The translations under genes and the position numbers were made by a program. DNA of 64,000 nucleotides from Barnesiella intestinihominis YIT 11860 (GTDB lineage: Bacteria; Bacteroidota; Bacteroidia; Bacteroidales; Barnesiellaceae): positions 1-64,000 of the forward strand of contig NZ_JH815204.1 in the NCBI RefSeq assembly GCF_000296465.1. The letters are read 5' to 3'. Below, in pieces: positions 1 to 64,000 of this stretch. The notes under the pieces were generated by a model. It did no database searches, was not told the DNA's origin, and worked only from the letters and a program-made list of their open reading frames with translations. How positions within the stretch are numbered: position 1 is the first letter of the stretch; every line of letters begins with the position of its first letter.

Positions 1-57
1 TAAGCCCCGCCACGCCGATGGTACTGCGCAAGTGGGAGAGTAGGTAGCCGCCAACTT
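1..57 (+). rRNA. rrf: 5S ribosomal RNA, 3' part
   Basis: The first bases read as the 3' half of a Bacteroidales 5S rRNA, with the typical stretch GGTACTGCGCAAGTGGGAGA followed by GTAGGTAGCCGCC. The 5' half lies outside the window, so this is probably the end of an rRNA operon on the plus strand. The exact 3' end, about base 57, is estimated from the closing stem. Confidence 0.9.
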
Positions 58-61
58 ATAG

Positions 62-107
62 GAGAGAGAGCCGGAGAGGGAGAACCCCTTCGGCTTTCTC
101 TCTTTTT
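62..107 (+). terminator. rRNA operon terminator
   Basis: A hairpin with 12-base arms (GAGAGAGAGCCG at 62-73 and CGGCTTTCTCTC at 91-102, one mismatch) is followed by a T run at 103-107. It lies directly after the 5S rRNA and fits an intrinsic terminator. Confidence 0.75.
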
Positions 108-185
108 GTATATAGGACTCACAACGAGGCAAGGCAGGAGAGACACATGAACGCCCCTAAAGTCACATCGTTTCCATGATTATCC

Positions 186-218
186 CTCTCCCCTGTACCG
201 GAATGCCGAACAGGAGAG
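186..218. repeat. Palindromic intergenic repeat, copy 1
   Basis: An imperfect inverted repeat: CTCTCCCCTGT at 186-196 faces ACAGGAGAG at 210-218, around an inner CCGGAATGCCG core. The outer arms resemble those of the palindromes at 40166-40201 and 61360-61418, which suggests one family of short REP-like intergenic elements. It also lies downstream of the minus-strand glutaredoxin-like gene and could act as its 3' hairpin. Confidence 0.5.
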
Positions 219-258
219 AAGTGCTAAGCCCCTCGGTAACGAGTGCAGAAATTTTTCG

Positions 259-522
259 TTACTCTTGTACCAAAGCCTTTTTGAAAATAGCTTCGACTTC
301 ATTGGGATAGATACCGCCCTCGTGCACCTTTTCGTCTGCGATGTAAAACGTTGGAACGTAATAGTAATCATATTGGTCTGCAATATCGGGGTGTTCGGTT
401 TCTTCAATGGTTTCGATGACAATGTCTTTATATACGGGACGTTTTTTCAATTCGTCGATGTAATTGAATGCCCGTTTACAAAATGGGCAACGAGCTTGAT
501 AGAATAATTTGATGGGCTTCAT
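259..522 (-). CDS. Glutaredoxin-like protein
   Basis: An 87-residue thioredoxin-fold protein of the glutaredoxin type. It has a CPFC redox motif at residues 12-15 near the N-terminus and the conserved cis-proline in YVPTFYI (Pro57). It has no signal peptide, so it is cytoplasmic, and probably reduces disulfides or mixed disulfides; the partner is not visible. Length matches small glutaredoxins. A TATATTTG element on the minus strand (548-555) lies about 30 bases upstream of the ATG and fits a Bacteroidetes -7 box, so the gene is probably transcribed alone. The family call is firm and the physiological role is not. Confidence 0.85.
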   Translation of the reverse strand: MKPIKLFYQARCPFCKRAFNYIDELKKRPVYKDIVIETIEETEHPDIADQYDYYYVPTFYIADEKVHEGGIYPNEVEAIFKKALVQE

Positions 523-563
523 TTTCGTAGATTGTTTTTTTTATATACAAATATACTTTCTAT

Positions 564-598
564 TTTGGAGTGTAGTATTTTTACTTGTATTATTTTTG
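564..598 (+). promoter_or_regulatory. Promoter of the small lipoprotein gene
   Basis: TTTG at 564-567 and TATTTTTG at 591-598 match the Bacteroidetes -33/-7 form with a 23-base spacer, slightly long. The expected start of transcription is about 605, just ahead of the ATG at 624. Confidence 0.55.
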
Positions 599-623
599 TA
601 TGAAATGCAAAGTATGAAGATAT

Positions 624-1007
624 ATGAAACGTTTTTATCAAATGGGTTTAATTGTTGCGGTGATTTCAGTATTATCGTTCGTATCGTGCGGCGTGCACAG
701 TAAAAATTCGTATTTGAAAGAGTTCAAATCGTTTGTGGATAAGGTGGAGAATACCGATTTCGAAACCGAGGCGGATTGGAATGAGGCATTGAAAGAGTAC
801 GAGCGGTTTACCACAACGTATTATGAAGAGTATAAAGATAAACTGACCGAAGAAGATTTAGTGGAGATTGGACGCTTGCAGGGACGTTTTATGAAAGCTT
901 CGATGACAAGAGGTGCTAAATTTATCGAAAAAAATTTCAATGATGCCATGCAACAGGCATCCGGATTACTCGATGGTCTATTCGAAGTGAATGAAGACGA
1001 AGAATAA
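624..1007 (+). CDS. Small lipoprotein, DUF6565-like
   Basis: A 127-residue protein with a lipoprotein signal peptide: a hydrophobic stretch at residues 8-20 and a lipobox FVSC with Cys22. The mature part is charged and looks all-helical (many Glu/Lys, KEYERFTTTYYEEYKDKL region). It resembles the small Bacteroidales lipoproteins grouped as DUF6565, recognised from general sequence character only. It is predicted to be anchored in the envelope; no function is known. It has its own promoter (564-598) and terminator (1028-1057), so it is monocistronic. Confidence 0.75.
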   Translation: MKRFYQMGLIVAVISVLSFVSCGVHSKNSYLKEFKSFVDKVENTDFETEADWNEALKEYERFTTTYYEEYKDKLTEEDLVEIGRLQGRFMKASMTRGAKFIEKNFNDAMQQASGLLDGLFEVNEDEE

Positions 1008-1027
1008 ATTTTAACGTCTTGTTTTTT

Positions 1028-1057
1028 AGCCCCGGAGTGATTCTTCGGGGCTTTTTT
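1028..1057 (+). terminator. Intrinsic terminator
   Basis: AGCCCCGGAG at 1028-1037 and CTTCGGGGCT at 1042-1051 form a hairpin followed by six T. It ends the lipoprotein transcript. Confidence 0.85.
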
Positions 1058-1257
1058 ATTAAAAAATGGTTCGAATAAAGAATTATGGAGATGGATCTCG
1101 CTTTCTTGTGACGTTTCTTTATGTTTGGATATAAGGTGCGGTTCAACAGAAAAAATAAGCAAAACTCTTTTTTTTGCACTTACCTTTCACTACTTTTGTA
1201 AAGTATGTGAAAATGAAGTGTGACTTGGCGGAATAAAATTCTGTGTTTGTCTTTCGT

Positions 1258-1265
1258 TATTTTTG
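1258..1265 (+). promoter_or_regulatory. -7 element upstream of the structured RNA
   Basis: TATTTTTG matches the TAnnTTTG form and predicts a start of transcription near 1271. The -33 box is weak: the nearest TTTG, at 1246-1249, is too close. A second element, TACTTTTG at 1191-1198, lies further upstream. Confidence 0.4.
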
Positions 1266-1270
1266 CAGAG

Positions 1271-1490
1271 GAGAGGGGCAGTCCTTTCCAATACATATTA
1301 AATTAAAAAGAAGCGTTATGCTTGTCTTGTAGTTTGAAAACGTAGGAAATTTTCGAAACGAGATACAAGGTTAGGCATGGTGGTTCTCACGCATCACGGG
1401 CGTGGGCTGCTATCTCATATCTGTATCTCGGGTTTCCTACGACCTTCAAACTGTGGTGTGAGTGTTCAGTTCCACGCTTCGTTGTTATAT
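1271..1490 (+). ncRNA. Structured non-coding RNA candidate, 6S-like
   Basis: A long rod-like hairpin can be drawn without a coding frame. GAAGCG 1310-1315 pairs with CGCTTC 1475-1480, AGTTTGAA 1331-1338 with TTCAAACT 1445-1452, CGTAGGAAA 1341-1349 with TTTCCTACG 1433-1441, and CGAGATACA 1359-1367 with TGTATCTCG 1422-1430. Large internal loops separate the stems. A TATTTTTG box lies just upstream. A long interrupted rod of about 170-220 nt behind its own promoter is the shape of 6S RNA (SsrS) and of the Bacteroidales-1 motif. The identity is inference from shape; ends are approximate and no clear terminator follows. It could instead be a cis-acting leader of the HTH gene that begins at 1531. 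Confidence 0.5.
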
Positions 1491-1530
1491 TAAACCTTCT
1501 TATGGGGACGGTAAAAAGAATCTTTTCGCT

Positions 1531-1740
1531 ATGAAACCGATAGGGGAACTCATTAAAGAGCGATTGAAAGCCGAGGAGCGCAGTGTCGCTTGGTTTGCCC
1601 GCAAACTCTCTTGCAGCCGGGTCAATGTGTACAAGATATTCTGCAAAGAGTATATCGATACCGAGTTGCTCACCCGTATTTCTCGAATCTTGAATTATGA
1701 TTTTTTTCAATATTTCTCGGAACACTTGAAAGAGAAGTAA
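1531..1740 (+). CDS. Small HTH DNA-binding protein
   Basis: A 69-residue protein with a helix-turn-helix of the XRE/Cro type: RSVAWFARKLSCSRVNVYKIF reads as helices 2 and 3, followed by LLTRISRILNYDFFQYF. It is close to the size of a bare HTH domain and has no sensing domain. The ATG at 1531 was chosen because the longer frame from 1462 would run through the 3' stem of the structured RNA and adds residues that look non-coding. Such short HTH proteins are common in Bacteroidales; the target is unknown. Its position immediately after the 6S-like RNA may be chance or may mean they share a transcript. Confidence 0.7.
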   Translation: MKPIGELIKERLKAEERSVAWFARKLSCSRVNVYKIFCKEYIDTELLTRISRILNYDFFQYFSEHLKEK

Positions 1741-1919
1741 GCCGTCTGTTTGACTTTTTGATGGGATAAATGTTTTACATAGAGGGCTGTGAAGGGGTTT
1801 CCAATCGGTGTTCAATTTCTACTTATTTGCGACAGTAGTGTCAATTTATAGATGATATGAGATTGTTCTTAATTTCTCTTTTTGGGATTTTATTTGCATA
1901 ATAAAATAATAAAGAGGAA

Positions 1920-2585
1920 ATGAGAAAATTCAAACTACTATTGATAAGTGTTTTGTTTCCGTGTATGTGTATGGGTGAAGGTGCTTATCATGAGGATAAT
2001 GAGTTTATTATAAGGGCTGGATTCACAGGCTCTCATTTGCGTTATAAGGATAATATAGGGGGGACTGTAAATGTATCGTATATTCCATTTGAAATAAATT
2101 CTTGTGGGATTGGGTGGAATGCCAATTTTACAAAGACTAAGGATTATTATAGTATCAGTCCGTTGGGTGCGACAGCAACATTATTAACATTCTTGGGGTA
2201 TACAGTGTCGTCAGAGATGGATAGTTGGATTCGGACTGTATTGTTTTGTATGGCCGCAGAAAGTATGGGATTGTATATTCCCATTGGGAAAAATTTTGAG
2301 TTACAGCCCTATTGGAGTTTATTAAGATTATCCAAATGGCAGAAAGAAAAAATACTTATTACCGGAGCTTTTGGTTTAGCCGCTACGGTTTATATAAAAA
2401 AGTTTTCTATAACTGCTTATGGAGAGTATTCCTATGGATATGGAAATTCCGATTGGTGGGGCGAAACACTTAGTAATGTTTTTACAGATGCAGAGGACAC
2501 TTATTACAATAGGTATGAAAAGCCCTGTACCCCTTTCAAAGGTTGGATCTATGGGGTTACATTAGGATTTAGTTTTAATCTTTAA
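1920..2585 (+). CDS. Secreted protein, outer-membrane barrel-like, unknown
   Basis: A 221-residue protein with an N-terminal signal peptide (KLLLISVLFPCMCMGEG) and alternating aromatic/polar strands ending in GVTLGFSFNL. A C-terminal strand ending in an aromatic-x-Leu pattern is usual for small outer-membrane beta-barrels. No family was recognised. The gene is clearly richer in A and T than riboflavin synthase or menA nearby and stands with two AT-rich cysteine-rich genes (2668 and 3176) on the same strand, which suggests a shared, possibly transferred origin. A GAGG sequence just before the ATG could be a weak ribosome binding site. Confidence 0.6.
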   Translation: MRKFKLLLISVLFPCMCMGEGAYHEDNEFIIRAGFTGSHLRYKDNIGGTVNVSYIPFEINSCGIGWNANFTKTKDYYSISPLGATATLLTFLGYTVSSEMDSWIRTVLFCMAAESMGLYIPIGKNFELQPYWSLLRLSKWQKEKILITGAFGLAATVYIKKFSITAYGEYSYGYGNSDWWGETLSNVFTDAEDTYYNRYEKPCTPFKGWIYGVTLGFSFNL

Positions 2586-2634
2586 TATTGTGATCCAGAG
2601 TTCTAAATAAATAGATAAGGACAAGCCGAAAACC

Positions 2635-2646
2635 TTATAGAGTAGG
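2635..2646 (+). repeat. 12-bp direct repeat upstream of cysteine-rich gene, copy 1
   Basis: TTATAGAGTAGG occurs here, 21 bases before the ATG at 2668, and again at 3157-3168 before the second cysteine-rich gene. It includes a purine run that could serve as a ribosome binding or regulatory site. Conservation ahead of two related genes suggests that the upstream sequence was duplicated with the gene. Confidence 0.5.
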
Positions 2647-2667
2647 CATTAATATAAATTATTTATT

Positions 2668-3021
2668 ATGAGAAAGTTGTTTTTATTAGGAATGCTGGTT
2701 GTTGTACCTTTTGTATTTGCAGTGCAATATTCTGGAACCGACGTGGAAGAAATGCAAAAAGAACGGTGTGGAGGCTATTCCAATCCTCCTTGTAAATGTT
2801 GTGATGGTAAGGGGCGTACTGAGTGTACAATGTGTGACGGTACTGGGTGGCGTATATGCTCTTTTTGTGGTGGTGAAGGAACTATTGATCGAGGAAATGG
2901 GAAAGAAACATGTGCTAATTGCAATGGAAAAGGGCAATTTAAGTGTGGATATTGCAAAAAAGGAGAACGTATATGTACCTGTTGTAATGGAACTGGTAAA
3001 CAGAGACATGTAGGACGATGA
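2668..3021 (+). CDS. Secreted cysteine-rich DnaJ-zinc-finger-like protein
   Basis: A 117-residue protein with a signal peptide (residues 1-19, KLFLLGMLVVVPFVFA) followed by six CxxC pairs: CKCC, CTMC, CSFC, CANC, CGYC and CTCC. Several are followed by xGxG, as in the CxxCxGxG zinc-binding repeats of DnaJ. In DnaJ these bind two zinc ions and contact unfolded protein. Here the J domain is missing and the protein is predicted to be exported, where thiols would normally be oxidised, so zinc binding in the periplasm or a redox role are both possible. It is AT-rich and followed by a related gene at 3176; the two share the upstream sequence TTATAGAGTAGG. Function unknown. Confidence 0.7.
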   Translation: MRKLFLLGMLVVVPFVFAVQYSGTDVEEMQKERCGGYSNPPCKCCDGKGRTECTMCDGTGWRICSFCGGEGTIDRGNGKETCANCNGKGQFKCGYCKKGERICTCCNGTGKQRHVGR

Positions 3022-3156
3022 GTTGTTATTCGGTTGTGCCTTTATTGTTTCGTTTTTTTAGTCTATTTGTGAGAGTTCAGCTCTAAGAATAAGCTAATTA
3101 ACGAGATGACAGATGTGAAAAAGACTGTGTTGAACCGCATTATGAGATTAGAAATT

Positions 3157-3168
3157 TTATAGAGTAGG
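3157..3168 (+). repeat. 12-bp direct repeat upstream of cysteine-rich gene, copy 2
   Basis: The second copy of TTATAGAGTAGG, immediately followed by AG, so that an AGGAG lies about six bases before the ATG at 3176. That spacing fits a ribosome binding site and supports the 3176 start over the internal ATG at 3188. Confidence 0.5.
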
Positions 3169-3175
3169 AGTAAAT

Positions 3176-3550
3176 ATGATTTTGATTATGAGGAAGATAT
3201 ATTTGAAATTGATTGTTTTATTCTATGTTTTATGTTGTAACACATCAATTCTGTTTGCCCAAAAGGATATAGAACAAGAGAAGATAGGCTGTTATTGTAA
3301 TACAGTGGAAGTAGAAAAATCTTGTCATCGATGTGGAGGTAAATTAAAAAGTGCAGTGATAAAAGGAAAGAAGAAGTGTCCTAATTGTAAAGGCTCCGGA
3401 ACTGTTAAAAGCTACGATAATGGAAGATCGGTGAGGGTGAAGTGTACGGTAGAGCATAATGGGTATGATGCCAGTGTTGGTGGTTATTTTATTTATGAGT
3501 ATAAATCTGGATTGAAATGCGAAAATTGTGGCGAAGAATATAGCCGATAA
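3176..3550 (+). CDS. Secreted CxxC-containing small protein
   Basis: A 124-residue protein with a signal peptide (hydrophobic stretch LKLIVLFYVLCCNTSILFAQ) and pairs CYC, CHRC, CPNC and a C-terminal CENC. The segment KKCPNCKGSGTV is the same DnaJ-type CxxCxGxG unit seen in the preceding gene at 2668. It looks like a degenerate relative with fewer repeats and a central Tyr/Gly-rich insert. Codon and base use are AT-rich, unlike the following nitroreductase. It ends just before a strong bidirectional terminator. No function can be assigned. Confidence 0.65.
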   Translation: MILIMRKIYLKLIVLFYVLCCNTSILFAQKDIEQEKIGCYCNTVEVEKSCHRCGGKLKSAVIKGKKKCPNCKGSGTVKSYDNGRSVRVKCTVEHNGYDASVGGYFIYEYKSGLKCENCGEEYSR

Positions 3551-3551
3551 T

Positions 3552-3593
3552 AAAACAGACGGAATTGTAAAAAAAACAATTCCGTCTGTTTTA
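3552..3593. terminator. Bidirectional terminator
   Basis: AAAACAGACGGAATTGT at 3552-3568 is perfectly repeated in inverted orientation at 3576-3592 around an A-rich loop, and flanked by T runs. It separates the plus-strand cysteine-rich gene from the minus-strand nitroreductase and can serve both. Confidence 0.85.
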
Positions 3594-3608
3594 TTATTGT
3601 ATAAGTAT

Positions 3609-4151
3609 TCAATACTTATTATACGAAATCACCTCGTCGGCAGATTTTCGTTTTTTCTCCCGAAGCGGTTGGGTGGAGTATCCCACTACGATGTCGAGAA
3701 TGACTCGTTTCTTATCGGGAATATGCAGTAGTTTACGCACGGCTTTCTCGTCGAACCAACCGAGTATGCAACTGCCCAATCCTTCGGCAGTGGCGGCGAG
3801 GGTGATGTGTGCGGCAGCTATACCGATGTCGAGCAGCGGAAATTGTTTGTCCTTGATGAGCCCGCCTATGCCCGATGTGAAATTGGGTCGCTCCTCCACG
3901 ACAAGGATATGCACGGGAGCCTGTTTGGTGAAGTGGTTCATGCCCAATATGCGGCTGGCCACGGCATCGGCCACTTGGTTTCGCAACTCGGGTTCGTCCA
4001 CTACGATGAAGTGCCACGGTTGCGCATTGCAGGCCGAGGGTGCTATACGGGCGGCTTCGAGAATACGCCGTATTTTTTCGGGTTCGACCGGACGTTCGGG
4101 ATCGTACTGGCGGTCGCTTTGCCGGTGGTTGATAATTTCGTAGATATCCAT
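3609..4151 (-). CDS. Nitroreductase family protein
   Basis: A 180-residue flavoprotein of the nitroreductase family. It shows the N-terminal FMN phosphate-binding pattern HRQSDRQYDPERPV (residues 8-21), the PSACNAQPWHFIVV segment (around residues 38-51) and the C-terminal GLGSCILGWFD region. Family members use FMN and NAD(P)H to reduce nitro groups, quinones or similar substrates as homodimers. Length is normal for the small Bacteroides-type branch. It lies 6 bases downstream of riboflavin synthase on the same strand, so flavin supply and a flavoenzyme are probably co-transcribed. The substrate is unknown. Confidence 0.9.
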   Translation of the reverse strand: MDIYEIINHRQSDRQYDPERPVEPEKIRRILEAARIAPSACNAQPWHFIVVDEPELRNQVADAVASRILGMNHFTKQAPVHILVVEERPNFTSGIGGLIKDKQFPLLDIGIAAAHITLAATAEGLGSCILGWFDEKAVRKLLHIPDKKRVILDIVVGYSTQPLREKKRKSADEVISYNKY

Positions 4152-4157
4152 TTTGTT

Positions 4158-4766
4158 CTAATCTTTTTCGAAGTGCATGATACGGCTGATGTATTTGCCG
4201 ATAATGTCGAATTCGAGGTTCACTATACTGCCTTCCTTGATTTGGTGGAAATTGGTATGCTCGTAGGTGTAGGGAATGATCGCCACTTGGAAACTGTTGT
4301 CTTGCGAGTTGCATACGGTGAGGCTTACCCCGTTCACGGTAACCGATCCTTTCTCTACGGTCATATAGCCTTTGGCAGCCATTTCGGGATTGAGGTCGTA
4401 GGTGAAGGTATAGTATCGGCTTCCGTCGACAAGATCGATTTTTGTGCAGCGGGCTGTCTGGTCCACATGGCCTTGCACGATGTGTCCGTCGAGGCGGCCG
4501 TTCATGAGCATGCTACGTTCGAGATTCACTTTGTCTCCGACAGAGAGAGTCCCTAAGTTGCTGCGTTCGAGGGTTTCTTGTATGGCAGTGACCGTATAGT
4601 GATCTCCTTCGATGTTTACGACCGTGAGGCACACGCCGTTGTGAGCGACGCTTTGGTCGATTTTCAATTCGTGAGCGAACGAACTTTTGAGCGTAAGGTG
4701 CAAATTCCCGTTATCCCGTTTCAAGGCAACGATGGGAGCGGCTTCTTCGACAATTCCTGAAAACAT
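4158..4766 (-). CDS. ribE: Riboflavin synthase, alpha subunit
   Basis: A 202-residue protein that starts MFSGIVEE, the invariant N-terminus of riboflavin synthase, and consists of two lumazine-binding repeats (about 1-97 and 98-195), each with the G-x-V-L/V-x-N-G-V-S/C-L-T-V pattern (HNGVCLTV and VNGVSLTV). It converts two 6,7-dimethyl-8-ribityllumazine molecules to riboflavin, the last step of riboflavin synthesis, in the cytoplasm. The leader is too short for an FMN riboswitch; a minus-strand TATTTTTG element (4802-4809) may be the promoter. It probably forms an operon with the nitroreductase. Confidence 0.95.
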   Translation of the reverse strand: MFSGIVEEAAPIVALKRDNGNLHLTLKSSFAHELKIDQSVAHNGVCLTVVNIEGDHYTVTAIQETLERSNLGTLSVGDKVNLERSMLMNGRLDGHIVQGHVDQTARCTKIDLVDGSRYYTFTYDLNPEMAAKGYMTVEKGSVTVNGVSLTVCNSQDNSFQVAIIPYTYEHTNFHQIKEGSIVNLEFDIIGKYISRIMHFEKD

Positions 4767-4853
4767 AATTTAATGAATTAGGGGTTATAAATAGACAAAG
4801 TCAAAAATACGAAAATTGTTCGGATTGTTATGCCGTTTATTCCCGAAAATAGT

Positions 4854-4861
4854 TATTTTTG
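4854..4861 (+). promoter_or_regulatory. -7 element upstream of ATPase-DUF4435 gene
   Basis: TATTTTTG predicts transcription from about 4868. This places an upstream in-frame TTG (4816) before the transcript and favours the ATG at 4879 as the start. The -33 box is unclear. Confidence 0.45.
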
Positions 4862-4878
4862 AGAAAGGATTTCCTTTC

Positions 4879-6471
4879 ATGTTAAAAAGTGCTACTATGG
4901 AAATATTGCTCCCGAAAAGAAACGATAGCGCACAAACCGAAAAACTGTTGTCGCGGACGGTAACGGTCGTTGGCGCGAATGGAGCCGGAAAAAGCCGGTT
5001 CGGAGTGGAAATAGCTCGACGGATACAAGACCATGCTTTTTGGCTTTCGGCTCAAAAGGCATTGTGCATTATGCCGCCTCACGAAGTTTGGCCGGGGTCT
5101 ATCGAAGCCATGTATCAGGAGTTTATGGAGTATTCTTACTATGTATCGAAGGATACCCCTACCGAATTCGACCAGTTGCTTTTCTTGCTGTTGAGCGAGG
5201 AGTGCCGCAATCTGTTCGAGTATAAATTCAAAACGCCAAAGGGGGGGCATATCGACTTCCCCGAGACTCGTTTGGATAGAGTTCAAAAGCTGTGGGAACG
5301 GGTTTTCCCGAGAAATAAAATGTTGCGGGCCGAGGGGCGTTTGTTGATTCAAAGCGAGAATTCGGAGCCTTTCAATCCTTTGCGACTGAGTTCGGGGGAG
5401 AAGGCGGTGCTCTATTATATAGCAGGTGTGCTGTTTGCTATGCCCAATGCTGTGATTTTGGTGGAAGATCCTGAATTCTATCTGCACCATTCCATTATGA
5501 AATCGCTGTGGGATTCGATTGAGAACTTGCGCAAGGATTGTACTTTTGTTTATCTGACGCACGATTTGGATTTCGCGGCTTCGCGTGTCGAGAGTACTTG
5601 TATTTGGGTCCGTTCGTTCGATGCCGACCGCATGAGTTGGGACTATGAGTTTATCCGTAACGACGACTCTTTTCCCGAAGGCATGTATTTGGATATATTG
5701 GGCAGCCGCAAACCGGTATTGTTTATCGAGGGAGCAGCTACCGGAAGTATCGATGTGAAACTCTATCCCTATATTTTCCCTGAATACACCGTGAAGCCGT
5801 TGGGTGGTTGTAATAAGGTAATAGAAGCGACAAGGGCTTTTGCCGATTTGAAGGAGATACACCATCTCGAATCTAGGGGAATTGTCGACAGGGATCGGCG
5901 GACGGAGCGAGAAGTCGAGTATTTGCGCAGTCGTCATGTGTATGTGCCCGAAGTAGCGGAAGTGGAGAATCTGTTAATGCTCGAAGGGGTGATTCGCTCG
6001 GTTGCCCGACGTATGAAACGAAACGAGAACAAAGTATTCGAAATAGTAAAAAACAATGTCATTCAGTTGTTCGCACAAGAGATAGAGTCGCAGGCATTGT
6101 TACATACCCGTCACCGCATACGGCGTGATTTGGAATATAAAATCGACCGGAGGTTCAACGATATCGGTTCGTTCGAGGACCATATCGACCATTTGACGGA
6201 CGATACCGATGTACGCGGACTTTATAATATGATTTGCAGTCAATTCCGTACATTTGTCAAGAACAGAGATTACCGGTCGATATTGAAGGTTTACAATCAG
6301 AAGTCGATGTTGACGAACAGTAATGTCTGTAACCTGTGCGGATTGGCGAATAAAGATAAATATTTGAGGGTGATACTTTCCATATTGCGGGAAGATAGAC
6401 CGGAAGCCGAGGGCATACGCTCTACGATACGGGCCTGTTTCGGATTGGATAAAGAAGAGTCTCATGGTTAA
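4879..6471 (+). CDS. AAA ATPase with TOPRIM-like DUF4435 domain (OLD-like)
   Basis: A 530-residue protein. The first half is an ABC/RecN-like ATPase: Walker A GANGAGKS (about residues 33-40), signature LSSGEKAVLYY, Walker B AVILVEDPE and switch histidine in YLTHDLDFA. The second half has PVLFIEGAATGSIDVKLYP and GIVDRDRR, the acidic pattern of DUF4435, a TOPRIM-like domain seen in OLD-related nucleases. The architecture suggests a nuclease or DNA-repair/defence ATPase, but no activity is proven. The ATG at 4879 has AAAGGA upstream and lies after the promoter element. The gene overlaps menA by 8 bases, so the two are translated together; the pairing has no obvious metabolic logic. Confidence 0.8.
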   Translation: MLKSATMEILLPKRNDSAQTEKLLSRTVTVVGANGAGKSRFGVEIARRIQDHAFWLSAQKALCIMPPHEVWPGSIEAMYQEFMEYSYYVSKDTPTEFDQLLFLLLSEECRNLFEYKFKTPKGGHIDFPETRLDRVQKLWERVFPRNKMLRAEGRLLIQSENSEPFNPLRLSSGEKAVLYYIAGVLFAMPNAVILVEDPEFYLHHSIMKSLWDSIENLRKDCTFVYLTHDLDFAASRVESTCIWVRSFDADRMSWDYEFIRNDDSFPEGMYLDILGSRKPVLFIEGAATGSIDVKLYPYIFPEYTVKPLGGCNKVIEATRAFADLKEIHHLESRGIVDRDRRTEREVEYLRSRHVYVPEVAEVENLLMLEGVIRSVARRMKRNENKVFEIVKNNVIQLFAQEIESQALLHTRHRIRRDLEYKIDRRFNDIGSFEDHIDHLTDDTDVRGLYNMICSQFRTFVKNRDYRSILKVYNQKSMLTNSNVCNLCGLANKDKYLRVILSILREDRPEAEGIRSTIRACFGLDKEESHG

Positions 6472-7348
6472 GGATTGGATTTCGGCGGCTCGTCCGCGCA
6501 CGCTGCCGGCATCGGCCAGCCCGGTGATCGCCGCTTCGGCTTATGCCTTTTATGCCGGTACATTTCGTTGGGTTCCCGCCGTGTTGTGTTTGTTGTTCGC
6601 TTTATTGGCACAAGTCGCCTCTAATATGGCGAACGACTACTTCGATTATGTGAAGGGGAGCGATAAAGCCGGTAGGGTAGGACCTCGTCGAGCCGTCGCT
6701 TCGGGCGATATAACTCCGCGAGCCATGCTTATGGGTACATTCTGCGTTTTAGGAGTGGCTTGTGCGGTAGGATTGGGACTTGTTTTTTTTGCCGGTTGGC
6801 AGTTGATACCGATAGGTGTGATTATAGCGGTGTTTGCATTGGCCTATACGGCAGGTCCTTATCCGTTGGCCTATCACGGATTGGGCGATGTAACCGTGTT
6901 TTTGTTTTTCGGTCTGGTTGCTGTGAACATGACCTATTATGTACAGGCTTTACAGTTCGATGCAGATGTGTTTCTGCTGTCGATCGCTATGGGATTGTTG
7001 TCTATAAATATTCTGTTGGTGAATAATTATCGGGACATGGAAGAAGACGCTGCGGCGAATAAACGAACGACGGTGGTGCTGTTCGGGAGGCGTTTTGCTT
7101 TGTGGTGGTATTTTGTGAACGGGGTGATCGCCGTTTTGTTGCTTTTACCTTGTTTGGCAGATTTCGGAATCGTGTATATATTTTTACCAGCCATTGTATA
7201 TCTGTTTCTTCATATAAAGACAGGGTTGGCGATTAAGCAGCGGGTGGGTGAGGCATTGAATCCCCTGCTGGGAGCGACGGCTCGGAATCTACTCGTTTTT
7301 ACGATTTTGGTTTCTGTGGTGTGGATATGTAAAGGATTAGGATTATGA
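6464..7348 (+). CDS. menA: 1,4-dihydroxy-2-naphthoate polyprenyltransferase
   Basis: A 294-residue integral membrane prenyltransferase of the UbiA family. It has the start WISAARPRTLPASASPV, typical of MenA, the first aspartate motif NDYFD (residues 57-61) followed by the GSDKAGRVGPRRAV loop, and a second NNYRDMEED motif near residue 187. It joins a polyprenyl chain to 1,4-dihydroxy-2-naphthoate in menaquinone synthesis in the inner membrane. It overlaps the upstream ATPase gene (8 bases) and the next gene (ATGA overlap), so three genes form one transcription unit. Confidence 0.95.
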   Translation: MVKDWISAARPRTLPASASPVIAASAYAFYAGTFRWVPAVLCLLFALLAQVASNMANDYFDYVKGSDKAGRVGPRRAVASGDITPRAMLMGTFCVLGVACAVGLGLVFFAGWQLIPIGVIIAVFALAYTAGPYPLAYHGLGDVTVFLFFGLVAVNMTYYVQALQFDADVFLLSIAMGLLSINILLVNNYRDMEEDAAANKRTTVVLFGRRFALWWYFVNGVIAVLLLLPCLADFGIVYIFLPAIVYLFLHIKTGLAIKQRVGEALNPLLGATARNLLVFTILVSVVWICKGLGL

Positions 7349-7875
7349 GCAGGACGATTTTATTCATTGCCGCATTTTGGTTGGCTGTGCCATTGTGGGG
7401 GCAGTCGGGTATTATGCCGCGCCGAAGTTCTTCTATAAAAATTCCGAGTCAGGAAACAATGGAGAAAATAACCGAAGCCGACCCCGAGTTGGTAAGTCGG
7501 GAACCGGTATCGACATTATCCGATACGATATCTCGGGCGTTGCTGTTTTCTCCGGTAGCTGTCGATATGTTAGGGTTCGATAAACGTATGAGCGATACGA
7601 AAGAAAGTTTCCTTTTGCGAAACAATACACCTTATCGGTTGTCTCGGGTAGTCTTGAAAATGATTTATCGTACCCCAGACGGTCAAATGATCGATTATCG
7701 TACTCGCATGGTGGATTGTGATCTTTTGCCTCGTTCGACTCGCAAGTGTGAAATCGAGAGTTTCGACCGTTCGAAAAATTATTATCATGTCGATTCTCCC
7801 CCGTCTCGTGTGTCTGGACGTCCGTTCAAAGTGAGTTTCCTGCTATTGAGATATGATATTGTGATAGAGCCGTAA
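7345..7875 (+). CDS. Secreted protein of unknown function after menA
   Basis: A 176-residue protein with a signal peptide (ILFIAAFWLAVPLWGQ). The mature part begins with a polar linker and ends in a compact domain (about residues 85-175) with pattern SFLLRNNTPYRLSRVVLKMIY, reminiscent of small immunoglobulin-like periplasmic domains. No family was recognised. It starts inside the menA stop codon (ATGA), so translation is coupled to menA; whether it has anything to do with quinone synthesis cannot be told. Confidence 0.65.
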   Translation: MSRTILFIAAFWLAVPLWGQSGIMPRRSSSIKIPSQETMEKITEADPELVSREPVSTLSDTISRALLFSPVAVDMLGFDKRMSDTKESFLLRNNTPYRLSRVVLKMIYRTPDGQMIDYRTRMVDCDLLPRSTRKCEIESFDRSKNYYHVDSPPSRVSGRPFKVSFLLLRYDIVIEP

Positions 7876-7992
7876 CTCTTTTTTATAACTTCTCGTCAAC
7901 TTTAACGCCTTACGGTTGACCCAAAAGGGGTATCTCCTTGTTTTAAGAGTGATTGTCGGAATAACCCGGCAACGTTAATTTATAAACTTATT

Positions 7993-8000
7993 TAGGAGGT
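7993..8000 (+). promoter_or_regulatory. Strong Shine-Dalgarno site of the hsp20 gene
   Basis: TAGGAGGT lies 6 bases before the ATG at 8007, nearly a full match to the 16S rRNA tail. Most genes in this window lack such a site, so this gene may be translated unusually well. Confidence 0.6.
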
Positions 8001-8006
8001 ATAATT

Positions 8007-8432
8007 ATGACACCTGCAAAGCATCAACAAAACTGGCTCCCCGGAATTTTTAACGATTTCTTCGGAAATGAATGGATCGCTAAAACTAGCAGTGCGGCTC
8101 CGGCCATTAATATTGTAGAAACGGAAAAGGAATATGAGGTCCAAATTGCAGCACCGGGTATTACCAAAGACGACTTCGATATAACGGTCGACAAAGAAAA
8201 TCATTTGGTCGTTACGGTAGAGCACAAACAAGAGGAAAGCGAAAAGGATAAAAAAGGACGTTATTTGCGCCGAGAATTTTCGTATTCGCAATTTCAACAG
8301 ACTTTGATTTTACCGGATAATGTCAATACGGATGCCATTGAAGCACATCAGAACAACGGTGTATTGACAGTGATGATTCCGAAAAAGCAAACTCCTATGA
8401 TGGCAGAAAAAAAGAAAATTATGGTAAAATAA
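8007..8432 (+). CDS. Small heat-shock protein, Hsp20/alpha-crystallin family
   Basis: A 141-residue Hsp20 protein. The alpha-crystallin domain spans about residues 33-130: IVETEKEYEVQIAAPGITKDDFDI opens it, followed by YLRREFSYSQFQQTLILP and the NNGVLTVMIPKK segment that carries the conserved GxLxxxxPK-like strand. Members form oligomers that hold unfolding proteins in the cytoplasm for refolding. The 131-base leader has no recognised CIRCE element, but a strong Shine-Dalgarno site. A perfect terminator follows, so it is probably monocistronic. Confidence 0.95.
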   Translation: MTPAKHQQNWLPGIFNDFFGNEWIAKTSSAAPAINIVETEKEYEVQIAAPGITKDDFDITVDKENHLVVTVEHKQEESEKDKKGRYLRREFSYSQFQQTLILPDNVNTDAIEAHQNNGVLTVMIPKKQTPMMAEKKKIMVK

Positions 8433-8452
8433 ACTTTTTCTGCATGGATAGC

Positions 8453-8499
8453 ATACATAAAAGAGAGGGCTGCAATTTGCGGCCCTCTCTTTTATGTAT
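8453..8499. terminator. Bidirectional terminator
   Basis: An 18-base perfect inverted repeat: ATACATAAAAGAGAGGGC at 8453-8470 and its complement at 8482-8499. T runs exist on both sides. It lies between the convergent hsp20 and glycosyltransferase genes and touches the last base of the latter. Confidence 0.9.
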
Positions 8500-9680
8500 T
8501 ATCGCCACGTGAAATTCTTTTTTCTCGTTACAGAACCTATTACCTTGAAATAAAGGTTTATACATGGTTGTATGAAGGAAAAGAACGGTAAGGAGAAAAA
8601 AAGTCTCGGTTTGCGGAGTATTTTTGCAGCCCGTCGATAGACGATGACTTTGATCGAGAATAAAGACAAGGCCAGTATCGAGGCCAAAACAGCGGTTGTC
8701 CAATTATGTATGATGCCCTCTACCCATAGACAAACGAACAGAATATCGAAAGCATAATCAAAGAACTTAGCTATGCCGAATATCGATTTGGCTGTGGTAT
8801 GAAGGTATTTGGAAGTAAAGTCGTATTGTAGCTTCAATTCTTTCCATGCTTCGTAGTTATCCTGATAAGTCGCGGTCATTTGTCCCGCTTCGGATATTTC
8901 TACACGGGTGTTGGTTCGGTTGGCTATCTCGTTGATGAACAGGTCGTCGTCTCCGTAGTGCAGATGTAGAAATTTGGAAAACCCTTTATTTTTGAAGAAT
9001 AATTCTTTACGGTATGCCATGTTGGAACTTACTCCCATATAAGGCCGATTGATGAGGGCGAAAGACAAATATCGGATAGAAAATAACAGTTGGTCATAAG
9101 AGCAATACCAGAAAGAGAATTTTTCTTTTTCCTTTCGTTCAATGGCCGTATAGCCTAAAACAATGTCGATTCCGGGAACGAAGTTTCGGGCGATAGTGGC
9201 CAACCATTCGTTGTTTCTTGGATCGCAATTGGCGTTTGTGAATACGACTATATCGTATCGAGCGGCTTTTATACCGAGGGTCAGAGCCAGTTTTTTATGG
9301 CTTAGGTTGCGCGATCCTTCCGGTACGTAGGTGTGGTATAGATTTTTATATTGCGTCTCCAAAACGGAGAGTATGTCTTTGGAATCGTCGGTTGAATCGT
9401 CATTGACTACGATGACTTCGAATTCGGGGTATGCCTGATTTAGAATTTTGGGCATGTATTTAACGAGGTTTTCGGCATCGTTTTGGGCATAAACGATTAC
9501 CGATACCGCAGGATATTGGTGGGTATATTCTATTTTTCCGTTTTTTTCTTTTTGATAAAAGTGAAAGGGGCGATTGAAAAGATAAAATTGATAGATTATT
9601 TCGATAATCCAAATCAGAATCAGTATCCCCAAGCAATATATTTCTGGGGTAGAAAAATCCCAAGAAAAGTTTAAATCCAT
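8499..9680 (-). CDS. Membrane glycosyltransferase, family 2
   Basis: A 393-residue glycosyltransferase with an N-terminal membrane segment (ILILIWIIEIIYQFYLF), a GT2 domain (about residues 50-280) and two or three C-terminal membrane helices. The nucleotide-binding part has VIVVNDDSTDDS, the metal site is FTNANCDP, and a GDDDLF motif stands where the catalytic base usually is. It transfers a sugar from a nucleotide donor at the cytoplasmic face of the membrane; donor and acceptor are unknown. It is convergent to hsp20 and divergent from the polysaccharide export genes at 9951, so it may belong to that locus but is expressed separately. Confidence 0.85.
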   Translation of the reverse strand: MDLNFSWDFSTPEIYCLGILILIWIIEIIYQFYLFNRPFHFYQKEKNGKIEYTHQYPAVSVIVYAQNDAENLVKYMPKILNQAYPEFEVIVVNDDSTDDSKDILSVLETQYKNLYHTYVPEGSRNLSHKKLALTLGIKAARYDIVVFTNANCDPRNNEWLATIARNFVPGIDIVLGYTAIERKEKEKFSFWYCSYDQLLFSIRYLSFALINRPYMGVSSNMAYRKELFFKNKGFSKFLHLHYGDDDLFINEIANRTNTRVEISEAGQMTATYQDNYEAWKELKLQYDFTSKYLHTTAKSIFGIAKFFDYAFDILFVCLWVEGIIHNWTTAVLASILALSLFSIKVIVYRRAAKILRKPRLFFSLPFFSFIQPCINLYFKVIGSVTRKKNFTWR

Positions 9681-9701
9681 AACGTGTGATAAAATGAATT
9701 A

Positions 9702-9709
9702 CAAACGTA
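9702..9709 (-). promoter_or_regulatory. -7 element of the GT2 gene
   Basis: On the minus strand the bases read TACGTTTG, which matches TAnnTTTG and lies about 22 bases upstream of the ATG at 9680. No good -33 box is seen. Confidence 0.4.
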
Positions 9710-9718
9710 CATAAACTT

Positions 9719-9739
9719 TTTCAAACAGACCGTTTGAAA
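9719..9739. promoter_or_regulatory. Perfect inverted repeat, operator candidate
   Basis: TTTCAAAC at 9719-9726 and GTTTGAAA at 9732-9739 are perfect inverted repeats separated by five bases. The site lies just upstream of the -7 element of the GT2 gene, where a dimeric regulator could act. No regulator is identified. Confidence 0.4.
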
Positions 9740-9950
9740 TGATTTTAATATTCTTTTTTATCGAAGACCGATAGAAAATAGTATATTAAGAAGCTGTATG
9801 TAAGAACTTTTCGTGAATGGTGAAAAATTGTAAGAAAAAAATTGTAATAAAGGTTCAAAAAGATGTTGAGATATGTATAATAAAAGGGCTTGGTACAACG
9901 TTATAAAATAGAATTATACCGGGCTAATCCGGACGGAAAAGAATAATGTA

Positions 9951-10748
9951 ATGAAAATAAATGTGTTAAGTGCTATTGTCTTATTGCTTGTGGTTTCTTC
10001 CTGTTCAACCAGTAAGACTGCTTATTTTGAAAATTTGGATATCGAAGAGATGAGCGGAAAGATGGATGTAGGCAATTATGAATTGCGAATAGCTCCCGAC
10101 GATATGCTATCGATAACGGTTTCGTCGGTTGTTCCCGATGCAGCCGCTCCTTATAATTTACCGGCTGTTTCCTATTCTGAGCCGGGGAAGCAAGAGCTGA
10201 CGATTGTGCCTAATTTACAAGTCTATACGGTAGATAAAAATGGCTATATCTATTTCCCGATAGTAGGGCGTATTCGAGCCGAAGGAATGACCCGCAATGA
10301 ACTGTCGAAGTTTATAGAGGATAAAATTCGTCCTGAGCTGAAAGATCCTTTTGTATTGGTACAATTCATGAATTTTAAAGTCGTTGTACTGGGCGAAGTG
10401 AAAACCCCGGGGCAGATATCGGTACAAACAGAGCGTATGTCGATACTCGATGCCATAGGTGCGGCAGGAGATTTGACTATCTATGGTGAACGGAAAAATG
10501 TATTGTTGATGCGGGAAGAAAATGGTAAGCGGATTTTTCATCGTTTCGATTTGACCGATCAATCTCTATTTGAATCGCCCTATTTTTATTTAAGACAGAA
10601 CGATGTCGTTTACGTTATGCCGAATAAAGCACAGCGAAATAATTCGAATTACAATCAATTGGCACAATATCGCATATCTGTGGTGGGTACTGTTGTGAGT
10701 GCCATCTCGGTGTTGGCATCGTTGGCGATAGCGTTGTTCATTAAGTAA
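9951..10748 (+). CDS. Polysaccharide export lipoprotein, Wza-like
   Basis: A 265-residue outer-membrane polysaccharide export protein. A signal peptide ends in the lipobox VVSSC (Cys18). The Poly_export domain covers about residues 40-130 (YELRIAPDDMLSITV, VDKNGYIYFPIVGRI), a SLBB domain about 140-205 (VVVLGEVKTPGQISV) and a hydrophobic C-terminal helix about 238-263. It forms the outer-membrane channel for capsule or exopolysaccharide together with the Wzc kinase encoded 16 bases downstream. First gene of the plus-strand polysaccharide operon; no UpxY/UpxZ-type antiterminator gene lies upstream. Confidence 0.93.
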   Translation: MKINVLSAIVLLLVVSSCSTSKTAYFENLDIEEMSGKMDVGNYELRIAPDDMLSITVSSVVPDAAAPYNLPAVSYSEPGKQELTIVPNLQVYTVDKNGYIYFPIVGRIRAEGMTRNELSKFIEDKIRPELKDPFVLVQFMNFKVVVLGEVKTPGQISVQTERMSILDAIGAAGDLTIYGERKNVLLMREENGKRIFHRFDLTDQSLFESPYFYLRQNDVVYVMPNKAQRNNSNYNQLAQYRISVVGTVVSAISVLASLAIALFIK

Positions 10749-10764
10749 TGAAAAGATTTTGTTT

Positions 10765-13107
10765 ATGGAAGAAAAATATACCTCGGAAAGAAAAAATGAT
10801 AATATCGATATAGTCGCTTTATGGCGTGCCGCATGTAGAAAATGGTATCTCTTCGCAGGGTCGGTTGTCGTTTGTGTAGCGTTGGTAGTTTGTTATTTGA
10901 AGATTGCCAAGCCTGTATATGAAGTTTCTGCCGATATTCTTGTCAATGAAGATGAGAAAAAAGGCGGTGGAGGCTTGTCTTCGCTGATGGGAGGAATCTC
11001 TGGTGGTGGATTTTCGTTAGACGGTATGATAGGTGGTGGCTCGGTGAATGACGAGATACTGGTTATTTCGTCGCATTCTTTAATTCGCGAAATGGTTCAA
11101 AGACTCGATTTGAATATATCATATACGAGCAAAAAAAACTTTTTCAAAAAGAAAGAGTATTATCGTAATTCACCCTTTACCGTAGATATTCCCGAATCGA
11201 TGGTGGATACATTATCGAGTGGATTTGTAGTTAAAGTTCAAACGGGCGGTTCTGATGATAAAATCAAAGTCTTGTTGAAGAAAGGATTCTTTACGACTTT
11301 GGCCGAAATGGAAGCGACATCGTTCCCGATAAAGGTAGATTATGGAGAGGGGATTGTTATCGATAAGACCGAATTTTATAAGCCGGGTAAGAAGTTGAAG
11401 TTTGTCGCTCATGTTAACGGGTATGACGGCGAAGCTGAAATATTGGAGAAAAGGCTGGATATCGATTTGTCGGATAAAAAAGCCAATGGCATTTCATTAA
11501 AAATAAGGGAATCGAATAAGCAAAGAGGAAAAGATATACTCAATACGTTGATAGAATGTTATAACGAGGATGCTGTGCTGAATAAAAACTTGAAGGCGCA
11601 AAACATGCTTTCGTTTATCGACGAGCGTTTGATAACGGTAGAAGAAGAACTCCATGAAGCCGAGAGGATTGTAGAACGGTATAAAAGAGAAAACGATTTG
11701 TCCGATATAGATGCCGAAGCCAAAATCATTCTTGAAGCAAACAGTCAATACCGCAAATTACTGTTGGAAGCCGAAACACAATATTCGATTATTTCGATGG
11801 TAGATAGTTTCCTGAATAAGCCGGAAAACAAATATTCTTTGGTTCCTGTTACGACCGGTTTGCCCGATCGGGGCGCGGCCGAGGCGATTAATGAATATAA
11901 TAAATTGCTATTGGAGAGAATGCGTTTGCTTCGTACAGCAAAGGATTCGAACTTGGCTTTACGTACACTTACCGCTCAAATAGATGTCATGCGTGAGAAT
12001 ATATTGAATACGGTGTCGAAAGCGAAAGAAAGTTCGGATATAGCTCGTACCGATTTGAAGAAACAAGAGGCGGATTTTCGGTCTAGGTTGCGGGGATTCC
12101 CTGAGCAAGAGAGAGAGTATATGGATATAAAAAGGAATCAGCTTATTAAGAATGAATTATATACTTTCTTGATGAAGAGGCGGGAGGAGAACGCTATGAC
12201 ATTGGCGGCGACTTCGCCTAAATGTAGGATTGTCAATCCGGCTTATAGTAAAAATAAACCGGTTGCACCGCAATCTTTGATTCTTTTATTGATCGCTTGT
12301 GGAATCGGATTGGTACTGCCTGTTGTCTACTTGTATGGAAAGACTGTTTTCTCTGTTAAGTTCAATAACAAAAATGATTTGCGCAGATTGACAGATTTGC
12401 CTATTGCTGGTGAAATTTGTCATAGTTCTACTTCGGGCTATGTCGTTTTGAGAGAAAACAGTGTTTCTCCTGCCGCTGAAATGTTCCGTTTATTACGGTC
12501 TAATTTACAATTTATGTTGCCGGGTGGAGGAAAGAGTATTCTGTTGGTAACCTCGTCAGAACCGGGAGAAGGAAAATCGTTCGTCAGTCTTAATCTGGCT
12601 TACTCGATAGCTTTAATGAGGAAGCGTACGGTTTTGATCGATTTGGATTTGCGGAATCCGAAAATTGCTGATTATTTGGGGCTTTCGGTGACTACTGGGT
12701 TGACGAATTATTTGGTTTCGAATAAAGAAGGTGGAGAGAACGATTTGATTCATCATGTGGCACAAGAAGGCTTTCTTGATGTCATAACGGCCGGCCCCGT
12801 TCCACCGAATCCTTCCGAGCTTTTATTGTCCGAAAAATTGGATAGTTTAATGGCTCGTCTTCGAGAAAAATATGATTATGTAATTGTCGATACAGCTCCT
12901 GTGGAGAGAGTTTCTGATACGTTCTCGTTGACTCGTTTTGTCGATGCCACGTTATATGTTTGTCGGGCTGATTATACGCATAAAAATAGTGTATTCAATG
13001 TCGAGGATTTTGTAGCAGAGGGTTCTTTGAAAAATGTAATGTTCGTCTTGAACGATACGGAAATAAAAAAGACTTATGGGTATTCGGTGAAACATACAAG
13101 GGGATAA
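10765..13107 (+). CDS. Polysaccharide co-polymerase tyrosine autokinase, Wzc-like
   Basis: A 780-residue inner-membrane protein. Wzz domain at the N-terminus with TM1 near residues 28-48, a long periplasmic coiled-coil region (about 260-470), TM2 near 505-525, and a C-terminal BY-kinase with Walker A SSEPGEGKS, Walker A' VLIDLDLRNP and Walker B YVIVDTAP. It controls chain length and export together with the Wza-like protein, through ATP-dependent tyrosine phosphorylation. The C-terminal tyrosine cluster is short (TYGYS). The ATG at 10765 is preferred to the TTG at 10759. A Gly-rich insert (about residues 70-95) is notable. Confidence 0.93.
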   Translation: MEEKYTSERKNDNIDIVALWRAACRKWYLFAGSVVVCVALVVCYLKIAKPVYEVSADILVNEDEKKGGGGLSSLMGGISGGGFSLDGMIGGGSVNDEILVISSHSLIREMVQRLDLNISYTSKKNFFKKKEYYRNSPFTVDIPESMVDTLSSGFVVKVQTGGSDDKIKVLLKKGFFTTLAEMEATSFPIKVDYGEGIVIDKTEFYKPGKKLKFVAHVNGYDGEAEILEKRLDIDLSDKKANGISLKIRESNKQRGKDILNTLIECYNEDAVLNKNLKAQNMLSFIDERLITVEEELHEAERIVERYKRENDLSDIDAEAKIILEANSQYRKLLLEAETQYSIISMVDSFLNKPENKYSLVPVTTGLPDRGAAEAINEYNKLLLERMRLLRTAKDSNLALRTLTAQIDVMRENILNTVSKAKESSDIARTDLKKQEADFRSRLRGFPEQEREYMDIKRNQLIKNELYTFLMKRREENAMTLAATSPKCRIVNPAYSKNKPVAPQSLILLLIACGIGLVLPVVYLYGKTVFSVKFNNKNDLRRLTDLPIAGEICHSSTSGYVVLRENSVSPAAEMFRLLRSNLQFMLPGGGKSILLVTSSEPGEGKSFVSLNLAYSIALMRKRTVLIDLDLRNPKIADYLGLSVTTGLTNYLVSNKEGGENDLIHHVAQEGFLDVITAGPVPPNPSELLLSEKLDSLMARLREKYDYVIVDTAPVERVSDTFSLTRFVDATLYVCRADYTHKNSVFNVEDFVAEGSLKNVMFVLNDTEIKKTYGYSVKHTRG

Positions 13108-13110
13108 GCG

Positions 13111-14352
13111 ATGATTTCCTTGAATAAAATATTCTATGGGCTGTTTATTCTGATGCTTGTGGCGGGGATTTATACCTATCAATTGATGTGGTTTAAAAGT
13201 TCCGACGAGTTGATTACATTGCTTTTAGCTCTTTTATGTGTACTGGATATATTAAGTAATAAGAACCATCGCCGTTATAAAGGTCTTTTTTGGATCGTAG
13301 GGATAATGACGTTTTACCTGTTGTATTCGTTCGTTGGCGTTCATTATAATACCCCTAAGGCGATATTCTATGATTTTTTTATTCAAATCAAGCCCTTCAT
13401 CGCTTTTTATGTAGCTTATGCCATGGGGGTAAGGTTTACGGGAGCTCAAAAACTTTTTTTGAAAAAACTATGCGTTGTTCTCAGTGTGGCGATGTTGGGA
13501 ATAATACTTGTAGGCTTAGGAGAGGCTTTCTTCTTTCATGTAGCGTACTATGGCCTTATCAGTACGGTTTTATTTTTGATATATTATTATTGCTCTTGCC
13601 AGGATATGAGCCGTAAGGACAAGATTATCATGCTGTTTATCTTGTCTGTGGGTTTTTTTAGTACACGCTCCAAATTTTATGGATTTTATGTGGCCGCTCT
13701 GTATCTCTTTTTGTGGTACAAACCGGGACAATTGTCGAAAGTAAAGTTAAAGCAGTGGGTAATGATGGCTTTGGTTTTCTGTGGCGTCTTATATGTAGCT
13801 TGGGATAAAATCAATTATTATTTTATTTCTTCCGGTTTGTTTTCCGGGGAGGAGAATATGGACGAATCCTTTGCTCGGGCTGCACTATATATCAGGGCTC
13901 CTCAGGCTTTGATGGACCATTTCTTTCTGGGTTCTGGATTGGCATCGTATGCCACCTATTCTTCGGGAATAATAGGCTATTCGCTTTTGTATAAAGAATA
14001 CAATTTAGATGAGGTTTGGGGACTGTTGGAAGGCGATTGTCCGTTTGTATCCGATACCTATTTCCCGGAGTTGGTACAATTTGGAATGGTAGGGATTGTA
14101 TTGTTCTTTTATTTTTGGATATGGGTATATAAGAAACTGAAAATTATTACAGGTTCTCCTTATGCGGTGCACCTCCATAAAATAGGCTTGATGATCATTT
14201 TGTTTATTTTCATTGAGTCGGTTGCGGGTAGTGCTTTCTTGCAAGGTTCCGGTATTATTGTAATGATTCTGTTGGGCTTTGTCGTAAGAGATATTTCTGT
14301 GATAAGAGAGAAAGAAACAAGGGTATCAAAAGAAGCGATGGTGAAGAAATGA
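13111..14352 (+). CDS. O-antigen polymerase/ligase-like membrane protein (Wzy-like)
   Basis: A 413-residue protein with about ten hydrophobic segments and a large polar loop between the last helices (about residues 245-320), as in O-antigen ligase/Wzy polymerase proteins. The end of the loop, SDTYFPELVQFGMVGIVLFF, matches the usual periplasmic loop/helix junction. It is expected to polymerise lipid-linked repeat units in the periplasm. Family sequences are very diverse, so the call rests on topology and on its place between Wzc and Wzx. It overlaps the flippase gene by 4 bases. Confidence 0.8.
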   Translation: MISLNKIFYGLFILMLVAGIYTYQLMWFKSSDELITLLLALLCVLDILSNKNHRRYKGLFWIVGIMTFYLLYSFVGVHYNTPKAIFYDFFIQIKPFIAFYVAYAMGVRFTGAQKLFLKKLCVVLSVAMLGIILVGLGEAFFFHVAYYGLISTVLFLIYYYCSCQDMSRKDKIIMLFILSVGFFSTRSKFYGFYVAALYLFLWYKPGQLSKVKLKQWVMMALVFCGVLYVAWDKINYYFISSGLFSGEENMDESFARAALYIRAPQALMDHFFLGSGLASYATYSSGIIGYSLLYKEYNLDEVWGLLEGDCPFVSDTYFPELVQFGMVGIVLFFYFWIWVYKKLKIITGSPYAVHLHKIGLMIILFIFIESVAGSAFLQGSGIIVMILLGFVVRDISVIREKETRVSKEAMVKK

Positions 14353-15755
14353 ATAGAAGTACGAAATTTATAAACGATATTTTTATTTATGCCATAGGAA
14401 ACCTCGGGTCCAAATTGATCACATTTCTTTTGGTTCCTCTATATACATATTATATATCCCCCGATGATTTTGGATATTATGATATTGTCCTGACTCTTAC
14501 GTTTTTGGCAATGGGGTTTATAACGTTTCAATTGCGAGACGGTACTTTTCGTTTTTTGCTCGATAATGAAGACGAATATACTCGTAAAGGAGTCGTTTCG
14601 TTTTCCTATAAATTGATGGCCCAATCCTCTTTGGTGGTATTGTTGGTGGGGATTGTTTTTTCTTTCTTTTACGATATACGGGATTGGGGTTGGATTGTCG
14701 CATTTGTAATCACGCTTTCGTTGTATGAGGTAGAAGTCCAAATCGTAAGAGGCTTGGGACAAAATAAATCTTTTGTCTTGGCCGGTATATTGACCGCCTT
14801 TCAGATAGGATTGTACAGTTTGATTTTTGTTGCTTGGCTACGAATGGGAATTGCGGGCATATTTTGTTCCAATATATTGTCCCGTTTGGTGACAATGGTT
14901 ATTATAGAATTTCGGGCACGAGTATTTAAACGCTATTTTATCGTTAGTTTTAGAGATAAGTCTCTGAATAGAGCTCTGTTGAAATATTCTTTGCCTTTGT
15001 TGCCGAATGCTGTTTGCTGGTGGCTTTTGGGAAGTTCCAGTCGATTGTTTATAGAACATTTCTTAGGTTTGGAGGCCAATGGTATATTTGCGGTAGCCAT
15101 GAAGTTTTCTACTATATTAGAGACATTTTCGGTGATCGTATATCAAGCATGGCAAGAGACTGCTATTAAACAGTACGGGGCGGCAGACCGGTCGAAGTTC
15201 TTTTCCAGAATATTCAATACATATATTCTCATATTGTCCGTTTTAGCGCTGATTTTTGTTTTCGTGCTGAAAATCAACTATTCATGGCTGGTGGATTCTC
15301 GTTATTTAGAGAGCTTGCAATATTTATATCCGATGTTTATCTCGGTAATTTGTTTTGCATTGGCATCGTTTTACGATTTGGGCTATCAATGTTCGAAGCA
15401 GACCGTGAGAAATCTGCCGGGAGTGATTACTACAACGGGATTGAATTTAATCATGAATTATGTCTTCATTCGTTTTATGGGTATTTGGGGAATTGTCCTT
15501 TCGTCCATTCTTTCTTATCTGTTTATGCTTGGTTTCCGGATAATCGATACGTGGAAATTTTTTCCGGTGAAGGTATCGATGGAAATCATTTATCCGATTT
15601 TGTTCTTGATAGGAGGGGCGATAGTATTTTATAGGGTAGATTCGATTATATTGCAAATCATTTATATTACAGTGGTTGTGATTCTTAGCTATTGTATTCA
15701 ACCGAGATCGATTCGGCAGGAATTACAAATGAAGATAAAAGCCCTGTTTAATTGA
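14349..15755 (+). CDS. Oligosaccharide flippase, Wzx-like
   Basis: A 468-residue membrane protein of the MATE/MOP superfamily with 12-14 hydrophobic segments. The N-terminus KFINDIFIYAIGNLGSKLITFLLVPLYTY is the typical start of polysaccharide biosynthesis flippases. It moves undecaprenyl-linked repeat units across the inner membrane. The start overlaps the wzy stop codon. A weak AT-rich hairpin (15767-15804) follows, after which a new promoter drives the glycosyltransferase genes. Confidence 0.9.
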   Translation: MNRSTKFINDIFIYAIGNLGSKLITFLLVPLYTYYISPDDFGYYDIVLTLTFLAMGFITFQLRDGTFRFLLDNEDEYTRKGVVSFSYKLMAQSSLVVLLVGIVFSFFYDIRDWGWIVAFVITLSLYEVEVQIVRGLGQNKSFVLAGILTAFQIGLYSLIFVAWLRMGIAGIFCSNILSRLVTMVIIEFRARVFKRYFIVSFRDKSLNRALLKYSLPLLPNAVCWWLLGSSSRLFIEHFLGLEANGIFAVAMKFSTILETFSVIVYQAWQETAIKQYGAADRSKFFSRIFNTYILILSVLALIFVFVLKINYSWLVDSRYLESLQYLYPMFISVICFALASFYDLGYQCSKQTVRNLPGVITTTGLNLIMNYVFIRFMGIWGIVLSSILSYLFMLGFRIIDTWKFFPVKVSMEIIYPILFLIGGAIVFYRVDSIILQIIYITVVVILSYCIQPRSIRQELQMKIKALFN

Positions 15756-15766
15756 ATAAAATTTTG

Positions 15767-15804
15767 GTATAAATAAACGAGGCCGTTGCAGCTCTTATTT
15801 ATAC
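15767..15804 (+). terminator. Hairpin after the flippase gene
   Basis: GTATAAATAA at 15767-15776 and TTATTTATAC at 15795-15804 are perfect inverted repeats with a GAG/CTC extension inside. Low GC and no clear T tract, so termination is likely but not certain. Confidence 0.5.
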
Positions 15805-15857
15805 GAAGACTTACAGCATGTTGCGAAAATAGATTACACTTGGCAGGGACAAATTTA

Positions 15858-15888
15858 TTTGTTTCTGCTTTCGTTTGTGCTATCTTTG
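15858..15888 (+). promoter_or_regulatory. Promoter of the second polysaccharide unit
   Basis: TTTG at 15858-15861, 19 bases, and TATCTTTG at 15881-15888 match the Bacteroidetes consensus very well. Transcription should start near 15895, just before the ATG at 15911. Confidence 0.75.
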
Positions 15889-15910
15889 CGGTAATAAATA
15901 GACTTTACGT

Positions 15911-17023
15911 ATGAAAATCATAGTTATCAATCCCATTCTTTTTACTCATGAAAAAGGAGTTATACCACATGTAACTACTATAAAAGAGACGATGATCTAT
16001 GATTTGTGTTTGGCTTATCATCGAGCCGGGCATGCTGTCTCATTGATAGCGGCAGCCGATTATGCACCTGAGAGAAAGGAGACGTATGATTTTGAAGTCG
16101 TCTTTTTGAAGTCGATTGGACGAAAAATATTTCAACCGAGTGTACTTCCTTTTTTACCGGGAGTATGGAGGTATTTACAGCAAAGAAAAGGTGATGTCGA
16201 TATGGTTTTAGCAAGTGAGACTTTTTCTATACCGTCGTTGTTCGCTTCGCTCATTGTCCCTCGTAAAACTGTAATTTGGCAGGAATTAGGAGCTCACAAT
16301 CGCAAGATGAAAACTTGGCCTTCTCGCATTTGGTATAATATAATAGCTCGTTGTTTTATGCGTAAGGCTTGGATTATACCTCGGTCGTATGTCTCGCAGA
16401 GGTTCATTCGGCGATATATGCCTCGTGTCGGCGACCCCATAGGACATGGGGTAGTAGTGACATTGGAGAAAGAGATGTCGAATAAAAAGAGCCAGTTCTT
16501 GACTGTCGGACGTTTATTTTGGGAAAAGAATGTCATATCTGTTATTCGTAAGTTCGATGCTTTTCTTTCAAAATATCCTCGATACAGAGATTACATATTG
16601 TATATAGCCGGCGATGGCGTGTTGAGAGAAGAGTATGACCGACAAATAAAAGAAATGGGGCGAGAGCGGCAAATCGTCCTATTGGGGAAACTGCCTCATA
16701 AAGAATTGTTTCGGTATTATCGGGATTCGAAGGCTTCTTTGTTCGATTCTCTGCGAGAGTTGAATATGCTGGCGATTATGGAATCTGTGGCGATGACAAC
16801 GCCGGTAGTTACGAATCGTGTGCCGTTTGATAGTGAGATAGTAGAGAAGCGAAAGTTAGGAATCTCTAAAAATGACTGGAACGAGGACGATATAGCTCGA
16901 ATGATAGAGCGAAATGACGAGTATGTGGAAAATTGCAGGGAATATGCTTCTTTAATTACTGTCGATGCGGTCGCTCGACGAATTATAGATTCGTTTGAGA
17001 AGGCTTCGAAATATAATAGCTGA
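15911..17023 (+). CDS. Glycosyltransferase, GT4-like
   Basis: A 370-residue GT-B protein. The C-terminal half has FLTVGRLFWEKNVISVI, YIAGDGVLREEYDRQI and ESVAMTTPVVTNRVPF, the donor-binding half of GT1/GT4 enzymes, with the E-x7-E region partly changed. The N-terminal half is diverged. It is probably a cytoplasmic retaining glycosyltransferase that adds one sugar of the repeat unit. It is the first gene after the promoter at 15858-15888, and its stop overlaps the start of the acyltransferase gene by one base. Confidence 0.82.
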   Translation: MKIIVINPILFTHEKGVIPHVTTIKETMIYDLCLAYHRAGHAVSLIAAADYAPERKETYDFEVVFLKSIGRKIFQPSVLPFLPGVWRYLQQRKGDVDMVLASETFSIPSLFASLIVPRKTVIWQELGAHNRKMKTWPSRIWYNIIARCFMRKAWIIPRSYVSQRFIRRYMPRVGDPIGHGVVVTLEKEMSNKKSQFLTVGRLFWEKNVISVIRKFDAFLSKYPRYRDYILYIAGDGVLREEYDRQIKEMGRERQIVLLGKLPHKELFRYYRDSKASLFDSLRELNMLAIMESVAMTTPVVTNRVPFDSEIVEKRKLGISKNDWNEDDIARMIERNDEYVENCREYASLITVDAVARRIIDSFEKASKYNS

Positions 17024-17997
17024 TGGGAAAGATTCGGGATATAACGTTCGATATAGCAAAGGGAATAGGGATTGTATTGGTCGTTATTGGGCATTATATC
17101 CCAGATACCGCTCCTTCGTGGTATATCGGATTTGTAAGTTTTGTCTATCATTTCCACATGCCTCTTTTTTTCATGATCGCTGGTTTTTTTTATGAGCGTT
17201 CTATAAAAAAGATAGGTTATTGGCGGTTTGTACGCTCGAAGTTCGAGCGATTGATGTTTCCCTATTTTATTCTTTCTTGGGCGATTATAGGGATTAAAAT
17301 ACTGGTCGACGGGTTTATGCAAGTCGATCACCCGGTTTCGATAAGCGCTTTATATCGAGTGTTCTATTTGCCGGAAGCCGGGTATTTTTTATGGTTCGTT
17401 TATGTTTTGTTTTTAATATTTTGTATTGCCCCGGTTTTCAAGGCAGGGAATCGCTTGGTACTATTGTCTCTTCTTTCGCTGGGGCTCGCTTTTTGGGATA
17501 CGGCTCCCGAATATTTTTGTATTGAACAGTTTTGTTTGAATTCGATTTTCTTTGTATCAGGAATGTGGGTGGCCCGAAAATCATGGATAGAGCAAGCGAT
17601 ATACCGGTATTCTATTCTTTGGATTGTAATTACGATCGGCTTCTCGATCATATATGAATTTATTTCCGATAAATTTTGGATCGAAACTTTGGCCGTCCTC
17701 CTCGGTATCACCGGTAGTTTTATGATTCTGGGCATATCCAAGTCATTATCTCGTTTAACTGTCTCATTTGTAGAATGGTTGAAGTATATAGGAACTATGT
17801 CCATGACTATATATTTGTTTCATACTCTATTTATGGGTGTGGTAAAGTCAATTTTAACACATATATTGTCGGGCGGAAATATAATAGAATTTGTGTTCGT
17901 TACGTTATTTATAGTAGGAACGGGAATAGTCTGTCCCATTTTATTGTATAAATGGGTATGGATAAAAAATAAATTTACGTCCCGAATATTTAAATAA
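17023..17997 (+). CDS. Membrane acyltransferase, family 3
   Basis: A 324-residue protein with about ten membrane segments. The start, RDITFDIAKGIGIVLVVIGHYIPD, is the N-terminal helix of acyltransferase_3/OafA-like proteins with the conserved His-Tyr, and FHMPLFFMIAGFFYE is the second conserved segment. Such proteins transfer acetyl or other acyl groups to sugars in the membrane. In this locus it probably O-acetylates the polysaccharide. It overlaps the upstream glycosyltransferase by one base. Confidence 0.88.
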   Translation: MGKIRDITFDIAKGIGIVLVVIGHYIPDTAPSWYIGFVSFVYHFHMPLFFMIAGFFYERSIKKIGYWRFVRSKFERLMFPYFILSWAIIGIKILVDGFMQVDHPVSISALYRVFYLPEAGYFLWFVYVLFLIFCIAPVFKAGNRLVLLSLLSLGLAFWDTAPEYFCIEQFCLNSIFFVSGMWVARKSWIEQAIYRYSILWIVITIGFSIIYEFISDKFWIETLAVLLGITGSFMILGISKSLSRLTVSFVEWLKYIGTMSMTIYLFHTLFMGVVKSILTHILSGGNIIEFVFVTLFIVGTGIVCPILLYKWVWIKNKFTSRIFK

Positions 17998-18011
17998 CCT
18001 GAACACGACCC

Positions 18012-19220
18012 ATGAAGCGAATGCCGCGTATCCTTTTGGTAAATAAATTTTACTATCCGAGAGGAGGAGATTGTATTTGTATGATCAATCTCGAAGCCTT
18101 GTTACGTCGTCTCGGATATGAAGTGGCCGTGTATTCTATGGTTTATTCTCAGAATTTGCCCAGTGAAATGTCGGGCTATTTTGCATCGGAAATTTCATTT
18201 TCCGATGGACTTAAAAATAAAACAAGAGCGGCTTGCCGTATCTTTGGATTAGGAGATATAAAAAAATCGTTTAAGAAGATATTGAATGATTTTCGTCCTG
18301 ACATAGTCCATTTTCACAATATTCACTCTTATCTTTCTCCGGTTGTCGTAAAATTGGCGAAAGATTATGGCTGTCGTACTGTTTGGACGCTGCACGATTA
18401 TAAATTGTTATGTCCGTCGTATAACTGCCTTTGTCAAGGGAAAATTTGTGAAGCCTGCTTTACCGATCGTTTTCAAGTATTTCGTCGGAAATGTATGAAA
18501 GGAAGCCGGATAGCCAGCGCATTGGCTTATGGAGAAGCCTTATGGTGGAATCGGAAAAAACTGCAACGCTGGGTCGATACTTTTGTTTGCCCTAGTTCTT
18601 TTATGGCACAGAAGATGAGAGCCTGCGGTTATGATTACACGAAATTATCCGTAATTTGTAATTTTATAGAACAGGATAAATTGGATTTTTTTCATTCGAC
18701 AGAGATAAATGAAGGGGAAAAGTCGGGCTACTATTGCTATGTAGGTCGTTTGTCCGAGGAAAAAGGTGTACGCATGTTGCTCGAAGTGGCAGTGTCTTTG
18801 CCATTCCCTCTGTATATTGCGGGAGATGGGCCGTTGCTGAATGAGTTACAGGCAAAATATAGTTCGGGAAATGTCATTTTTTTAGGACACCTTTCGTCTA
18901 GGGAGATAGTACGATTGGTGAAACATGCGCAGACGATGGTAGTTCCTTCCATTTGGTATGAAAATAATCCATTAAGTGTGATAGAATCTTTGTGTATGGG
19001 AACGCCAGTTATCGGAGCCGAAGTCGGTGGGATACCGGAACTGATACGTGAGGGCGATGGTATGTTGTTCCGCATGGGAGATAAGGAAGAATTAGCCTCG
19101 GCTATTGTTTCTGTGATGTCTAAGGACAACGTGGATACACAAGGTATTGCACGACGAGCCCAAAAGCGATTCTCGGAGGAACGATATTGGGCGGAATTGA
19201 GGAATGTGTATGACTTGTGA
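18012..19220 (+). CDS. Glycosyltransferase, family 4
   Basis: A 402-residue GT4 protein. The N-terminus ILLVNKFYYPRGGDCICMINLE has the usual acceptor-side Gly-Gly loop; HFHNIHSYLSP and VWTLHDYKLLCPSY are conserved in this branch; the donor side shows YVGRLSEEKGVRMLL, YIAGDGPLLNEL and ENNPLSVIESLCMGTPVIG with the E-x7-E motif. Four cysteines near residues 135-165 are typical of this branch. It probably adds a sugar to the lipid-linked unit. ATG codons at 18012 and 18021 are both possible starts. Confidence 0.9.
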   Translation: MKRMPRILLVNKFYYPRGGDCICMINLEALLRRLGYEVAVYSMVYSQNLPSEMSGYFASEISFSDGLKNKTRAACRIFGLGDIKKSFKKILNDFRPDIVHFHNIHSYLSPVVVKLAKDYGCRTVWTLHDYKLLCPSYNCLCQGKICEACFTDRFQVFRRKCMKGSRIASALAYGEALWWNRKKLQRWVDTFVCPSSFMAQKMRACGYDYTKLSVICNFIEQDKLDFFHSTEINEGEKSGYYCYVGRLSEEKGVRMLLEVAVSLPFPLYIAGDGPLLNELQAKYSSGNVIFLGHLSSREIVRLVKHAQTMVVPSIWYENNPLSVIESLCMGTPVIGAEVGGIPELIREGDGMLFRMGDKEELASAIVSVMSKDNVDTQGIARRAQKRFSEERYWAELRNVYDL

Positions 19221-19246
19221 AAACAAGATGTTCGATATATAAAATT

Positions 19247-19278
19247 TTTGATAGACCGGTGAAAAAGGTTTATCTTTG
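19247..19278 (+). promoter_or_regulatory. Promoter of the radical SAM gene
   Basis: TTTG at 19247-19250, 20 bases, and TATCTTTG at 19271-19278 match the consensus. It starts a third transcription unit inside the polysaccharide locus, 11-12 bases before the ATG. Confidence 0.75.
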
Positions 19279-19295
19279 CACGATATTTGTAAGAA

Positions 19296-20360
19296 ATGAA
19301 AGTTTTTGCGCCTACCGATATAAGCATTATTACCACTTATCGCTGTCCCATGCAGTGTAAGATGTGTAATATCTGGAAAAATCCGACAGATCCGCGGCTG
19401 GAAATTCAACCGGAAGAATTGGAGATTTTGCCGCATGTGAAATTTATCAATATAACAGGGGGAGAACCTTTTATTCGTGAAGATTTAGATAAGATTGTGG
19501 AGGTCGCTTTTCGAAAAGCCCCCAGAGTTGTTATTTCCACGTCGGGGTGGTTCGAGGAGCGAGTATTGGAGTTGGCGAGAAAATTCCCCAAAATAGGAAT
19601 ACGTATCAGTATCGAGGGCTTATCTCAAAAGAATGATGAATTACGGGGAAGAGCCGGAGGTTTTGATAAAGGGTTGAGGACTCTCTTGTCACTTAGGGAA
19701 ATGGGGGTGAAGGATATTGGGTTCGGTATAACGGTGTCGAATAATAATTCCGAAGATATGCTTTCCCTATATCGTCTTTCCAAAGCCTTGAATATGGAGT
19801 TCGCTACCGCTGCGTTTCATAATTCGTATTATTTTCACAAAGATGACAATGTGATTACCAATCGCGATACCGTTTGTGGTAACTTTGCCGAGCTGATCAA
19901 TATGCAAATGAGGGAAAAACACCCCAAATCATGGGCACGGGCATTTTTTAATATGGGATTGATAAACTATATCGAAGGAAATCGCCGTATGTTGCCGTGT
20001 GAAGCAGGTTTGATGAATTGTTTCATAGATCCTTATGGCGAAGTTTATCCTTGTAATGGGTTGGAAGCTAAGTATTGGAAAGAGAGTATGGGAAACATTC
20101 GACAGGCGAACTCTTTTTCGGATATTTGGAACAGCGAACAAGCCCAACATGTGCGTAGTTTAGTACGCAAATGTCCGAAGAATTGTTGGATGGTCGGCAC
20201 GGTCTCTCCGGTTATGAAGAAATTTGCTTATGCCCGTCACCCCATGGGGTGGATTATCAAAAATAAATTACGTTCTCTTTTAGGGAAACCTGTTTGTCTG
20301 GATAAGAAATGGTACGACGTGGGGCAAGATCCCATGCAGGGAAATTTAGGACGTGAGTAA
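19296..20360 (+). CDS. Radical SAM protein with C-terminal cysteines
   Basis: A 354-residue radical SAM enzyme. The cluster motif is CPMQCKMC (Cys17, Cys21, Cys24), followed by the glycine-rich NITGGEPFIREDL. Later cysteines in CEAGLMNCFIDPYGEVYPCNG and further in CPKNC form a SPASM-like auxiliary cluster region. Such enzymes modify peptides or sugars, or act on small molecules; the substrate here is unknown. It has its own promoter and lies between two glycosyltransferase genes, which suggests a role in making or decorating the polysaccharide. It is too short and unlike a sulfatase-maturing enzyme. Confidence 0.85.
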   Translation: MKVFAPTDISIITTYRCPMQCKMCNIWKNPTDPRLEIQPEELEILPHVKFINITGGEPFIREDLDKIVEVAFRKAPRVVISTSGWFEERVLELARKFPKIGIRISIEGLSQKNDELRGRAGGFDKGLRTLLSLREMGVKDIGFGITVSNNNSEDMLSLYRLSKALNMEFATAAFHNSYYFHKDDNVITNRDTVCGNFAELINMQMREKHPKSWARAFFNMGLINYIEGNRRMLPCEAGLMNCFIDPYGEVYPCNGLEAKYWKESMGNIRQANSFSDIWNSEQAQHVRSLVRKCPKNCWMVGTVSPVMKKFAYARHPMGWIIKNKLRSLLGKPVCLDKKWYDVGQDPMQGNLGRE

Positions 20361-20381
20361 ACGGGGAAGGGGAGTGTTGCG

Positions 20382-21479
20382 ATGAAGATAGTTGTAGTCG
20401 GTACTCGTGGTATCCCCGATATTCAGGGAGGTGTGGAAACACACTGTGAGGAATTATATCCCCGATTAGCTGCTATGGGACATGATGTGACGGTTGTTCG
20501 TCGTTCGTGTTACGTCACTCCCCAAAATAAGATTAAGGAGTATAAAGGCGTTCATTTAAAAGATATTTATGCTCCCCGCAGAAAAAGTATAGAAGCCATT
20601 GTTCACACTTTTTTAGCGATTATTTATGCTCGTTGGGTCGGTGCTGACGTTTTACATATCCATGCTATCGGCCCGGCTCTGTTAACCCCGTTGGCCCGGT
20701 TGTTGGGATTACGAGTGGTGATGACCCATCACGGTCCCGATTATGATAGGCAGAAGTGGAATAAGACAGCTAAGTCTGTGCTCAGATGGGGCGAACGAAT
20801 GGGGACGAATTATGCCAACGAAGTGATTGTAATTTCTACTGTGATAGATAATATTTTACGTGAAAAGTATGATCGCACGGACGCGCACTTGATTTATAAT
20901 GGCGTGAATAAGCCTGTGCCGGCAAAAGACGACAGTTATATTCGGTCGTTGGGGTTGACACCTCGACGATATGTTTTGGCCGTAGGACGTTTTGTGGAGG
21001 AGAAAGGATTCGATTTACTCATAAAAGCATTTGCTCGTATTTCCGGTTCGAACTGCAAATTGGTCATAGCTGGTGATGCCGACCATGAAGATCATTATTC
21101 TGTCTCTTTAAAACGGCTGGCAGAAGAACACCATGTCGTTCTCACAGGCTTCGTAAGGGGTGCTAAATTGAATGAACTCTTTTCCCATGCGCGTTTGTTT
21201 GTCCTTCCTTCTTTTCATGAAGGATTGCCCATTGTGCTGCTCGAAGCGTTGAGTTATCGGTTGCCGGTATTGGTCAGCGACATTCCGGCAAATAGGCTTG
21301 CCTGCCTTGATGCCTCCGATTTTTTCGTCACGGGGAACATCGGCTCGTTGGAAGAGAAATTATCTTGTAAATTAGAGGGAGAAATGGAAGAACGTCATTA
21401 TGATTTATCTCCTTATAATTGGGACTATATTGCGTCTCAGGTAGATTCTGTATATCGGTTAGCTAAGAAACCCCGATAA
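20382..21479 (+). CDS. Glycosyltransferase with DUF1972, GT4
   Basis: A 365-residue GT4 protein. The start MKIVVVGTRGIPDIQGGVET is the hallmark of the DUF1972 N-terminal domain found in rhamnosyl- and related transferases. The donor side has YVLAVGRFVEEKGFDLLI, LVIAGDADHED and SFHEGLPIVLLEALSYRLPVLV. It probably adds a sugar to the repeat unit; the donor cannot be read from the sequence. It follows the radical SAM gene by 21 bases and shares its promoter. Confidence 0.9.
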   Translation: MKIVVVGTRGIPDIQGGVETHCEELYPRLAAMGHDVTVVRRSCYVTPQNKIKEYKGVHLKDIYAPRRKSIEAIVHTFLAIIYARWVGADVLHIHAIGPALLTPLARLLGLRVVMTHHGPDYDRQKWNKTAKSVLRWGERMGTNYANEVIVISTVIDNILREKYDRTDAHLIYNGVNKPVPAKDDSYIRSLGLTPRRYVLAVGRFVEEKGFDLLIKAFARISGSNCKLVIAGDADHEDHYSVSLKRLAEEHHVVLTGFVRGAKLNELFSHARLFVLPSFHEGLPIVLLEALSYRLPVLVSDIPANRLACLDASDFFVTGNIGSLEEKLSCKLEGEMEERHYDLSPYNWDYIASQVDSVYRLAKKPR

Positions 21480-21591
21480 TAAAAAATATTCCTTCGATAA
21501 AAATTTCCGCTATTTTCGAACTATCTTTTGTCGGTTTTGTTTTTGGAGTATAACAATGGTGTTATTACATAACAATCAAAACAAAACTGAT

Positions 21592-22227
21592 ATGAAAAAA
21601 CTAATCCCAATTCTTTTTGTCGTAGCGGTATTAGCTGCATGCCAAAAAGAGCCCAGCCTTTCCAAGCTGGATGATGATTATGTGGTGTTTACCGATTATG
21701 ATAAATCGGCCGACTTCGGCAAATATCTCACCTATTATATGCCGGATAGTGTCTTACTCATTACGAATAATGAAAAAGCGACCTATTGGACAAATGAAGA
21801 TGCCGATTATATTCTCGAAACATTTGCCGATAATATGGCTGCTCGGGGATTCACATTGGTCGATTCGAAAGAAGATGCCGATTTAGGGTTACAGGTAAGC
21901 TATATTGAAGACGTACGTTATTTCGTCGATTATCCCAATGACTATTGGTGGTGGGGATATCCCGGATATTGGGGACCCGGATATTGGGGATCATATTGGA
22001 ACAGTTGGTATTATCCCTATCCCGTAGTATATAGTTATAGTGTGAATTCATTTTTGGCCGAGTTAGTTGACTTAACGAATAAAAACAGTAGCAATCGACG
22101 GCTAACGATTCTTTGGGATTCCTATATGGCCGGATTGAAGAGCGGCTCTCCTAGATTAAATAGAAATTTAATAATCCAAGCGATAGACCAGTCGTTTGTT
22201 CAGTCTCCTTACTTGACGAATAAATAA
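21592..22227 (+). CDS. DUF4136-like lipoprotein
   Basis: A 211-residue lipoprotein (ATG at 21592; the upstream in-frame ATG at 21556 would put a polar extension before the signal peptide). The signal peptide ends in VLAAC. The body resembles DUF4136: the segment DFGKYLTYYMPDS, an ADLGLQVSYIEDV strand, then an unusual aromatic and glycine-rich stretch (WWWGYPGYWGPGYWGSYW, residues about 124-141) and a final LTNKNSSNRRLTILWDSYMAG helix region. It should be anchored in the envelope; function unknown. Confidence 0.75.
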   Translation: MKKLIPILFVVAVLAACQKEPSLSKLDDDYVVFTDYDKSADFGKYLTYYMPDSVLLITNNEKATYWTNEDADYILETFADNMAARGFTLVDSKEDADLGLQVSYIEDVRYFVDYPNDYWWWGYPGYWGPGYWGSYWNSWYYPYPVVYSYSVNSFLAELVDLTNKNSSNRRLTILWDSYMAGLKSGSPRLNRNLIIQAIDQSFVQSPYLTNK

Positions 22228-22269
22228 CGGGCTACCCCATTTTATATATTAATAAAAAGAAAACGAATT

Positions 22270-22899
22270 ATGAAAACTATTAAACACATATCGTTATGGG
22301 TGGTAGTCGCTACTTGTATGGTAGCCGTGTCGACCCGGGGAAACGCACAAGCCGTTTCGAGTACTTATTTTAATGTCGATTGGCAGTTTAACGCTCCTGT
22401 TGGGAACAGTTATGCCGATAAAGCCAGTGGATGGGGTATGAATTTTGAAGGTGGTTATTATGTAATGCCTAAAATGGCTATTGGAGCTTTTATTTCTTAT
22501 CATACGAATAATAAATATATAGACAGGCAGACTTTGATGTTAAAGAGCAATTCGGCTCTTACGACCGACCAGCAACATTCGTTGTTTCAGCTACCCTTTG
22601 GTCTGTTGGCAAAATATCGCTTTACGACCGACGGAATTTTAGAACCTTATGCAACGGTGAAATTGGGCGCCAATTATAGTCGCATGTCTTCTTATTTGCA
22701 GGCTTGGGAGATTTATGATGACACATGGGGTTTTACCGTGTCTCCCGAAATCGGTGTAAGTATTTTCCCGAATCCGAGTGTCCGTTATGGTTTCCACGTA
22801 GCTTTGTATTATAATTATGCTACTAATAAGAGTAAAGTATTGACCTATGATATCGATGGTCGCAACAATATAGGGTTCCGTTTAGGGGTCTCTTTCTAA
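22270..22899 (+). CDS. Outer-membrane beta-barrel protein
   Basis: A 209-residue protein with a signal peptide (HISLWVVVATCMVAVSTRGNAQA) and a regular alternation of strands ending in NNIGFRLGVSF, the usual C-terminal barrel strand. It resembles the OmpW/PorT-like small barrels found throughout Bacteroidetes. It follows the DUF4136-like lipoprotein by 42 bases and precedes a strong terminator. The role may be structural or connected with polysaccharide display; there is no direct evidence. Confidence 0.75.
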   Translation: MKTIKHISLWVVVATCMVAVSTRGNAQAVSSTYFNVDWQFNAPVGNSYADKASGWGMNFEGGYYVMPKMAIGAFISYHTNNKYIDRQTLMLKSNSALTTDQQHSLFQLPFGLLAKYRFTTDGILEPYATVKLGANYSRMSSYLQAWEIYDDTWGFTVSPEIGVSIFPNPSVRYGFHVALYYNYATNKSKVLTYDIDGRNNIGFRLGVSF

Positions 22900-22917
22900 A
22901 AAGGTTAGTCTCGGTAT

Positions 22918-22964
22918 AAAGGGGGAATAAATGTATATTCATACACTTTATTCCCCCTTTTTTG
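22918..22964 (+). terminator. Intrinsic terminator
   Basis: AAAGGGGGAATAAA at 22918-22931 and TTTATTCCCCCTTT at 22947-22960 form a perfect 14-base hairpin followed by T. It ends the unit containing the barrel gene. Confidence 0.9.
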
Positions 22965-22983
22965 TTAAATAAAGAGAGGGGAG

Positions 22984-23014
22984 TTGTGCCGTAGTGCTTT
23001 ATATATTATTTTTG
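22984..23014 (+). promoter_or_regulatory. Promoter of the wzi-like gene
   Basis: TTG at 22984-22986, 20 bases, and TATTTTTG at 23007-23014 fit the consensus. The predicted start of transcription is about 23021, before the ATG at 23043. Confidence 0.6.
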
Positions 23015-23042
23015 TCTCGATTATCAATAATATTCATACATT

Positions 23043-24599
23043 ATGTATCATCGTTTGAGAGTAGGATTATTAGTCGTTTTCTGTTTATCTATCGGAAATT
23101 TATTCGGGCTTTTTGCCCAACATTCGACAGATTACTATTCTTTGTCGATGGTCGGAAATGCCGGAAACGGGATTTTTGCACCGTATTATTTGTCTGCCAA
23201 TAAGCATGGGTTGGTAACACACAGTAAAAGCGGATATTTGCGAGCCTCGGTTTTTAAAGGCTTGGAGATGAACAAACGGTTTTCCTATGAGTTCGGTATC
23301 GATTTGGTTGGATTGATGTCTTCTACATCTCCGGTATCCTATTATTCAGACGGAAACCTGAAAACGTATAATCCGGGCGTGTCGTCTTTCCTCATACAAC
23401 AAGCCTATATAGGCATGAAATACCGCATGATTTTTATATCGGCAGGTTGTCGGGAGCTTACCGATGAAGTAGTAAATTTCGAGTTGAGTTCCGGCGGGTT
23501 GGTCTGGTCGGGTAATGCACGGCCTATACCCCAAGTTAGAGCCGGATTTATCGATTTTGTAGATATTCCGTTTACGAAGGGCTGGGTACAGATTAAGGGT
23601 GAGCTCGCGTATGGAAAGTTTATGGACAACGATTTTTTAAGGGACCATTACAATTATTATAATCAGTATATTACGACCGATGCTTTATATCACCATAAAT
23701 CTATTTCGTTTCGTTCCAATCCCGACAAACCCTTTGTCGTAACGATCGGAGCCGAACTGGCAGCACAGTTCGGAGGCACAAAACGGTATTATAAAGAGGG
23801 CGTTTTGATAGATTCTCTCACGATGAAAAGTCCGACCCGCTTGAAAGATTTTTTTAAAATCTTGTTTCCGTCGTCTGGTGATGGTCAGTCCAATAAAGGT
23901 GATCAGGCCTACTACTATGGAAACCATGTGGGACAATGGAATTTATCGGCGGAATACAGGTTCAAAAACAATTCTTCTGTAAGAGGTTACTTCGAATGGT
24001 ATTACGACGATGCATCGGGAATGGGGAAGTTCAATGGTTGGGACGGTCTATGGGGGCTTGAATATAAGAGCGGTAAGAAAAACTGGCTGTCGAATGTCGT
24101 TTTAGAATATTTGGATATGACCAATCAAAGTGGGCCTCTGAATTGGTGTCCGAGTGATTATAATGATCCTAAATTGGATATAGAAGCCACAGGAGCCGAT
24201 GATTACTACAATAACTATTTCTATAACGGTTGGGCGCATTACGGCCTTTCCAATGGTACGGCAATGGCTAAATCCTTGTTGTACAATACAGATGGTTATA
24301 TGAGATACAAGCATAACAGAATACGAGGAGTCCATTTAGGAGCGTCGGGTTATATTGCTCCTGAATGGAAATATAAAATATTAGCGTCGTATCGAACCTC
24401 TTGGGGAACGACTTTTCTCCCGTTAGCCGATACCCAACACGATATGTCGGGGCTGATAGAATGTGTTTATTCTCCGATAAAACTTTCGGGGTGGTCGTTT
24501 TCCGTTTCTTTGGCCGGAGATTGGGGCGAGTTGTATGGAGATAAATGGGGTGTTGCTATCGGTATCAGGAAAAGTGGAATTTTAACAATTGGAAAATGA
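23043..24599 (+). CDS. Capsule assembly protein, Wzi family
   Basis: A 518-residue outer-membrane protein of the Wzi/CapsuleA family. It has a signal peptide and a large barrel of amphipathic strands; YYLSANKHGLVTHSKSGYLRA near the start and the LYGDKWGVAIGIRKSGIL end fit Bacteroidetes members, in which the protein helps hold or assemble surface polysaccharide. It has its own promoter but lies at the end of the polysaccharide locus. Its stop codon overlaps the start of the next lipoprotein gene (ATGA), so the two are co-translated. Confidence 0.85.
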   Translation: MYHRLRVGLLVVFCLSIGNLFGLFAQHSTDYYSLSMVGNAGNGIFAPYYLSANKHGLVTHSKSGYLRASVFKGLEMNKRFSYEFGIDLVGLMSSTSPVSYYSDGNLKTYNPGVSSFLIQQAYIGMKYRMIFISAGCRELTDEVVNFELSSGGLVWSGNARPIPQVRAGFIDFVDIPFTKGWVQIKGELAYGKFMDNDFLRDHYNYYNQYITTDALYHHKSISFRSNPDKPFVVTIGAELAAQFGGTKRYYKEGVLIDSLTMKSPTRLKDFFKILFPSSGDGQSNKGDQAYYYGNHVGQWNLSAEYRFKNNSSVRGYFEWYYDDASGMGKFNGWDGLWGLEYKSGKKNWLSNVVLEYLDMTNQSGPLNWCPSDYNDPKLDIEATGADDYYNNYFYNGWAHYGLSNGTAMAKSLLYNTDGYMRYKHNRIRGVHLGASGYIAPEWKYKILASYRTSWGTTFLPLADTQHDMSGLIECVYSPIKLSGWSFSVSLAGDWGELYGDKWGVAIGIRKSGILTIGK

Positions 24600-25033
24600 A
24601 GAACAAGATGATGATTCGCCGTATTTTAATAGGATTGTTTTTGGGGATTGTTGTCACCTCTTGTACCCATAATGATGGGTATATAGGTCCTCTTTTCGGG
24701 AAATGGCAATTGATTGAGATGTGGGAGAATGGTACAATGACCCCACATGATAGCCTTTACTATAATTTTCAGAGTAGTGTCATAAAGTTACAATTGGTTC
24801 ATCGGGGAGGAATAGAAAATACAACAGAAAATTATTTCGGGAGTTATGTTCGTGAAAATGACATACTGAAATTTAAAATAATGGAACCCTCTTGGTTTGA
24901 ATTTAAACCTGATTTATCTGTTTTCAAGTTGGAAATGGACAAAGAATATACTTTTTACATCGAGAAACTTACCTCTTCCAAAATGATTTTGACCCGGGGT
25001 GAAGATGAACGCTTTGTTTTCCGAAAGTTCTGA
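24596..25033 (+). CDS. Lipocalin-like lipoprotein
   Basis: A 145-residue lipoprotein with signal peptide and lipobox VVTSC. The mature part begins GPLFGKWQLIEMWENG, the G-x-W opening seen in the lipocalin-like proteins of Bacteroidales (DUF5004 or similar), and continues as a beta-rich domain ending in FVFRKF. It probably is a small envelope beta-barrel binding a lipid or hydrophobic ligand, but that is family-level inference. The ATG at 24596 overlaps the Wzi stop. Confidence 0.7.
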   Translation: MKNKMMIRRILIGLFLGIVVTSCTHNDGYIGPLFGKWQLIEMWENGTMTPHDSLYYNFQSSVIKLQLVHRGGIENTTENYFGSYVRENDILKFKIMEPSWFEFKPDLSVFKLEMDKEYTFYIEKLTSSKMILTRGEDERFVFRKF

Positions 25034-25035
25034 AT

Positions 25036-25602
25036 TTACAGATATCGGATTTCCCGATTTTCAGAATCCTCCGAGATTTGCTTGGGATATAATTTAATGA
25101 ATCCCGACCGGGGATCGAATAAGTCTTCTAATTTTTTAGCGCTGTTTCCTGAGAATAAAATGCCGTTGAGGTCAGAAGTTAGTCTGGCCGAAAACCTTTT
25201 GGGGGCGTAAAGTATTGCACCTGTCAGTTTATGTTTATAGAGCCAGATGAAACAAGTGTTAGGATTTACTCCGCGAGTTAAGTACCCTAAAATAGTTCCG
25301 ACGGGAATTTCACTGCGTACCGACGAATCCAATTTAACGATTCGGTGTGTAAAGATTTCGGAAAATCGAATGTCTTTAAACCGTTCGATAGCGACTCTTT
25401 CTCCATTTTCTGTCAGGAGCCAAATACCTTCCCAACTGTCGATTGGAGCTGTATCGAAATAATGTTTGGCACTTTCTTCGGTATAATTTTCAAGAATGAA
25501 ACTACGATAAGGAGGCTTACTTTCATAACGCCCTTCTTCATCTTTTATCGATGAGGAACAGAGTATACCGATGCATAGTAAAACTATGAGTTTGATTCTC
25601 AT
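25036..25602 (-). CDS. Exported protein of unknown function
   Basis: A 188-residue protein with an N-terminal hydrophobic stretch (IKLIVLLCIGILCSSS) that works as a signal peptide, possibly with Cys as a lipid anchor. The body has Trp-rich pattern SWEGIWLLTENGERVAIER and ends in a short strand-rich domain. No family was recognised. It directly abuts the DUF3078 gene (shared boundary base at 25602), so the two form an operon on the minus strand and probably act together at the envelope. Confidence 0.6.
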   Translation of the reverse strand: MRIKLIVLLCIGILCSSSIKDEEGRYESKPPYRSFILENYTEESAKHYFDTAPIDSWEGIWLLTENGERVAIERFKDIRFSEIFTHRIVKLDSSVRSEIPVGTILGYLTRGVNPNTCFIWLYKHKLTGAILYAPKRFSARLTSDLNGILFSGNSAKKLEDLFDPRSGFIKLYPKQISEDSENREIRYL

Positions 25603-27050
25603 TAGAATTTATAGTTGAATCCGAAACTTAGTAATTCTTTCAGTTGGAAATGTCCGAAGTCTTTGTTCAGTGCGCGAGCATCGTCATATCGCAGATGAAC
25701 AAACAAACGAGTAGAGAAGAAACGGTTGAGGATAAAGTCGAATGTATTTTCCATATCCCCTTGTACATGATCATAGTTGGTGAAATAAAACAGCCTGCAA
25801 CTCCAAACCATGTTGTGATAGAATTCCCATTTGATGCGCCCTTCGAAGGAGGAACCGTATTGATTCATGCTTTTTCCCGATTTGATTCCAAAGCTGGCCG
25901 CATCCATGTCGTCGTTAACGATGAATTGCAAGTTGTAGGAAAGCGGAGAGAGCGATATTGATGTCTCGAAATGTTTTTTATCGTTTTTATATTGATAAGA
26001 CATACCTAAACCCAAATTCAACTCGGCAGGAGATAGAAATGCAGCCACCTTGTTGTTGGAATTAGTGGCATAACTAGTGAAAAATTGTGTCTTGAAATTC
26101 ATGGTAGCAGTGTAGTACCATTTGTTGTAGGCTTTAAGACCGAATTTCGAGTTTATCTGGAATAAATCTTCACTGATTTTTACAGAATGCAATGTGTCTT
26201 CCGGGGCACTGTTGATGTTCAATCTCCATTGTACTAAATTCTCGAATAAGATGCGTTGCTCTTTGGGATCGTTATATTTGATAGAGAATTGTTGATCGCT
26301 TAGCAGATTGACATTGCTCGTCCCTCCTTGATACCAATTCTCCGAAACATAGACTTGGGAAAATTGTATGGACGATTGGAAATTGATTATCCATCGTTTT
26401 AGTTTGATTTTTTCTTTTCCCACGTCATTTTTTATAATCAGCGGCTTTTCTTTGATAGAGAGAATATGTTTGGCCGGATCGTTTTCGATCACGTATTGTT
26501 TAGGCACTTCCGGTAGATTGTCTGTATTGTAATGTATAAGTTTCGGGTAATTGACGATTACATAGTTCTGTGCTAGATTTCGGGTCTTTTCGGCTTGAAT
26601 CTCGTCTTGTAACCATTTATCGTCCACCGAAAGAGACTTTGGTTTGAATGGGCATTTTTCGGCCGAGGGTAAATGTTGAAAAGGAGTAGACATCTGTTTT
26701 TCGAACACGATAGGTAAGAAAAGTGGGTTGACAGGTATTTCGCCCGACCCTTGCATAGCTCTTATGCTGTCGGCATATTCGAGCATACGCAACATTTTGA
26801 TAACCGGTAAAATCTGTTCGGTTGAGTCTGTTTCCAATAATGAAAGTAAATTCTTGTCGGCCTCTTGCTGGCGAGCGATCGAGTCGGTATCGGTAACCTG
26901 TATGGTTATAGAATCTGATGGCATGGCCATTGTTATACTGTCAGATACGATTTCGTTCGTTATACTATCGTTCTGTTCTATGACAGTCGTTGCGAATACT
27001 CCGGTTACAGAAAGAAGACTTATGAGAATAGCTGTAATTCGTGAGTTCAT
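25602..27050 (-). CDS. DUF3078 outer-membrane protein
   Basis: A 482-residue protein with a signal peptide, a Ser/Thr/Asp-rich N-terminal segment (about 22-75) and a C-terminal beta-barrel-like domain (about 215-482). VYVSENWYQGGTSNVNLLSDQQF is the recognisable DUF3078 core, and the last strand is LKELLSFGFNYKF. DUF3078 proteins are Bacteroidetes outer-membrane proteins without known function. It is expressed from one or both promoters located in the 30-bp repeats upstream (27130-27159, 27205-27234). Confidence 0.85.
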   Translation of the reverse strand: MNSRITAILISLLSVTGVFATTVIEQNDSITNEIVSDSITMAMPSDSITIQVTDTDSIARQQEADKNLLSLLETDSTEQILPVIKMLRMLEYADSIRAMQGSGEIPVNPLFLPIVFEKQMSTPFQHLPSAEKCPFKPKSLSVDDKWLQDEIQAEKTRNLAQNYVIVNYPKLIHYNTDNLPEVPKQYVIENDPAKHILSIKEKPLIIKNDVGKEKIKLKRWIINFQSSIQFSQVYVSENWYQGGTSNVNLLSDQQFSIKYNDPKEQRILFENLVQWRLNINSAPEDTLHSVKISEDLFQINSKFGLKAYNKWYYTATMNFKTQFFTSYATNSNNKVAAFLSPAELNLGLGMSYQYKNDKKHFETSISLSPLSYNLQFIVNDDMDAASFGIKSGKSMNQYGSSFEGRIKWEFYHNMVWSCRLFYFTNYDHVQGDMENTFDFILNRFFSTRLFVHLRYDDARALNKDFGHFQLKELLSFGFNYKF

Positions 27051-27129
27051 AAGAGTATATGTTTGTATTTTTTAAGATAGTGCAACAAGTAGAGAGTAGA
27101 AATAGGTTTATTCGATTATGGCAAGGCGT

Positions 27130-27159
27130 AGCCTATTTTCGCATCTGTTTGCAAAGATA
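27130..27159 (-). repeat. 30-bp direct repeat with promoter, copy 1
   Basis: The 30 bases are identical to those at 27205-27234. On the minus strand they contain TATCTTTG (27152-27159), and TTG at 27179-27181 lies 19 bases upstream of it, so this copy has a full promoter for the DUF3078 gene. The predicted start of transcription is near 27145. Confidence 0.7.
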
Positions 27160-27204
27160 GTGCCAATGAGGGCAAAAGCAAGCTTGCTTGACTTTGCCGA
27201 ATGC

Positions 27205-27234
27205 AGCCTATTTTCGCATCTGTTTGCAAAGATA
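27205..27234 (-). repeat. 30-bp direct repeat with promoter, copy 2
   Basis: An identical second copy, 75 bases upstream with respect to the DUF3078 gene. Its minus-strand TATCTTTG (27227-27234) is intact, but the nearest TTTG is only 14 bases away, so it is the weaker promoter. Between the copies there is a palindromic AAGCAAGCTTGCTT segment (27177-27190). Confidence 0.65.
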
Positions 27235-27334
27235 ATGATTATTTGATACAAATTGTTTACCGATAGTCTTTCTTTTGGGTAAAAATTGTAAAGTGTTTCT
27301 ATCTGTTATGGGCTTTTCTCTTCATAGCAAATGA

Positions 27335-29029
<1,695 letters not shown>

Positions 29030-29052
29030 TTTAGTAATCTCAAAATTGAAGA

Positions 29053-30951
29053 ATGGATAAAAACACGATTTTAGGTCTTGTATTGATGGTCGTAGTTGTG
29101 CTGCTTTTCTCTTGGTGGATGCAGCCTACACCCGAACAATTGGAGGCACAGCGTCGGTATAACGATTCGATTGCCGCTGTGGAAGCGGAACGTATGGCCG
29201 AGGCCGCTTTGGCAGAAACACCCGTTTCGACCGATACCGTTTCGGGAGAAGTTGCCGATTCATTAAAAAATGCAGGTTTGATAGCGCGTTTCGGCGAGTT
29301 CGCTCCTTGTGCCGAAGGTTCGGAAGAATTTACTACTTTGTCCAATAATAAGGTGACATTGAAGTTTTCTAATAAAGGAGGTCGTCTTTATGAGGCTGTT
29401 TTGAATGATTACATGGCCTATGATTCCACGAATGTGACTCTGTTTACCGGAGACGAAAACGATTATGGATTCATTATTCGTACGAATGCGCGCGTGATCG
29501 ATACACGCGATTTATATTTTACTCCCGAAATCGATGGTAATGCTGTAAATATGACATTGCAGCTTGCCAATGGAAGTCAGATGGGCATTCGATATTCTTT
29601 GCCGGAAGACAGCTATATGTTGAAAATGGATATCTGGCAGAAAGATATGGATCGGGTAATTCCGTCGAGCGCTGTTTATTGGGATTTTATTTGGGACCAG
29701 AAAATGCGCCGTCAAGAACAAGGACGTATGTTTGAGGAGAGAAATAGTGCCTTGTATTATAAATTTGCAGGAGACGATGTAGAGCATTTGAGCGAGTCGG
29801 GTAACGATGAAGAGAAAGCGACTACGAGCCTCAAATGGATTGGGTTTAAAAACCAGTTTTTCTCTACTGCTTTTATTGCCGATGGAAAATTTAACGACGG
29901 AATTTTTACCTCTCGGTCTTTGGAAGAAGATAGATATTTGAAACAGTTTCATGCCGAGAGTACGATAGATTATGATTCGAAAGAGCCGCAGGTTGCCGGA
30001 TTCAATATTTTTCTCGGACCGAATTCTTATCCGTTATTGTCCTCTTATGACGACGATCTTTCGGGAGACCAGACACTCGATTTGGATAAGCTTGTTCCAC
30101 TGGGATATAAGTTTTTCCGTTGGATAAATACACTCATCGTTATACCGGTATTCACCTTCTTGGGTAAATTTTTCAGCAATTATGGCGTTATCATTTTGTT
30201 GTTGACGATATTTATAAAGCTCGTTTTATTCCCCTTCACGTATAAATCTTATAAGTCGCAGGCTCGTATGCGGGTTTTAGCCCCTCAAATTAAGGAGATT
30301 AATGATAAGTATCCGGGGCAGGATAAAGCGATGGAGCGTCAGCGTTTGACAATGGATCTGTACAGCAAGGCGGGAGTGAATCCTATGGGCGGGTGTTTGC
30401 CGTTACTTTTACAAATGCCTATTCTTATTGCGATGTTCACCTTCTTCCCGTCTTCTATCGAGCTTCGGGGTGAATCGTTCTTGTGGGCGAAAGATTTGTC
30501 GACCTATGATGCGATCGTAAGTTGGGACACTTATATACCGTTGATAACGCCCTATTTTGGTAATCACATCAGCCTTTTCTGTTTGTTGATGACTATTACC
30601 AACTTGATATACACCAAAATCAATATGCAGAATACCGCCGGGCAACAACAGATGCCGGGTATGAAGTTCATGATGTATCTAATGCCCGTCATGTTCTTGG
30701 TATTCTTCAATAATTATTCGGCCGGGTTGAGTTATTATTATTTCTTGTCGTTGTTGATTACGATTATTCAAACCTATGTATTCCGTAAATGTATCAACGA
30801 GGAGAAGGTTCTTGCCGAGTTGAAAGAGAATCAAAAGAAACCTCGCAAGAAGAGTGGTTTCATGGCTCGGTTGGAAGAAGCGCAACGCCAGCAGCAGGCT
30901 GCGTTGAGAGAACAACAGAAGCAACGAAACAAACAACAGCGTCGTCGATAA
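29053..30951 (+). CDS. yidC: Membrane protein insertase YidC
   Basis: A 632-residue insertase. It has an N-terminal membrane helix (residues 5-22), a large periplasmic beta domain (about 75-340), and the five-helix core (about 350-585) with YKSQARMRVLAPQIKEI and GGCLPLLLQMPILIAMF. The C-terminal tail is basic and Gln-rich (QRQQQAALREQQKQRNKQQ), suited to binding ribosomes. It inserts and folds inner-membrane proteins, alone or with Sec. It probably shares a transcript with pyrG. Confidence 0.97.
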   Translation: MDKNTILGLVLMVVVVLLFSWWMQPTPEQLEAQRRYNDSIAAVEAERMAEAALAETPVSTDTVSGEVADSLKNAGLIARFGEFAPCAEGSEEFTTLSNNKVTLKFSNKGGRLYEAVLNDYMAYDSTNVTLFTGDENDYGFIIRTNARVIDTRDLYFTPEIDGNAVNMTLQLANGSQMGIRYSLPEDSYMLKMDIWQKDMDRVIPSSAVYWDFIWDQKMRRQEQGRMFEERNSALYYKFAGDDVEHLSESGNDEEKATTSLKWIGFKNQFFSTAFIADGKFNDGIFTSRSLEEDRYLKQFHAESTIDYDSKEPQVAGFNIFLGPNSYPLLSSYDDDLSGDQTLDLDKLVPLGYKFFRWINTLIVIPVFTFLGKFFSNYGVIILLLTIFIKLVLFPFTYKSYKSQARMRVLAPQIKEINDKYPGQDKAMERQRLTMDLYSKAGVNPMGGCLPLLLQMPILIAMFTFFPSSIELRGESFLWAKDLSTYDAIVSWDTYIPLITPYFGNHISLFCLLMTITNLIYTKINMQNTAGQQQMPGMKFMMYLMPVMFLVFFNNYSAGLSYYYFLSLLITIIQTYVFRKCINEEKVLAELKENQKKPRKKSGFMARLEEAQRQQQAALREQQKQRNKQQRRR

Positions 30952-30985
30952 ATAACGAAGGGGAGCATTGCTCCCCTTCGTTATT
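30951..30985 (+). terminator. Terminator after yidC
   Basis: AATAACGAAGGGGAGC at 30951-30966 is perfectly complementary to 30970-30985 with a three-base loop. The hairpin begins at the last base of the yidC stop codon. Confidence 0.85.
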
Positions 30986-31070
30986 TATGATAGTTTCGGA
31001 TTTTTTCCTGTTTTATTTTACAGGAAAGATACCAAAAACAGATTTAGTCGATAACACGTTCGGGTATAAG

Positions 31071-31110
31071 AAAAGAGATTATCCCACTCGTTGGGATAAT
31101 CTCTTTTCTA
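31071..31110. terminator. Terminator of the ilv operon
   Basis: AAAAGAGATTATCCCA and TGGGATAATCTCTTTT form a perfect hairpin with a short loop. On the minus strand it follows ilvC and is succeeded by a T-rich stretch. Confidence 0.85.
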
Positions 31111-31130
31111 TATGGTAATCTATTTGCCGG

Positions 31131-32177
31131 TTAGTTATTTTCGGGGCGTAATTTTCGAACGGTCACACCGGCTTGCCACATCTCGCTTTCTCGCAACTCT
31201 TTCAACTCTTTGTTCAATCCATCGCGATATCCTTCTTTACTGTTCGTGTCGATAGAACGTTGAGCTTCGTTCCCTTTGGCTACCTCTTCATACAGTTCTT
31301 CGAATACGGGTTTGGTAGCATCGCGAAACTTTTTCCACCAGTCGAGAGCTCCTCGCTGGGCTGTTGTCGAGCAGTTGGCATACATCCAGTCCATACCGTT
31401 TTCGGCGACAAGAGGCATCAGTGATTGGGTAAGTTCTTCGACCGTTTCGTTGAATGCTTCCGAAGGGCTGTGTCCGTGTGCGCGCAGTGTGTCGTATTGT
31501 GCGGCGAAAATGCCTTGAATGGCCCCCATGAGAGTTCCCCGTTCTCCGGTAAGGTCGGAATAAACCTCGCGTTTGAAAGTAGTTTCAAAAAGGTATCCCG
31601 AACCGACTCCGATACCGAGAGCTATAACTTTCTCTTTGGCGTGCCCGGTCGCATCTTGGAAAATAGCATAGCTCGAATTGAGTCCCCGACCTTGCAAGAA
31701 CATGCGCCGTAAACTGGTTCCCGAACCTTTGGGCGCAACCAGTACTACATCGACATCGGTAGGAGGAACGATACCCGTGCGCTCTTTGTAGGTGATGGCG
31801 AATCCATGAGAAAAATAGAGCGTTTTACCGGCGGTAAGATGTTTTTTCACTTTGGGCCATACCTCTATTTGAGCTGCATCGGAAAGAAGGTACTCGATAA
31901 TTGTTCCACGCTGGCAAGCCTCTTCGATTTCGAAAAGCGTTTCGCCGGGAACCCAGCCGTCGGCCACCGCTTTATCCCATGTCTTCGAGCCTTTTCTTTG
32001 TCCGACGATGACATTGAATCCGTTGTCCCGCAAGTTCATACTTTGTCCGGGGCCTTGCACGCCGTATCCGATAACGGCGATGGTTTCGTCTTTGAGGATT
32101 TCCCTTGCCTTTTCCAATGGAAATTCTTCCCGGGTGACTACATTTTCGTCAACACCGCCAAAATTCATGATTGCCAT
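31131..32177 (-). CDS. ilvC: Ketol-acid reductoisomerase
   Basis: A 348-residue enzyme. The N-terminal Rossmann domain has IAVIGYGVQGPGQSMNLRDNG (NADPH-binding glycine motif) and the RKGSKTW loop; the helical domain carries the metal-binding acidic residues (DLTGERGTLMGAIQG, ETVEEL). It converts acetolactate or acetohydroxybutyrate to the dihydroxy acids in valine and isoleucine synthesis. It is the last gene of the ilv operon, 34 bases after the thioesterase. Confidence 0.96.
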   Translation of the reverse strand: MAIMNFGGVDENVVTREEFPLEKAREILKDETIAVIGYGVQGPGQSMNLRDNGFNVIVGQRKGSKTWDKAVADGWVPGETLFEIEEACQRGTIIEYLLSDAAQIEVWPKVKKHLTAGKTLYFSHGFAITYKERTGIVPPTDVDVVLVAPKGSGTSLRRMFLQGRGLNSSYAIFQDATGHAKEKVIALGIGVGSGYLFETTFKREVYSDLTGERGTLMGAIQGIFAAQYDTLRAHGHSPSEAFNETVEELTQSLMPLVAENGMDWMYANCSTTAQRGALDWWKKFRDATKPVFEELYEEVAKGNEAQRSIDTNSKEGYRDGLNKELKELRESEMWQAGVTVRKLRPENN

Positions 32178-32211
32178 TTTCTTTTTTGTTTAGAGGTTAA
32201 TTAAATTGGTT

Positions 32212-32976
32212 TTATCTGTTTTCAAATATGATTCTTCCTTTGCAGTACACGGTTTGGTCGTCCCGTATTTCTAAGGTAAAATGATCCGGTGCTTCTTCCT
32301 CTTTCAGCAGTTGCAGGGTAGAACCGTATCGAGCTTCGTTGGCATAGCTTATCTCGAATCGTCGGATACGTTGTTTGTCATACCGTTCGAAAGGGAAAAG
32401 GTCGAGTTCGTGCTCGATGTATTTCACACTGTTGACGTGTCGGTTCAAATCTATATCGTTATAAGTCACAGGATAGATTACTGCATTTTCGTCATGTACA
32501 TCGCGTACTCTCGATTGCTTTTCGATGGGACATGCTTTGTCCGATATGTTCTCGGCGATATATTCGAATTGACTTATATCTACCGATGTGCGACTATCCA
32601 AATCGATAACGACCCAAATCGTGCGGGCATATCCGCAGGGAGAGCCGTCCTCTCCCAGTATGGCGAAGTTTCTCGATGAAAAATGCTTGTTATACCCTTC
32701 GATCCATGTTTGTAAAGTATAATGCTCGTTGATGAGCGGATAACGGTACATTTCGACGGTGAGCCGGGAAAGTACCCATACTTGCCGGTTTTTGATGAGC
32801 GTACTATATCCCACGCCCCACGATTCGGCATGTAACGTAGCCACTTCGAGTATTCGTTTGGCGAGCAGGGTGAGCGGCAACTCCTGTTGACCGTTTCCTT
32901 CGGCCGGCTCTACGGTATAAGTTTTGGAGTAGACCGGTTCTGTTTGTCGTTTGGATTGTTCTTCTTTTTCTTTCAT
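32212..32976 (-). CDS. Acyl-ACP thioesterase
   Basis: A 254-residue double-hotdog thioesterase of the plant FatA/FatB-like family (PF01643). The first hotdog has VATLHAESWGVGYSTLIKNRQVWVLSRL, and the second contains NDIDLNRHVNSVKYIE with the Asn-His pair expected at the active site. It hydrolyses acyl-ACP to free fatty acid in the cytoplasm. Its place between ilvN and ilvC, overlapping ilvN by four bases, is odd for a lipid enzyme; branched acyl chains made from branched-chain amino acid precursors could be the link (inference). Confidence 0.88.
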   Translation of the reverse strand: MKEKEEQSKRQTEPVYSKTYTVEPAEGNGQQELPLTLLAKRILEVATLHAESWGVGYSTLIKNRQVWVLSRLTVEMYRYPLINEHYTLQTWIEGYNKHFSSRNFAILGEDGSPCGYARTIWVVIDLDSRTSVDISQFEYIAENISDKACPIEKQSRVRDVHDENAVIYPVTYNDIDLNRHVNSVKYIEHELDLFPFERYDKQRIRRFEISYANEARYGSTLQLLKEEEAPDHFTLEIRDDQTVYCKGRIIFENR

Positions 32977-33518
32977 AGTTGGTTTTGTCGGTATTGTTGT
33001 TCTTGTAGGAATATGCTTACGTGCTCGACGGTTGATTTGGTTATGGCGACACGTCCCGACCGGACGAATTGCATAACGTCGTATCGACTCAGTTCTTCGA
33101 ACAGAGATTGAGTTTCGTCGGGGTGGCCCGATTTCTCGATGACGGTATATGTGCGGTTTACTTCCAAAATGCGGGCATTGTGTTTGCGAATCAAATCTTC
33201 GATGCTCCTGTCGTCCAATAGTTTGTCGGTAGGAACCTTGTAAAGTGCGACCTCTTGAAAAATGATTTCGTCGTCGGTATAAAAGAAGGCGCGTAATACG
33301 TCTATTCGTTTTTCTATCTGCTTGACCAGTTTTTCCATCGTTTCGCGGTCGCTGTATGTCGTGATGGTAAATTTGTGTACACCTTCGATAGCTGATCCCG
33401 ATACCGACAGGCTTTCGATATTGAGCTGTCGGCGTGTAAAGATAATCGAAATCTGATTCAGCAATCCTACTTGGTTTTCAGAATAAACGGTTACGGTATA
33501 TAATGTCTGTTGAGTCAT
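32973..33518 (-). CDS. ilvN: Acetolactate synthase small subunit
   Basis: A 181-residue regulatory subunit. The N-terminal ACT domain (about 1-80) reads YTVTVYSENQVGLLNQISIIF followed by NIESLSVSGSAI; the C-terminal domain follows from about residue 85. It binds valine and sets feedback control and full activity of the IlvB catalytic subunit, whose gene ends 7 bases upstream. The length is that of the longer IlvH-type subunit. Confidence 0.95.
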   Translation of the reverse strand: MTQQTLYTVTVYSENQVGLLNQISIIFTRRQLNIESLSVSGSAIEGVHKFTITTYSDRETMEKLVKQIEKRIDVLRAFFYTDDEIIFQEVALYKVPTDKLLDDRSIEDLIRKHNARILEVNRTYTVIEKSGHPDETQSLFEELSRYDVMQFVRSGRVAITKSTVEHVSIFLQEQQYRQNQL

Positions 33519-33525
33519 ATCGGTC

Positions 33526-35235
33526 TTAATATTTTTCAGTGGCGTTGAGCATGATATGGGTTACACAGCTCCCGGCGGGAGTCATCGGGAATACCATGCA
33601 ATCCGGGTCTATTTGTACATCGAGCAGGTAAGCTCCGCGGTGGTCGAGCATACGTCGTATGGCAGAGTCGAGTTCTTCGCGGGTGGCGACCCTTTCGCCG
33701 GCTATGCCGTAAGCTGCCGCCACGCCCGTAAAATCGGGATTCAGCATTGGGGTTTCGGAGTAGCGATGGTCGAAGAACAGGTCTTGCCATTGTTTTACCA
33801 TACCCAAGAAATTATTATTGAGAATAATGATCTTCACATCGATACCATATTGCATGATTGTACCCAATTCTTCGATTGTCATTTGCAGTCCTCCGTCTCC
33901 GGTAAAAAAGCAGACCGTGCGGTCGGGATTGCCTATCTTGGCTCCGATAGCGGCGGGAAGGCCGAACCCCATAGTGCCCAATCCGCCGGAGGTAACGATA
34001 CTACGGGATCTTTTGAACCGGTAATATCGGGCCGATAGCATTTGGTTTTGTCCCACGTCGGTCACGAGAATACTGTCGTTGCCCGTGGCTTCGGATACCT
34101 TTCGGGCGACCTCTCCCATATTCATCAATGGTTTCCGGGGGTGTATCTCCGGTTCTATGACCTTTTCTTTTTCCACCTTTTCACACACCGAGAAAGATTC
34201 TATCCATTCGGAGTGTTCGGCGGGAGCGATTTTTTCATTCAGCTTTTGCAATACGGCACGGGCATCTCCCAGTACCGATACATCGCATTTCACGTTTTTG
34301 TTGAATTCCGACGGGTCGATGTCTATATGAATTACTTTGGCTTGTCGGGCATATTGTTTCAAGTCGCCCGTTACTCGGTCGTCGAACCGCATGCCGATGG
34401 CGATGAGCAGGTCGCATTCGTTGGTCTTGATGTTGGCGGCTATGCTGCCATGCATGCCTAACATGCCTTTGTATAGGGGGTGGTCGGTCGGTATTGCCGA
34501 TAATCCCAACAGAGTGCAACCTACCGGTATATCGGCTTTTTCGGCCAGTTCCGACAATTCCTTTTCAGCATGGGAGATAACTACCCCCTGACCGGCGAGT
34601 ATGAACGGCTTGCGAGACTGGTTGATAAGCCGGGCGGCTTCCTCTATTTCGACGGGTTGTATGTTGGGATAAGGGTTGTAGCTGCGAATGAATTGACAGG
34701 GGTTGTAGTCGAATTCGGTCATTCCCGCTTGGGCATCTTTGGCAATGTCGAGAACCACGGGACCCGGACGGCCGTTCCCGGCGATATAAAAAGCTCTTGC
34801 TACCGCCCAAGCTATTTCTTCGCTGTGACGTATCTGGTAACTCCATTTGGTCACCGGCTGGGTGATTCCTACGACATCGGTTTCCTGAAAAGCGTCCGAG
34901 CCCAATAGGGGAGAGGCGACCTGCCCGGTGATGACGATGAGCGGCGTGCTGTCCATCATGGCATCCGAGAGCCCCGTGATGATATTGGTGGCGGCGGGAC
35001 CCGAGGTGACCATGACGACTCCGGTCTTCCCCGATACTCGTGCGTACCCTTGTGCGGCATGTGTAGCTCCTTGTTCGTGTCTCACGAGGATATGTTTCAA
35101 TTTGTCTCGATAATCGTAGAGAACATCGAATACGGGCATGATGGCTCCTCCCGGATATCCGAATATATACTCTGTCTTTTCTGCGATGAGCGATTTGATG
35201 AGCGCTTCCGCTCCGCTTATTTTCTCTGTTGCCAT
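33526..35235 (-). CDS. ilvB: Acetolactate synthase large subunit
   Basis: A 569-residue thiamine-diphosphate enzyme. It starts ATEKISGAEALIKSLIAEK; the ThDP-activating glutamate is in VRHEQGATHAAQGYARV; the cofactor motif is GDGGLQMTIEELGTI through ILNN; the middle domain binds FAD. It condenses pyruvate with pyruvate or 2-ketobutyrate, the first common step of valine, leucine and isoleucine synthesis. The ATG at 35235 is preferred to the in-frame TTG at 35250. It lies 30 bases after ilvD. Confidence 0.96.
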   Translation of the reverse strand: MATEKISGAEALIKSLIAEKTEYIFGYPGGAIMPVFDVLYDYRDKLKHILVRHEQGATHAAQGYARVSGKTGVVMVTSGPAATNIITGLSDAMMDSTPLIVITGQVASPLLGSDAFQETDVVGITQPVTKWSYQIRHSEEIAWAVARAFYIAGNGRPGPVVLDIAKDAQAGMTEFDYNPCQFIRSYNPYPNIQPVEIEEAARLINQSRKPFILAGQGVVISHAEKELSELAEKADIPVGCTLLGLSAIPTDHPLYKGMLGMHGSIAANIKTNECDLLIAIGMRFDDRVTGDLKQYARQAKVIHIDIDPSEFNKNVKCDVSVLGDARAVLQKLNEKIAPAEHSEWIESFSVCEKVEKEKVIEPEIHPRKPLMNMGEVARKVSEATGNDSILVTDVGQNQMLSARYYRFKRSRSIVTSGGLGTMGFGLPAAIGAKIGNPDRTVCFFTGDGGLQMTIEELGTIMQYGIDVKIIILNNNFLGMVKQWQDLFFDHRYSETPMLNPDFTGVAAAYGIAGERVATREELDSAIRRMLDHRGAYLLDVQIDPDCMVFPMTPAGSCVTHIMLNATEKY

Positions 35236-35265
35236 AGTCGTTTTGTACAATTGGGACTCTGTTTC

Positions 35266-37092
35266 TTAGATAATTCGTACAGCACCTTTGTCGGCCGAGC
35301 TTACTAAGGCAGCATAGGCTTGCAAGGCTTTCGATATGTTTCGTGTTCTGTGTCGAGGGGTGAATGCCTCTTTTCCCCGGGTATTTTCTTCTGCTCTGCG
35401 ACGTTCCATTTCTGTTTCTTCGATAAGCAGGTTGATGCTGCGGTTGGGAATGTCTATTTCGATGAGGTCGCCGTTCCGCACTAATCCTATGTTTCCGCCG
35501 GCAGCTGCTTCGGGCGAGATATGTCCGATGGAAAGTCCCGATGTCCCTCCTGAGAAACGCCCGTCTGTAATGAGGGCACAGGCTTTGCCGAGGTGTTTCG
35601 ATTTGATATACGAGGTAGGGTAGAGCATCTCTTGCATGCCGGGGCCTCCTTTGGGTCCTTCGTAGATGATGACGACCACGTCTCCGCTCTTCACTTTCCC
35701 GCCGAGTATGCCTTCGCAAGCCTCTTCTTGCGATTCGAATACTTTGGCTCTTCCTTTGAAGCGGAAAATGTTTTCGTCCACTCCGGCTGTTTTAACGATA
35801 CAGCCGTCTTGGGCGATATTACCGAAAAGTACGGCCAGTCCACCGTCTTTGACATAAGCGTGTTCGAAATCGCGAATACACCCTTTCGAACGGTCGGTAT
35901 CGAGCTTGTCGTAATAGTTTTCCTGAGAGCCCATCACGAGGTTGAACCGGTTGCCCGGTGCGCTTTTCCAAAGCCTTTCCGCTTCGGGGGGACATGTTCC
36001 GTTTCGTATCGCATACAGTTCGATGGCTTCGGTTAAGGACAGTCGATCTACTCGACGGACAGATGTGTCTATCAGCCCCTCTTTTTCGAGTATGGCGAGA
36101 ATCGAGAGAATACCTCCCGCACGGTTCACGTCTTGTATGTGATAGTGCGAATTGGGTGCTACTTTACAAAGCACCGGCGACTTGCGGGACAGGGTGTCTA
36201 TGTCTTGTATCGTAAAGTCTACTCCGGCCTCTTGGGCTATGGCGAGCAGGTGCAATACCGTGTTGGTAGAGCCCCCCATGGCAATATCGAGAGTCATCGC
36301 ATTGAGGAATGCCGCGCGAGTAGCGATGTTACGGGGCAATACGCTTTCATCGCCGTCTTGGTAATAAGCCCGGCAGTTCTCCACGATTTGTCGGGCAGCT
36401 TGTATGAATAATTGTTCCCTGTTGCGGTGGGTCGCTACGACAGTACCGTTTCCGGGAAGAGCTAGACCGATGGCTTCGTTGAGGCAGTTCATGGAGTTGG
36501 CGGTAAACATGCCCGAGCAGGAACCGCAGGTAGGGCATGCGGCATGTTCTACTCGGCGTACTTGTTCGTCGCTTATGGTTTCGTCGGCCGATTCGACCAT
36601 GGCATCGATTAAATCGAGTCCTTTCCCATCGAGCTGCCCCGCTTCCATAGGACCTCCCGATACGAAGATGGTAGGAATGTTGAGCCGCATGGCCGCCATG
36701 AGCATGCCCGGTGTGATTTTATCGCAATTACTGATACAGATCATGGCATCGGCCTTGTGTGCATTGACCATATATTCGACGCTGTCGGCGATGAGGTCGC
36801 GGGAGGGAAGGGAATAAAGCATGCCGTCATGTCCCATAGCTATGCCGTCGTCGATAGCGATCGTGTTGAATTCGGCGGCAAAGCATCCTAATTTCTCGAT
36901 TTCTTTTTTTACCGTTTGCCCTATTTCATGCAGATGTACATGGCCGGGAACGAATTGGGTGAACGAATTGACGATTGCGATGATGGGGTTTCCCATCTCC
37001 GTTTCTTTCATGCCGTTGGCTCTCCATAGAGCTCTCGCTCCTGCCATTCTCCTTCCGCCAGTGCTCGTCGCACTCCGCAATTGATGTTTCAT
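35266..37092 (-). CDS. ilvD: Dihydroxy-acid dehydratase
   Basis: A 608-residue iron-sulfur enzyme. Cluster and substrate motifs are [20 protein letters not shown] and [19 protein letters not shown], and the C-terminus has [20 protein letters not shown]. It dehydrates the dihydroxy acids to the keto acids of valine and isoleucine. It is the first structural gene of the operon and directly follows the attenuator, so its expression should be the most strongly controlled. Confidence 0.96.
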
Positions 37093-37106
37093 AATCTGTA
37101 CTCATT

Positions 37107-37142
37107 AAAAGAAAAACCTTTCCGCAGTGTGGAAAGGTTTTT
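37107..37142 (-). terminator. Attenuator terminator of the ilv operon
   Basis: On the minus strand AAAAACCTTTCC (37142-37131) and GGAAAGGTTTTT (37123-37112) form a 12-base perfect hairpin followed by a pyrimidine run. It stands between the leader peptide and ilvD. The first arm can instead pair with GTGGAAAGG (plus 37187-37195), nine perfect pairs, which would prevent termination. Confidence 0.8.
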
Positions 37143-37196
37143 ACAATTACTCTAATTTAACATTCTATGAGAAGTAACTACATACGCCTTTCCACC

Positions 37197-37256
37197 TTAC
37201 CGACTCACGACAAGAAGCTCGCTAATGACCGATAGAGAAATGACGTGTAGTAACAT
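37197..37256 (-). CDS. ilv leader peptide
   Basis: A 19-residue open frame, MLLHVISLSVISELLVVSR, in the leader of the ilv operon. Eleven of the 19 residues are Leu (5), Val (4) or Ile (2), the three end products of the pathway. It starts about 25-30 bases after the predicted transcription start and is followed by mutually exclusive hairpins, as in classical ribosome-mediated attenuation. The start codon region (ACTACA, plus 37246-37251 reversed) can pair with the segment just after the stop (plus 37177-37182). There is no obvious Shine-Dalgarno site, as is usual in this phylum. It is too short for normal gene finding. Confidence 0.75.
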   Translation of the reverse strand: MLLHVISLSVISELLVVSR

Positions 37257-37287
37257 AATTATCACATAAATATTGTTTATGATGTTG

Positions 37288-37319
37288 CAAATGTATAACT
37301 ATTTTGTGATATAAACAAA
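37288..37319 (-). promoter_or_regulatory. Promoter of the ilv operon
   Basis: On the minus strand TTTG (37319-37316), 20 bases and TACATTTG (37295-37288) match the Bacteroidetes consensus. Transcription should begin near 37282, about 190 bases before ilvD, leaving room for the leader peptide and attenuator. Confidence 0.75.
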
Positions 37320-37497
37320 TAATTTGAAAGAAAATATGTACTTGCTATTTTAAATTGCTTGTATTCGCAGAGTTCATTGTAATAAATGAAAGTAAAAAAC
37401 ATCGTATAACTGTGTGATTGAAACCCGGTTAATTTTTGTCTTCTTGCTTCTGCCTAAGGAATGGCTGGAATTGAAAAAAATAAAGTGTATATTTGCA

Positions 37498-37505
37498 AGG
37501 TTTTA
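37498..37505 (+). promoter_or_regulatory. -7 element before tamL
   Basis: TATATTTG fits the -7 consensus and lies inside the 5' part of the open frame that starts at 37461. It predicts a transcript from about 37512 and so favours the TTG at 37539 as the real start codon. The -33 box is unclear. Confidence 0.45.
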
Positions 37506-37538
37506 TCCATCGAGAAAAATCAAGTTATCGGAGAAGCG

Positions 37539-39845
37539 TTGAAAATTCGTCGAGTTATAAAGGCAAGTTTAGGAGCGATCGTCGGTATTGTTCTGGTTGC
37601 GTGTAGTCCTACCCGCCATGTCCCGGACGGTAGCTATTTGCTCGACCATGTAAAGATAGAGACCGATGATAAGTCGGTGAAACCTTCCGATTTGAAATCC
37701 TATTTGCGTCAGGAGCCTAATCACCGTATGTTCGGGTTGTTCCGCTTTACGCTCGGGCTATATAATTTGTCGGGAAACGATTCGACCAAATGGTATAACC
37801 GTTGGGTAAGGAATGCCGGCACACCCCCGATAATTTACGACCCGGTTTTGATAGAAAATTCTCGTATGCAAATGGAGAAGGCCATGAATAATAAGGGGTA
37901 CATGGCTGCTCGGGTCGATGTCGATACGGTTTCGAAAGGTAAACGTATGGACGTGTTCTATCGAGTCTCGGCAAATACGCCGCATTACATAGACGATATA
38001 GACTATCGTATTTCAAACGATACGATTTCCCGGCTTGTCGAGCGGCAATATGCCTCTCATTCGCTTTTGAAGAAAGGATCGAATTTCGATAGAAATGTGT
38101 TGGACGAGGAAAGGCAACGTATTTCCGATATGTTGCGGCGCGATGGCTTTTATGCTTTTAATAAAGAACTGATTACCTATACGGCAGATACCGCCGACCG
38201 TTCGAAAGCAGTCGATCTCACTATGAATCTCGTTCCTGAGTCTGTTGCCAATGCTTCGGGGTATCGTCCGTACGAACGGTATTATATGAGGAAAATCTAT
38301 TTTGTGTTGTCTTATGACCCGACGGCGACCGACCAAATCGATGTTGCCAATGCCGGTACATATAAGAATTATTATTTCGTGGAAGGCGATCGCCCTTATA
38401 TTCGACGGGAAACATTGGTGGAGAATTGTTTCATTCGTCCGGGGTTGTTGTTCAGTAGTCGAGATGTGGACAATACCTATACGGCATTCGGGAGATTGCG
38501 TATTGTCAAATATGTCAATATTCGCTTCGAGCCGGCCGGTCGGAACGACGAAGGTGTAAATCAATTGGATTGTTATATCTTGCTCAGCAAGGATAAGCCG
38601 CAGTCTGTCTCGCTCGAATTGGAAGGTACTAATTCCGAGGGCGATTTAGGTTTTGCCGTGGGAGCTACTTATCAACATCGTAATATCTTCAAGGGTTCCG
38701 AAACTTTTTCGGCTAAGGTGCGCGGTGCTTATGAAAGTTTGTCGGGCGATTTGAGCGGACTCATCAATGACCGATATACCGAGTTGGGAGGGGAGATAGG
38801 AGTTACTTATCCCAAATTTCTTTTCCCGTTTTTGCGTACCGATTTTCGGCGGCGTATGAAGGCCAGCACCGAATATAGTATAAACCTTAATTTCCAGCAA
38901 CGTCCCGAGTATACGCGAGTCATTTGGGGAGCAGCTTGGAAATATAAGTGGACGACCAACCGGGGATTCTACCGTCACAACTACGACCTGTTGGATATAA
39001 ATTATGTCTATTTGCCCCGTAAGACCGACGGATTTCTCGAAAACATAGCCCCCGATAATCCGCTTTTACGATACAGTTACGAGGATCACTTCATCATGCG
39101 TATGGGATATACCTTTTATTGCTCCAATCTCAATCCCTCCAATCCGGTGCAGCGTCGCACCAATGTCTATACGTTGAGGGCTGCGGGAGAAATAGCGGGC
39201 AACGTGCTCAATGCCTTTTCCAAACTTACCTCGAAAGAGCCCGATGGGGGATACAAGATTTTTGGTATTCGATATTCCCAGTATGCTAAATTCGATTTCG
39301 ATTATAGTTTTACCCATTTAATTGACGAGCGAAACTCTATTGCTTTTCATGTAGGCGGAGGAATAGGCATACCCTATGGGAATTCCGATATTTTACCTTT
39401 TGAGAAACGCTACTATTCGGGTGGAGCCAACAGTGTGCGGGGGTGGTCGGTAAGAACGCTCGGTCCCGGTAGTTATAACGGCAATAATTCTGTATCCGAA
39501 TTTATCAATCAGTGTGGAGATATACGCCTCGATATAAATCTTGAATATCGTACCAAACTATTTTGGAAAGTAGAGTTGGGGGCTTTTATCGATGCCGGTA
39601 ATATTTGGACGATCCGTGATTACGAATCGCAGCCCGGCGGTCAGTTCCGACTGGATTCGTTTTATAAGGAAATCGCGTTGGCCTATGGATTGGGAATCCG
39701 TCTGGATTTCAGCTATTTCTTACTTCGCTTCGACATGGGAATGAAAGCCTATAATCCGGCGGCCGGACAAGACCATTGGGCAATCGCTTCGCAAAACTTC
39801 AAAAGAGATTCTGCGTTTCATTTCACGGTGGGGTATCCTTTCTGA
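37539..39845 (+). CDS. tamL: BamA/TamA family outer-membrane lipoprotein (TamL)
   Basis: A 768-residue protein if started at the TTG at 37539, which has GGAG upstream; an ATG at 37461 would add 26 residues. The signal peptide ends in the lipobox LVAC. POTRA-like repeats cover about 30-330 and a 16-strand Omp85 barrel the rest, with the loop-6 motif VRGW (GGANSVRGWSVRTLGPG) and last strand FHFTVGYPF. In Bacteroidetes such lipoproteins are called TamL and work with TamB in outer-membrane biogenesis; no tamB lies beside it here. Confidence 0.88.
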   Translation: MKIRRVIKASLGAIVGIVLVACSPTRHVPDGSYLLDHVKIETDDKSVKPSDLKSYLRQEPNHRMFGLFRFTLGLYNLSGNDSTKWYNRWVRNAGTPPIIYDPVLIENSRMQMEKAMNNKGYMAARVDVDTVSKGKRMDVFYRVSANTPHYIDDIDYRISNDTISRLVERQYASHSLLKKGSNFDRNVLDEERQRISDMLRRDGFYAFNKELITYTADTADRSKAVDLTMNLVPESVANASGYRPYERYYMRKIYFVLSYDPTATDQIDVANAGTYKNYYFVEGDRPYIRRETLVENCFIRPGLLFSSRDVDNTYTAFGRLRIVKYVNIRFEPAGRNDEGVNQLDCYILLSKDKPQSVSLELEGTNSEGDLGFAVGATYQHRNIFKGSETFSAKVRGAYESLSGDLSGLINDRYTELGGEIGVTYPKFLFPFLRTDFRRRMKASTEYSINLNFQQRPEYTRVIWGAAWKYKWTTNRGFYRHNYDLLDINYVYLPRKTDGFLENIAPDNPLLRYSYEDHFIMRMGYTFYCSNLNPSNPVQRRTNVYTLRAAGEIAGNVLNAFSKLTSKEPDGGYKIFGIRYSQYAKFDFDYSFTHLIDERNSIAFHVGGGIGIPYGNSDILPFEKRYYSGGANSVRGWSVRTLGPGSYNGNNSVSEFINQCGDIRLDINLEYRTKLFWKVELGAFIDAGNIWTIRDYESQPGGQFRLDSFYKEIALAYGLGIRLDFSYFLLRFDMGMKAYNPAAGQDHWAIASQNFKRDSAFHFTVGYPF

Positions 39846-39889
39846 TACTTCTATTTTATATGAGGTCTACAAAAAATAGGATACATATA

Positions 39890-39920
39890 TTTGGAATATC
39901 CCGAAATATCCCTAACTTTG
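39890..39920 (+). promoter_or_regulatory. Promoter of tRNA-Arg
   Basis: TTTG at 39890-39893, 19 bases, and TAACTTTG at 39913-39920 match the consensus exactly. Transcription should start about 39927, 16 bases before the mature tRNA. Confidence 0.75.
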
Positions 39921-39942
39921 CAGCACTTTTTCATAAAAGGTC

Positions 39943-40016
39943 GGTTGAGTAGCTCAGCTGGATAGAGCAACAGCCTTCTAAGCTGTGGGTCTTGGGTTCG
40001 AATCCCAACTCAATCA
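39943..40016 (+). tRNA. tRNA-Arg (anticodon TCT)
   Basis: A 74-base cloverleaf. Acceptor stem GGTTGAG pairs with CTCAATC, the D arm has AGCTCAGCTGGATAGAGC, the anticodon stem-loop is ACAGC-CTTCTAA-GCTGT with anticodon TCT, and the T arm has GGGTTCGAATCCC. Discriminator base A at 40016; CCA is not encoded (CTC follows). It reads AGA/AGG arginine codons. Confidence 0.95.
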
Positions 40017-40019
40017 CTC

Positions 40020-40053
40020 GAAAGGGAAGCAAAAAATTTGCTTCCCTTTCGTT
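40020..40053 (+). terminator. Terminator after tRNA-Arg
   Basis: GAAAGGGAAGCAAA and TTTGCTTCCCTTTC form a perfect 14-base hairpin followed by GTTTTT, starting four bases after the tRNA. Confidence 0.9.
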
Positions 40054-40102
40054 TTTATACGACTTTATTAATTCTCTTCCCATCTACTAAAATTTCATAT
40101 TC

Positions 40103-40146
40103 CTCCCTTGCCGTGCCCCGTGGCATTACAGGACACGGCAAGGGAG
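40103..40146. repeat. Palindromic intergenic repeat, copy 2a
   Basis: CTCCCTTGCCGTG at 40103-40115 is the perfect inverted complement of 40134-40146. The loop contains CCCCGTGGCATTACAGGA, which shares the GCATTAC/GTAATGC core with the element at 61360-61418. Confidence 0.6.
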
Positions 40147-40165
40147 AAGGCTACAACTCACCCTC

Positions 40166-40201
40166 CTCCCCTATATTTTGCGTTGCAAAAACACAGGGGA
40201 G
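40166..40201. repeat. Palindromic intergenic repeat, copy 2b
   Basis: Outer arms CTCCCCT (40166-40172) and AGGGGAG (40195-40201) enclose an inner hairpin TTTTGC-GTT-GCAAAA. The order CTCCCC-TATATTT-hairpin-AAACAC is also present at 61360-61386. Confidence 0.6.
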
Positions 40202-40561
40202 AAGGTTAGAATGTTTTGTTTTGTTGTATAAAAACCTCGTTAGACTGTAACGAAATAAGAAATGTGTCTCCCTCTTCTGCGCATGTATGTACGATAGGGT
40301 AGATGTACGAAGGGCGGAGAGGTTGGAAAATGCCGGCAGTGGAGTTAAGTCTCGTCCTCCTTTTGTTTATCATAAATGAGGTGGAGTGTACCACAGGACG
40401 AGAGAGAAATAAAACATACAAAAACTACTCCTGCTTAGCAACAAGTCGAGACGGGCTTGAAATAGAAATAAGATTCTTTTTGAAGGCGAATTTTGTAGGG
40501 GGATTTAGGCTTAATTCACTGAAAAGGAAAAGCTTTATGGGTTTATATAGTGGAGCTATAT

Positions 40562-41011
40562 TCAGCAATCGTTGCTGTCGAAACTTTCGACTTTCACCCG
40601 TTTGCGCGATTTGAATACCAGCATATCCGCTACGAAATAGTTGAACAATCCCGAAATAAGCAGGGCGGCAAGATTACAATAGATAACGTCCCAGCCGAAT
40701 ATCTTTTGGAAAATGAGTAGAAAAAACATTTTCATTAAGAAGCCGGCTCCCGATGAAAGATTGAACATGAGAAAACGAATACAGAAATCAGACGTCGAAC
40801 GACGGCCGATTCTACTTTTCCATATCCAAAAATAAGAACATAGGAAATTGCTCAATACGGCAAATTCAAAACTGATGATAGGTGAAAGGACATATACCTC
40901 CCAATAGCTGCTGAATATAAAAGTCGAGCATATCCACAGTATCAAGGTATCGACACCCGTGCCCAATAGCCGACTGACTACGAATTGTAGGTAAATACGC
41001 AGCTTTAACAC
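40562..41011 (-). CDS. GtrA family membrane protein
   Basis: A 149-residue protein with four membrane segments, the size and topology of GtrA. Typical features are the N-terminal FVVSRLLGTGVDTLILWIC, the aromatic NFLCSYFWIWKSR after TM2 and LFNYFVADMLVFKSR at the end. GtrA proteins are involved in moving or anchoring lipid-linked sugars in the inner membrane. It lies 13 bases after a CDP-alcohol phosphatidyltransferase gene, with which it probably forms an operon. Confidence 0.88.
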   Translation of the reverse strand: MLKLRIYLQFVVSRLLGTGVDTLILWICSTFIFSSYWEVYVLSPIISFEFAVLSNFLCSYFWIWKSRIGRRSTSDFCIRFLMFNLSSGAGFLMKMFFLLIFQKIFGWDVIYCNLAALLISGLFNYFVADMLVFKSRKRVKVESFDSNDC

Positions 41012-41024
41012 CGTATCTTTATTA

Positions 41025-41720
41025 TTATTTTTTAGGGGAATAGGGTTTCAATGGATCTTGTTTGGACAAAACGCGACGGTCGGTGATGAATTGAACCAAC
41101 CATGCCACGAACAAGAAGCAGGCAATGAACAATCCGGCTACATCGAATATGCCCAATGTTTGCCCTTCGATGGTCCACTTTATTTCCGAGAGGGAAGTAT
41201 ACATAAACACCGTGTTGATGAGAATAACGATCAATCGGAATTCAGTTGGCCCGAGGCTGCCGTAAGTGAGCAGGAACTTACCGCTTAGGATTGTCGAGAT
41301 ATACGTATAAATCGAAAGAACCAAATAGCCCACTAATACCAGCATCGCTACATCGAGCCTAAACATGGGCGAAAGACCGGCTCCGATACACATGATACAA
41401 ATGGTGACGGCATCGAGCGTATGGTCGATAAAAAATCCATAAACGGGTCTTTGTGCATTCCTTACTCTGGCAAGAGTGCCGTCGAGGCTGTCGCCATACC
41501 AGTTAATTACCAACCCGAGAGAAGAAATCCACAGGTAGTTTTTATCTATATGAGCCAATACGAATCCCACTGCGCATACGAGAGCTCCTACTACGCCGGT
41601 GTATGTGAGGAAGTCCGAAGTAACCCATGCCGGTTGTCGTTGAGCCAGCCAAACCAAAACTTTTTTCTCTGCTGCATTGAGCACGGAAGTCTGTATTCTT
41701 TCAGATGTTTCTTTTCCCAT
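41025..41720 (-). CDS. CDP-alcohol phosphatidyltransferase family protein
   Basis: A 231-residue membrane protein with about six hydrophobic segments. The active-site motif reads DSLDGTLARVRNAQRPVYGFFIDHTLD (split: DGTLAR, then G, then IDHTLD), matching DGxxAR-x8/9-GxxxDxxxD. Such enzymes exchange CMP of a CDP-alcohol for an acceptor hydroxyl in phospholipid synthesis. The alcohol cannot be read from the sequence. It is followed by the GtrA gene in the same direction, which would fit a small lipid or glycolipid pathway. Confidence 0.88.
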   Translation of the reverse strand: MGKETSERIQTSVLNAAEKKVLVWLAQRQPAWVTSDFLTYTGVVGALVCAVGFVLAHIDKNYLWISSLGLVINWYGDSLDGTLARVRNAQRPVYGFFIDHTLDAVTICIMCIGAGLSPMFRLDVAMLVLVGYLVLSIYTYISTILSGKFLLTYGSLGPTEFRLIVILINTVFMYTSLSEIKWTIEGQTLGIFDVAGLFIACFLFVAWLVQFITDRRVLSKQDPLKPYSPKK

Positions 41721-41860
41721 TTCCTAATTTTTGTACAAAAGTACAGATTATTTAGCAAACCGAGTAAAAAAAGTGTATTAAATTATTCATGTTTTTGAAA
41801 GATTCGGGTATTCTGCGGAGAGCAAGGCGGGTAACTAAAACAAGTTCTTGGGTTCTGTTT

Positions 41861-42709
41861 TTATCCCATGAAGTTGTCGTCATGCCATCGACCGGTGTCA
41901 TATCGACCGTCCGGGTAGTACATGGTTCCATAGCCTTCTTTACAGCCATTGACGAAATCACCTTCGTATCGGTTCCCGTTTTTGTAGAAGAATACACCCT
42001 TTCCGGTACATTGCCCGTTTACGAAGTCTCCTTCGTATCGCTCTCCGTCAGTCCATATATAGATTCCTTTTCCATGACTTATCCCTTCTACGAAATCGCC
42101 GTAGTAACAGTCCCCGCCTTTGTGAATGAAAACACCTTTTCCGGTACGTTTTCCTTCGATAAAATCTCCTTCATAGCGATCTCCGTCGGCCCAGAAAAAG
42201 AAACCTCTTCCAGAGGGTAAGCCGTCGACAAAGTCTCCTCTGTAATATTCTCCGTCTCTCTGGGTATAGACCCCTTTCCCGGTCTGTTTCCCGTGATCGT
42301 AATCTCCTTCGTAGCAACAGCCGTCCGACCATGTAAAAACGCCTTTCCCATGTTGTTCCCCGTTTACGAAATCACCTTCGTAGCGTTCTCCGTTTGCCCA
42401 CGTGTAGATACCGCGACCTTCGAATTTGCCGTTTGCAAATTGGCCTTCGTATCGGTTTCCGTTTGGCCAAGTATACATACCGGATCCCTCGAACTTTTCA
42501 TTGACGAAATCTCCTTCATATCGTTGTCCTTCCGGGAATGTCATTATACCTTTGCCTTGTATTTTTCCGTCTTGAAACTCTCCTTCGTATATAATCCCGT
42601 AGAGGTCGGTAAGTGTGCCCCAACTGGGTTTACCATCTTTGAGAACTCCTTTGAATGTACCGTCCGGGAGGCTGATACCCTCTCTCGGTGTTTCGCTGTA
42701 ATAAGTCAT
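41861..42709 (-). CDS. MORN-repeat protein
   Basis: A 282-residue protein made of ten MORN repeats of exactly 23 residues each (from about residue 41 to 270), of the form YEGDFVNGKFEGRGIYTWANG. There is no signal peptide or membrane segment, so it should be cytoplasmic. MORN repeats form extended beta-hairpin ribbons that bind proteins or lipids; the bacterial examples are of unknown function. The DNA repeats are diverged, so the array is old. No operon partner is evident. Confidence 0.92.
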   Translation of the reverse strand: MTYYSETPREGISLPDGTFKGVLKDGKPSWGTLTDLYGIIYEGEFQDGKIQGKGIMTFPEGQRYEGDFVNEKFEGSGMYTWPNGNRYEGQFANGKFEGRGIYTWANGERYEGDFVNGEQHGKGVFTWSDGCCYEGDYDHGKQTGKGVYTQRDGEYYRGDFVDGLPSGRGFFFWADGDRYEGDFIEGKRTGKGVFIHKGGDCYYGDFVEGISHGKGIYIWTDGERYEGDFVNGQCTGKGVFFYKNGNRYEGDFVNGCKEGYGTMYYPDGRYDTGRWHDDNFMG

Positions 42710-42849
42710 GGTATTCTTTTATTATGATATCTTCAATCGTGTATTCGAGATAACGATATGCGAATATAGGAAAATATAGTCGATTTTCCAAACTAATAAA
42801 TGTGTAAATAGGAATTTTTATTATGATATAAAAGATTCTATTTTAAATG

Positions 42850-42876
42850 TTTGGTGTTAAAAATTTTATAACTTTG
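42850..42876 (+). promoter_or_regulatory. Promoter of the putative Abi gene
   Basis: TAACTTTG at 42869-42876 lies 20 bases before the ATG at 42896. TTTG at 42850-42853 is 15 bases upstream of it, a short spacer. Confidence 0.45.
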
Positions 42877-42895
42877 AAGAAAGAATAAGAGTCAA

Positions 42896-43906
42896 ATGAA
42901 ACGAAAGAAAAATTTTATTTCGATTGGTTGTGTTTTATGGTCTGTTGCTGTTTTGGCAATCGTTATGTTATTGGTCTATTTTTTCCAATTTGGAGGTAAT
43001 CTTTCAAATGACCATCGTCGATGGGGTGAATTTGGTAGTTATTTTGCGTCTGTAACGGGCTTATTAGCTTTTTTGGGAGTAATATATACATCTTATAAAA
43101 CAGATAACAGGGTAGGTGAATCAGAAGAACGTAATCAAATGAGAGATGATAGAGATATGTTTTTTAGAATGTTGGATTTATATAGGCAGAATAGAGATAC
43201 ATTTAAATTAAACTATATATCGTTTTTATCTGATTATGAACATTTTATTGGCTTGAAGGGCTTTAAGAAGTGCGTACAACTCATGGAAAAAAACGTTTGT
43301 ACTGATATTATCTTAGATGTGTTTTTACATAAGTTAAAAGTATGTGATTTTGAAAAATTTGATGTTTTAGTTAAATCGATTTTTAGTCAAGTCAATACGT
43401 ATAGAGATTTTAAAGTGGATAATAATGGAGATCCAGAGGAAAATAGGGAAATAGTAAGGAGGTGTTTAGACACTTATAAGAATGCAATTACTTTTTCTAT
43501 TGAAGGGAATTTAACAATTGAACAATATCAGCAAGTGCTATTATATACAACAAAGGAAGAGCAATATAAAGCAGTAAGAAGGGCTATGGATTTAGTTTAT
43601 GAAAGCAATAAATCTGGTTTGGGTGCTTATCTGAGGACTATTTATTATTTGCTTAATTTGATTCGTTCTTTTGATGAGAGAGAAACATTAGTAAAGATTT
43701 TTAGAGCTCAATTGTCAAGGGAGGAACTAGTTTTATTATTCTTTAATGCAGTCAGTTCAAAATCGAATAGAGATGTTATACATCTTATGGTGGATAATGA
43801 TATGTTTAACAATTTGAATTTAGAAGATTTATATTTTGTTTCGGGATCAACAAAAGACGAAAAGATAAAAAATATATTTAGTCTCTTTGATGAGGAACAG
43901 ATTTAA
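42896..43906 (+). CDS. Putative abortive-infection protein (PF16872-like)
   Basis: A 336-residue protein with two membrane helices near the N-terminus (about residues 11-32 and 48-66), the linker DHRRWGEFGSYFASVTGLLAF, and DDRDMFFRMLDLYRQNRDTF just after. This layout matches the family described as putative phage abortive infection protein. The remainder is a helical cytoplasmic domain. Base composition is far more AT-rich than both flanking genes, suggesting transfer. No partner gene is adjacent, so it would be a single-gene system. The family name is a prediction; antiphage activity is not shown. Confidence 0.65.
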   Translation: MKRKKNFISIGCVLWSVAVLAIVMLLVYFFQFGGNLSNDHRRWGEFGSYFASVTGLLAFLGVIYTSYKTDNRVGESEERNQMRDDRDMFFRMLDLYRQNRDTFKLNYISFLSDYEHFIGLKGFKKCVQLMEKNVCTDIILDVFLHKLKVCDFEKFDVLVKSIFSQVNTYRDFKVDNNGDPEENREIVRRCLDTYKNAITFSIEGNLTIEQYQQVLLYTTKEEQYKAVRRAMDLVYESNKSGLGAYLRTIYYLLNLIRSFDERETLVKIFRAQLSREELVLLFFNAVSSKSNRDVIHLMVDNDMFNNLNLEDLYFVSGSTKDEKIKNIFSLFDEEQI

Positions 43907-44060
43907 TAGTTAATTTATAATAATGGAAAGTATTTGAAAATATTTAATAGATTTATAATGAATGTATTGTGTTCGGTTTTAACCGCAGGGCTATTTATGC
44001 CGATAACTTTTTGTTATGAATGGTAAAAAAGAATGATAATCAAAATCAGGTTTCGCTTGT

Positions 44061-44068
44061 TATATTTG
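44061..44068 (+). promoter_or_regulatory. -7 element of the mdh gene
   Basis: TATATTTG lies 40 bases before the ATG at 44109; no clear -33 box is seen at the expected distance. Confidence 0.45.
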
Positions 44069-44108
44069 TAACGGAATAAAGAAAACTCATCATTTAAATA
44101 TAACAAAT

Positions 44109-45110
44109 ATGGAATTTTTGACGAATGAAAAACTCACGATCGTGGGTGCTGCCGGTATGATCGGTTCGAATATGGCACAGACTGCATTGATGATGCGTTT
44201 GACACCTCATTTATGTTTGTATGACCCTTATGCTCCGGCATTGGAAGGTGTTGCCGAGGAATTACGTCATTGTGCATTTAAAGGGGTAGATATAACCTTC
44301 ACGAGCGACGTGAAAGAAGCTCTTACGGGAGCCTCGTATATCGTATCTTCCGGAGGGGCTGCTCGCAAAGCAGGAATGACAAGAGAGGATTTATTGAAAG
44401 GAAATGCCGAAATTGCCGCTCAATTCGGTAAGGATATACGCAGCTATTGTCCCGATGTGAAACATGTGGTCGTCGTTTTCAATCCGGCCGATATTACGGG
44501 GTTGATCGTATTGCTTTATTCGGGTTTGAAACCGTCTCAGGTATCCACGCTTGCGGCGCTCGATAGTACGCGTTTGCAGAGCGAGTTGGCAAAATATTTC
44601 CATGCGGTAGCCGATGAAATCGAGAATTGTCGTACCTATGGAGGGCATGGAGAACAAATGGCGGTTTTTGCTTCGACGACAAAAGTAAAAGGAACTCCGC
44701 TCGCCGAGCTTATCGGAACGGAAAAATTACCGGCCGAAGACTGGGAGAAGATACGCCAGCAAGTCGTTCAAGGAGGCAAACACATTATCGATTTGCGAGG
44801 ACGCTCTTCTTTTCAGAGCCCGGCCTATCTTTCTATCGAGATGATTGCTGCGGCAATGGGTGGAAATCCTTTCACGTGGCCGGCTGGTGTTTATTTGTCT
44901 GACGGGAAATTCAACCACATACTTATGGCGATGGAGACAATTCTCGATCGTTCGGGAGTACATTACAACCCGGTTTATGGTACGCCGGAAGAAGATAAAG
45001 AATTGGAGCGCAGTTATAAGCATTTGTGCGATTTGCGTGATGAGGTGATAGCGATGGGAATCATTCCCCCGGTTTCGGAATGGAATAAACTGAATAAAAA
45101 TATCGAATAA
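44109..45110 (+). CDS. mdh: Malate dehydrogenase
   Basis: A 333-residue NAD-dependent dehydrogenase of the lactate/malate family in its Bacteroidetes form. The nucleotide-binding motif is IVGAAGMIGSNMAQ (about residues 11-24), substrate arginines lie in GGAARKAGMTREDLL, and the catalytic histidine is in YGGHGEQM (about residue 180). It interconverts malate and oxaloacetate in the reductive branch to succinate and propionate. It is monocistronic, with its own promoter element and terminator. Confidence 0.93.
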   Translation: MEFLTNEKLTIVGAAGMIGSNMAQTALMMRLTPHLCLYDPYAPALEGVAEELRHCAFKGVDITFTSDVKEALTGASYIVSSGGAARKAGMTREDLLKGNAEIAAQFGKDIRSYCPDVKHVVVVFNPADITGLIVLLYSGLKPSQVSTLAALDSTRLQSELAKYFHAVADEIENCRTYGGHGEQMAVFASTTKVKGTPLAELIGTEKLPAEDWEKIRQQVVQGGKHIIDLRGRSSFQSPAYLSIEMIAAAMGGNPFTWPAGVYLSDGKFNHILMAMETILDRSGVHYNPVYGTPEEDKELERSYKHLCDLRDEVIAMGIIPPVSEWNKLNKNIE

Positions 45111-45143
45111 ACAGCGTTGTCGAACCTGTGGAATCCTGTTATA

Positions 45144-45178
45144 AAAATAGCGACTTCTTACGAGAAGCCGCTATTTTT
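45144..45178 (+). terminator. Terminator after mdh
   Basis: AAAAATAGCGACTTCT and its near-complement ending in CCGCTATTTTT form a hairpin with a short loop and T-rich tail, placed between the convergent mdh and sulfatase genes. Confidence 0.8.
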
Positions 45179-45206
45179 ATCTTTATATTATACGGGAACC
45201 GGTAAA

Positions 45207-46610
45207 TCAACGTCCGAAGTTAAATATGTCGGAGTGTATATGCTCCCGATCCATAATGACTTTCAACTCTTCCACTTTGTCGGGATAAGTATTAGCTAAA
45301 TTATTGTCTTCATGCGGGTCTTCGGCAATGTTGTACAACTCATGAGTCGGGTTTCCGTTTTTGATATTTTGTCGAATCAGTTTCCAATCTCCGGCTCTTA
45401 CGGCTTGGCGACCGTTTTCCTCGTGGAACTCCCAATACAAGAAGTCATGTTGCCGTTGTTCCCCCTTTCCGGTCAGAGTAGGGAGTATAGACAACCCGTC
45501 CATCGCCTCTTCGCGCCAATTCGTATCTTCACCCAACAATTCTACGAAAGTAGGCATCATATCCCAGCCGGCTGCCATCAAGTCGCTTATAGAGCCGGCT
45601 TCGATAGTCCCCGGCCAATAGGCGATATAAGGCACGCGCATACCGCCCTCGTACAAAGCTCGTTTCAATCCTCTCAGTCGTTCCTCTGTGTTGAAGAAAG
45701 TCGGATCTGCTCCTCCCTCGTTATGAGGGCCGTTATCGCTCGTGAATATAAATAAAGTTTTTTCGGAGATACCCAGCTCTTCCAGTTTATCGATGATTTG
45801 TCCCACATACGTGTCCAATCGGGTAATCATAGCCGCAAATTGTGAGCGGGGATTAGTTGCTGTACCATAATCTCCGTTGTCGTACCACGGGTGGGGTTCT
45901 TGAAATTTACCTTTATACATATCGACGATACTGTCTTGCGGTTGGCACAGTTCGGCATGGGGAATCGTATATGTGAAATAACCGAAAAATGCCTTGTCCT
46001 TATTGTCTTCGATGAATTTCATCGCATGTTCGTGTATGGCATCTTGCGAATAACGTCCGTTTTGATACTCTTTTTCTTGGTTATTCCACAAATACTCCGG
46101 GTAGTAAGAGTGCGCTTTACGCTGACAGTTGTATCCGTAAAATACGTCGAATCCCATCTTGTTAGCTTCTCCGCCCGAACCGGGATAACCCATACCCCAT
46201 TTACCGAAACAACCTGTCACATATCCGTTTTGTTGAAACAGATGTCCCAACGTTTCTACGTTCGGATCGAGAGGCTCTTGTCCTTCGGGTTGTATTTCTT
46301 TATTTCCCCGTATTTTGGTATGTCCGGTGTGTTGCCCGGTCATCAACGAAGCTCTTGATGGAGCGCTTACAGCTGTACTTGCATAAAATTGAGTGAAACT
46401 CATGCCTTTATTTACGAGCCTGTTCAGATTGGGAGTCGATATCATTTGTTGGCCGTAGGCCTCTATATCGCTGTATCCCATGTCGTCGCAAAGCAAGTAA
46501 ATGACATTGGGGCGTTCTGTTGTGGCGACAGCATCTCTCTCTTGGGCGAAGCACAAACCCGAAGTAAGGAGCAGGCTGCTTGCAGGGTATATAAATTTAT
46601 TGGTATTCAT
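45207..46610 (-). CDS. Arylsulfatase-type sulfatase (Ser-type)
   Basis: A 467-residue exported sulfatase of the S1 alkaline-phosphatase superfamily. After the signal peptide the metal site is LLCDDMGYSDI (Asp42, Asp43). The formylglycine motif is SAPSR (Ser82-Arg86) followed by ASLMTGQHTGH, so the precursor residue is serine and needs an anaerobic radical SAM maturase, not found in the window. FTSDNGPHNEGG supplies other metal ligands. It removes sulfate from a host or dietary glycan or from another sulfate ester. It starts 17 bases after the upstream secreted protein gene and is probably co-transcribed. Confidence 0.92.
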   Translation of the reverse strand: MNTNKFIYPASSLLLTSGLCFAQERDAVATTERPNVIYLLCDDMGYSDIEAYGQQMISTPNLNRLVNKGMSFTQFYASTAVSAPSRASLMTGQHTGHTKIRGNKEIQPEGQEPLDPNVETLGHLFQQNGYVTGCFGKWGMGYPGSGGEANKMGFDVFYGYNCQRKAHSYYPEYLWNNQEKEYQNGRYSQDAIHEHAMKFIEDNKDKAFFGYFTYTIPHAELCQPQDSIVDMYKGKFQEPHPWYDNGDYGTATNPRSQFAAMITRLDTYVGQIIDKLEELGISEKTLFIFTSDNGPHNEGGADPTFFNTEERLRGLKRALYEGGMRVPYIAYWPGTIEAGSISDLMAAGWDMMPTFVELLGEDTNWREEAMDGLSILPTLTGKGEQRQHDFLYWEFHEENGRQAVRAGDWKLIRQNIKNGNPTHELYNIAEDPHEDNNLANTYPDKVEELKVIMDREHIHSDIFNFGR

Positions 46611-46627
46611 ACGTTTTATAAAGGTGT

Positions 46628-48208
46628 TTAAAGTTTGCTATCGAGAAGTTTGAGTGTGGTCGTTTTCCCGTTTTCCGGTTCGATGACTAAGACGATAAAT
46701 CTTTCGGGATATTTCAATTCCCCTTCGAAGACGGTGTCGGCAGAAAAGTAATTTCCTAACAGTTGGCCGGAGAGGCTCACTGCTTTGATCGTGTTGCGTC
46801 CGTACAGTCCGGTTATGCTCAGTCGTCCGTCGTAGAGGTGAGCTTTGGGTGCTACGCTTCTGTCTCCGTTTTCAATTCCTGTGGGGGTTTTTAAAGGCAC
46901 TCGATAAAAATACCACCCCGAACCTGTTCCTATACCGGCGTTGTATAGAACGACTCCCCATGTACCGTCTTGGGCGTTTAACAGATAGGAATTGTCGCCT
47001 TCGTACTTGATAGAGTAGCTCCCGTTTTCATGACCGCTGGATTCGATTGTGAATTGACTCCCGAGAGTAGAAGCGGTAAAATATTCTTTTTCTAAGACTT
47101 TCGACCCGGATATTTGCAAGTTCGTCCCTTTGTTTACGATATATACCCGATTATTTCCGGCATCTTCCAACCGCCAGAGAAATTTGTCTGTTTGGTTCGC
47201 CGGTTTTTCCACCCTCAGTGCGGTGGAATAATCCCCACCTGTGTTCGTATCATAGGCGATATATCTCTCTTTTCGGTTGGCGTCGGTGTGAGCATTCATG
47301 ATTTGATACCAAATCGGGTCTTCGGCTGTGCTTATTTCGGGGGAGGCTAATACGGGAACAGCGGCTTCGAATACGGCTATCAGGCTCGTACTTTTCGTTA
47401 CGGTAAATGTGTAGACCGATTCTTCACTCACGATTTCGTTTCCCTCTTGCCAACCTTTGAATTCTATGGCAGACTCCGAATTTTCATTGATAATAGCTTT
47501 TACGGTGACTTGTGTCCCTATTTCGTAACGGCCGGCGTCGTTTGCCGGTGTTTCGATAATGGCAGTTCCCAGTTCGTCGTTGTTCGATGATACGCTTATA
47601 AAGCGGTCGGTTCTATCCGATGCTTCCAAAACATACACTACGAAATCATATACCCGTCCGCTAATCGAGGCATCGGCCGAGGAGGGGGTTGTCGATTCGA
47701 TTCTTATGCGTATGCGAGTTTTTCCGAGTTCTGCGTTTTCGGGTATCGCTATGGTCTGTACGAAACTTTTGGTGGAGGCTGCTACTTGGGCGGGTCGTGA
47801 TTCCTTTTCGAATACACCGTCGCGGTTCCAGTCGGTGTAAGTCGAGAGGGTATAGTTCGACGGATCGACGGTCATAGTCGCATTGAACTCGAAAGTTTCG
47901 CCCGCGATCAATAAGGAAGTCTCTTTCGACACTATGGCGAAATAACTGCCGGGAGAGTTCGGTTTTGCATATCCCAACGGGTAGATGACAGCATCGCCCG
48001 AGGTCGTTGCCGAAGAGATATAGCCTCCGTTGGCAGATCCGGCCGGCATTTGGTATATGGGGCTTTTTTCGCTGATACGCCCCAGCCGTATCATGGTTTC
48101 GAAAGGGTTCGATGAAATGTAGTCGTTACTCGAATCGTCGGCGGCTATTGCCGGTATTGTCATTGTAGCAACGGTGGCCGCTGCCAGAAATTTAAAGAAT
48201 ATATTCAT
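46628..48208 (-). CDS. Secreted GEVED/InlB-repeat protein 2
   Basis: A 526-residue exported protein. In order: signal peptide; a GEVED-like domain (about 60-195, with YTDWNRDGVFEKE); a divergent InlB-type repeat (about 205-282, FKGWQEGNEI); a beta-trefoil-like domain (about 290-450) that begins ISTAEDPIWYQIM and ends GSGWYFYRVP; and a C-terminal segment with YDGRLSITGLYGRNTIKAVSLSG, resembling a secretion/sorting domain. It is a paralogue of the protein at 48279, with the same domains in another order. It probably binds carbohydrate at the surface and acts with the sulfatase encoded 17 bases downstream. Confidence 0.75.
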   Translation of the reverse strand: MNIFFKFLAAATVATMTIPAIAADDSSNDYISSNPFETMIRLGRISEKSPIYQMPAGSANGGYISSATTSGDAVIYPLGYAKPNSPGSYFAIVSKETSLLIAGETFEFNATMTVDPSNYTLSTYTDWNRDGVFEKESRPAQVAASTKSFVQTIAIPENAELGKTRIRIRIESTTPSSADASISGRVYDFVVYVLEASDRTDRFISVSSNNDELGTAIIETPANDAGRYEIGTQVTVKAIINENSESAIEFKGWQEGNEIVSEESVYTFTVTKSTSLIAVFEAAVPVLASPEISTAEDPIWYQIMNAHTDANRKERYIAYDTNTGGDYSTALRVEKPANQTDKFLWRLEDAGNNRVYIVNKGTNLQISGSKVLEKEYFTASTLGSQFTIESSGHENGSYSIKYEGDNSYLLNAQDGTWGVVLYNAGIGTGSGWYFYRVPLKTPTGIENGDRSVAPKAHLYDGRLSITGLYGRNTIKAVSLSGQLLGNYFSADTVFEGELKYPERFIVLVIEPENGKTTTLKLLDSKL

Positions 48209-48232
48209 GTCTTATCTATTGGATATAAATAC

Positions 48233-48269
48233 AAAAGCATAGGACAATATAATTTTATTCTATGCTTTT
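48233..48269 (-). terminator. Terminator between the two GEVED genes
   Basis: AAAAGCATA at 48233-48241 and TATGCTTTT at 48261-48269 form a hairpin just after the 48279-49952 gene, so the two paralogues may be separate units. Confidence 0.6.
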
Positions 48270-48278
48270 ATATCAAAG

Positions 48279-49952
48279 TTATTTAATGAATTTGATCATT
48301 TCTCCGCCTACATTTGCGATATACACACCTTTTTCGAGGGCCGATACAGAGATTTCTGTTGCATTGTTTACTTGCAAGACAATCTGTCCCGACAAATTAT
48401 AAACGGTGGTTTGGGTGGGATTGGGGGAAATCAAGAGTCCGGCGTGAGCATCGTAATAAACCTTACCGGAAGCTATTCCTTCGATTCCCGATGCCGGAGA
48501 GATGGCGATTTCGAAATCATAGGCAATACCGTTTCTTATCTCGTTATAGAATTCGGTAAAGACTTTCGAGGGCCAGTCGTTGGACCAGGGATCGGGCCCC
48601 ATGTAAACGACGCGCATGCGATAGGTTCCGGGAGCGGTTTCGGCCGGAACGGTTATCGTTCTGTCCCAACCTTCTGTAACATTGCCGTCAGGATCGTCGA
48701 AAGTATTGTCGCCTGAGTTATTGCCTACGGCAGCGTAAATCTCGTTTTCGCCGCTGAATTCTTTATCGTTGTTCCAGTCTATGTAGAGTGTTTGGTAAGA
48801 CCAGACGATTTCAGGCTCGCATACGATGTCTCTATATCCGTTGTTATAGGTGATATCCTCGTTATACTGCTTGAAATTCATGGAGAAGTTTTCAACACCC
48901 TCTTCGAGGCGGATCGGATTTTCGGTCTTGTCGATAACAGCTCCTTCTACTTGTGGTGTATGTAGTTTTTTATATTCGGTGAAGGGGAGTTCTTCTTGGG
49001 TTGCGCAGGTAAACAGAGTCTTGGTTTTATCGCCTGCGGTATAAGAAACAGAGCCTAAATAACGGTTCTGTTGATTAAGGTCCGTGACGTAGAAACGGGT
49101 CATGATGGGATAATCCTTTTCGACGAATTCGGCGACGAGAGTTTTATCTTCTGTTCCTTCGTAAGAATAAGTGTGTCTGTAACTTATAACAGTTTCAGTT
49201 CCCTCTTCCACCCATCTGTAAAACATATAGTTGTCGGCTGCGGCCGCTTTTACGATAAGAGCTTCCGTTTCAGGAACCTCTACACTTGTCGACTCTTTTC
49301 CTTCTATGGATACCGCTCCTTTTGCCGAGTCTGCCGATTTTACTGAGACGGTTTTGGTAGCCGTTGGAGGGGTGTATTGAGCCGGATAGAAAAACCAGCC
49401 CGAGGCTTGGTGTGTTCCCATTTCATAAACGGTTACACCGTAATCCCATGACGTATCTGCGGCGTTCAGATAAGCGGCTTCCGAAATCCCGGTGTAATCC
49501 AGACAGTATTGTTTATCGGCACACTGCTGTTGTCCCGTGGAAGCAGATGTGGCCAGTACCCAAACAGCACCCTCGTCTGCACTCATCTCTAACATCGTAT
49601 TGTTGATAGCGGTAGCTTCTACTGGAACAACAATGCGCATACCGCTCGAATGAACCAGTACGCAGTAATTGTCGCCTCCGTCCGCCTTTTCCAAACGCCA
49701 GATGTAAGCAGCATCGGTTGGCGGTGTGGTTAGCTGGTCGGTACATAAATTCGAACCGTCCCATTTCATAAATCGGTTTTGTCGATCGGAAGCCGTGAGG
49801 TGGGACGACATCATTGTATACCATTTGGGGGATTCCGCTGTGCTTATTTCGGGTTCGACGACCCCTGAAATAGGAGTAACCTGTGCTACGGATAGATTTG
49901 AAACAAGTAGACCTGCTAAAAGCAGTAACGGATTAAATAAAGATTTTTTCAT
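48279..49952 (-). CDS. Secreted GEVED/InlB-repeat protein 1 with sorting domain
   Basis: A 557-residue exported protein. In order: signal peptide; the domain starting ISTAESPKWYTMM and ending ASGWFFYPAQ (about 35-195); a divergent InlB-type repeat (about 200-280, FYRWVEEG); a GEVED domain (about 285-495, with TLYIDWNNDKEFSG and YRMRVVY); and a C-terminal sorting-like domain (about 500-557, LLISPNPTQTTVYNLSGQIV through KGVYIANVGG) as used by type IX secretion. It is probably a surface adhesin or glycan-binding protein. It is related to the next gene but has a different domain order. Confidence 0.78.
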   Translation of the reverse strand: MKKSLFNPLLLLAGLLVSNLSVAQVTPISGVVEPEISTAESPKWYTMMSSHLTASDRQNRFMKWDGSNLCTDQLTTPPTDAAYIWRLEKADGGDNYCVLVHSSGMRIVVPVEATAINNTMLEMSADEGAVWVLATSASTGQQQCADKQYCLDYTGISEAAYLNAADTSWDYGVTVYEMGTHQASGWFFYPAQYTPPTATKTVSVKSADSAKGAVSIEGKESTSVEVPETEALIVKAAAADNYMFYRWVEEGTETVISYRHTYSYEGTEDKTLVAEFVEKDYPIMTRFYVTDLNQQNRYLGSVSYTAGDKTKTLFTCATQEELPFTEYKKLHTPQVEGAVIDKTENPIRLEEGVENFSMNFKQYNEDITYNNGYRDIVCEPEIVWSYQTLYIDWNNDKEFSGENEIYAAVGNNSGDNTFDDPDGNVTEGWDRTITVPAETAPGTYRMRVVYMGPDPWSNDWPSKVFTEFYNEIRNGIAYDFEIAISPASGIEGIASGKVYYDAHAGLLISPNPTQTTVYNLSGQIVLQVNNATEISVSALEKGVYIANVGGEMIKFIK

Positions 49953-50363
49953 ACATAAAGTGTTTTTAATGGGTAATTAAATGTGTTTGTTTATTTTTTT
50001 AATGATATTAGTAACGAACGGTTGTCTTTTATATAATTTTATTATGGGTTATTTCTAACGGTATGTAATCGCTTATATATTTTATAACTAATATGAAGGT
50101 TTAATCCCTAGTGAGAAAATTGGTTTTTTATGATTTACCCCATAAATAGTAATATTATACTATAATTAATTATATATTTATAAGGTGAATTTCTCCCATC
50201 GACTGCTAAAAGTATTACTATATTGGAGGGGGAAGTCTGAGTGAATACCCTCGAAGAGGTTCTCGAATGTCGCTTGAAAAAAATTAAAACAGTTTCTAAA
50301 TATTTCGTATTGGATTATTTCTTAAAAAAGTTGTAAATTGCAGCGAATTTTAAATTTCAGGTT
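49953..50363. other. AT-rich divergent intergenic region
   Basis: About 410 bases between divergent genes (GEVED protein 1 and rfbB), strongly AT-rich over 49980-50180. It must hold both promoters, but no consensus -33/-7 pair stands out. A TAAATTGC sequence near 50332 is the closest candidate for rfbB. No gene is seen. Confidence 0.5.
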
Positions 50364-51566
50364 ATGAAAAGATATTTGGTCACCGGTGCGGCCGGATTTA
50401 TTGGGGCGAACTTTTTGAAATATTTGTTGAAAAAGTACGAAGAAGATATATATGTGGTCGTTTTGGACAAACTTACGTATGCCGGGAATCTGGGTACTAT
50501 TAAAGACGAAATAGCCGATTCGAGAGTGCGGTTCGTGAAGGGGGACATACGCAATGCCGAATTGGTGGCGAACATCTTTGCCGAAACCGATATAGATTAT
50601 GTGGTCAATTTTGCGGCCGAATCGCACGTAGACCGCAGTATAGCCAATCCGCAGCTCTTCTTGGAAACGAATATATTGGGCACGCAGAATATGCTCGATT
50701 GCGCCCGTAAGGCTTGGTATAGGGGAAAAGATTCCGAAGGGAAGCCTCTCTATGCCGAGGGAAAGAAATTCTTGCAAGTATCGACCGACGAGGTCTACGG
50801 TTCGTTGTCTAAGGACTATACCGACCCGCAGCCGTTGGAAATCACCGATGCCGATGTGCGCAAAGTGGTGACCGGACGTACCGACCTGCATACTTATGGC
50901 AAGCGGTTCTTTACGGAGACGACGCCGCTCGATCCCCGTTCTCCTTATTCGGCTTCGAAGACGAGTGCCGATATGTTCGTGAGGGCTTACCACGAAACCT
51001 ACGGCATGCCGGTGAATATTACCCGGTGTTCCAACAATTACGGTCCCTATCATTTCCCGGAAAAATTGATACCTCTGATTATCAAGAATATATTGGCCGG
51101 TCAGAAACTCCCGGTCTATGGTAAGGGCGACAATGTGCGCGACTGGCTCTATGTGGAAGACCACGCTAAGGCTATCGATGCCGTATTGGAACGCGGCCGT
51201 ATCGGCGAAGTCTATAATGTGGGCGGATTCAACGAAGAACAGAATATCAATATCGTGAAGCTCATCATCGATATTATTGCCCGTATCATGCGGGAAGAAC
51301 CGGAATATCGTAGGGTATTGAAGACCGATGTGAAGAATATTAACGAGGATTTGATTACTTTCGTGGGCGACCGTCCGGGGCACGACATGCGTTATGCCAT
51401 CGATCCGTCGAAGATTGCCCGTGAATTGGGCTGGTATCCCGAGACCCCCTTTACCGTGGGGATAGAGAAAACTGTGCGTTGGTATCTCGATCATCAAGAT
51501 TGGGTGGACGAAGTAGTCAGCGGCGATTACCAGAAATATTACGAACAAATGTACGGCAATCGTTGA
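50364..51566 (+). CDS. rfbB: dTDP-glucose 4,6-dehydratase
   Basis: A 400-residue short-chain dehydrogenase/reductase. The NAD motif is [14 protein letters not shown] (about 8-21), the catalytic region has VSTDEVYG and YSASKTSAD, and [15 protein letters not shown] is typical of RmlB. It converts dTDP-glucose to dTDP-4-keto-6-deoxyglucose. It is about 50 residues longer than the usual enzyme because of an insert near residues 115-185, as in other Bacteroidetes copies. First gene of a five-gene nucleotide-sugar operon. Confidence 0.95.
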
Positions 51567-51588
51567 TTGCCCTAATAAGATACGAACG

Positions 51589-52467
51589 ATGAAAGGCATA
51601 GTATTGGCCGGAGGCTCCGGCACGAGATTGTATCCCATTACTCGGGGAGTATCGAAGCAGATGCTTCCGGTGTATGACAAACCTATGATTTATTACCCCA
51701 TATCGGTATTGATGTTGTCTGGTATTCGTGAGATACTTATTATCAGCACTCCTACCGATTTGCCCGGATTCAAGAGGTTGTTGGGGGACGGCGGACAGTT
51801 CGGCGTGCGTTTCGAGTATGCCGAGCAGCCATCGCCCGATGGACTGGCGCAGGCGTTTATCATCGGGGAGAAGTTCGTGGGGAACGACACCGTGTGCTTG
51901 GTGTTGGGCGACAACATCTTTTACGGGCAGAGCTTTACCCGCATGTTGAGACAGGCCGTTGCCGATGCCGATAAAGGAATGGCAACGGTGTTCGGTTACC
52001 GGGTGGGCGATCCCGAACGTTACGGTGTAGTCGAGTTCGACGAAAGCGGACGGGCGATCAGTATCGAGGAGAAACCGGAAAAGCCTCGTTCCAACTATGC
52101 CGTGGTCGGACTCTATTTTTATCCCAACCGCGTCGTGGAGGTTGCCAAGCAGGTGAAACCGTCTGCACGGGGAGAATTGGAAATAACTTCGGTGAATCAA
52201 GCCTTTCTCCAATCGCAGGCTCTTGGCGTACAGTTAATGGGACGAGGTTTCGCTTGGCTCGATACCGGTACGCATGAATCTCTGTACGAGGCATCGAACT
52301 TTATCGAGACCATCGAACACCGACAAGGACTGAAAGTGGCCTCTTTGGAAGAAATCGCTTATCGCATGGGGTGGATCGACAAGGAACATTTGCTCGGACT
52401 CGCCGAGCCGATGAAGAAAAACCAGTATGGGCAATATTTGATAAGACTGGCGAATGATGAGCTTTGA
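51589..52467 (+). CDS. rfbA: Glucose-1-phosphate thymidylyltransferase
   Basis: A 292-residue nucleotidyltransferase with the start [36 protein letters not shown] and the dTDP-sugar pocket residues typical of RmlA. It makes dTDP-glucose from dTTP and glucose-1-phosphate, the substrate of the preceding gene product. It lies 22 bases after rfbB, and its last codons overlap the next gene by 14 bases. Confidence 0.96.
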
Positions 52468-52876
52468 CCGGGTGAGATGGATCGAGTTGCCCAAAGTGGC
52501 AGACAAGCGGGGAAACCTGTCGTTCATCGAGAGTGCACGGCATATTCCGTTCGAGATAGCGCGTACTTACTGGCTGTACGATGTGCCGGGTGACGAGCAT
52601 CGCAACGGCCACGCTTTCAAAGAACAGGAGGAGTTTATCGTAGCCTTGTCGGGCAGCTTCGATATCGTGTTGAATGACGGCACGGAGACCCGGCGCTATC
52701 ACATGGCGCGTTCGTATTACGGCTTGTATGTGCCCCGCATGATGTGGCGCGAGCTGGATAACTTCTCGACCAATTCGCTGGCATTGGTATTGTCGTCGAC
52801 CTTGTACGATGCCGGCGATTATATAGAAGATTTTGAAGAGTACCGCACTTTATTGAAAGGAAGGAATGATGAGTAA
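52454..52876 (+). CDS. FdtA-like sugar 3,4-ketoisomerase, altered active site
   Basis: A 140-residue single-domain cupin of the FdtA/QdtA (WxcM-like) family: [25 protein letters not shown] and [18 protein letters not shown]. In FdtA the core motif is GxHAHK with two histidines; here it reads GHAFK, so the second histidine is replaced by Phe. FdtA enzymes isomerise dTDP-4-keto-6-deoxyglucose to the 3-keto sugar. This copy may be inactive, have changed specificity or work with the second copy encoded directly after (11-base overlap). Confidence 0.85.
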
Positions 52877-53285
52877 AAGAGCTTCGGTGGACGATTGCCG
52901 ACTGATACGATTGCCCAAGCACGAGCGAGAGAACGGAAACATCACTGTGGTGGAGAATGACATCGACCTGCCTTTTGCCGTGAAACGGGTGTACTATCTG
53001 TATGATGTGCCGGGCGGAGAGGAACGGGGCGGTCATTCACACAAGCAACTTTACCAGTTGTTGGTGGCGGCCGGTGGATCGTTCGATGTAATTCTCGACG
53101 ACGGTATCTCCACCCGTACGGTGACTTTGAACCGACCCTCCTACGGGCTGCTTATCGTGCCGGGTATCTGGCGGGTACTCAATAATTTCTCGTCGGGGTC
53201 GGTCTGTTTGGTGCTGACTTCCGATTATTACGAAGAGTCGGATTATATTCGCGATTATCAAGAGTTTAAAGAAATTAGCCGATAG
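52866..53285 (+). CDS. FdtA-like sugar 3,4-ketoisomerase
   Basis: A 139-residue cupin paralogue of the preceding gene. Motifs are ENGNITVVE, YLYDVPGGEERGGHSHK with both histidines kept, and LLVAAGGSFDVILDDG. It should convert dTDP-4-keto-6-deoxyglucose to a dTDP-3-keto-6-deoxyhexose (galacto as in FdtA or gluco as in QdtA; the sequence alone does not decide). The product is the substrate of the aminotransferase that starts at the next base after its stop codon. Confidence 0.9.
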   Translation: MMSKRASVDDCRLIRLPKHERENGNITVVENDIDLPFAVKRVYYLYDVPGGEERGGHSHKQLYQLLVAAGGSFDVILDDGISTRTVTLNRPSYGLLIVPGIWRVLNNFSSGSVCLVLTSDYYEESDYIRDYQEFKEISR

Positions 53286-54407
53286 ATGAAATATCCCCAA
53301 TTATCCCTACGAGAAACCAATGCTCCTTATATGGAGGAGATGAAGACCATCGCCGCCGAAGTTATCGAGGGCGGGTGGTATATCCGGGGGAAGTACGTGT
53401 CCCGGTTGGAAGAACAATTATGTGTATATCTGGGTTGTCGCTATGCGGTAGCTACGGGAAATGGGTTGGATGCCTTGCGATTAATGTTACGTGCATACAT
53501 CGAGATGGGTGTCATGCAGCCGGGCGACGAGGTGATCGTGCCCTCGAATACCTATGTGGCTTCGGTTCTCGCTATTACCGACAACGGGCTCGTACCTGTG
53601 TTCGTCGAGCCGTCGGTACACACTTACAATCTCGATACTTCTTTGGTGGAGCGGGCTGTAACAGCTCGCACGCGGGCGATTATGGTCGTCCATCTGTACG
53701 GTCGGGTTTGTTGGGACGAATGTCTGAAAGACGTAGCTGCCCGTTACGGGTTGAAAATTGTAGAGGATAACGCTCAGGCTTTCGGTGCGGTTTCGCCGGT
53801 GGCGGGATTGCAGGGCTCGTTTCACACCGGAGCTTTGGGCAATGCCGCCGGATTGAGTTTCTATCCGACCAAAAATTTGGGCGCATTGGGCGATGCGGGA
53901 GCAGTGACGACCGATGACGGGGAACTGGCCGAAGTGGTTCGAGCATTAGGTAATTACGGCTCGGCAGAGCGGTATGTGAATCTTTATAAGGGGGTGAACA
54001 GCCGCATGGACGATTTGCAAGCTGCATTCTTATCGGTGAAATTGAAATATCTCGATGAGGATAATCGCCGTAGGGTCGCTGTCGCAAAGGCATATTCCGA
54101 ACATATACATGGCAAGGAAATCGTACTTCCCGAACCGGGAGGTGAGGGAGAACACATTTGGCATCAGTATGTCGTACGATGTTCTGAGCGGGACCGGCTG
54201 AAAAACTATTTGGAATCGGAAGGGGTGGGCACTCTCATTCATTATCCCATACCTCCACACAAACAACAGTGTTATCGAGAATACAATCGATTGCCTCTGC
54301 CTATTGCCGAACAGCTTGCCGATGAGGTATTGAGTCTGCCGATGTCGGCTTATCTAAACGAATCCGATGTGCTTGAAATTGCGAGGATTATCAACCGGTT
54401 TTCTTAA
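53286..54407 (+). CDS. dTDP-3-keto-6-deoxyhexose aminotransferase, FdtB/QdtB-like
   Basis: A 373-residue DegT/DnrJ/EryC1/StrS aminotransferase. The PLP lysine is Lys196 in FYPTKNLGALGDAG; ATGNGLDALRL binds the cofactor phosphate, and VEDNAQAFGA holds the ring-binding Asp. Next to FdtA-type isomerases it is expected to make dTDP-Fuc3N or dTDP-Qui3N. An N-acetyltransferase that usually follows (FdtC/QdtC) is not present here. The product may supply the polysaccharide locus at 9951-25033. Confidence 0.9.
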   Translation: MKYPQLSLRETNAPYMEEMKTIAAEVIEGGWYIRGKYVSRLEEQLCVYLGCRYAVATGNGLDALRLMLRAYIEMGVMQPGDEVIVPSNTYVASVLAITDNGLVPVFVEPSVHTYNLDTSLVERAVTARTRAIMVVHLYGRVCWDECLKDVAARYGLKIVEDNAQAFGAVSPVAGLQGSFHTGALGNAAGLSFYPTKNLGALGDAGAVTTDDGELAEVVRALGNYGSAERYVNLYKGVNSRMDDLQAAFLSVKLKYLDEDNRRRVAVAKAYSEHIHGKEIVLPEPGGEGEHIWHQYVVRCSERDRLKNYLESEGVGTLIHYPIPPHKQQCYREYNRLPLPIAEQLADEVLSLPMSAYLNESDVLEIARIINRFS

Positions 54408-54480
54408 ACTTTTTGTTTTTAATCACTCTTCGAAGCAATGGAACAGAGAGATAAAAACTTTTTTTCGTGTGTACCGGATA

Positions 54481-55368
54481 CTAAATTTCCAACATTCTTT
54501 TTTCTCTGTCCAGATCTTTTGCATTCAGTAATGGAGAAGGGACATTGCATGTTTTGATGTAGTCTCCCGGCTGGCAAGTATAATCGTAATAAGGACGTAT
54601 CTCGTCGGTTAATTCTTCGGGTGATACGAGGCGACCTTTTAAAAGTAGGAAATCGTCGATGTTAGTACTGTCGGAATGCTTGATGAAAAGGATGCGCCGT
54701 GCAATAGGATTGCGGTTATAATCTAAACATAGGTAGAGACCTTTCAGCATATGGGGAAAATCATACATAGGTAATTGTAGATAAATGGTAAATAAAGCCA
54801 TTTGCGGCATTTCCCGTTCATTGAACATAATGTAGGCATTTTGATGATTGCTGAACATACCTATGCCGCAATGAGTCGTATTATATGTGTTCATGTGCAT
54901 TACTCTTACGTAAGAGTTGTTTTCGGAAGCAGAGATTAGATAAGGCTCTACTTTCAATGAATGCGATGAGGACGATAAACTGTAACTGATATAAATTCCG
55001 CTGTAATTATATACCTCTTGCACCGAGTTTTGCATTTCTTCGGTTAGCATGTTTAAAAAAGGATTTGCTTTTTCTTCTACACCGGTATTGGGTTCCAATC
55101 GGAAAAGTTGTGTTTTCAGTTCTTGTAAATTGCCTAACAACCTCTTTTTTGATATATTGTTCACTTGTGAAAGGGCATAATCCAATGCATCTTCTTCATT
55201 TTCTCCTTTATTGACACCACTCAAATAGGTGGGTAATACGCTGGAATATAAAGAAGACAATACGCTGGCTGCCATGTTGGTATAGTCGGCGATTTCCTTC
55301 ATTTTTACACCTTGATTCCGTAAATACTCTATTCGTTTATATATGTCAAGCAAATCGTTCATAAGCAT
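54481..55368 (-). CDS. Uncharacterised protein with N-terminal HTH, divergent to phn operon
   Basis: A 295-residue protein without signal peptide. Residues about 6-45 (IEYLRNQGVKMKEIADYTNM, then SVLSSLYSSVLPTYL) look like a helix-turn-helix of the resolvase/Sigma-70 type. The rest is an alpha/beta domain without a recognised family, perhaps a ligand sensor (YIMFNERE, YLCLDYNRNPIARRI). It is transcribed divergently from the aminoethylphosphonate operon with a 193-base common promoter region, the usual layout for a local regulator. That role is inference from context. Confidence 0.55.
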   Translation of the reverse strand: MLMNDLLDIYKRIEYLRNQGVKMKEIADYTNMAASVLSSLYSSVLPTYLSGVNKGENEEDALDYALSQVNNISKKRLLGNLQELKTQLFRLEPNTGVEEKANPFLNMLTEEMQNSVQEVYNYSGIYISYSLSSSSHSLKVEPYLISASENNSYVRVMHMNTYNTTHCGIGMFSNHQNAYIMFNEREMPQMALFTIYLQLPMYDFPHMLKGLYLCLDYNRNPIARRILFIKHSDSTNIDDFLLLKGRLVSPEELTDEIRPYYDYTCQPGDYIKTCNVPSPLLNAKDLDREKRMLEI

Positions 55369-55524
55369 TAAATTTCTATCGAACCTTAAAATAATTATAC
55401 AAAGAAACTAAACTTCTATTATGTTTTCATTGCATAAATATTTCATTAATGTTACGTTATAAAACTCTGAAAATATGGTGTTTATAAATAATAAAAAATC
55501 ATTTTTAGGCTTTTGAAGTTGCGT

Positions 55525-55532
55525 TACATTTG
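55525..55532 (+). promoter_or_regulatory. -7 element of the phn operon
   Basis: TACATTTG matches the consensus 30 bases upstream of the ATG at 55562. The -33 region is AT-rich without an exact TTTG at the right distance. Confidence 0.5.
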
Positions 55533-55561
55533 TCGATGAAATCAAGAATATAAGAGATCTG

Positions 55562-56935
55562 ATGAATATAAATGAACTAAAAAAAGGTATTTCTTCTAAC
55601 CGAAAGTTATCCGATGTACTTTTTATCTTTTGGGCGGGCGGTGCGGCTTTGTTGTCTTATTCGTTAGTATATGCTTTACGTAAACCGTTTACGGCGGCAA
55701 CATTCGATGGACTCGATTTTTTTGGCATGGACTATAAAACCGTAACAAGCATTGTACAGATTTTTGGTTACTTTCTATCGAAATTAATAGGTATTAAGGT
55801 AATTTCGGAATTGAAAAAAGAAAACCGGTTACGATTTATCATTTTGTCGGTAGCCGTTGCCGAATTATCTCTTGTGTTGTTTGGTTTGCTTCCCCGGCCG
55901 TTCAATGTATTTGCTCTCTTTTTTAATGGACTCTCATTGGGTTGCATGTGGGGTGTGATATTCAGTTTTTTGGAAGGTCGCCGTGTCACCGACCTGTTGG
56001 CCAGTCTTATGGGATTGAGTATCGCTATTAGTTCGGGTACGGCAAAATCCATTGGTTTGTTTGTTATGGAAAATCTGCATATTAGTGAGTTTTGGATGCC
56101 TGCTTTCATTGGTGCTTTTGCTTTTCCTTTGTTATCGTTATTGGGTTGGTTGATGACACGTCTTCCTCAACCGACAGAGGAAGACAAGAAGTTACGAATT
56201 GAGCGAGTGACGTTGAACCGGGAGGGGCGCATGCATATTTTCAAAAGTTTTATGCCGGTATTGTTACTGCTATTTTTCGCGAACTTGTTTATCACTGTTT
56301 TACAGGATATCAAAGAAGATTTTTTAGTAAAGATCATTAATGTGGAGGCCAGCGGTTTATCTTCGTGGGCTTTTGCCAAAATAGATGCGACAGTGACACT
56401 TGTTATTCTTTGTGTTTTTGGTATAATGTCATTGGTAAAGAACGATATGAAAGTATTGTGTGCACTGCTTGTATTAGTTACTTGCGGTACATTGACACTT
56501 AGTTTCATAGCCTTCAATTACAATACGCTCGAATTGTCTACTACTACATGGCTGTTCCTGCAAAGTTTGTCCCTTTATACGGTATATCTCAGTTTTCAAA
56601 CGCTCTTTTTCGAACGTTTCATCGCTTGTTTCCGTATTAGAGGAAACGTAGGTTTTTTTATTATAACACTTGACTTTATCGGTTATATGGGTACGGTATT
56701 GGTATTGGTGTTGAAAGAGTGTTTTAAGCCAAATATCGATTGGTTGCATTTCTATAATCTGATGTCGGGATATGTAGGAGTTATTTGTGCTATGGCGTTT
56801 ATGGGGGCACTCGTCTATTTGCTGGCACGTTATCGCCGTGAACGTACAGTTTGTGTTGGAAAGAACAGATTATTTATTACGCAAAACTGTTTCGGACTAT
56901 CACCTAAGATTGCGAATACTCAACAGGTAAAATAA
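55562..56935 (+). CDS. DUF5690 MFS-type transporter
   Basis: A 457-residue membrane protein with about 12 hydrophobic segments, of the DUF5690 group within the major facilitator superfamily. LVYALRKPFTAATFDG and LGCMWGVIFSFLEGRR are typical. It has no characterised member known to me. As first gene of an operon with phnX and phnW (29 and 12 bases apart) it is the natural candidate for uptake of 2-aminoethylphosphonate, or export of a product. The C-terminal tail is polar. Confidence 0.82.
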   Translation: MNINELKKGISSNRKLSDVLFIFWAGGAALLSYSLVYALRKPFTAATFDGLDFFGMDYKTVTSIVQIFGYFLSKLIGIKVISELKKENRLRFIILSVAVAELSLVLFGLLPRPFNVFALFFNGLSLGCMWGVIFSFLEGRRVTDLLASLMGLSIAISSGTAKSIGLFVMENLHISEFWMPAFIGAFAFPLLSLLGWLMTRLPQPTEEDKKLRIERVTLNREGRMHIFKSFMPVLLLLFFANLFITVLQDIKEDFLVKIINVEASGLSSWAFAKIDATVTLVILCVFGIMSLVKNDMKVLCALLVLVTCGTLTLSFIAFNYNTLELSTTTWLFLQSLSLYTVYLSFQTLFFERFIACFRIRGNVGFFIITLDFIGYMGTVLVLVLKECFKPNIDWLHFYNLMSGYVGVICAMAFMGALVYLLARYRRERTVCVGKNRLFITQNCFGLSPKIANTQQVK

Positions 56936-56964
56936 ATAAAAACAATCATAAATCACTAAGAATC

Positions 56965-57768
56965 ATGAAGAAAGTAGAGTGTATTATCATGGATTGGGCA
57001 GGGACCTCCGTCGATTATGGTTGCATGGCTCCCGTTGCTGCTTTTGTCGAAAGTTTCAAAAATATTGGTTTGGAGGTCACCCCGGAAGAAACGCGGGCAT
57101 TTATGGGGTTGACGAAAATAGAAGAAATTCGAGCTTTATTTGCGATAGAACGAGTGGCCGAGGATTTTCGCTTGAAGTTTGGACGAGATTATGACGACAG
57201 TGATGTACAAGGTCGTTATAATGATTTTCAGCGTGTATTGTTTGCTACTTTGGAAGATTATTCGGAACCTATTCCCGGCATCGTCGAAACCATTATGCAG
57301 TTGCGGAGTCAGGGCATCAAGGTTGGTTCGACAACCGGATATACCCAAGCGATGATGGACGTGGTAGTCCCTGCTGCGGCTCGGAAAGGTTATGTGATAG
57401 ACAATTGTGTAACCTCAGATCGGTTACCTGCTGGGCGTCCTTACCCGTATATGGTTTACCAAAACATGATAGATTTGGCTGTCTCTTCGGTCGACTGCGT
57501 ATTAAAATATGGTGATACGATAGCGGATATTAAAGAAGGTATTAATTCGAAGGTGTGGACGGTGGGTGTTATTCTGGGTAGTAATGAATTGGGGCTTACC
57601 GAAGACGAGATTTCTAAATTACCTATGGCGGAACTGGAAAACAGGAAAGCTGTTGTCCGTACTCGTATGTTAGGTGCAGGAGCTCATTATGTAGTGGACG
57701 ACATTACCGGGTTGCCCTCTGTAATACAAGATATAAATCGAAGAATGAATGATTCCAATAATTTTTAA
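56965..57768 (+). CDS. phnX: Phosphonoacetaldehyde hydrolase (phosphonatase)
   Basis: A 267-residue HAD-superfamily enzyme. The nucleophile is Asp10 in IIMDWAGTSVDYG, and the Schiff-base lysine is Lys51 in MGLTKIEEIRAL; VGSTTGYTQAMMD and KYGDTIADIKEG are the later HAD motifs. It splits phosphonoacetaldehyde to acetaldehyde and phosphate in the cytoplasm. With PhnW it forms the two-step AEP degradation pathway. Confidence 0.96.
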   Translation: MKKVECIIMDWAGTSVDYGCMAPVAAFVESFKNIGLEVTPEETRAFMGLTKIEEIRALFAIERVAEDFRLKFGRDYDDSDVQGRYNDFQRVLFATLEDYSEPIPGIVETIMQLRSQGIKVGSTTGYTQAMMDVVVPAAARKGYVIDNCVTSDRLPAGRPYPYMVYQNMIDLAVSSVDCVLKYGDTIADIKEGINSKVWTVGVILGSNELGLTEDEISKLPMAELENRKAVVRTRMLGAGAHYVVDDITGLPSVIQDINRRMNDSNNF

Positions 57769-57780
57769 AAACTAATTGAT

Positions 57781-58869
57781 ATGAAACCGTACATATTATT
57801 AACTCCCGGTCCTCTTACTACTACCGAAACTGTGAAGGAAGCTATGATGACCGATTGGTGTACATGGGACGAGGATTACAATGTACATATTGTGGAAGAG
57901 ATACGAAATTCGCTTGTGGCATTGTCTTCTCGGCACCCCGATGAATATACCTCCATTTTGTTGCAAGGTAGCGGCACATATTGTGTGGAGGCAGTTATAG
58001 GAAGTACTATTAAGCCGGGAGATAAGCTCCTTATATTAAGCAATGGAGCTTATGGAGATCGCATGGGAAACATTGCCGAATATCATGGGATAGATTATGA
58101 TCTGTTGGCTTTTGATGAAACAGAGCAGATATCGGTAAGTTATGTAGACGACTATTTAGCCCACAATGCCGATATTACTCATGTAGCCATAGTTCACTGC
58201 GAAACAACAACGGGCATTCTCAATCCGTTAAAAGACATTGCTCACATAGTCAAGGTGTATGGCAAGCGACTGATTGTAGATGCAATGAGTAGTTTTGGAG
58301 GCATTCCCATCGATTTGCAAGAGTTGGGTGTCGACTTTATGATAAGTAGTGCTAATAAATGTATACAAGGAGTTCCCGGCTTTGGATTCATCATTGCTCG
58401 TAAATCTGAACTGATGCGTTGCCGTGGGGTGTCTAAATCCCTTTCTCTCGATATTTACGATCAGTGGGAAACGATGGAGAAAGGGCATGGTAAATGGCGC
58501 TTTACTTCTCCTACTCATGTGGTGCGGGCATTTAAACAAGCTATGGAAGAGCTTACGGAAGAAGGGGGCGTAACCGCACGCTATAAACGATATTGTGAAA
58601 ATCACGATGTATTGGTAAACGGTATGCGTACACTCGGATTCGAAACTTTGTTACCCGATGAGGTACAGTCGCCTATCATTACTTCGTTCCTTTATCCACA
58701 TAAAGGATTTGATTTCAAGTCGTTTTATGTGCAGCTGAAAGAAAAGGGTTTTGTTATTTACCCGGGGAAGATTTCTAAGGCAGATACATTCCGTATCGGT
58801 AATATCGGTGATGTATATCCAGATGATTTTGTACGTTTGATAGAAACGATCAGAGGTTGTCGGTATTAA
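57781..58869 (+). CDS. phnW: 2-aminoethylphosphonate-pyruvate transaminase
   Basis: A 362-residue class V PLP aminotransferase. It starts [19 protein letters not shown], has [14 protein letters not shown] and [11 protein letters not shown], and the PLP lysine is Lys193 in [16 protein letters not shown]. It converts AEP and pyruvate to phosphonoacetaldehyde and alanine, the first step of AEP breakdown. It lies 12 bases after phnX and is the last gene of the operon. Confidence 0.96.
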
Positions 58870-58900
58870 AACAGCAGATCTGAAATAGAATAACATTGTG

Positions 58901-58945
58901 ATCCCTTCCTTTATATCGTTTTATGTTCGATATAGAGGAAGGGAT
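58901..58945. terminator. Bidirectional terminator
   Basis: ATCCCTTCCTTTATATCG and CGATATAGAGGAAGGGAT form an almost perfect 18-base hairpin between the convergent phnW and tpx genes. Confidence 0.85.
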
Positions 58946-58965
58946 TCAGTTGTGTGGGTCGAAGT

Positions 58966-59466
58966 TTATTTCAACACTTTTATAGCGGCTTCATAGTTGG
59001 GTTCTTGTGCGATTTCGGGGACGAGTTCAGCGTGAATGACTTTTCCATTTTCGTCAATGACCACGACTGCACGGGCCAATAGTCCGGCTAACGGGCCGTC
59101 TACCATTTCCACACCGTAATCTTTTGAAAATTCGGGCGAACGGAATGCCGATGCGGCAATTAAGTTTTTAATGCCTTCGGTCGTGCAAAAGCGTGATTGG
59201 GCGAAAGGTAGATCTTTGGAGACGGCCACGACGGTCGTATTGTCCAGAGATGCTGCCAGCTCATTGAATTTACGCACCGAAGTAGCACAGACCGAAGTGT
59301 CGAGACTTGGAAAGATGTTCAGTACAATGCGACGTCCTTTGAGGTCGTGACAATAAAGTTCCGTCAAGTCGGATCGAGTAAGTGTGAAGCAGGGAGCTTG
59401 GCTTCCTACTTTCGGCAATTTACCGTAAGTGTGTACGGGTGTGCCTTTGAAAGTGATTTTTTCCAT
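58966..59466 (-). CDS. tpx: Thiol peroxidase
   Basis: A 166-residue atypical two-cysteine peroxiredoxin of the Tpx family. The peroxidatic Cys60 lies in PSLDTSVCATSV and the resolving Cys94 in SRFCTTEG, the usual spacing. It starts MEKITFKGTPVHTYG as in other Tpx proteins. It reduces hydrogen and alkyl peroxides with thioredoxin as donor, in the cytoplasm. It starts 22 bases after the redoxin-like gene and may be its operon partner. Confidence 0.96.
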   Translation of the reverse strand: MEKITFKGTPVHTYGKLPKVGSQAPCFTLTRSDLTELYCHDLKGRRIVLNIFPSLDTSVCATSVRKFNELAASLDNTTVVAVSKDLPFAQSRFCTTEGIKNLIAASAFRSPEFSKDYGVEMVDGPLAGLLARAVVVIDENGKVIHAELVPEIAQEPNYEAAIKVLK

Positions 59467-59488
59467 TGTTGTTAATTTATAGATGAAA

Positions 59489-60691
59489 CTATTTGTTTTT
59501 CTGTGCTTGTATGGGCCGGTCGTGTAATATTTGCCTGACGGCGAGTTCGAGTTCTTCGGCCAGTAGCGGGGAATATCCTATTTTTACGAATCGTATCGTG
59601 CCTTCGGGGTCGAGCAGGAAGAGGGTGGGGTAGCCTGTCACGCCATACTCGCCGGCTGTTTTTCCGGTATATTCCAGTATGATGGCTCCCGAACGGTTTT
59701 CTATGTTCTCGGGTTGTTTCTCTATGTAGAGTATAACCGGCGTCAGATTTTCTTGCAAGGATACGGATTCGGCTATTTGTAGGGCTTGTTTGCAAAATTC
59801 GCCTCGTTCGTCGAGGAATAAGAGCAGGCAGTTTTGTCCTTTCAACTGATCGGAAGAAAACCGATGTTCACCCCATTTGTGGGAAAACTCCGGACTTTTT
59901 TGTCCTACCCGGTCGGAGGCTGCATAAGTGCCTTCTCGGAATCGGAGGAATATTTCTCCGTAATTTTCCAGCAGGTTGGTCTCACCGAAATAGTCGGAGG
60001 GGAATTTCGTATCCGTATCGTTTCCCGAATATTTTACAGTAACGGTTTGCGAACCTAAATGACCCGGATTATTTTCGGTTTCCCGATATAGGGGCATCCC
60101 GTCGTGGGTGTCGAATGTATAGAGTATGGTTCGGGACAATTCGCCCTTTACGGAGTCATTCACGAGTATGGCGTCGCACAGACGGTCCTGCACGAGCGTG
60201 TCGGGGAAAAATTGTACGAGACAATCTTTTTTCCCGACGAATGTTTTTAATTGTCGGGATATTTCAGCCGGGAAAAGTTCGGTGAACAGTCCCGAACGGT
60301 GTACTCCCGGATTGTTACCTCTATGTGCGAACGGTTCTTTGTCTTCGCGATGATGATATTCTCGTAGCCGATCACGGTCGAACCGGAAGTAATCGCCGTT
60401 GTCGTAAGCCATAAAATTGGCATACGGGCATGTATCGTTCTCGGCTTTGTAATCGATTAAGTATGAATATCCGCAAAGTGTGTCGATTGGATTTTTTCGA
60501 TAGGAGAGTTCTGCCCGATAGTTTATTTCCGAATCGGTGAGTGGTAATGTCACTGTATATGTGAACTCGGTCCGATAGTTTTGAATGGAATCGAGTTTAT
60601 GCCATATTTTGTCCGGGAATTGTCGAGCCGAACCGGGGAGGAGACCTATGAATAATATTCCAAAGAGGAGAACGAAAAGACGGTGTGGCAT
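59489..60691 (-). CDS. Exported redoxin-like protein with incomplete active site
   Basis: A 400-residue protein with a signal peptide (FVLLFGILFIGLLPGSA). Residues about 25-240 are a beta-rich domain as in outer-membrane lipoprotein-sorting-like proteins, and about 265-395 a thioredoxin fold: GQNCLLLFLDERGEFCKQAL at the start and GVTGYPTLFLLDPEG with the cis-proline. Where TlpA-like proteins have WCxxC, this reads RGEFCK, so only the second Cys is kept. It is probably a periplasmic redox or peroxide-related protein of the TlpA/redoxin group with modified chemistry. It lies 22 bases upstream of tpx. Confidence 0.75.
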   Translation of the reverse strand: MPHRLFVLLFGILFIGLLPGSARQFPDKIWHKLDSIQNYRTEFTYTVTLPLTDSEINYRAELSYRKNPIDTLCGYSYLIDYKAENDTCPYANFMAYDNGDYFRFDRDRLREYHHREDKEPFAHRGNNPGVHRSGLFTELFPAEISRQLKTFVGKKDCLVQFFPDTLVQDRLCDAILVNDSVKGELSRTILYTFDTHDGMPLYRETENNPGHLGSQTVTVKYSGNDTDTKFPSDYFGETNLLENYGEIFLRFREGTYAASDRVGQKSPEFSHKWGEHRFSSDQLKGQNCLLLFLDERGEFCKQALQIAESVSLQENLTPVILYIEKQPENIENRSGAIILEYTGKTAGEYGVTGYPTLFLLDPEGTIRFVKIGYSPLLAEELELAVRQILHDRPIQAQKNK

Positions 60692-60764
60692 AATTTTATA
60701 CTGTTATATCTATTGCAAGATAACAATTATTTTTCGCATTTTGTTCTCGGTCTTTACATTTTTT

Positions 60765-61232
60765 TCAAGGTTGAGAATCCTCTAATTGCGGGTGAGCCGG
60801 ATTGTTTTTCTCTTTATTTTCTTTTTGTTTCAGATAGCGGGCATAACCGGCTCTTAAAAAGTCGTCTATGTCGGTGGGCAACACATCGGCTTCGGGAGGG
60901 TATGTCTCGTCGCTGTCCTCCAACAGGTCGAAAAGGTTACTCGGATTGTCGGGCATATAATCTGTTTCTTCGCTTCCGGTATTTTCATCGGTTACCGGTA
61001 TTTCGTCGATATGCTCTTTTCGCTTTCCCGATTTCTTTTTAACGGGTTTTGTTTCATACTTTTTGGCGTAGCGTTCGAGTGTGTTGATATACCCCATCAA
61101 TGTTTTCACTTCGTTGGGTTGTGTCATTACATCTAATGTGAGCAGTAACTCGTAGTATCGTAACAGGATTCGATACCGGAGTGTTTCTATTTTCAACCGT
61201 TGTTCTTTCAAAATTTGTTCTTGTGTTTCCAT
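60765..61232 (-). CDS. Hypothetical cytoplasmic protein
   Basis: A 155-residue protein with no signal peptide. Residues 1-60 are helical and may form a coiled coil (QILKEQRLKIETLRYRILLR); a basic patch (KPVKKKSGKRK, about 72-82) is followed by an acidic, probably unstructured region and a short C-terminal helix (DDFLRAGYARYLKQKE). No family was recognised. It is 73 bases upstream of the redoxin-like gene on the same strand. Confidence 0.55.
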   Translation of the reverse strand: METQEQILKEQRLKIETLRYRILLRYYELLLTLDVMTQPNEVKTLMGYINTLERYAKKYETKPVKKKSGKRKEHIDEIPVTDENTGSEETDYMPDNPSNLFDLLEDSDETYPPEADVLPTDIDDFLRAGYARYLKQKENKEKNNPAHPQLEDSQP

Positions 61233-61359
61233 ACTTCTGTTTTTTTAGGCAAATGTATGGTCTTGCCATCTTTGATTTATGGCATAATTGAACTTTCTTC
61301 GGAGGGTTTGTTCTTGGAATTTGTATGCCTTTTGTTTTAACCCCCTCGTTCTGCGGGAA

Positions 61360-61418
61360 CTCCCCCTATATTTCCTTATGGAAACACCCCGTAATGCTAC
61401 GGGAAACGGCAGGGGGAG
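61360..61418. repeat. Palindromic intergenic repeat, copy 3
   Basis: Outer arms CTCCCCC (61360-61366) and GGGGGAG (61412-61418) enclose two hairpins: TTTCC-TTAT-GGAAA (61371-61384) and CCCGTA-ATGC-TACGGG (61388-61403). The left half matches copy 2b (40166-40201) and the right half copy 2a (40103-40146) in layout. Confidence 0.6.
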
Positions 61419-61628
61419 AGGGTTGAATGTGGCATTTCAGTTTCGGTATAAGGATAGCATTGTGCACTTCTCCCTTGTGCTGTGAAGGTAGTATACTGCT
61501 CGGTCTCGTGAACCAAAGGGGAGGCGGACTTATGCCATACTCTGATGTCTTACTTTTTCAAATGTATAATAATGAATGGTAATATACAATAGGGGAGACA
61601 CCGGTTCCAGAGGAGAGGGGGAGTAAAA

Positions 61629-61666
61629 AAGGAGAGATAACAGATTTCTACCTGTCATTTCTCCTT
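61629..61666 (-). terminator. Terminator of the BspA-like gene
   Basis: On the minus strand AAGGAGAAATGACAG and CTGTTATCTCTCCTT form a hairpin (two imperfect positions) followed by TTTTTT. Confidence 0.75.
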
Positions 61667-61696
61667 AGTCTGAAAGATAAAAGATTGTGGGGCGTG

Positions 61697-64000
61697 TTAT
61701 CTTATCATTATTTTTTGTGTTCGGTTACCTGTGCATACTGTATAAATACCGGGGTTGGAGAGAGACACTTCGCTGTCGTTTCCCGTATAGACGAGTTGTC
61801 CTATGGTATTGTATATCCGATATGTTTTTCCTCCGTTTTCCACGTACAGGGTTCTGCCTATTACGGAAATACGTTCGTTATCATTCGAAATCGCATCTGT
61901 ATTCGTGGCTTTGGCCTCAAACTTGGCAATAAGATCGATATTCTCGGATATGGCTATTGTGCGCGGATTGGAGATGTCGCCGTCATTCCAGTGAATAAAT
62001 TGATATCCGGTGTTCGGTGTGGCTGTTAATAGAGCAGTCACGTTACCCATATCTTCGTTTCCCGAGCGGACCGACAGCCGGTGCGAGCCTGTTTCGAACT
62101 CGGCAGTTAGTTCGGTATCTTCCATAACGGTCACGGGTCTTGGATTCTCGGTATTCCCGTCATTCCATCGGGCAAATTGGAATCCTTCGTTGGGTAAGGC
62201 GGAGAGAATAACAACTGTACCCTCGGCATATTCACCCGAACCTTCTACTATATCCGTGGTGGCGTCAGCTGTTACTGAAAGGCTGTGCAGCGGTAAGAAT
62301 TCGGCAGTCAGTTCGGTATCTTCCATAACGGTTACGGGTCTTGGATTCTCGGTGCTTCCGTCATTCCACCGGGCGAACTGGAATCCTTCGTTGGGTAAGG
62401 CGGAGAGAATAACAACTGTACCTTCGGCATATTCACCCGAACCTTCTACTATACCTGTGGTGGTATTGTCAGCCGCTACCGAAAGGCTGTGCAGCGGTAA
62501 GAATTCGGCAGTTAGTTCGGTATCGTCCATAACGGTCATGGGTCTTGGATTCTCGGTACTTCCGTCATTCCACCGGGCGAACTGGAATCCTTCGTTGGGT
62601 AAAGCGGAGAGAATAACAATTGTGCTTTCGGCGTATTCACCCGAGCCTTTCACCGTACCCATAGTTGCATCGTTCGATAAGACAGATAATCGGCAGACCG
62701 CGGTGAATTCCGCAGTTAAAGATAGTTCGGATTCTACGGTGATCTTACGAGGGTTCTCGGTATTTCCGTCGCTCCATCGAGCGAATAGGTATCCGACTTT
62801 GGGGGTAGCGGAAATTCTGACGATTTCACCGTCTTCGTACAGGCCTCCTCCCGATACGCTACCTTTCTCAATATCGGTCGAGAGGACAATCGTGTAGGAG
62901 GCTCCATCATTGCGCAAGTCAGTGAAGTTGCTCCAATAGTCTGCTTCGTGGTATCGGGTCTTGCTGCCTATTGGCACATATAATTTTGTAGTGTAATCTT
63001 CAAAGGTCGTCTCGGAGATAGTCGGCGGGATAGAAGCCGAAGAAATTATTCGTTCCAATCCATCACAACCGTAGAATGCGAAATCTCCTATGTGGGTTAC
63101 CGTAGATGGAATGGAAATGGAATCTATCAAAGCCATGTCTTGGCAGATTCCTGATGGAATCAGACGTACATTTTTACCAAAGGTAAAGGCGGTTACCGTT
63201 TCAGGGAACGAGGTCGCAAAATCGGAACAATTTCGGGCATCCCATATAACCGACTTCAACCGGACACAATCCCCGAAAGCCTCTGCTCCTATGCTCGTCA
63301 GACTCATGGGAATAGAGACTGTGGATAGTCCACAGCCGTAGAAGGCTTTGCTGCCGATATTTGTCAGTGAGTTTCCGAGGTTCACCACTGTCACGCCCGA
63401 ACAGCCGGAGAAAGCCTCCGCCCCGATATAGGTCGCGCCTTCGGGCAATGTTATTTCGTCTATCGCTTCCAATCTCCGGCAGAGGAAAGCGGGAATCCGT
63501 TCTACCCCCTCTCCGAAAGTGAATGAGGCGATATTCGGGCTGGCATTGAAGGGAGATGATGTAAAGTCCGAACACCAGCGCGCATTCCATATTACCGATG
63601 TCAATGCCATGCAGTCGTTGAAAGCATCGGCTCCGATGGTCGTTGTAGATAGAGGTATGCTTATGGATTGCAGCCCGATACAGTTTTTGAATACTCCATT
63701 TCCCAAAGTCGTCGTTTTTTGAGGAAGGATTATCTCGGTCAACCTTTCCATACCGAAACAGAGATAGGCAGGAATTTTTTCCACGTTTTCCCCGAAAGCG
63801 AATGCAGTGATATTGGGGCAGGTGTTGAATCCCGCAGAGTTTTCAGCACTGGTGAAGTCTGTGCAAGTACGAGCATTCCATCTTACCGAGGTTATTCCCG
63901 GGCATTCTTTGAATGCAGCCCTACCCATATATGTCACGGACTCGGGTATGGATATCTCTGAAATTTGTGTTATGCCGGAGCAAAGATACGCGGGAATCTT
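61697..64000 (-). CDS. BspA-like leucine-rich-repeat protein with InlB repeats, 5' end missing
   Basis: The frame is open from 64000 on the minus strand to the stop at 61697, and the first codons continue the repeat pattern, so the gene's N-terminus lies beyond the window; at least 767 residues are present. The first part (to about residue 365) consists of BspA/Treponema-type leucine-rich repeats of the form GAEAFSGCSGVTVVNLGNSL. Then follow five divergent InlB-type repeats (FQFARWNDGSTENPRP), three of them almost identical, and a C-terminal sorting-like domain (YRIYNTIGQLVYTG, then NPGIYTV). It is a predicted surface adhesin. Confidence 0.88.
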   Translation of the reverse strand, partial: KIPAYLCSGITQISEISIPESVTYMGRAAFKECPGITSVRWNARTCTDFTSAENSAGFNTCPNITAFAFGENVEKIPAYLCFGMERLTEIILPQKTTTLGNGVFKNCIGLQSISIPLSTTTIGADAFNDCMALTSVIWNARWCSDFTSSPFNASPNIASFTFGEGVERIPAFLCRRLEAIDEITLPEGATYIGAEAFSGCSGVTVVNLGNSLTNIGSKAFYGCGLSTVSIPMSLTSIGAEAFGDCVRLKSVIWDARNCSDFATSFPETVTAFTFGKNVRLIPSGICQDMALIDSISIPSTVTHIGDFAFYGCDGLERIISSASIPPTISETTFEDYTTKLYVPIGSKTRYHEADYWSNFTDLRNDGASYTIVLSTDIEKGSVSGGGLYEDGEIVRISATPKVGYLFARWSDGNTENPRKITVESELSLTAEFTAVCRLSVLSNDATMGTVKGSGEYAESTIVILSALPNEGFQFARWNDGSTENPRPMTVMDDTELTAEFLPLHSLSVAADNTTTGIVEGSGEYAEGTVVILSALPNEGFQFARWNDGSTENPRPVTVMEDTELTAEFLPLHSLSVTADATTDIVEGSGEYAEGTVVILSALPNEGFQFARWNDGNTENPRPVTVMEDTELTAEFETGSHRLSVRSGNEDMGNVTALLTATPNTGYQFIHWNDGDISNPRTIAISENIDLIAKFEAKATNTDAISNDNERISVIGRTLYVENGGKTYRIYNTIGQLVYTGNDSEVSLSNPGIYTVCTGNRTQKIMIR
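62096..62908 (-). repeat. In-frame tandem repeat of about 204 bp in the BspA-like gene
   Basis: Units begin at 62096, 62297, 62501 and 62705 (periods 201, 204, 204 bases), each coding for one InlB-type repeat of 67-68 residues. The first three are nearly identical at the DNA level; the fourth (from 62705) is clearly diverged. All periods are multiples of three, so changes in copy number would keep the frame. Confidence 0.85.

Follow-up and report, generated by a model that had tools for sequence, protein, structure and literature searches.

A candidate ribosome-mediated transcription attenuator before the ilvD gene row of Barnesiella intestinihominis, with counterparts in other Bacteroidales

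Results

The ilvD gene row and its leader

The window (the whole 64,000-nucleotide stretch of Barnesiella intestinihominis YIT 11860 DNA analysed here, contig NZ_JH815204.1) carries on its minus strand a row of genes that Pfam domains identify as ilvD-ilvB-ilvN-thioesterase-ilvC, and the candidate attenuator lies ahead of this row. The acyl-ACP thioesterase-like gene sits within the branched-chain row, between ilvN and ilvC, and overlaps ilvN by four bases. The genes are as follows.

37461-39845, plus strand: Omp85 family gene, the nearest upstream gene, divergent from ilvD
35266-37092, minus strand: ilvD, dihydroxy-acid dehydratase (PF00920, PF24877)
33526-35250, minus strand: ilvB, acetolactate synthase large subunit (Pfam TPP enzyme domains; name inferred from the domains and the neighbours)
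32973-33518, minus strand: ilvN, acetolactate synthase small subunit (PF10369)
32212-32976, minus strand: acyl-ACP thioesterase-like gene (PF01643, PF20791)
31131-32177, minus strand: ilvC, ketol-acid reductoisomerase (PF07991, PF01450)

Read toward ilvD, the minus strand presents in order a promoter of Bacteroides type (37319-37288), a leader ORF, a segment around its stop codon, a terminator and the ilvD start at 37092.

37316-37319, minus strand: -33 element TTTG, by the consensus in PMC7366714
37288-37295, minus strand: -7 element TACATTTG (TAnnTTTG), 20 nt past the -33 element, by the same consensus
37263-37265, minus strand: alternative in-frame GTG start
37197-37256, minus strand: leader ORF MLLHVISLSVISELLVVSR, from ATG at 37256 to TAA at 37199-37197
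37228-37255, minus strand: segment 1, at the start of the leader ORF, partner of segment 2 (duplex prediction, swap test)
37173-37204, minus strand: segment 2, over and past the leader stop codon (duplex prediction, swap test)
37187-37195, minus strand: antiterminator 5' arm GTGGAAAGG, the core of segment 2 (fold, 2:3 swap test)
37129-37137, minus strand: antiterminator 3' arm CCTTTCCAC, in segment 3, overlapping the terminator 5' arm (fold)
37112-37142, minus strand: intrinsic terminator hairpin, segments 3 and 4

The main parts of this layout had been described in an initial annotation of the locus, and they stand. The promoter, said there to have a good consensus, fits the sigma-ABfr consensus TTTG / TAnnTTTG described in PMC7366714 rather than sigma-70. 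The 19-codon peptide does have 11 branched-chain codons (Leu, Val or Ile), and the Leu codon CTA, used twice in it, accounts for 3% of Leu codons over ten genes of the window (n = 396). The terminator has its 12 perfect pairs, closing a 7-nt loop and followed by CTTTT, and lies with this U-rich tail 19 nt upstream of ilvD. The alternative pairing of GTGGAAAGG with CCTTTCCAC comprises the nine pairs claimed, to which the predicted fold adds an inner stem, and the proposed pairing of the start of the peptide with the segment after its stop codon corresponds to a 1:2 duplex predicted at -19.5 kcal/mol. Translation of the leader had been expected to begin without a Shine-Dalgarno site; none is seen at the ORF, which is the normal situation in this phylum according to the relevant parts of PMC6847099 and PMC9976891.

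A hairpin in this position might be a plain terminator, or might dampen transcription to a fixed degree, with the small ORF incidental or a small-protein gene. We regard this as quite improbable. Runs of A and T flank the hairpin, and it might act in either direction, but it stands between the promoter and the ilvD start. Since the nearest upstream gene is divergent, there is no neighbouring minus-strand gene upstream that the hairpin could terminate, and no plausible plus-strand gene ends at it, the plus-strand ORF at 36821-37084 being antisense to ilvD. The folding z-score of the single leader sequence is only -1.33, so the case for an attenuator rests on comparison and not on folding energy.

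Rfam searches at gathering and at loose E-values returned no usable match at the leaders. At the ilvD leader no T-box or other Rfam riboswitch reached its gathering score, and the best sub-threshold matches (PyrR, rnk_leader and Phe_leader) scored 18.5-20.7 bits against 50-55. Elsewhere in the window, positions 2616-2648 (plus strand) match the DUF805b RNA (RF02914, 39 bits). A riboswitch or a protein-bound leader that senses the amino acid directly, with the peptide only tuning the response, might account for a stretch resembling G-Y-R-U-G-U-A that recurs, by eye, in segment 2 of many families. That stretch pairs with segment 1, however, no Rfam family fits the leader at gathering score, and the spacer outside the ORF and the pairing segments is variable even within the genus; direct sensing is accordingly, in our estimation, very improbable.

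The distance between leader and gene bears on a further alternative, in which the leader would couple to or reinitiate ilvD translation. It has been proposed that nearby leader genes help reinitiation, the distances in Bacteroidetes peaking at 11-14 bp, whereas attenuation is said to require 40 bp or more (both from the relevant passages of PMC4833913). Here the leader stop codon is 104 nt from ilvD and a full terminator lies in between, and translational control is in our view the least probable of the three alternatives.

The leader is conserved within the genus

All nine same-genus genomes keep the ilvD leader ORF with a nearly constant peptide. Every one has the ATG at 37256, the sole start common to all; an in-frame start nine bases further upstream occurs in eight of the nine (ATG in seven, GTG in the window), the aligned codon in the remaining genome being CTT. 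Three of the nine genomes carry a whole in-frame Ile codon (3 nt) inserted in the ORF, which is evidence that it is coding, whereas the spacer between leader stop and terminator varies by indels, some of which are not multiples of three. Conservation of the peptide and the stems in close relatives was a point on which the initial annotation had made its reading depend, and both are conserved across these nine genomes.

Similar leaders precede ilvD in many Bacteroidota

We surveyed ilvD upstream regions with a detector that calls a small ORF having at least 7 Leu/Val/Ile per 12-codon window and a terminator at most 110 nt downstream. It called 69 of 108 upstream regions, compared with 6 of 318 dinucleotide shuffles (a background that omits two loci containing N) and 7 of 108 reverse strands. 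The calls divide into 25 of 28 from the window's own genome and the genomes of relatives, and 44 of 80 from contigs with organism titles. The 18 loci with non-Bacteroidota titles gave no call; upstream DNA is shorter than 180 nt in three of them, and some of the titles may be wrong. Loci titled Prevotella or Prevotellaceae gave 4 calls out of 10, two of these being judged spurious. Among more distant ilvD loci the detector made 10 calls out of 40, and by eye nine of them look genuine.

Four of the 69 calls (L026, L070, L078 and L100) were dropped as spurious by eye, as were second calls in L014, L033 and L055, leaving 68 elements in 65 loci. For the pairing comparisons we left out L020, where the detector had taken the antiterminator for the terminator, together with redundant elements: seven same-genus loci, L033 (close to L014) and both elements of L102 (close to L104). 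This gave 57 elements. The pair L014 and L033, a same-order relative and Heminiphilus faecis respectively, agree in leader and terminator.

Tandem ilv attenuators, in which each of two leader ORFs has a terminator of its own, precede ilvD in L028, L102 and L104 and, by eye, in L094, representing three Marinifilaceae-type genomes and G030. In L028 they occupy positions 36-162 and 184-332 of a 354-nt upstream region. The B. intestinihominis window has one ilv attenuator only.

In a set from another class of the phylum with ~53% IlvD identity (L147-L175) the detector called 10 of 29 loci. A looser test, which asked only for 7 or more Leu/Val/Ile within 12 codons of an upstream ORF and had no shuffle background, found such an ORF in 22 of the 29, with several peptides recurring. 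The distance from ORF to ilvD match is about 110-160 nt (246 in one case), and in most of them the layout downstream is different; 13 of the 29 loci have a conserved CCCAAGTCC able to pair with a downstream GGCTTCGGG. From their sequences, these may be genuine leaders of another or a degenerate layout, possibly further attenuator classes. Five loci of this set (L149, L159, L164, L173 and L174) share a GGGATT-type element that is repeated within and after the ORF.

Pairing between leader segments is species-specific

We compared the duplex energy of each segment with its own partner to that obtained when partners were exchanged between species (5000 permutations, n = 57). For 3:4 the means were -18.4 (own) and -12.0 kcal/mol (swapped), giving z = -19.6 with 0/5000 permutations as extreme, although this hairpin was itself a selection criterion. 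The pairings that played no part in selection behaved likewise: 2:3 gave -13.5 against -10.5 kcal/mol (z = -9.3, 0/5000) and 1:2 gave -13.1 against -10.4 kcal/mol (z = -7.3, 0/5000). Combinations outside the classical attenuation scheme showed no such effect over the same 57 elements (1:3, z = 0.9; 1:4, z = -0.2; 2:4, z = 0.0), which argues against an effect of composition. In 41 more diverse representatives, selected by a gap-penalised identity score with the cut-off at 60%, z was -17.5 for 3:4, -8.9 for 2:3 and -6.2 for 1:2, and the controls were again null. The permutations ignore phylogeny and the segment windows were set after inspection of the sequences, and the z-scores should be read with this in mind.

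A narrower cut of segment 2 at the stop codon (S2a) gave z = -4.7 with segment 1, consistent with segment 1 pairing extending into the antiterminator arm. The inner antiterminator stem (2b:3b) showed no significant covariation (z = -1.4, n = 46).

Covariation of the stems across ilvD leaders had been suggested as a check on the initial annotation, and the 1:2 and 2:3 pairings prove to be species-specific in both samples, 3:4 being the strongest but selected for. Together with the conservation within the genus, these comparisons support the classical 1:2, 2:3, 3:4 arrangement that had been read from the window. They are also difficult to reconcile with a plain terminator, which has no need of species-specific complementarity of 2:3 and 1:2 over 57 elements.

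Ribosome position switches the predicted fold

To model the ribosome, we masked the RNA up to 13 nt beyond the start of the A-site codon and folded the transcript as far as the terminator's end. In the window, the terminator has a probability of 0.999 with no ribosome, and of 0.51, 0.39 and 0.14 with the A-site on codons 1, 2 and 3. With the ribosome on codons 4-17 the antiterminator takes over (0.88-1.00), and on codons 18-20 (AGT, CGG, TAA) the terminator returns at 1.00. The predicted fold thus changes over as the ribosome passes from the last Val codon to the Ser-Arg-stop tail. When the mask was varied from +9 to +16 nt, the changeover fell between codons 16/17 and 18/19, and from +14 upward the last Val codon would lie on the terminating side.

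Across the 57 elements the equilibrium model reproduces all three states in only 13, compared with 1 of 57 when the spacer is shuffled. In most elements the finished terminator outcompetes 2:3, and kinetics must therefore matter. Before segment 4 has been made, the stalled state exceeds the state at the stop codon by more than 0.3 in 54 of 57 elements, against 23 of 57 shuffled controls. At the same stage the no-ribosome and stalled states do not differ beyond the control (mean 0.14 against 0.12; more than 0.3 in 11 of 57 against 13 of 57), the window giving 0.73 in both. Simple equilibrium models were consequently set aside as proof of the no-ribosome state, for which they are not supportive beyond the window. 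Because the calculation before segment 4 does not separate this state from the stall, the role of 1:2 rests on covariation. On that evidence the 1:2 pairing is real, and its effect would be to favour termination when no ribosome is present.

Leaders of other amino acid genes in the genus

Comparable leaders precede other biosynthetic genes of the genus. A leuA leader such as MIIELLNSLIIDLLSNVTE, with a terminator, occurs in all eight genomes that have a leuA hit (one of the nine lacks leuA). A hisG leader such as MMVLFLHHSHVHCPFGG with its terminator is found in 9/9 genomes, the peptides (L120-L128) being His-rich, with HHSHVH, HHHHLH and similar runs. The nine genomes likewise all have a pheA leader such as MKNFDFAYYFYFYFYFGEK and a terminator (L178 by eye); these peptides (L176-L184) are Phe/Tyr-rich, of the form M[KR]NF[DN]FAYYF..., and the terminator arm matches a segment near the stop codon. 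The 1:2 and 2:3 duplexes of 25 of the 26 leuA, hisG and pheA leaders were calculated by prediction, with own partners only. The 2:3 duplex is weak in two pheA leaders, L176 and L181, as the ORF there runs past the segment, which a cut made relative to the stop codon then misses. That the leu, his and phe leaders are each rich in the residues of their own pathway speaks against the ilvD leader ORF being incidental.

The leader of the presumed thrA, a long ORF that encodes a homoserine dehydrogenase domain, is, judged from its sequence, of a different layout and not three-segment. Its ORF (L138-L146), present in 9/9 genomes, contains Thr and ends in [TI]-T-P; a CCCC-TTA-GGGG hairpin holds the TAG stop in its loop and is followed by a GGAGG-like sequence, and no U tract adjoins this hairpin in the window's genome. 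A pattern search for the motif in 60 genomes, a sample holding no other members of the genus, matched the window's own genome only. The anthranilate synthase N-terminal domain PF04715 was not found in any of the nine same-genus genomes, which suggests tryptophan auxotrophy in the genus.

Discussion

A model for control of the ilv row

The ilvD leader combines a pathway-rich ORF, an intrinsic terminator, exclusive 2:3 and 1:2 pairings and, in the window, a switch under ribosome masking, which are the features by which an attenuator is recognised. The parts, their conservation and their species-specific pairing are established. Taken together with the folding models they make it very probable that ilvDBN(-thioesterase-)C is governed by ribosome-mediated transcription attenuation, in which the row would be transcribed as an operon and respond to starvation. 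RNA polymerase would start just after 37288, and a ribosome would begin the leader without a Shine-Dalgarno site. A shortage of charged Leu-, Val- or Ile-tRNA would stall the ribosome at the branched-chain codons, where it would cover segment 1 and leave segment 2 free to pair with segment 3; no terminator would then form and the operon would be transcribed. When the amino acids are plentiful, a translating ribosome would reach Ser-Arg-stop and cover segment 2, 3:4 would form, and transcription would end at about 37110. With no ribosome on the leader, 1:2 would pair and the terminator would again be favoured.

The matching ilv, leu, his and phe leaders in one genus without Shine-Dalgarno starts, and the stacked ilv attenuators, incline us to the broader view that ribosome-mediated attenuation is a general amino acid control of Bacteroidales that extends to other classes of the phylum, though we hold this with clearly less assurance than the model for ilvD.

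If the ilvD model is correct, a translation-based sensor would govern branched-chain synthesis in many Bacteroidales, many of them titled as gut samples, and these short leaders would directly report how transcription and translation are coupled in a phylum that does without Shine-Dalgarno pairing. Were the broader view also to hold, ribosomes that start independently of such sites would have to trail RNA polymerase closely enough to decide termination within ~170 nt of the start. The combination of a pathway-rich small ORF, a stop-codon segment and a terminator provides an annotation recipe where, as at the ilvD leader, Rfam finds nothing.

Comparison with known systems

Ribosome-mediated attenuation is a textbook mechanism, and E. 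coli ilvL / ilvGMEDA, with its terminator and alternative hairpins, is among its examples. As here, a leader peptide rich in Leu, Val and Ile precedes the ilv genes; unlike E. coli, the present leader has no Shine-Dalgarno site, a promoter of sigma-ABfr type and a row that begins with ilvD. The E. coli IlvL stretch LLRVISLVVIS (NC_000913.3) resembles LLHVISLSVIS here, with 0/500 residue shuffles scoring as high. Other Bacteroidales leaders also score high against IlvL (L060, 0/500; L014 and L017, 1/500), which makes convergence on a composition rich in branched-chain residues likely; the resemblance is thus probably convergent and we do not claim common descent.

Within the phylum, the Bacteroid-trp RNA is a trp attenuator. 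It was listed as a likely cis-regulatory RNA of Bacteroidetes (RF01692; PMC2864571, Table 1) and differs from the ilvD leader in amino acid and in sequence family. It matched 2 of 21 genomes searched, once above the cut-off; the window had no match at gathering, and none of the nine genus genomes had one at E 0.001. Vitreschak et al. (2004; FEMS Microbiol Lett 234:357) reportedly predicted attenuators by comparative genomics with Bacteroidetes/Chlorobi included, in a paper whose title names proteobacteria. In B. thetaiotaomicron, small ORFs in long 5' UTRs, for example at BT_4401, have been called "reminiscent of leader peptides" (PMC7366714), in a main text where the string ilv is absent. The initial annotation knew of no proven case in the phylum; in agreement with this, no experimental case was found among the titles and abstract openings of the open-licence papers that our searches listed.

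In Corynebacterium, ilvBNC resembles the present locus in that an ORF lies ahead of the ilv genes and an attenuator with three hairpins has been modelled there; it differs in phylum and in an operon that begins with ilvB (relevant parts of PMC10272879 and PMC11857589). The tandem attenuators of Salmonella mgtCBR, with two leader ORFs in one leader, are comparable with those of L028, L094, L102 and L104 (relevant parts of PMC3641672), although signal and genes differ from the ilv attenuators and the window has a single one. Set beside these systems, the ilvD attenuator adds a well-supported case to a known mechanism, whose interest lies in its wide use in the phylum and its start independent of a Shine-Dalgarno site.
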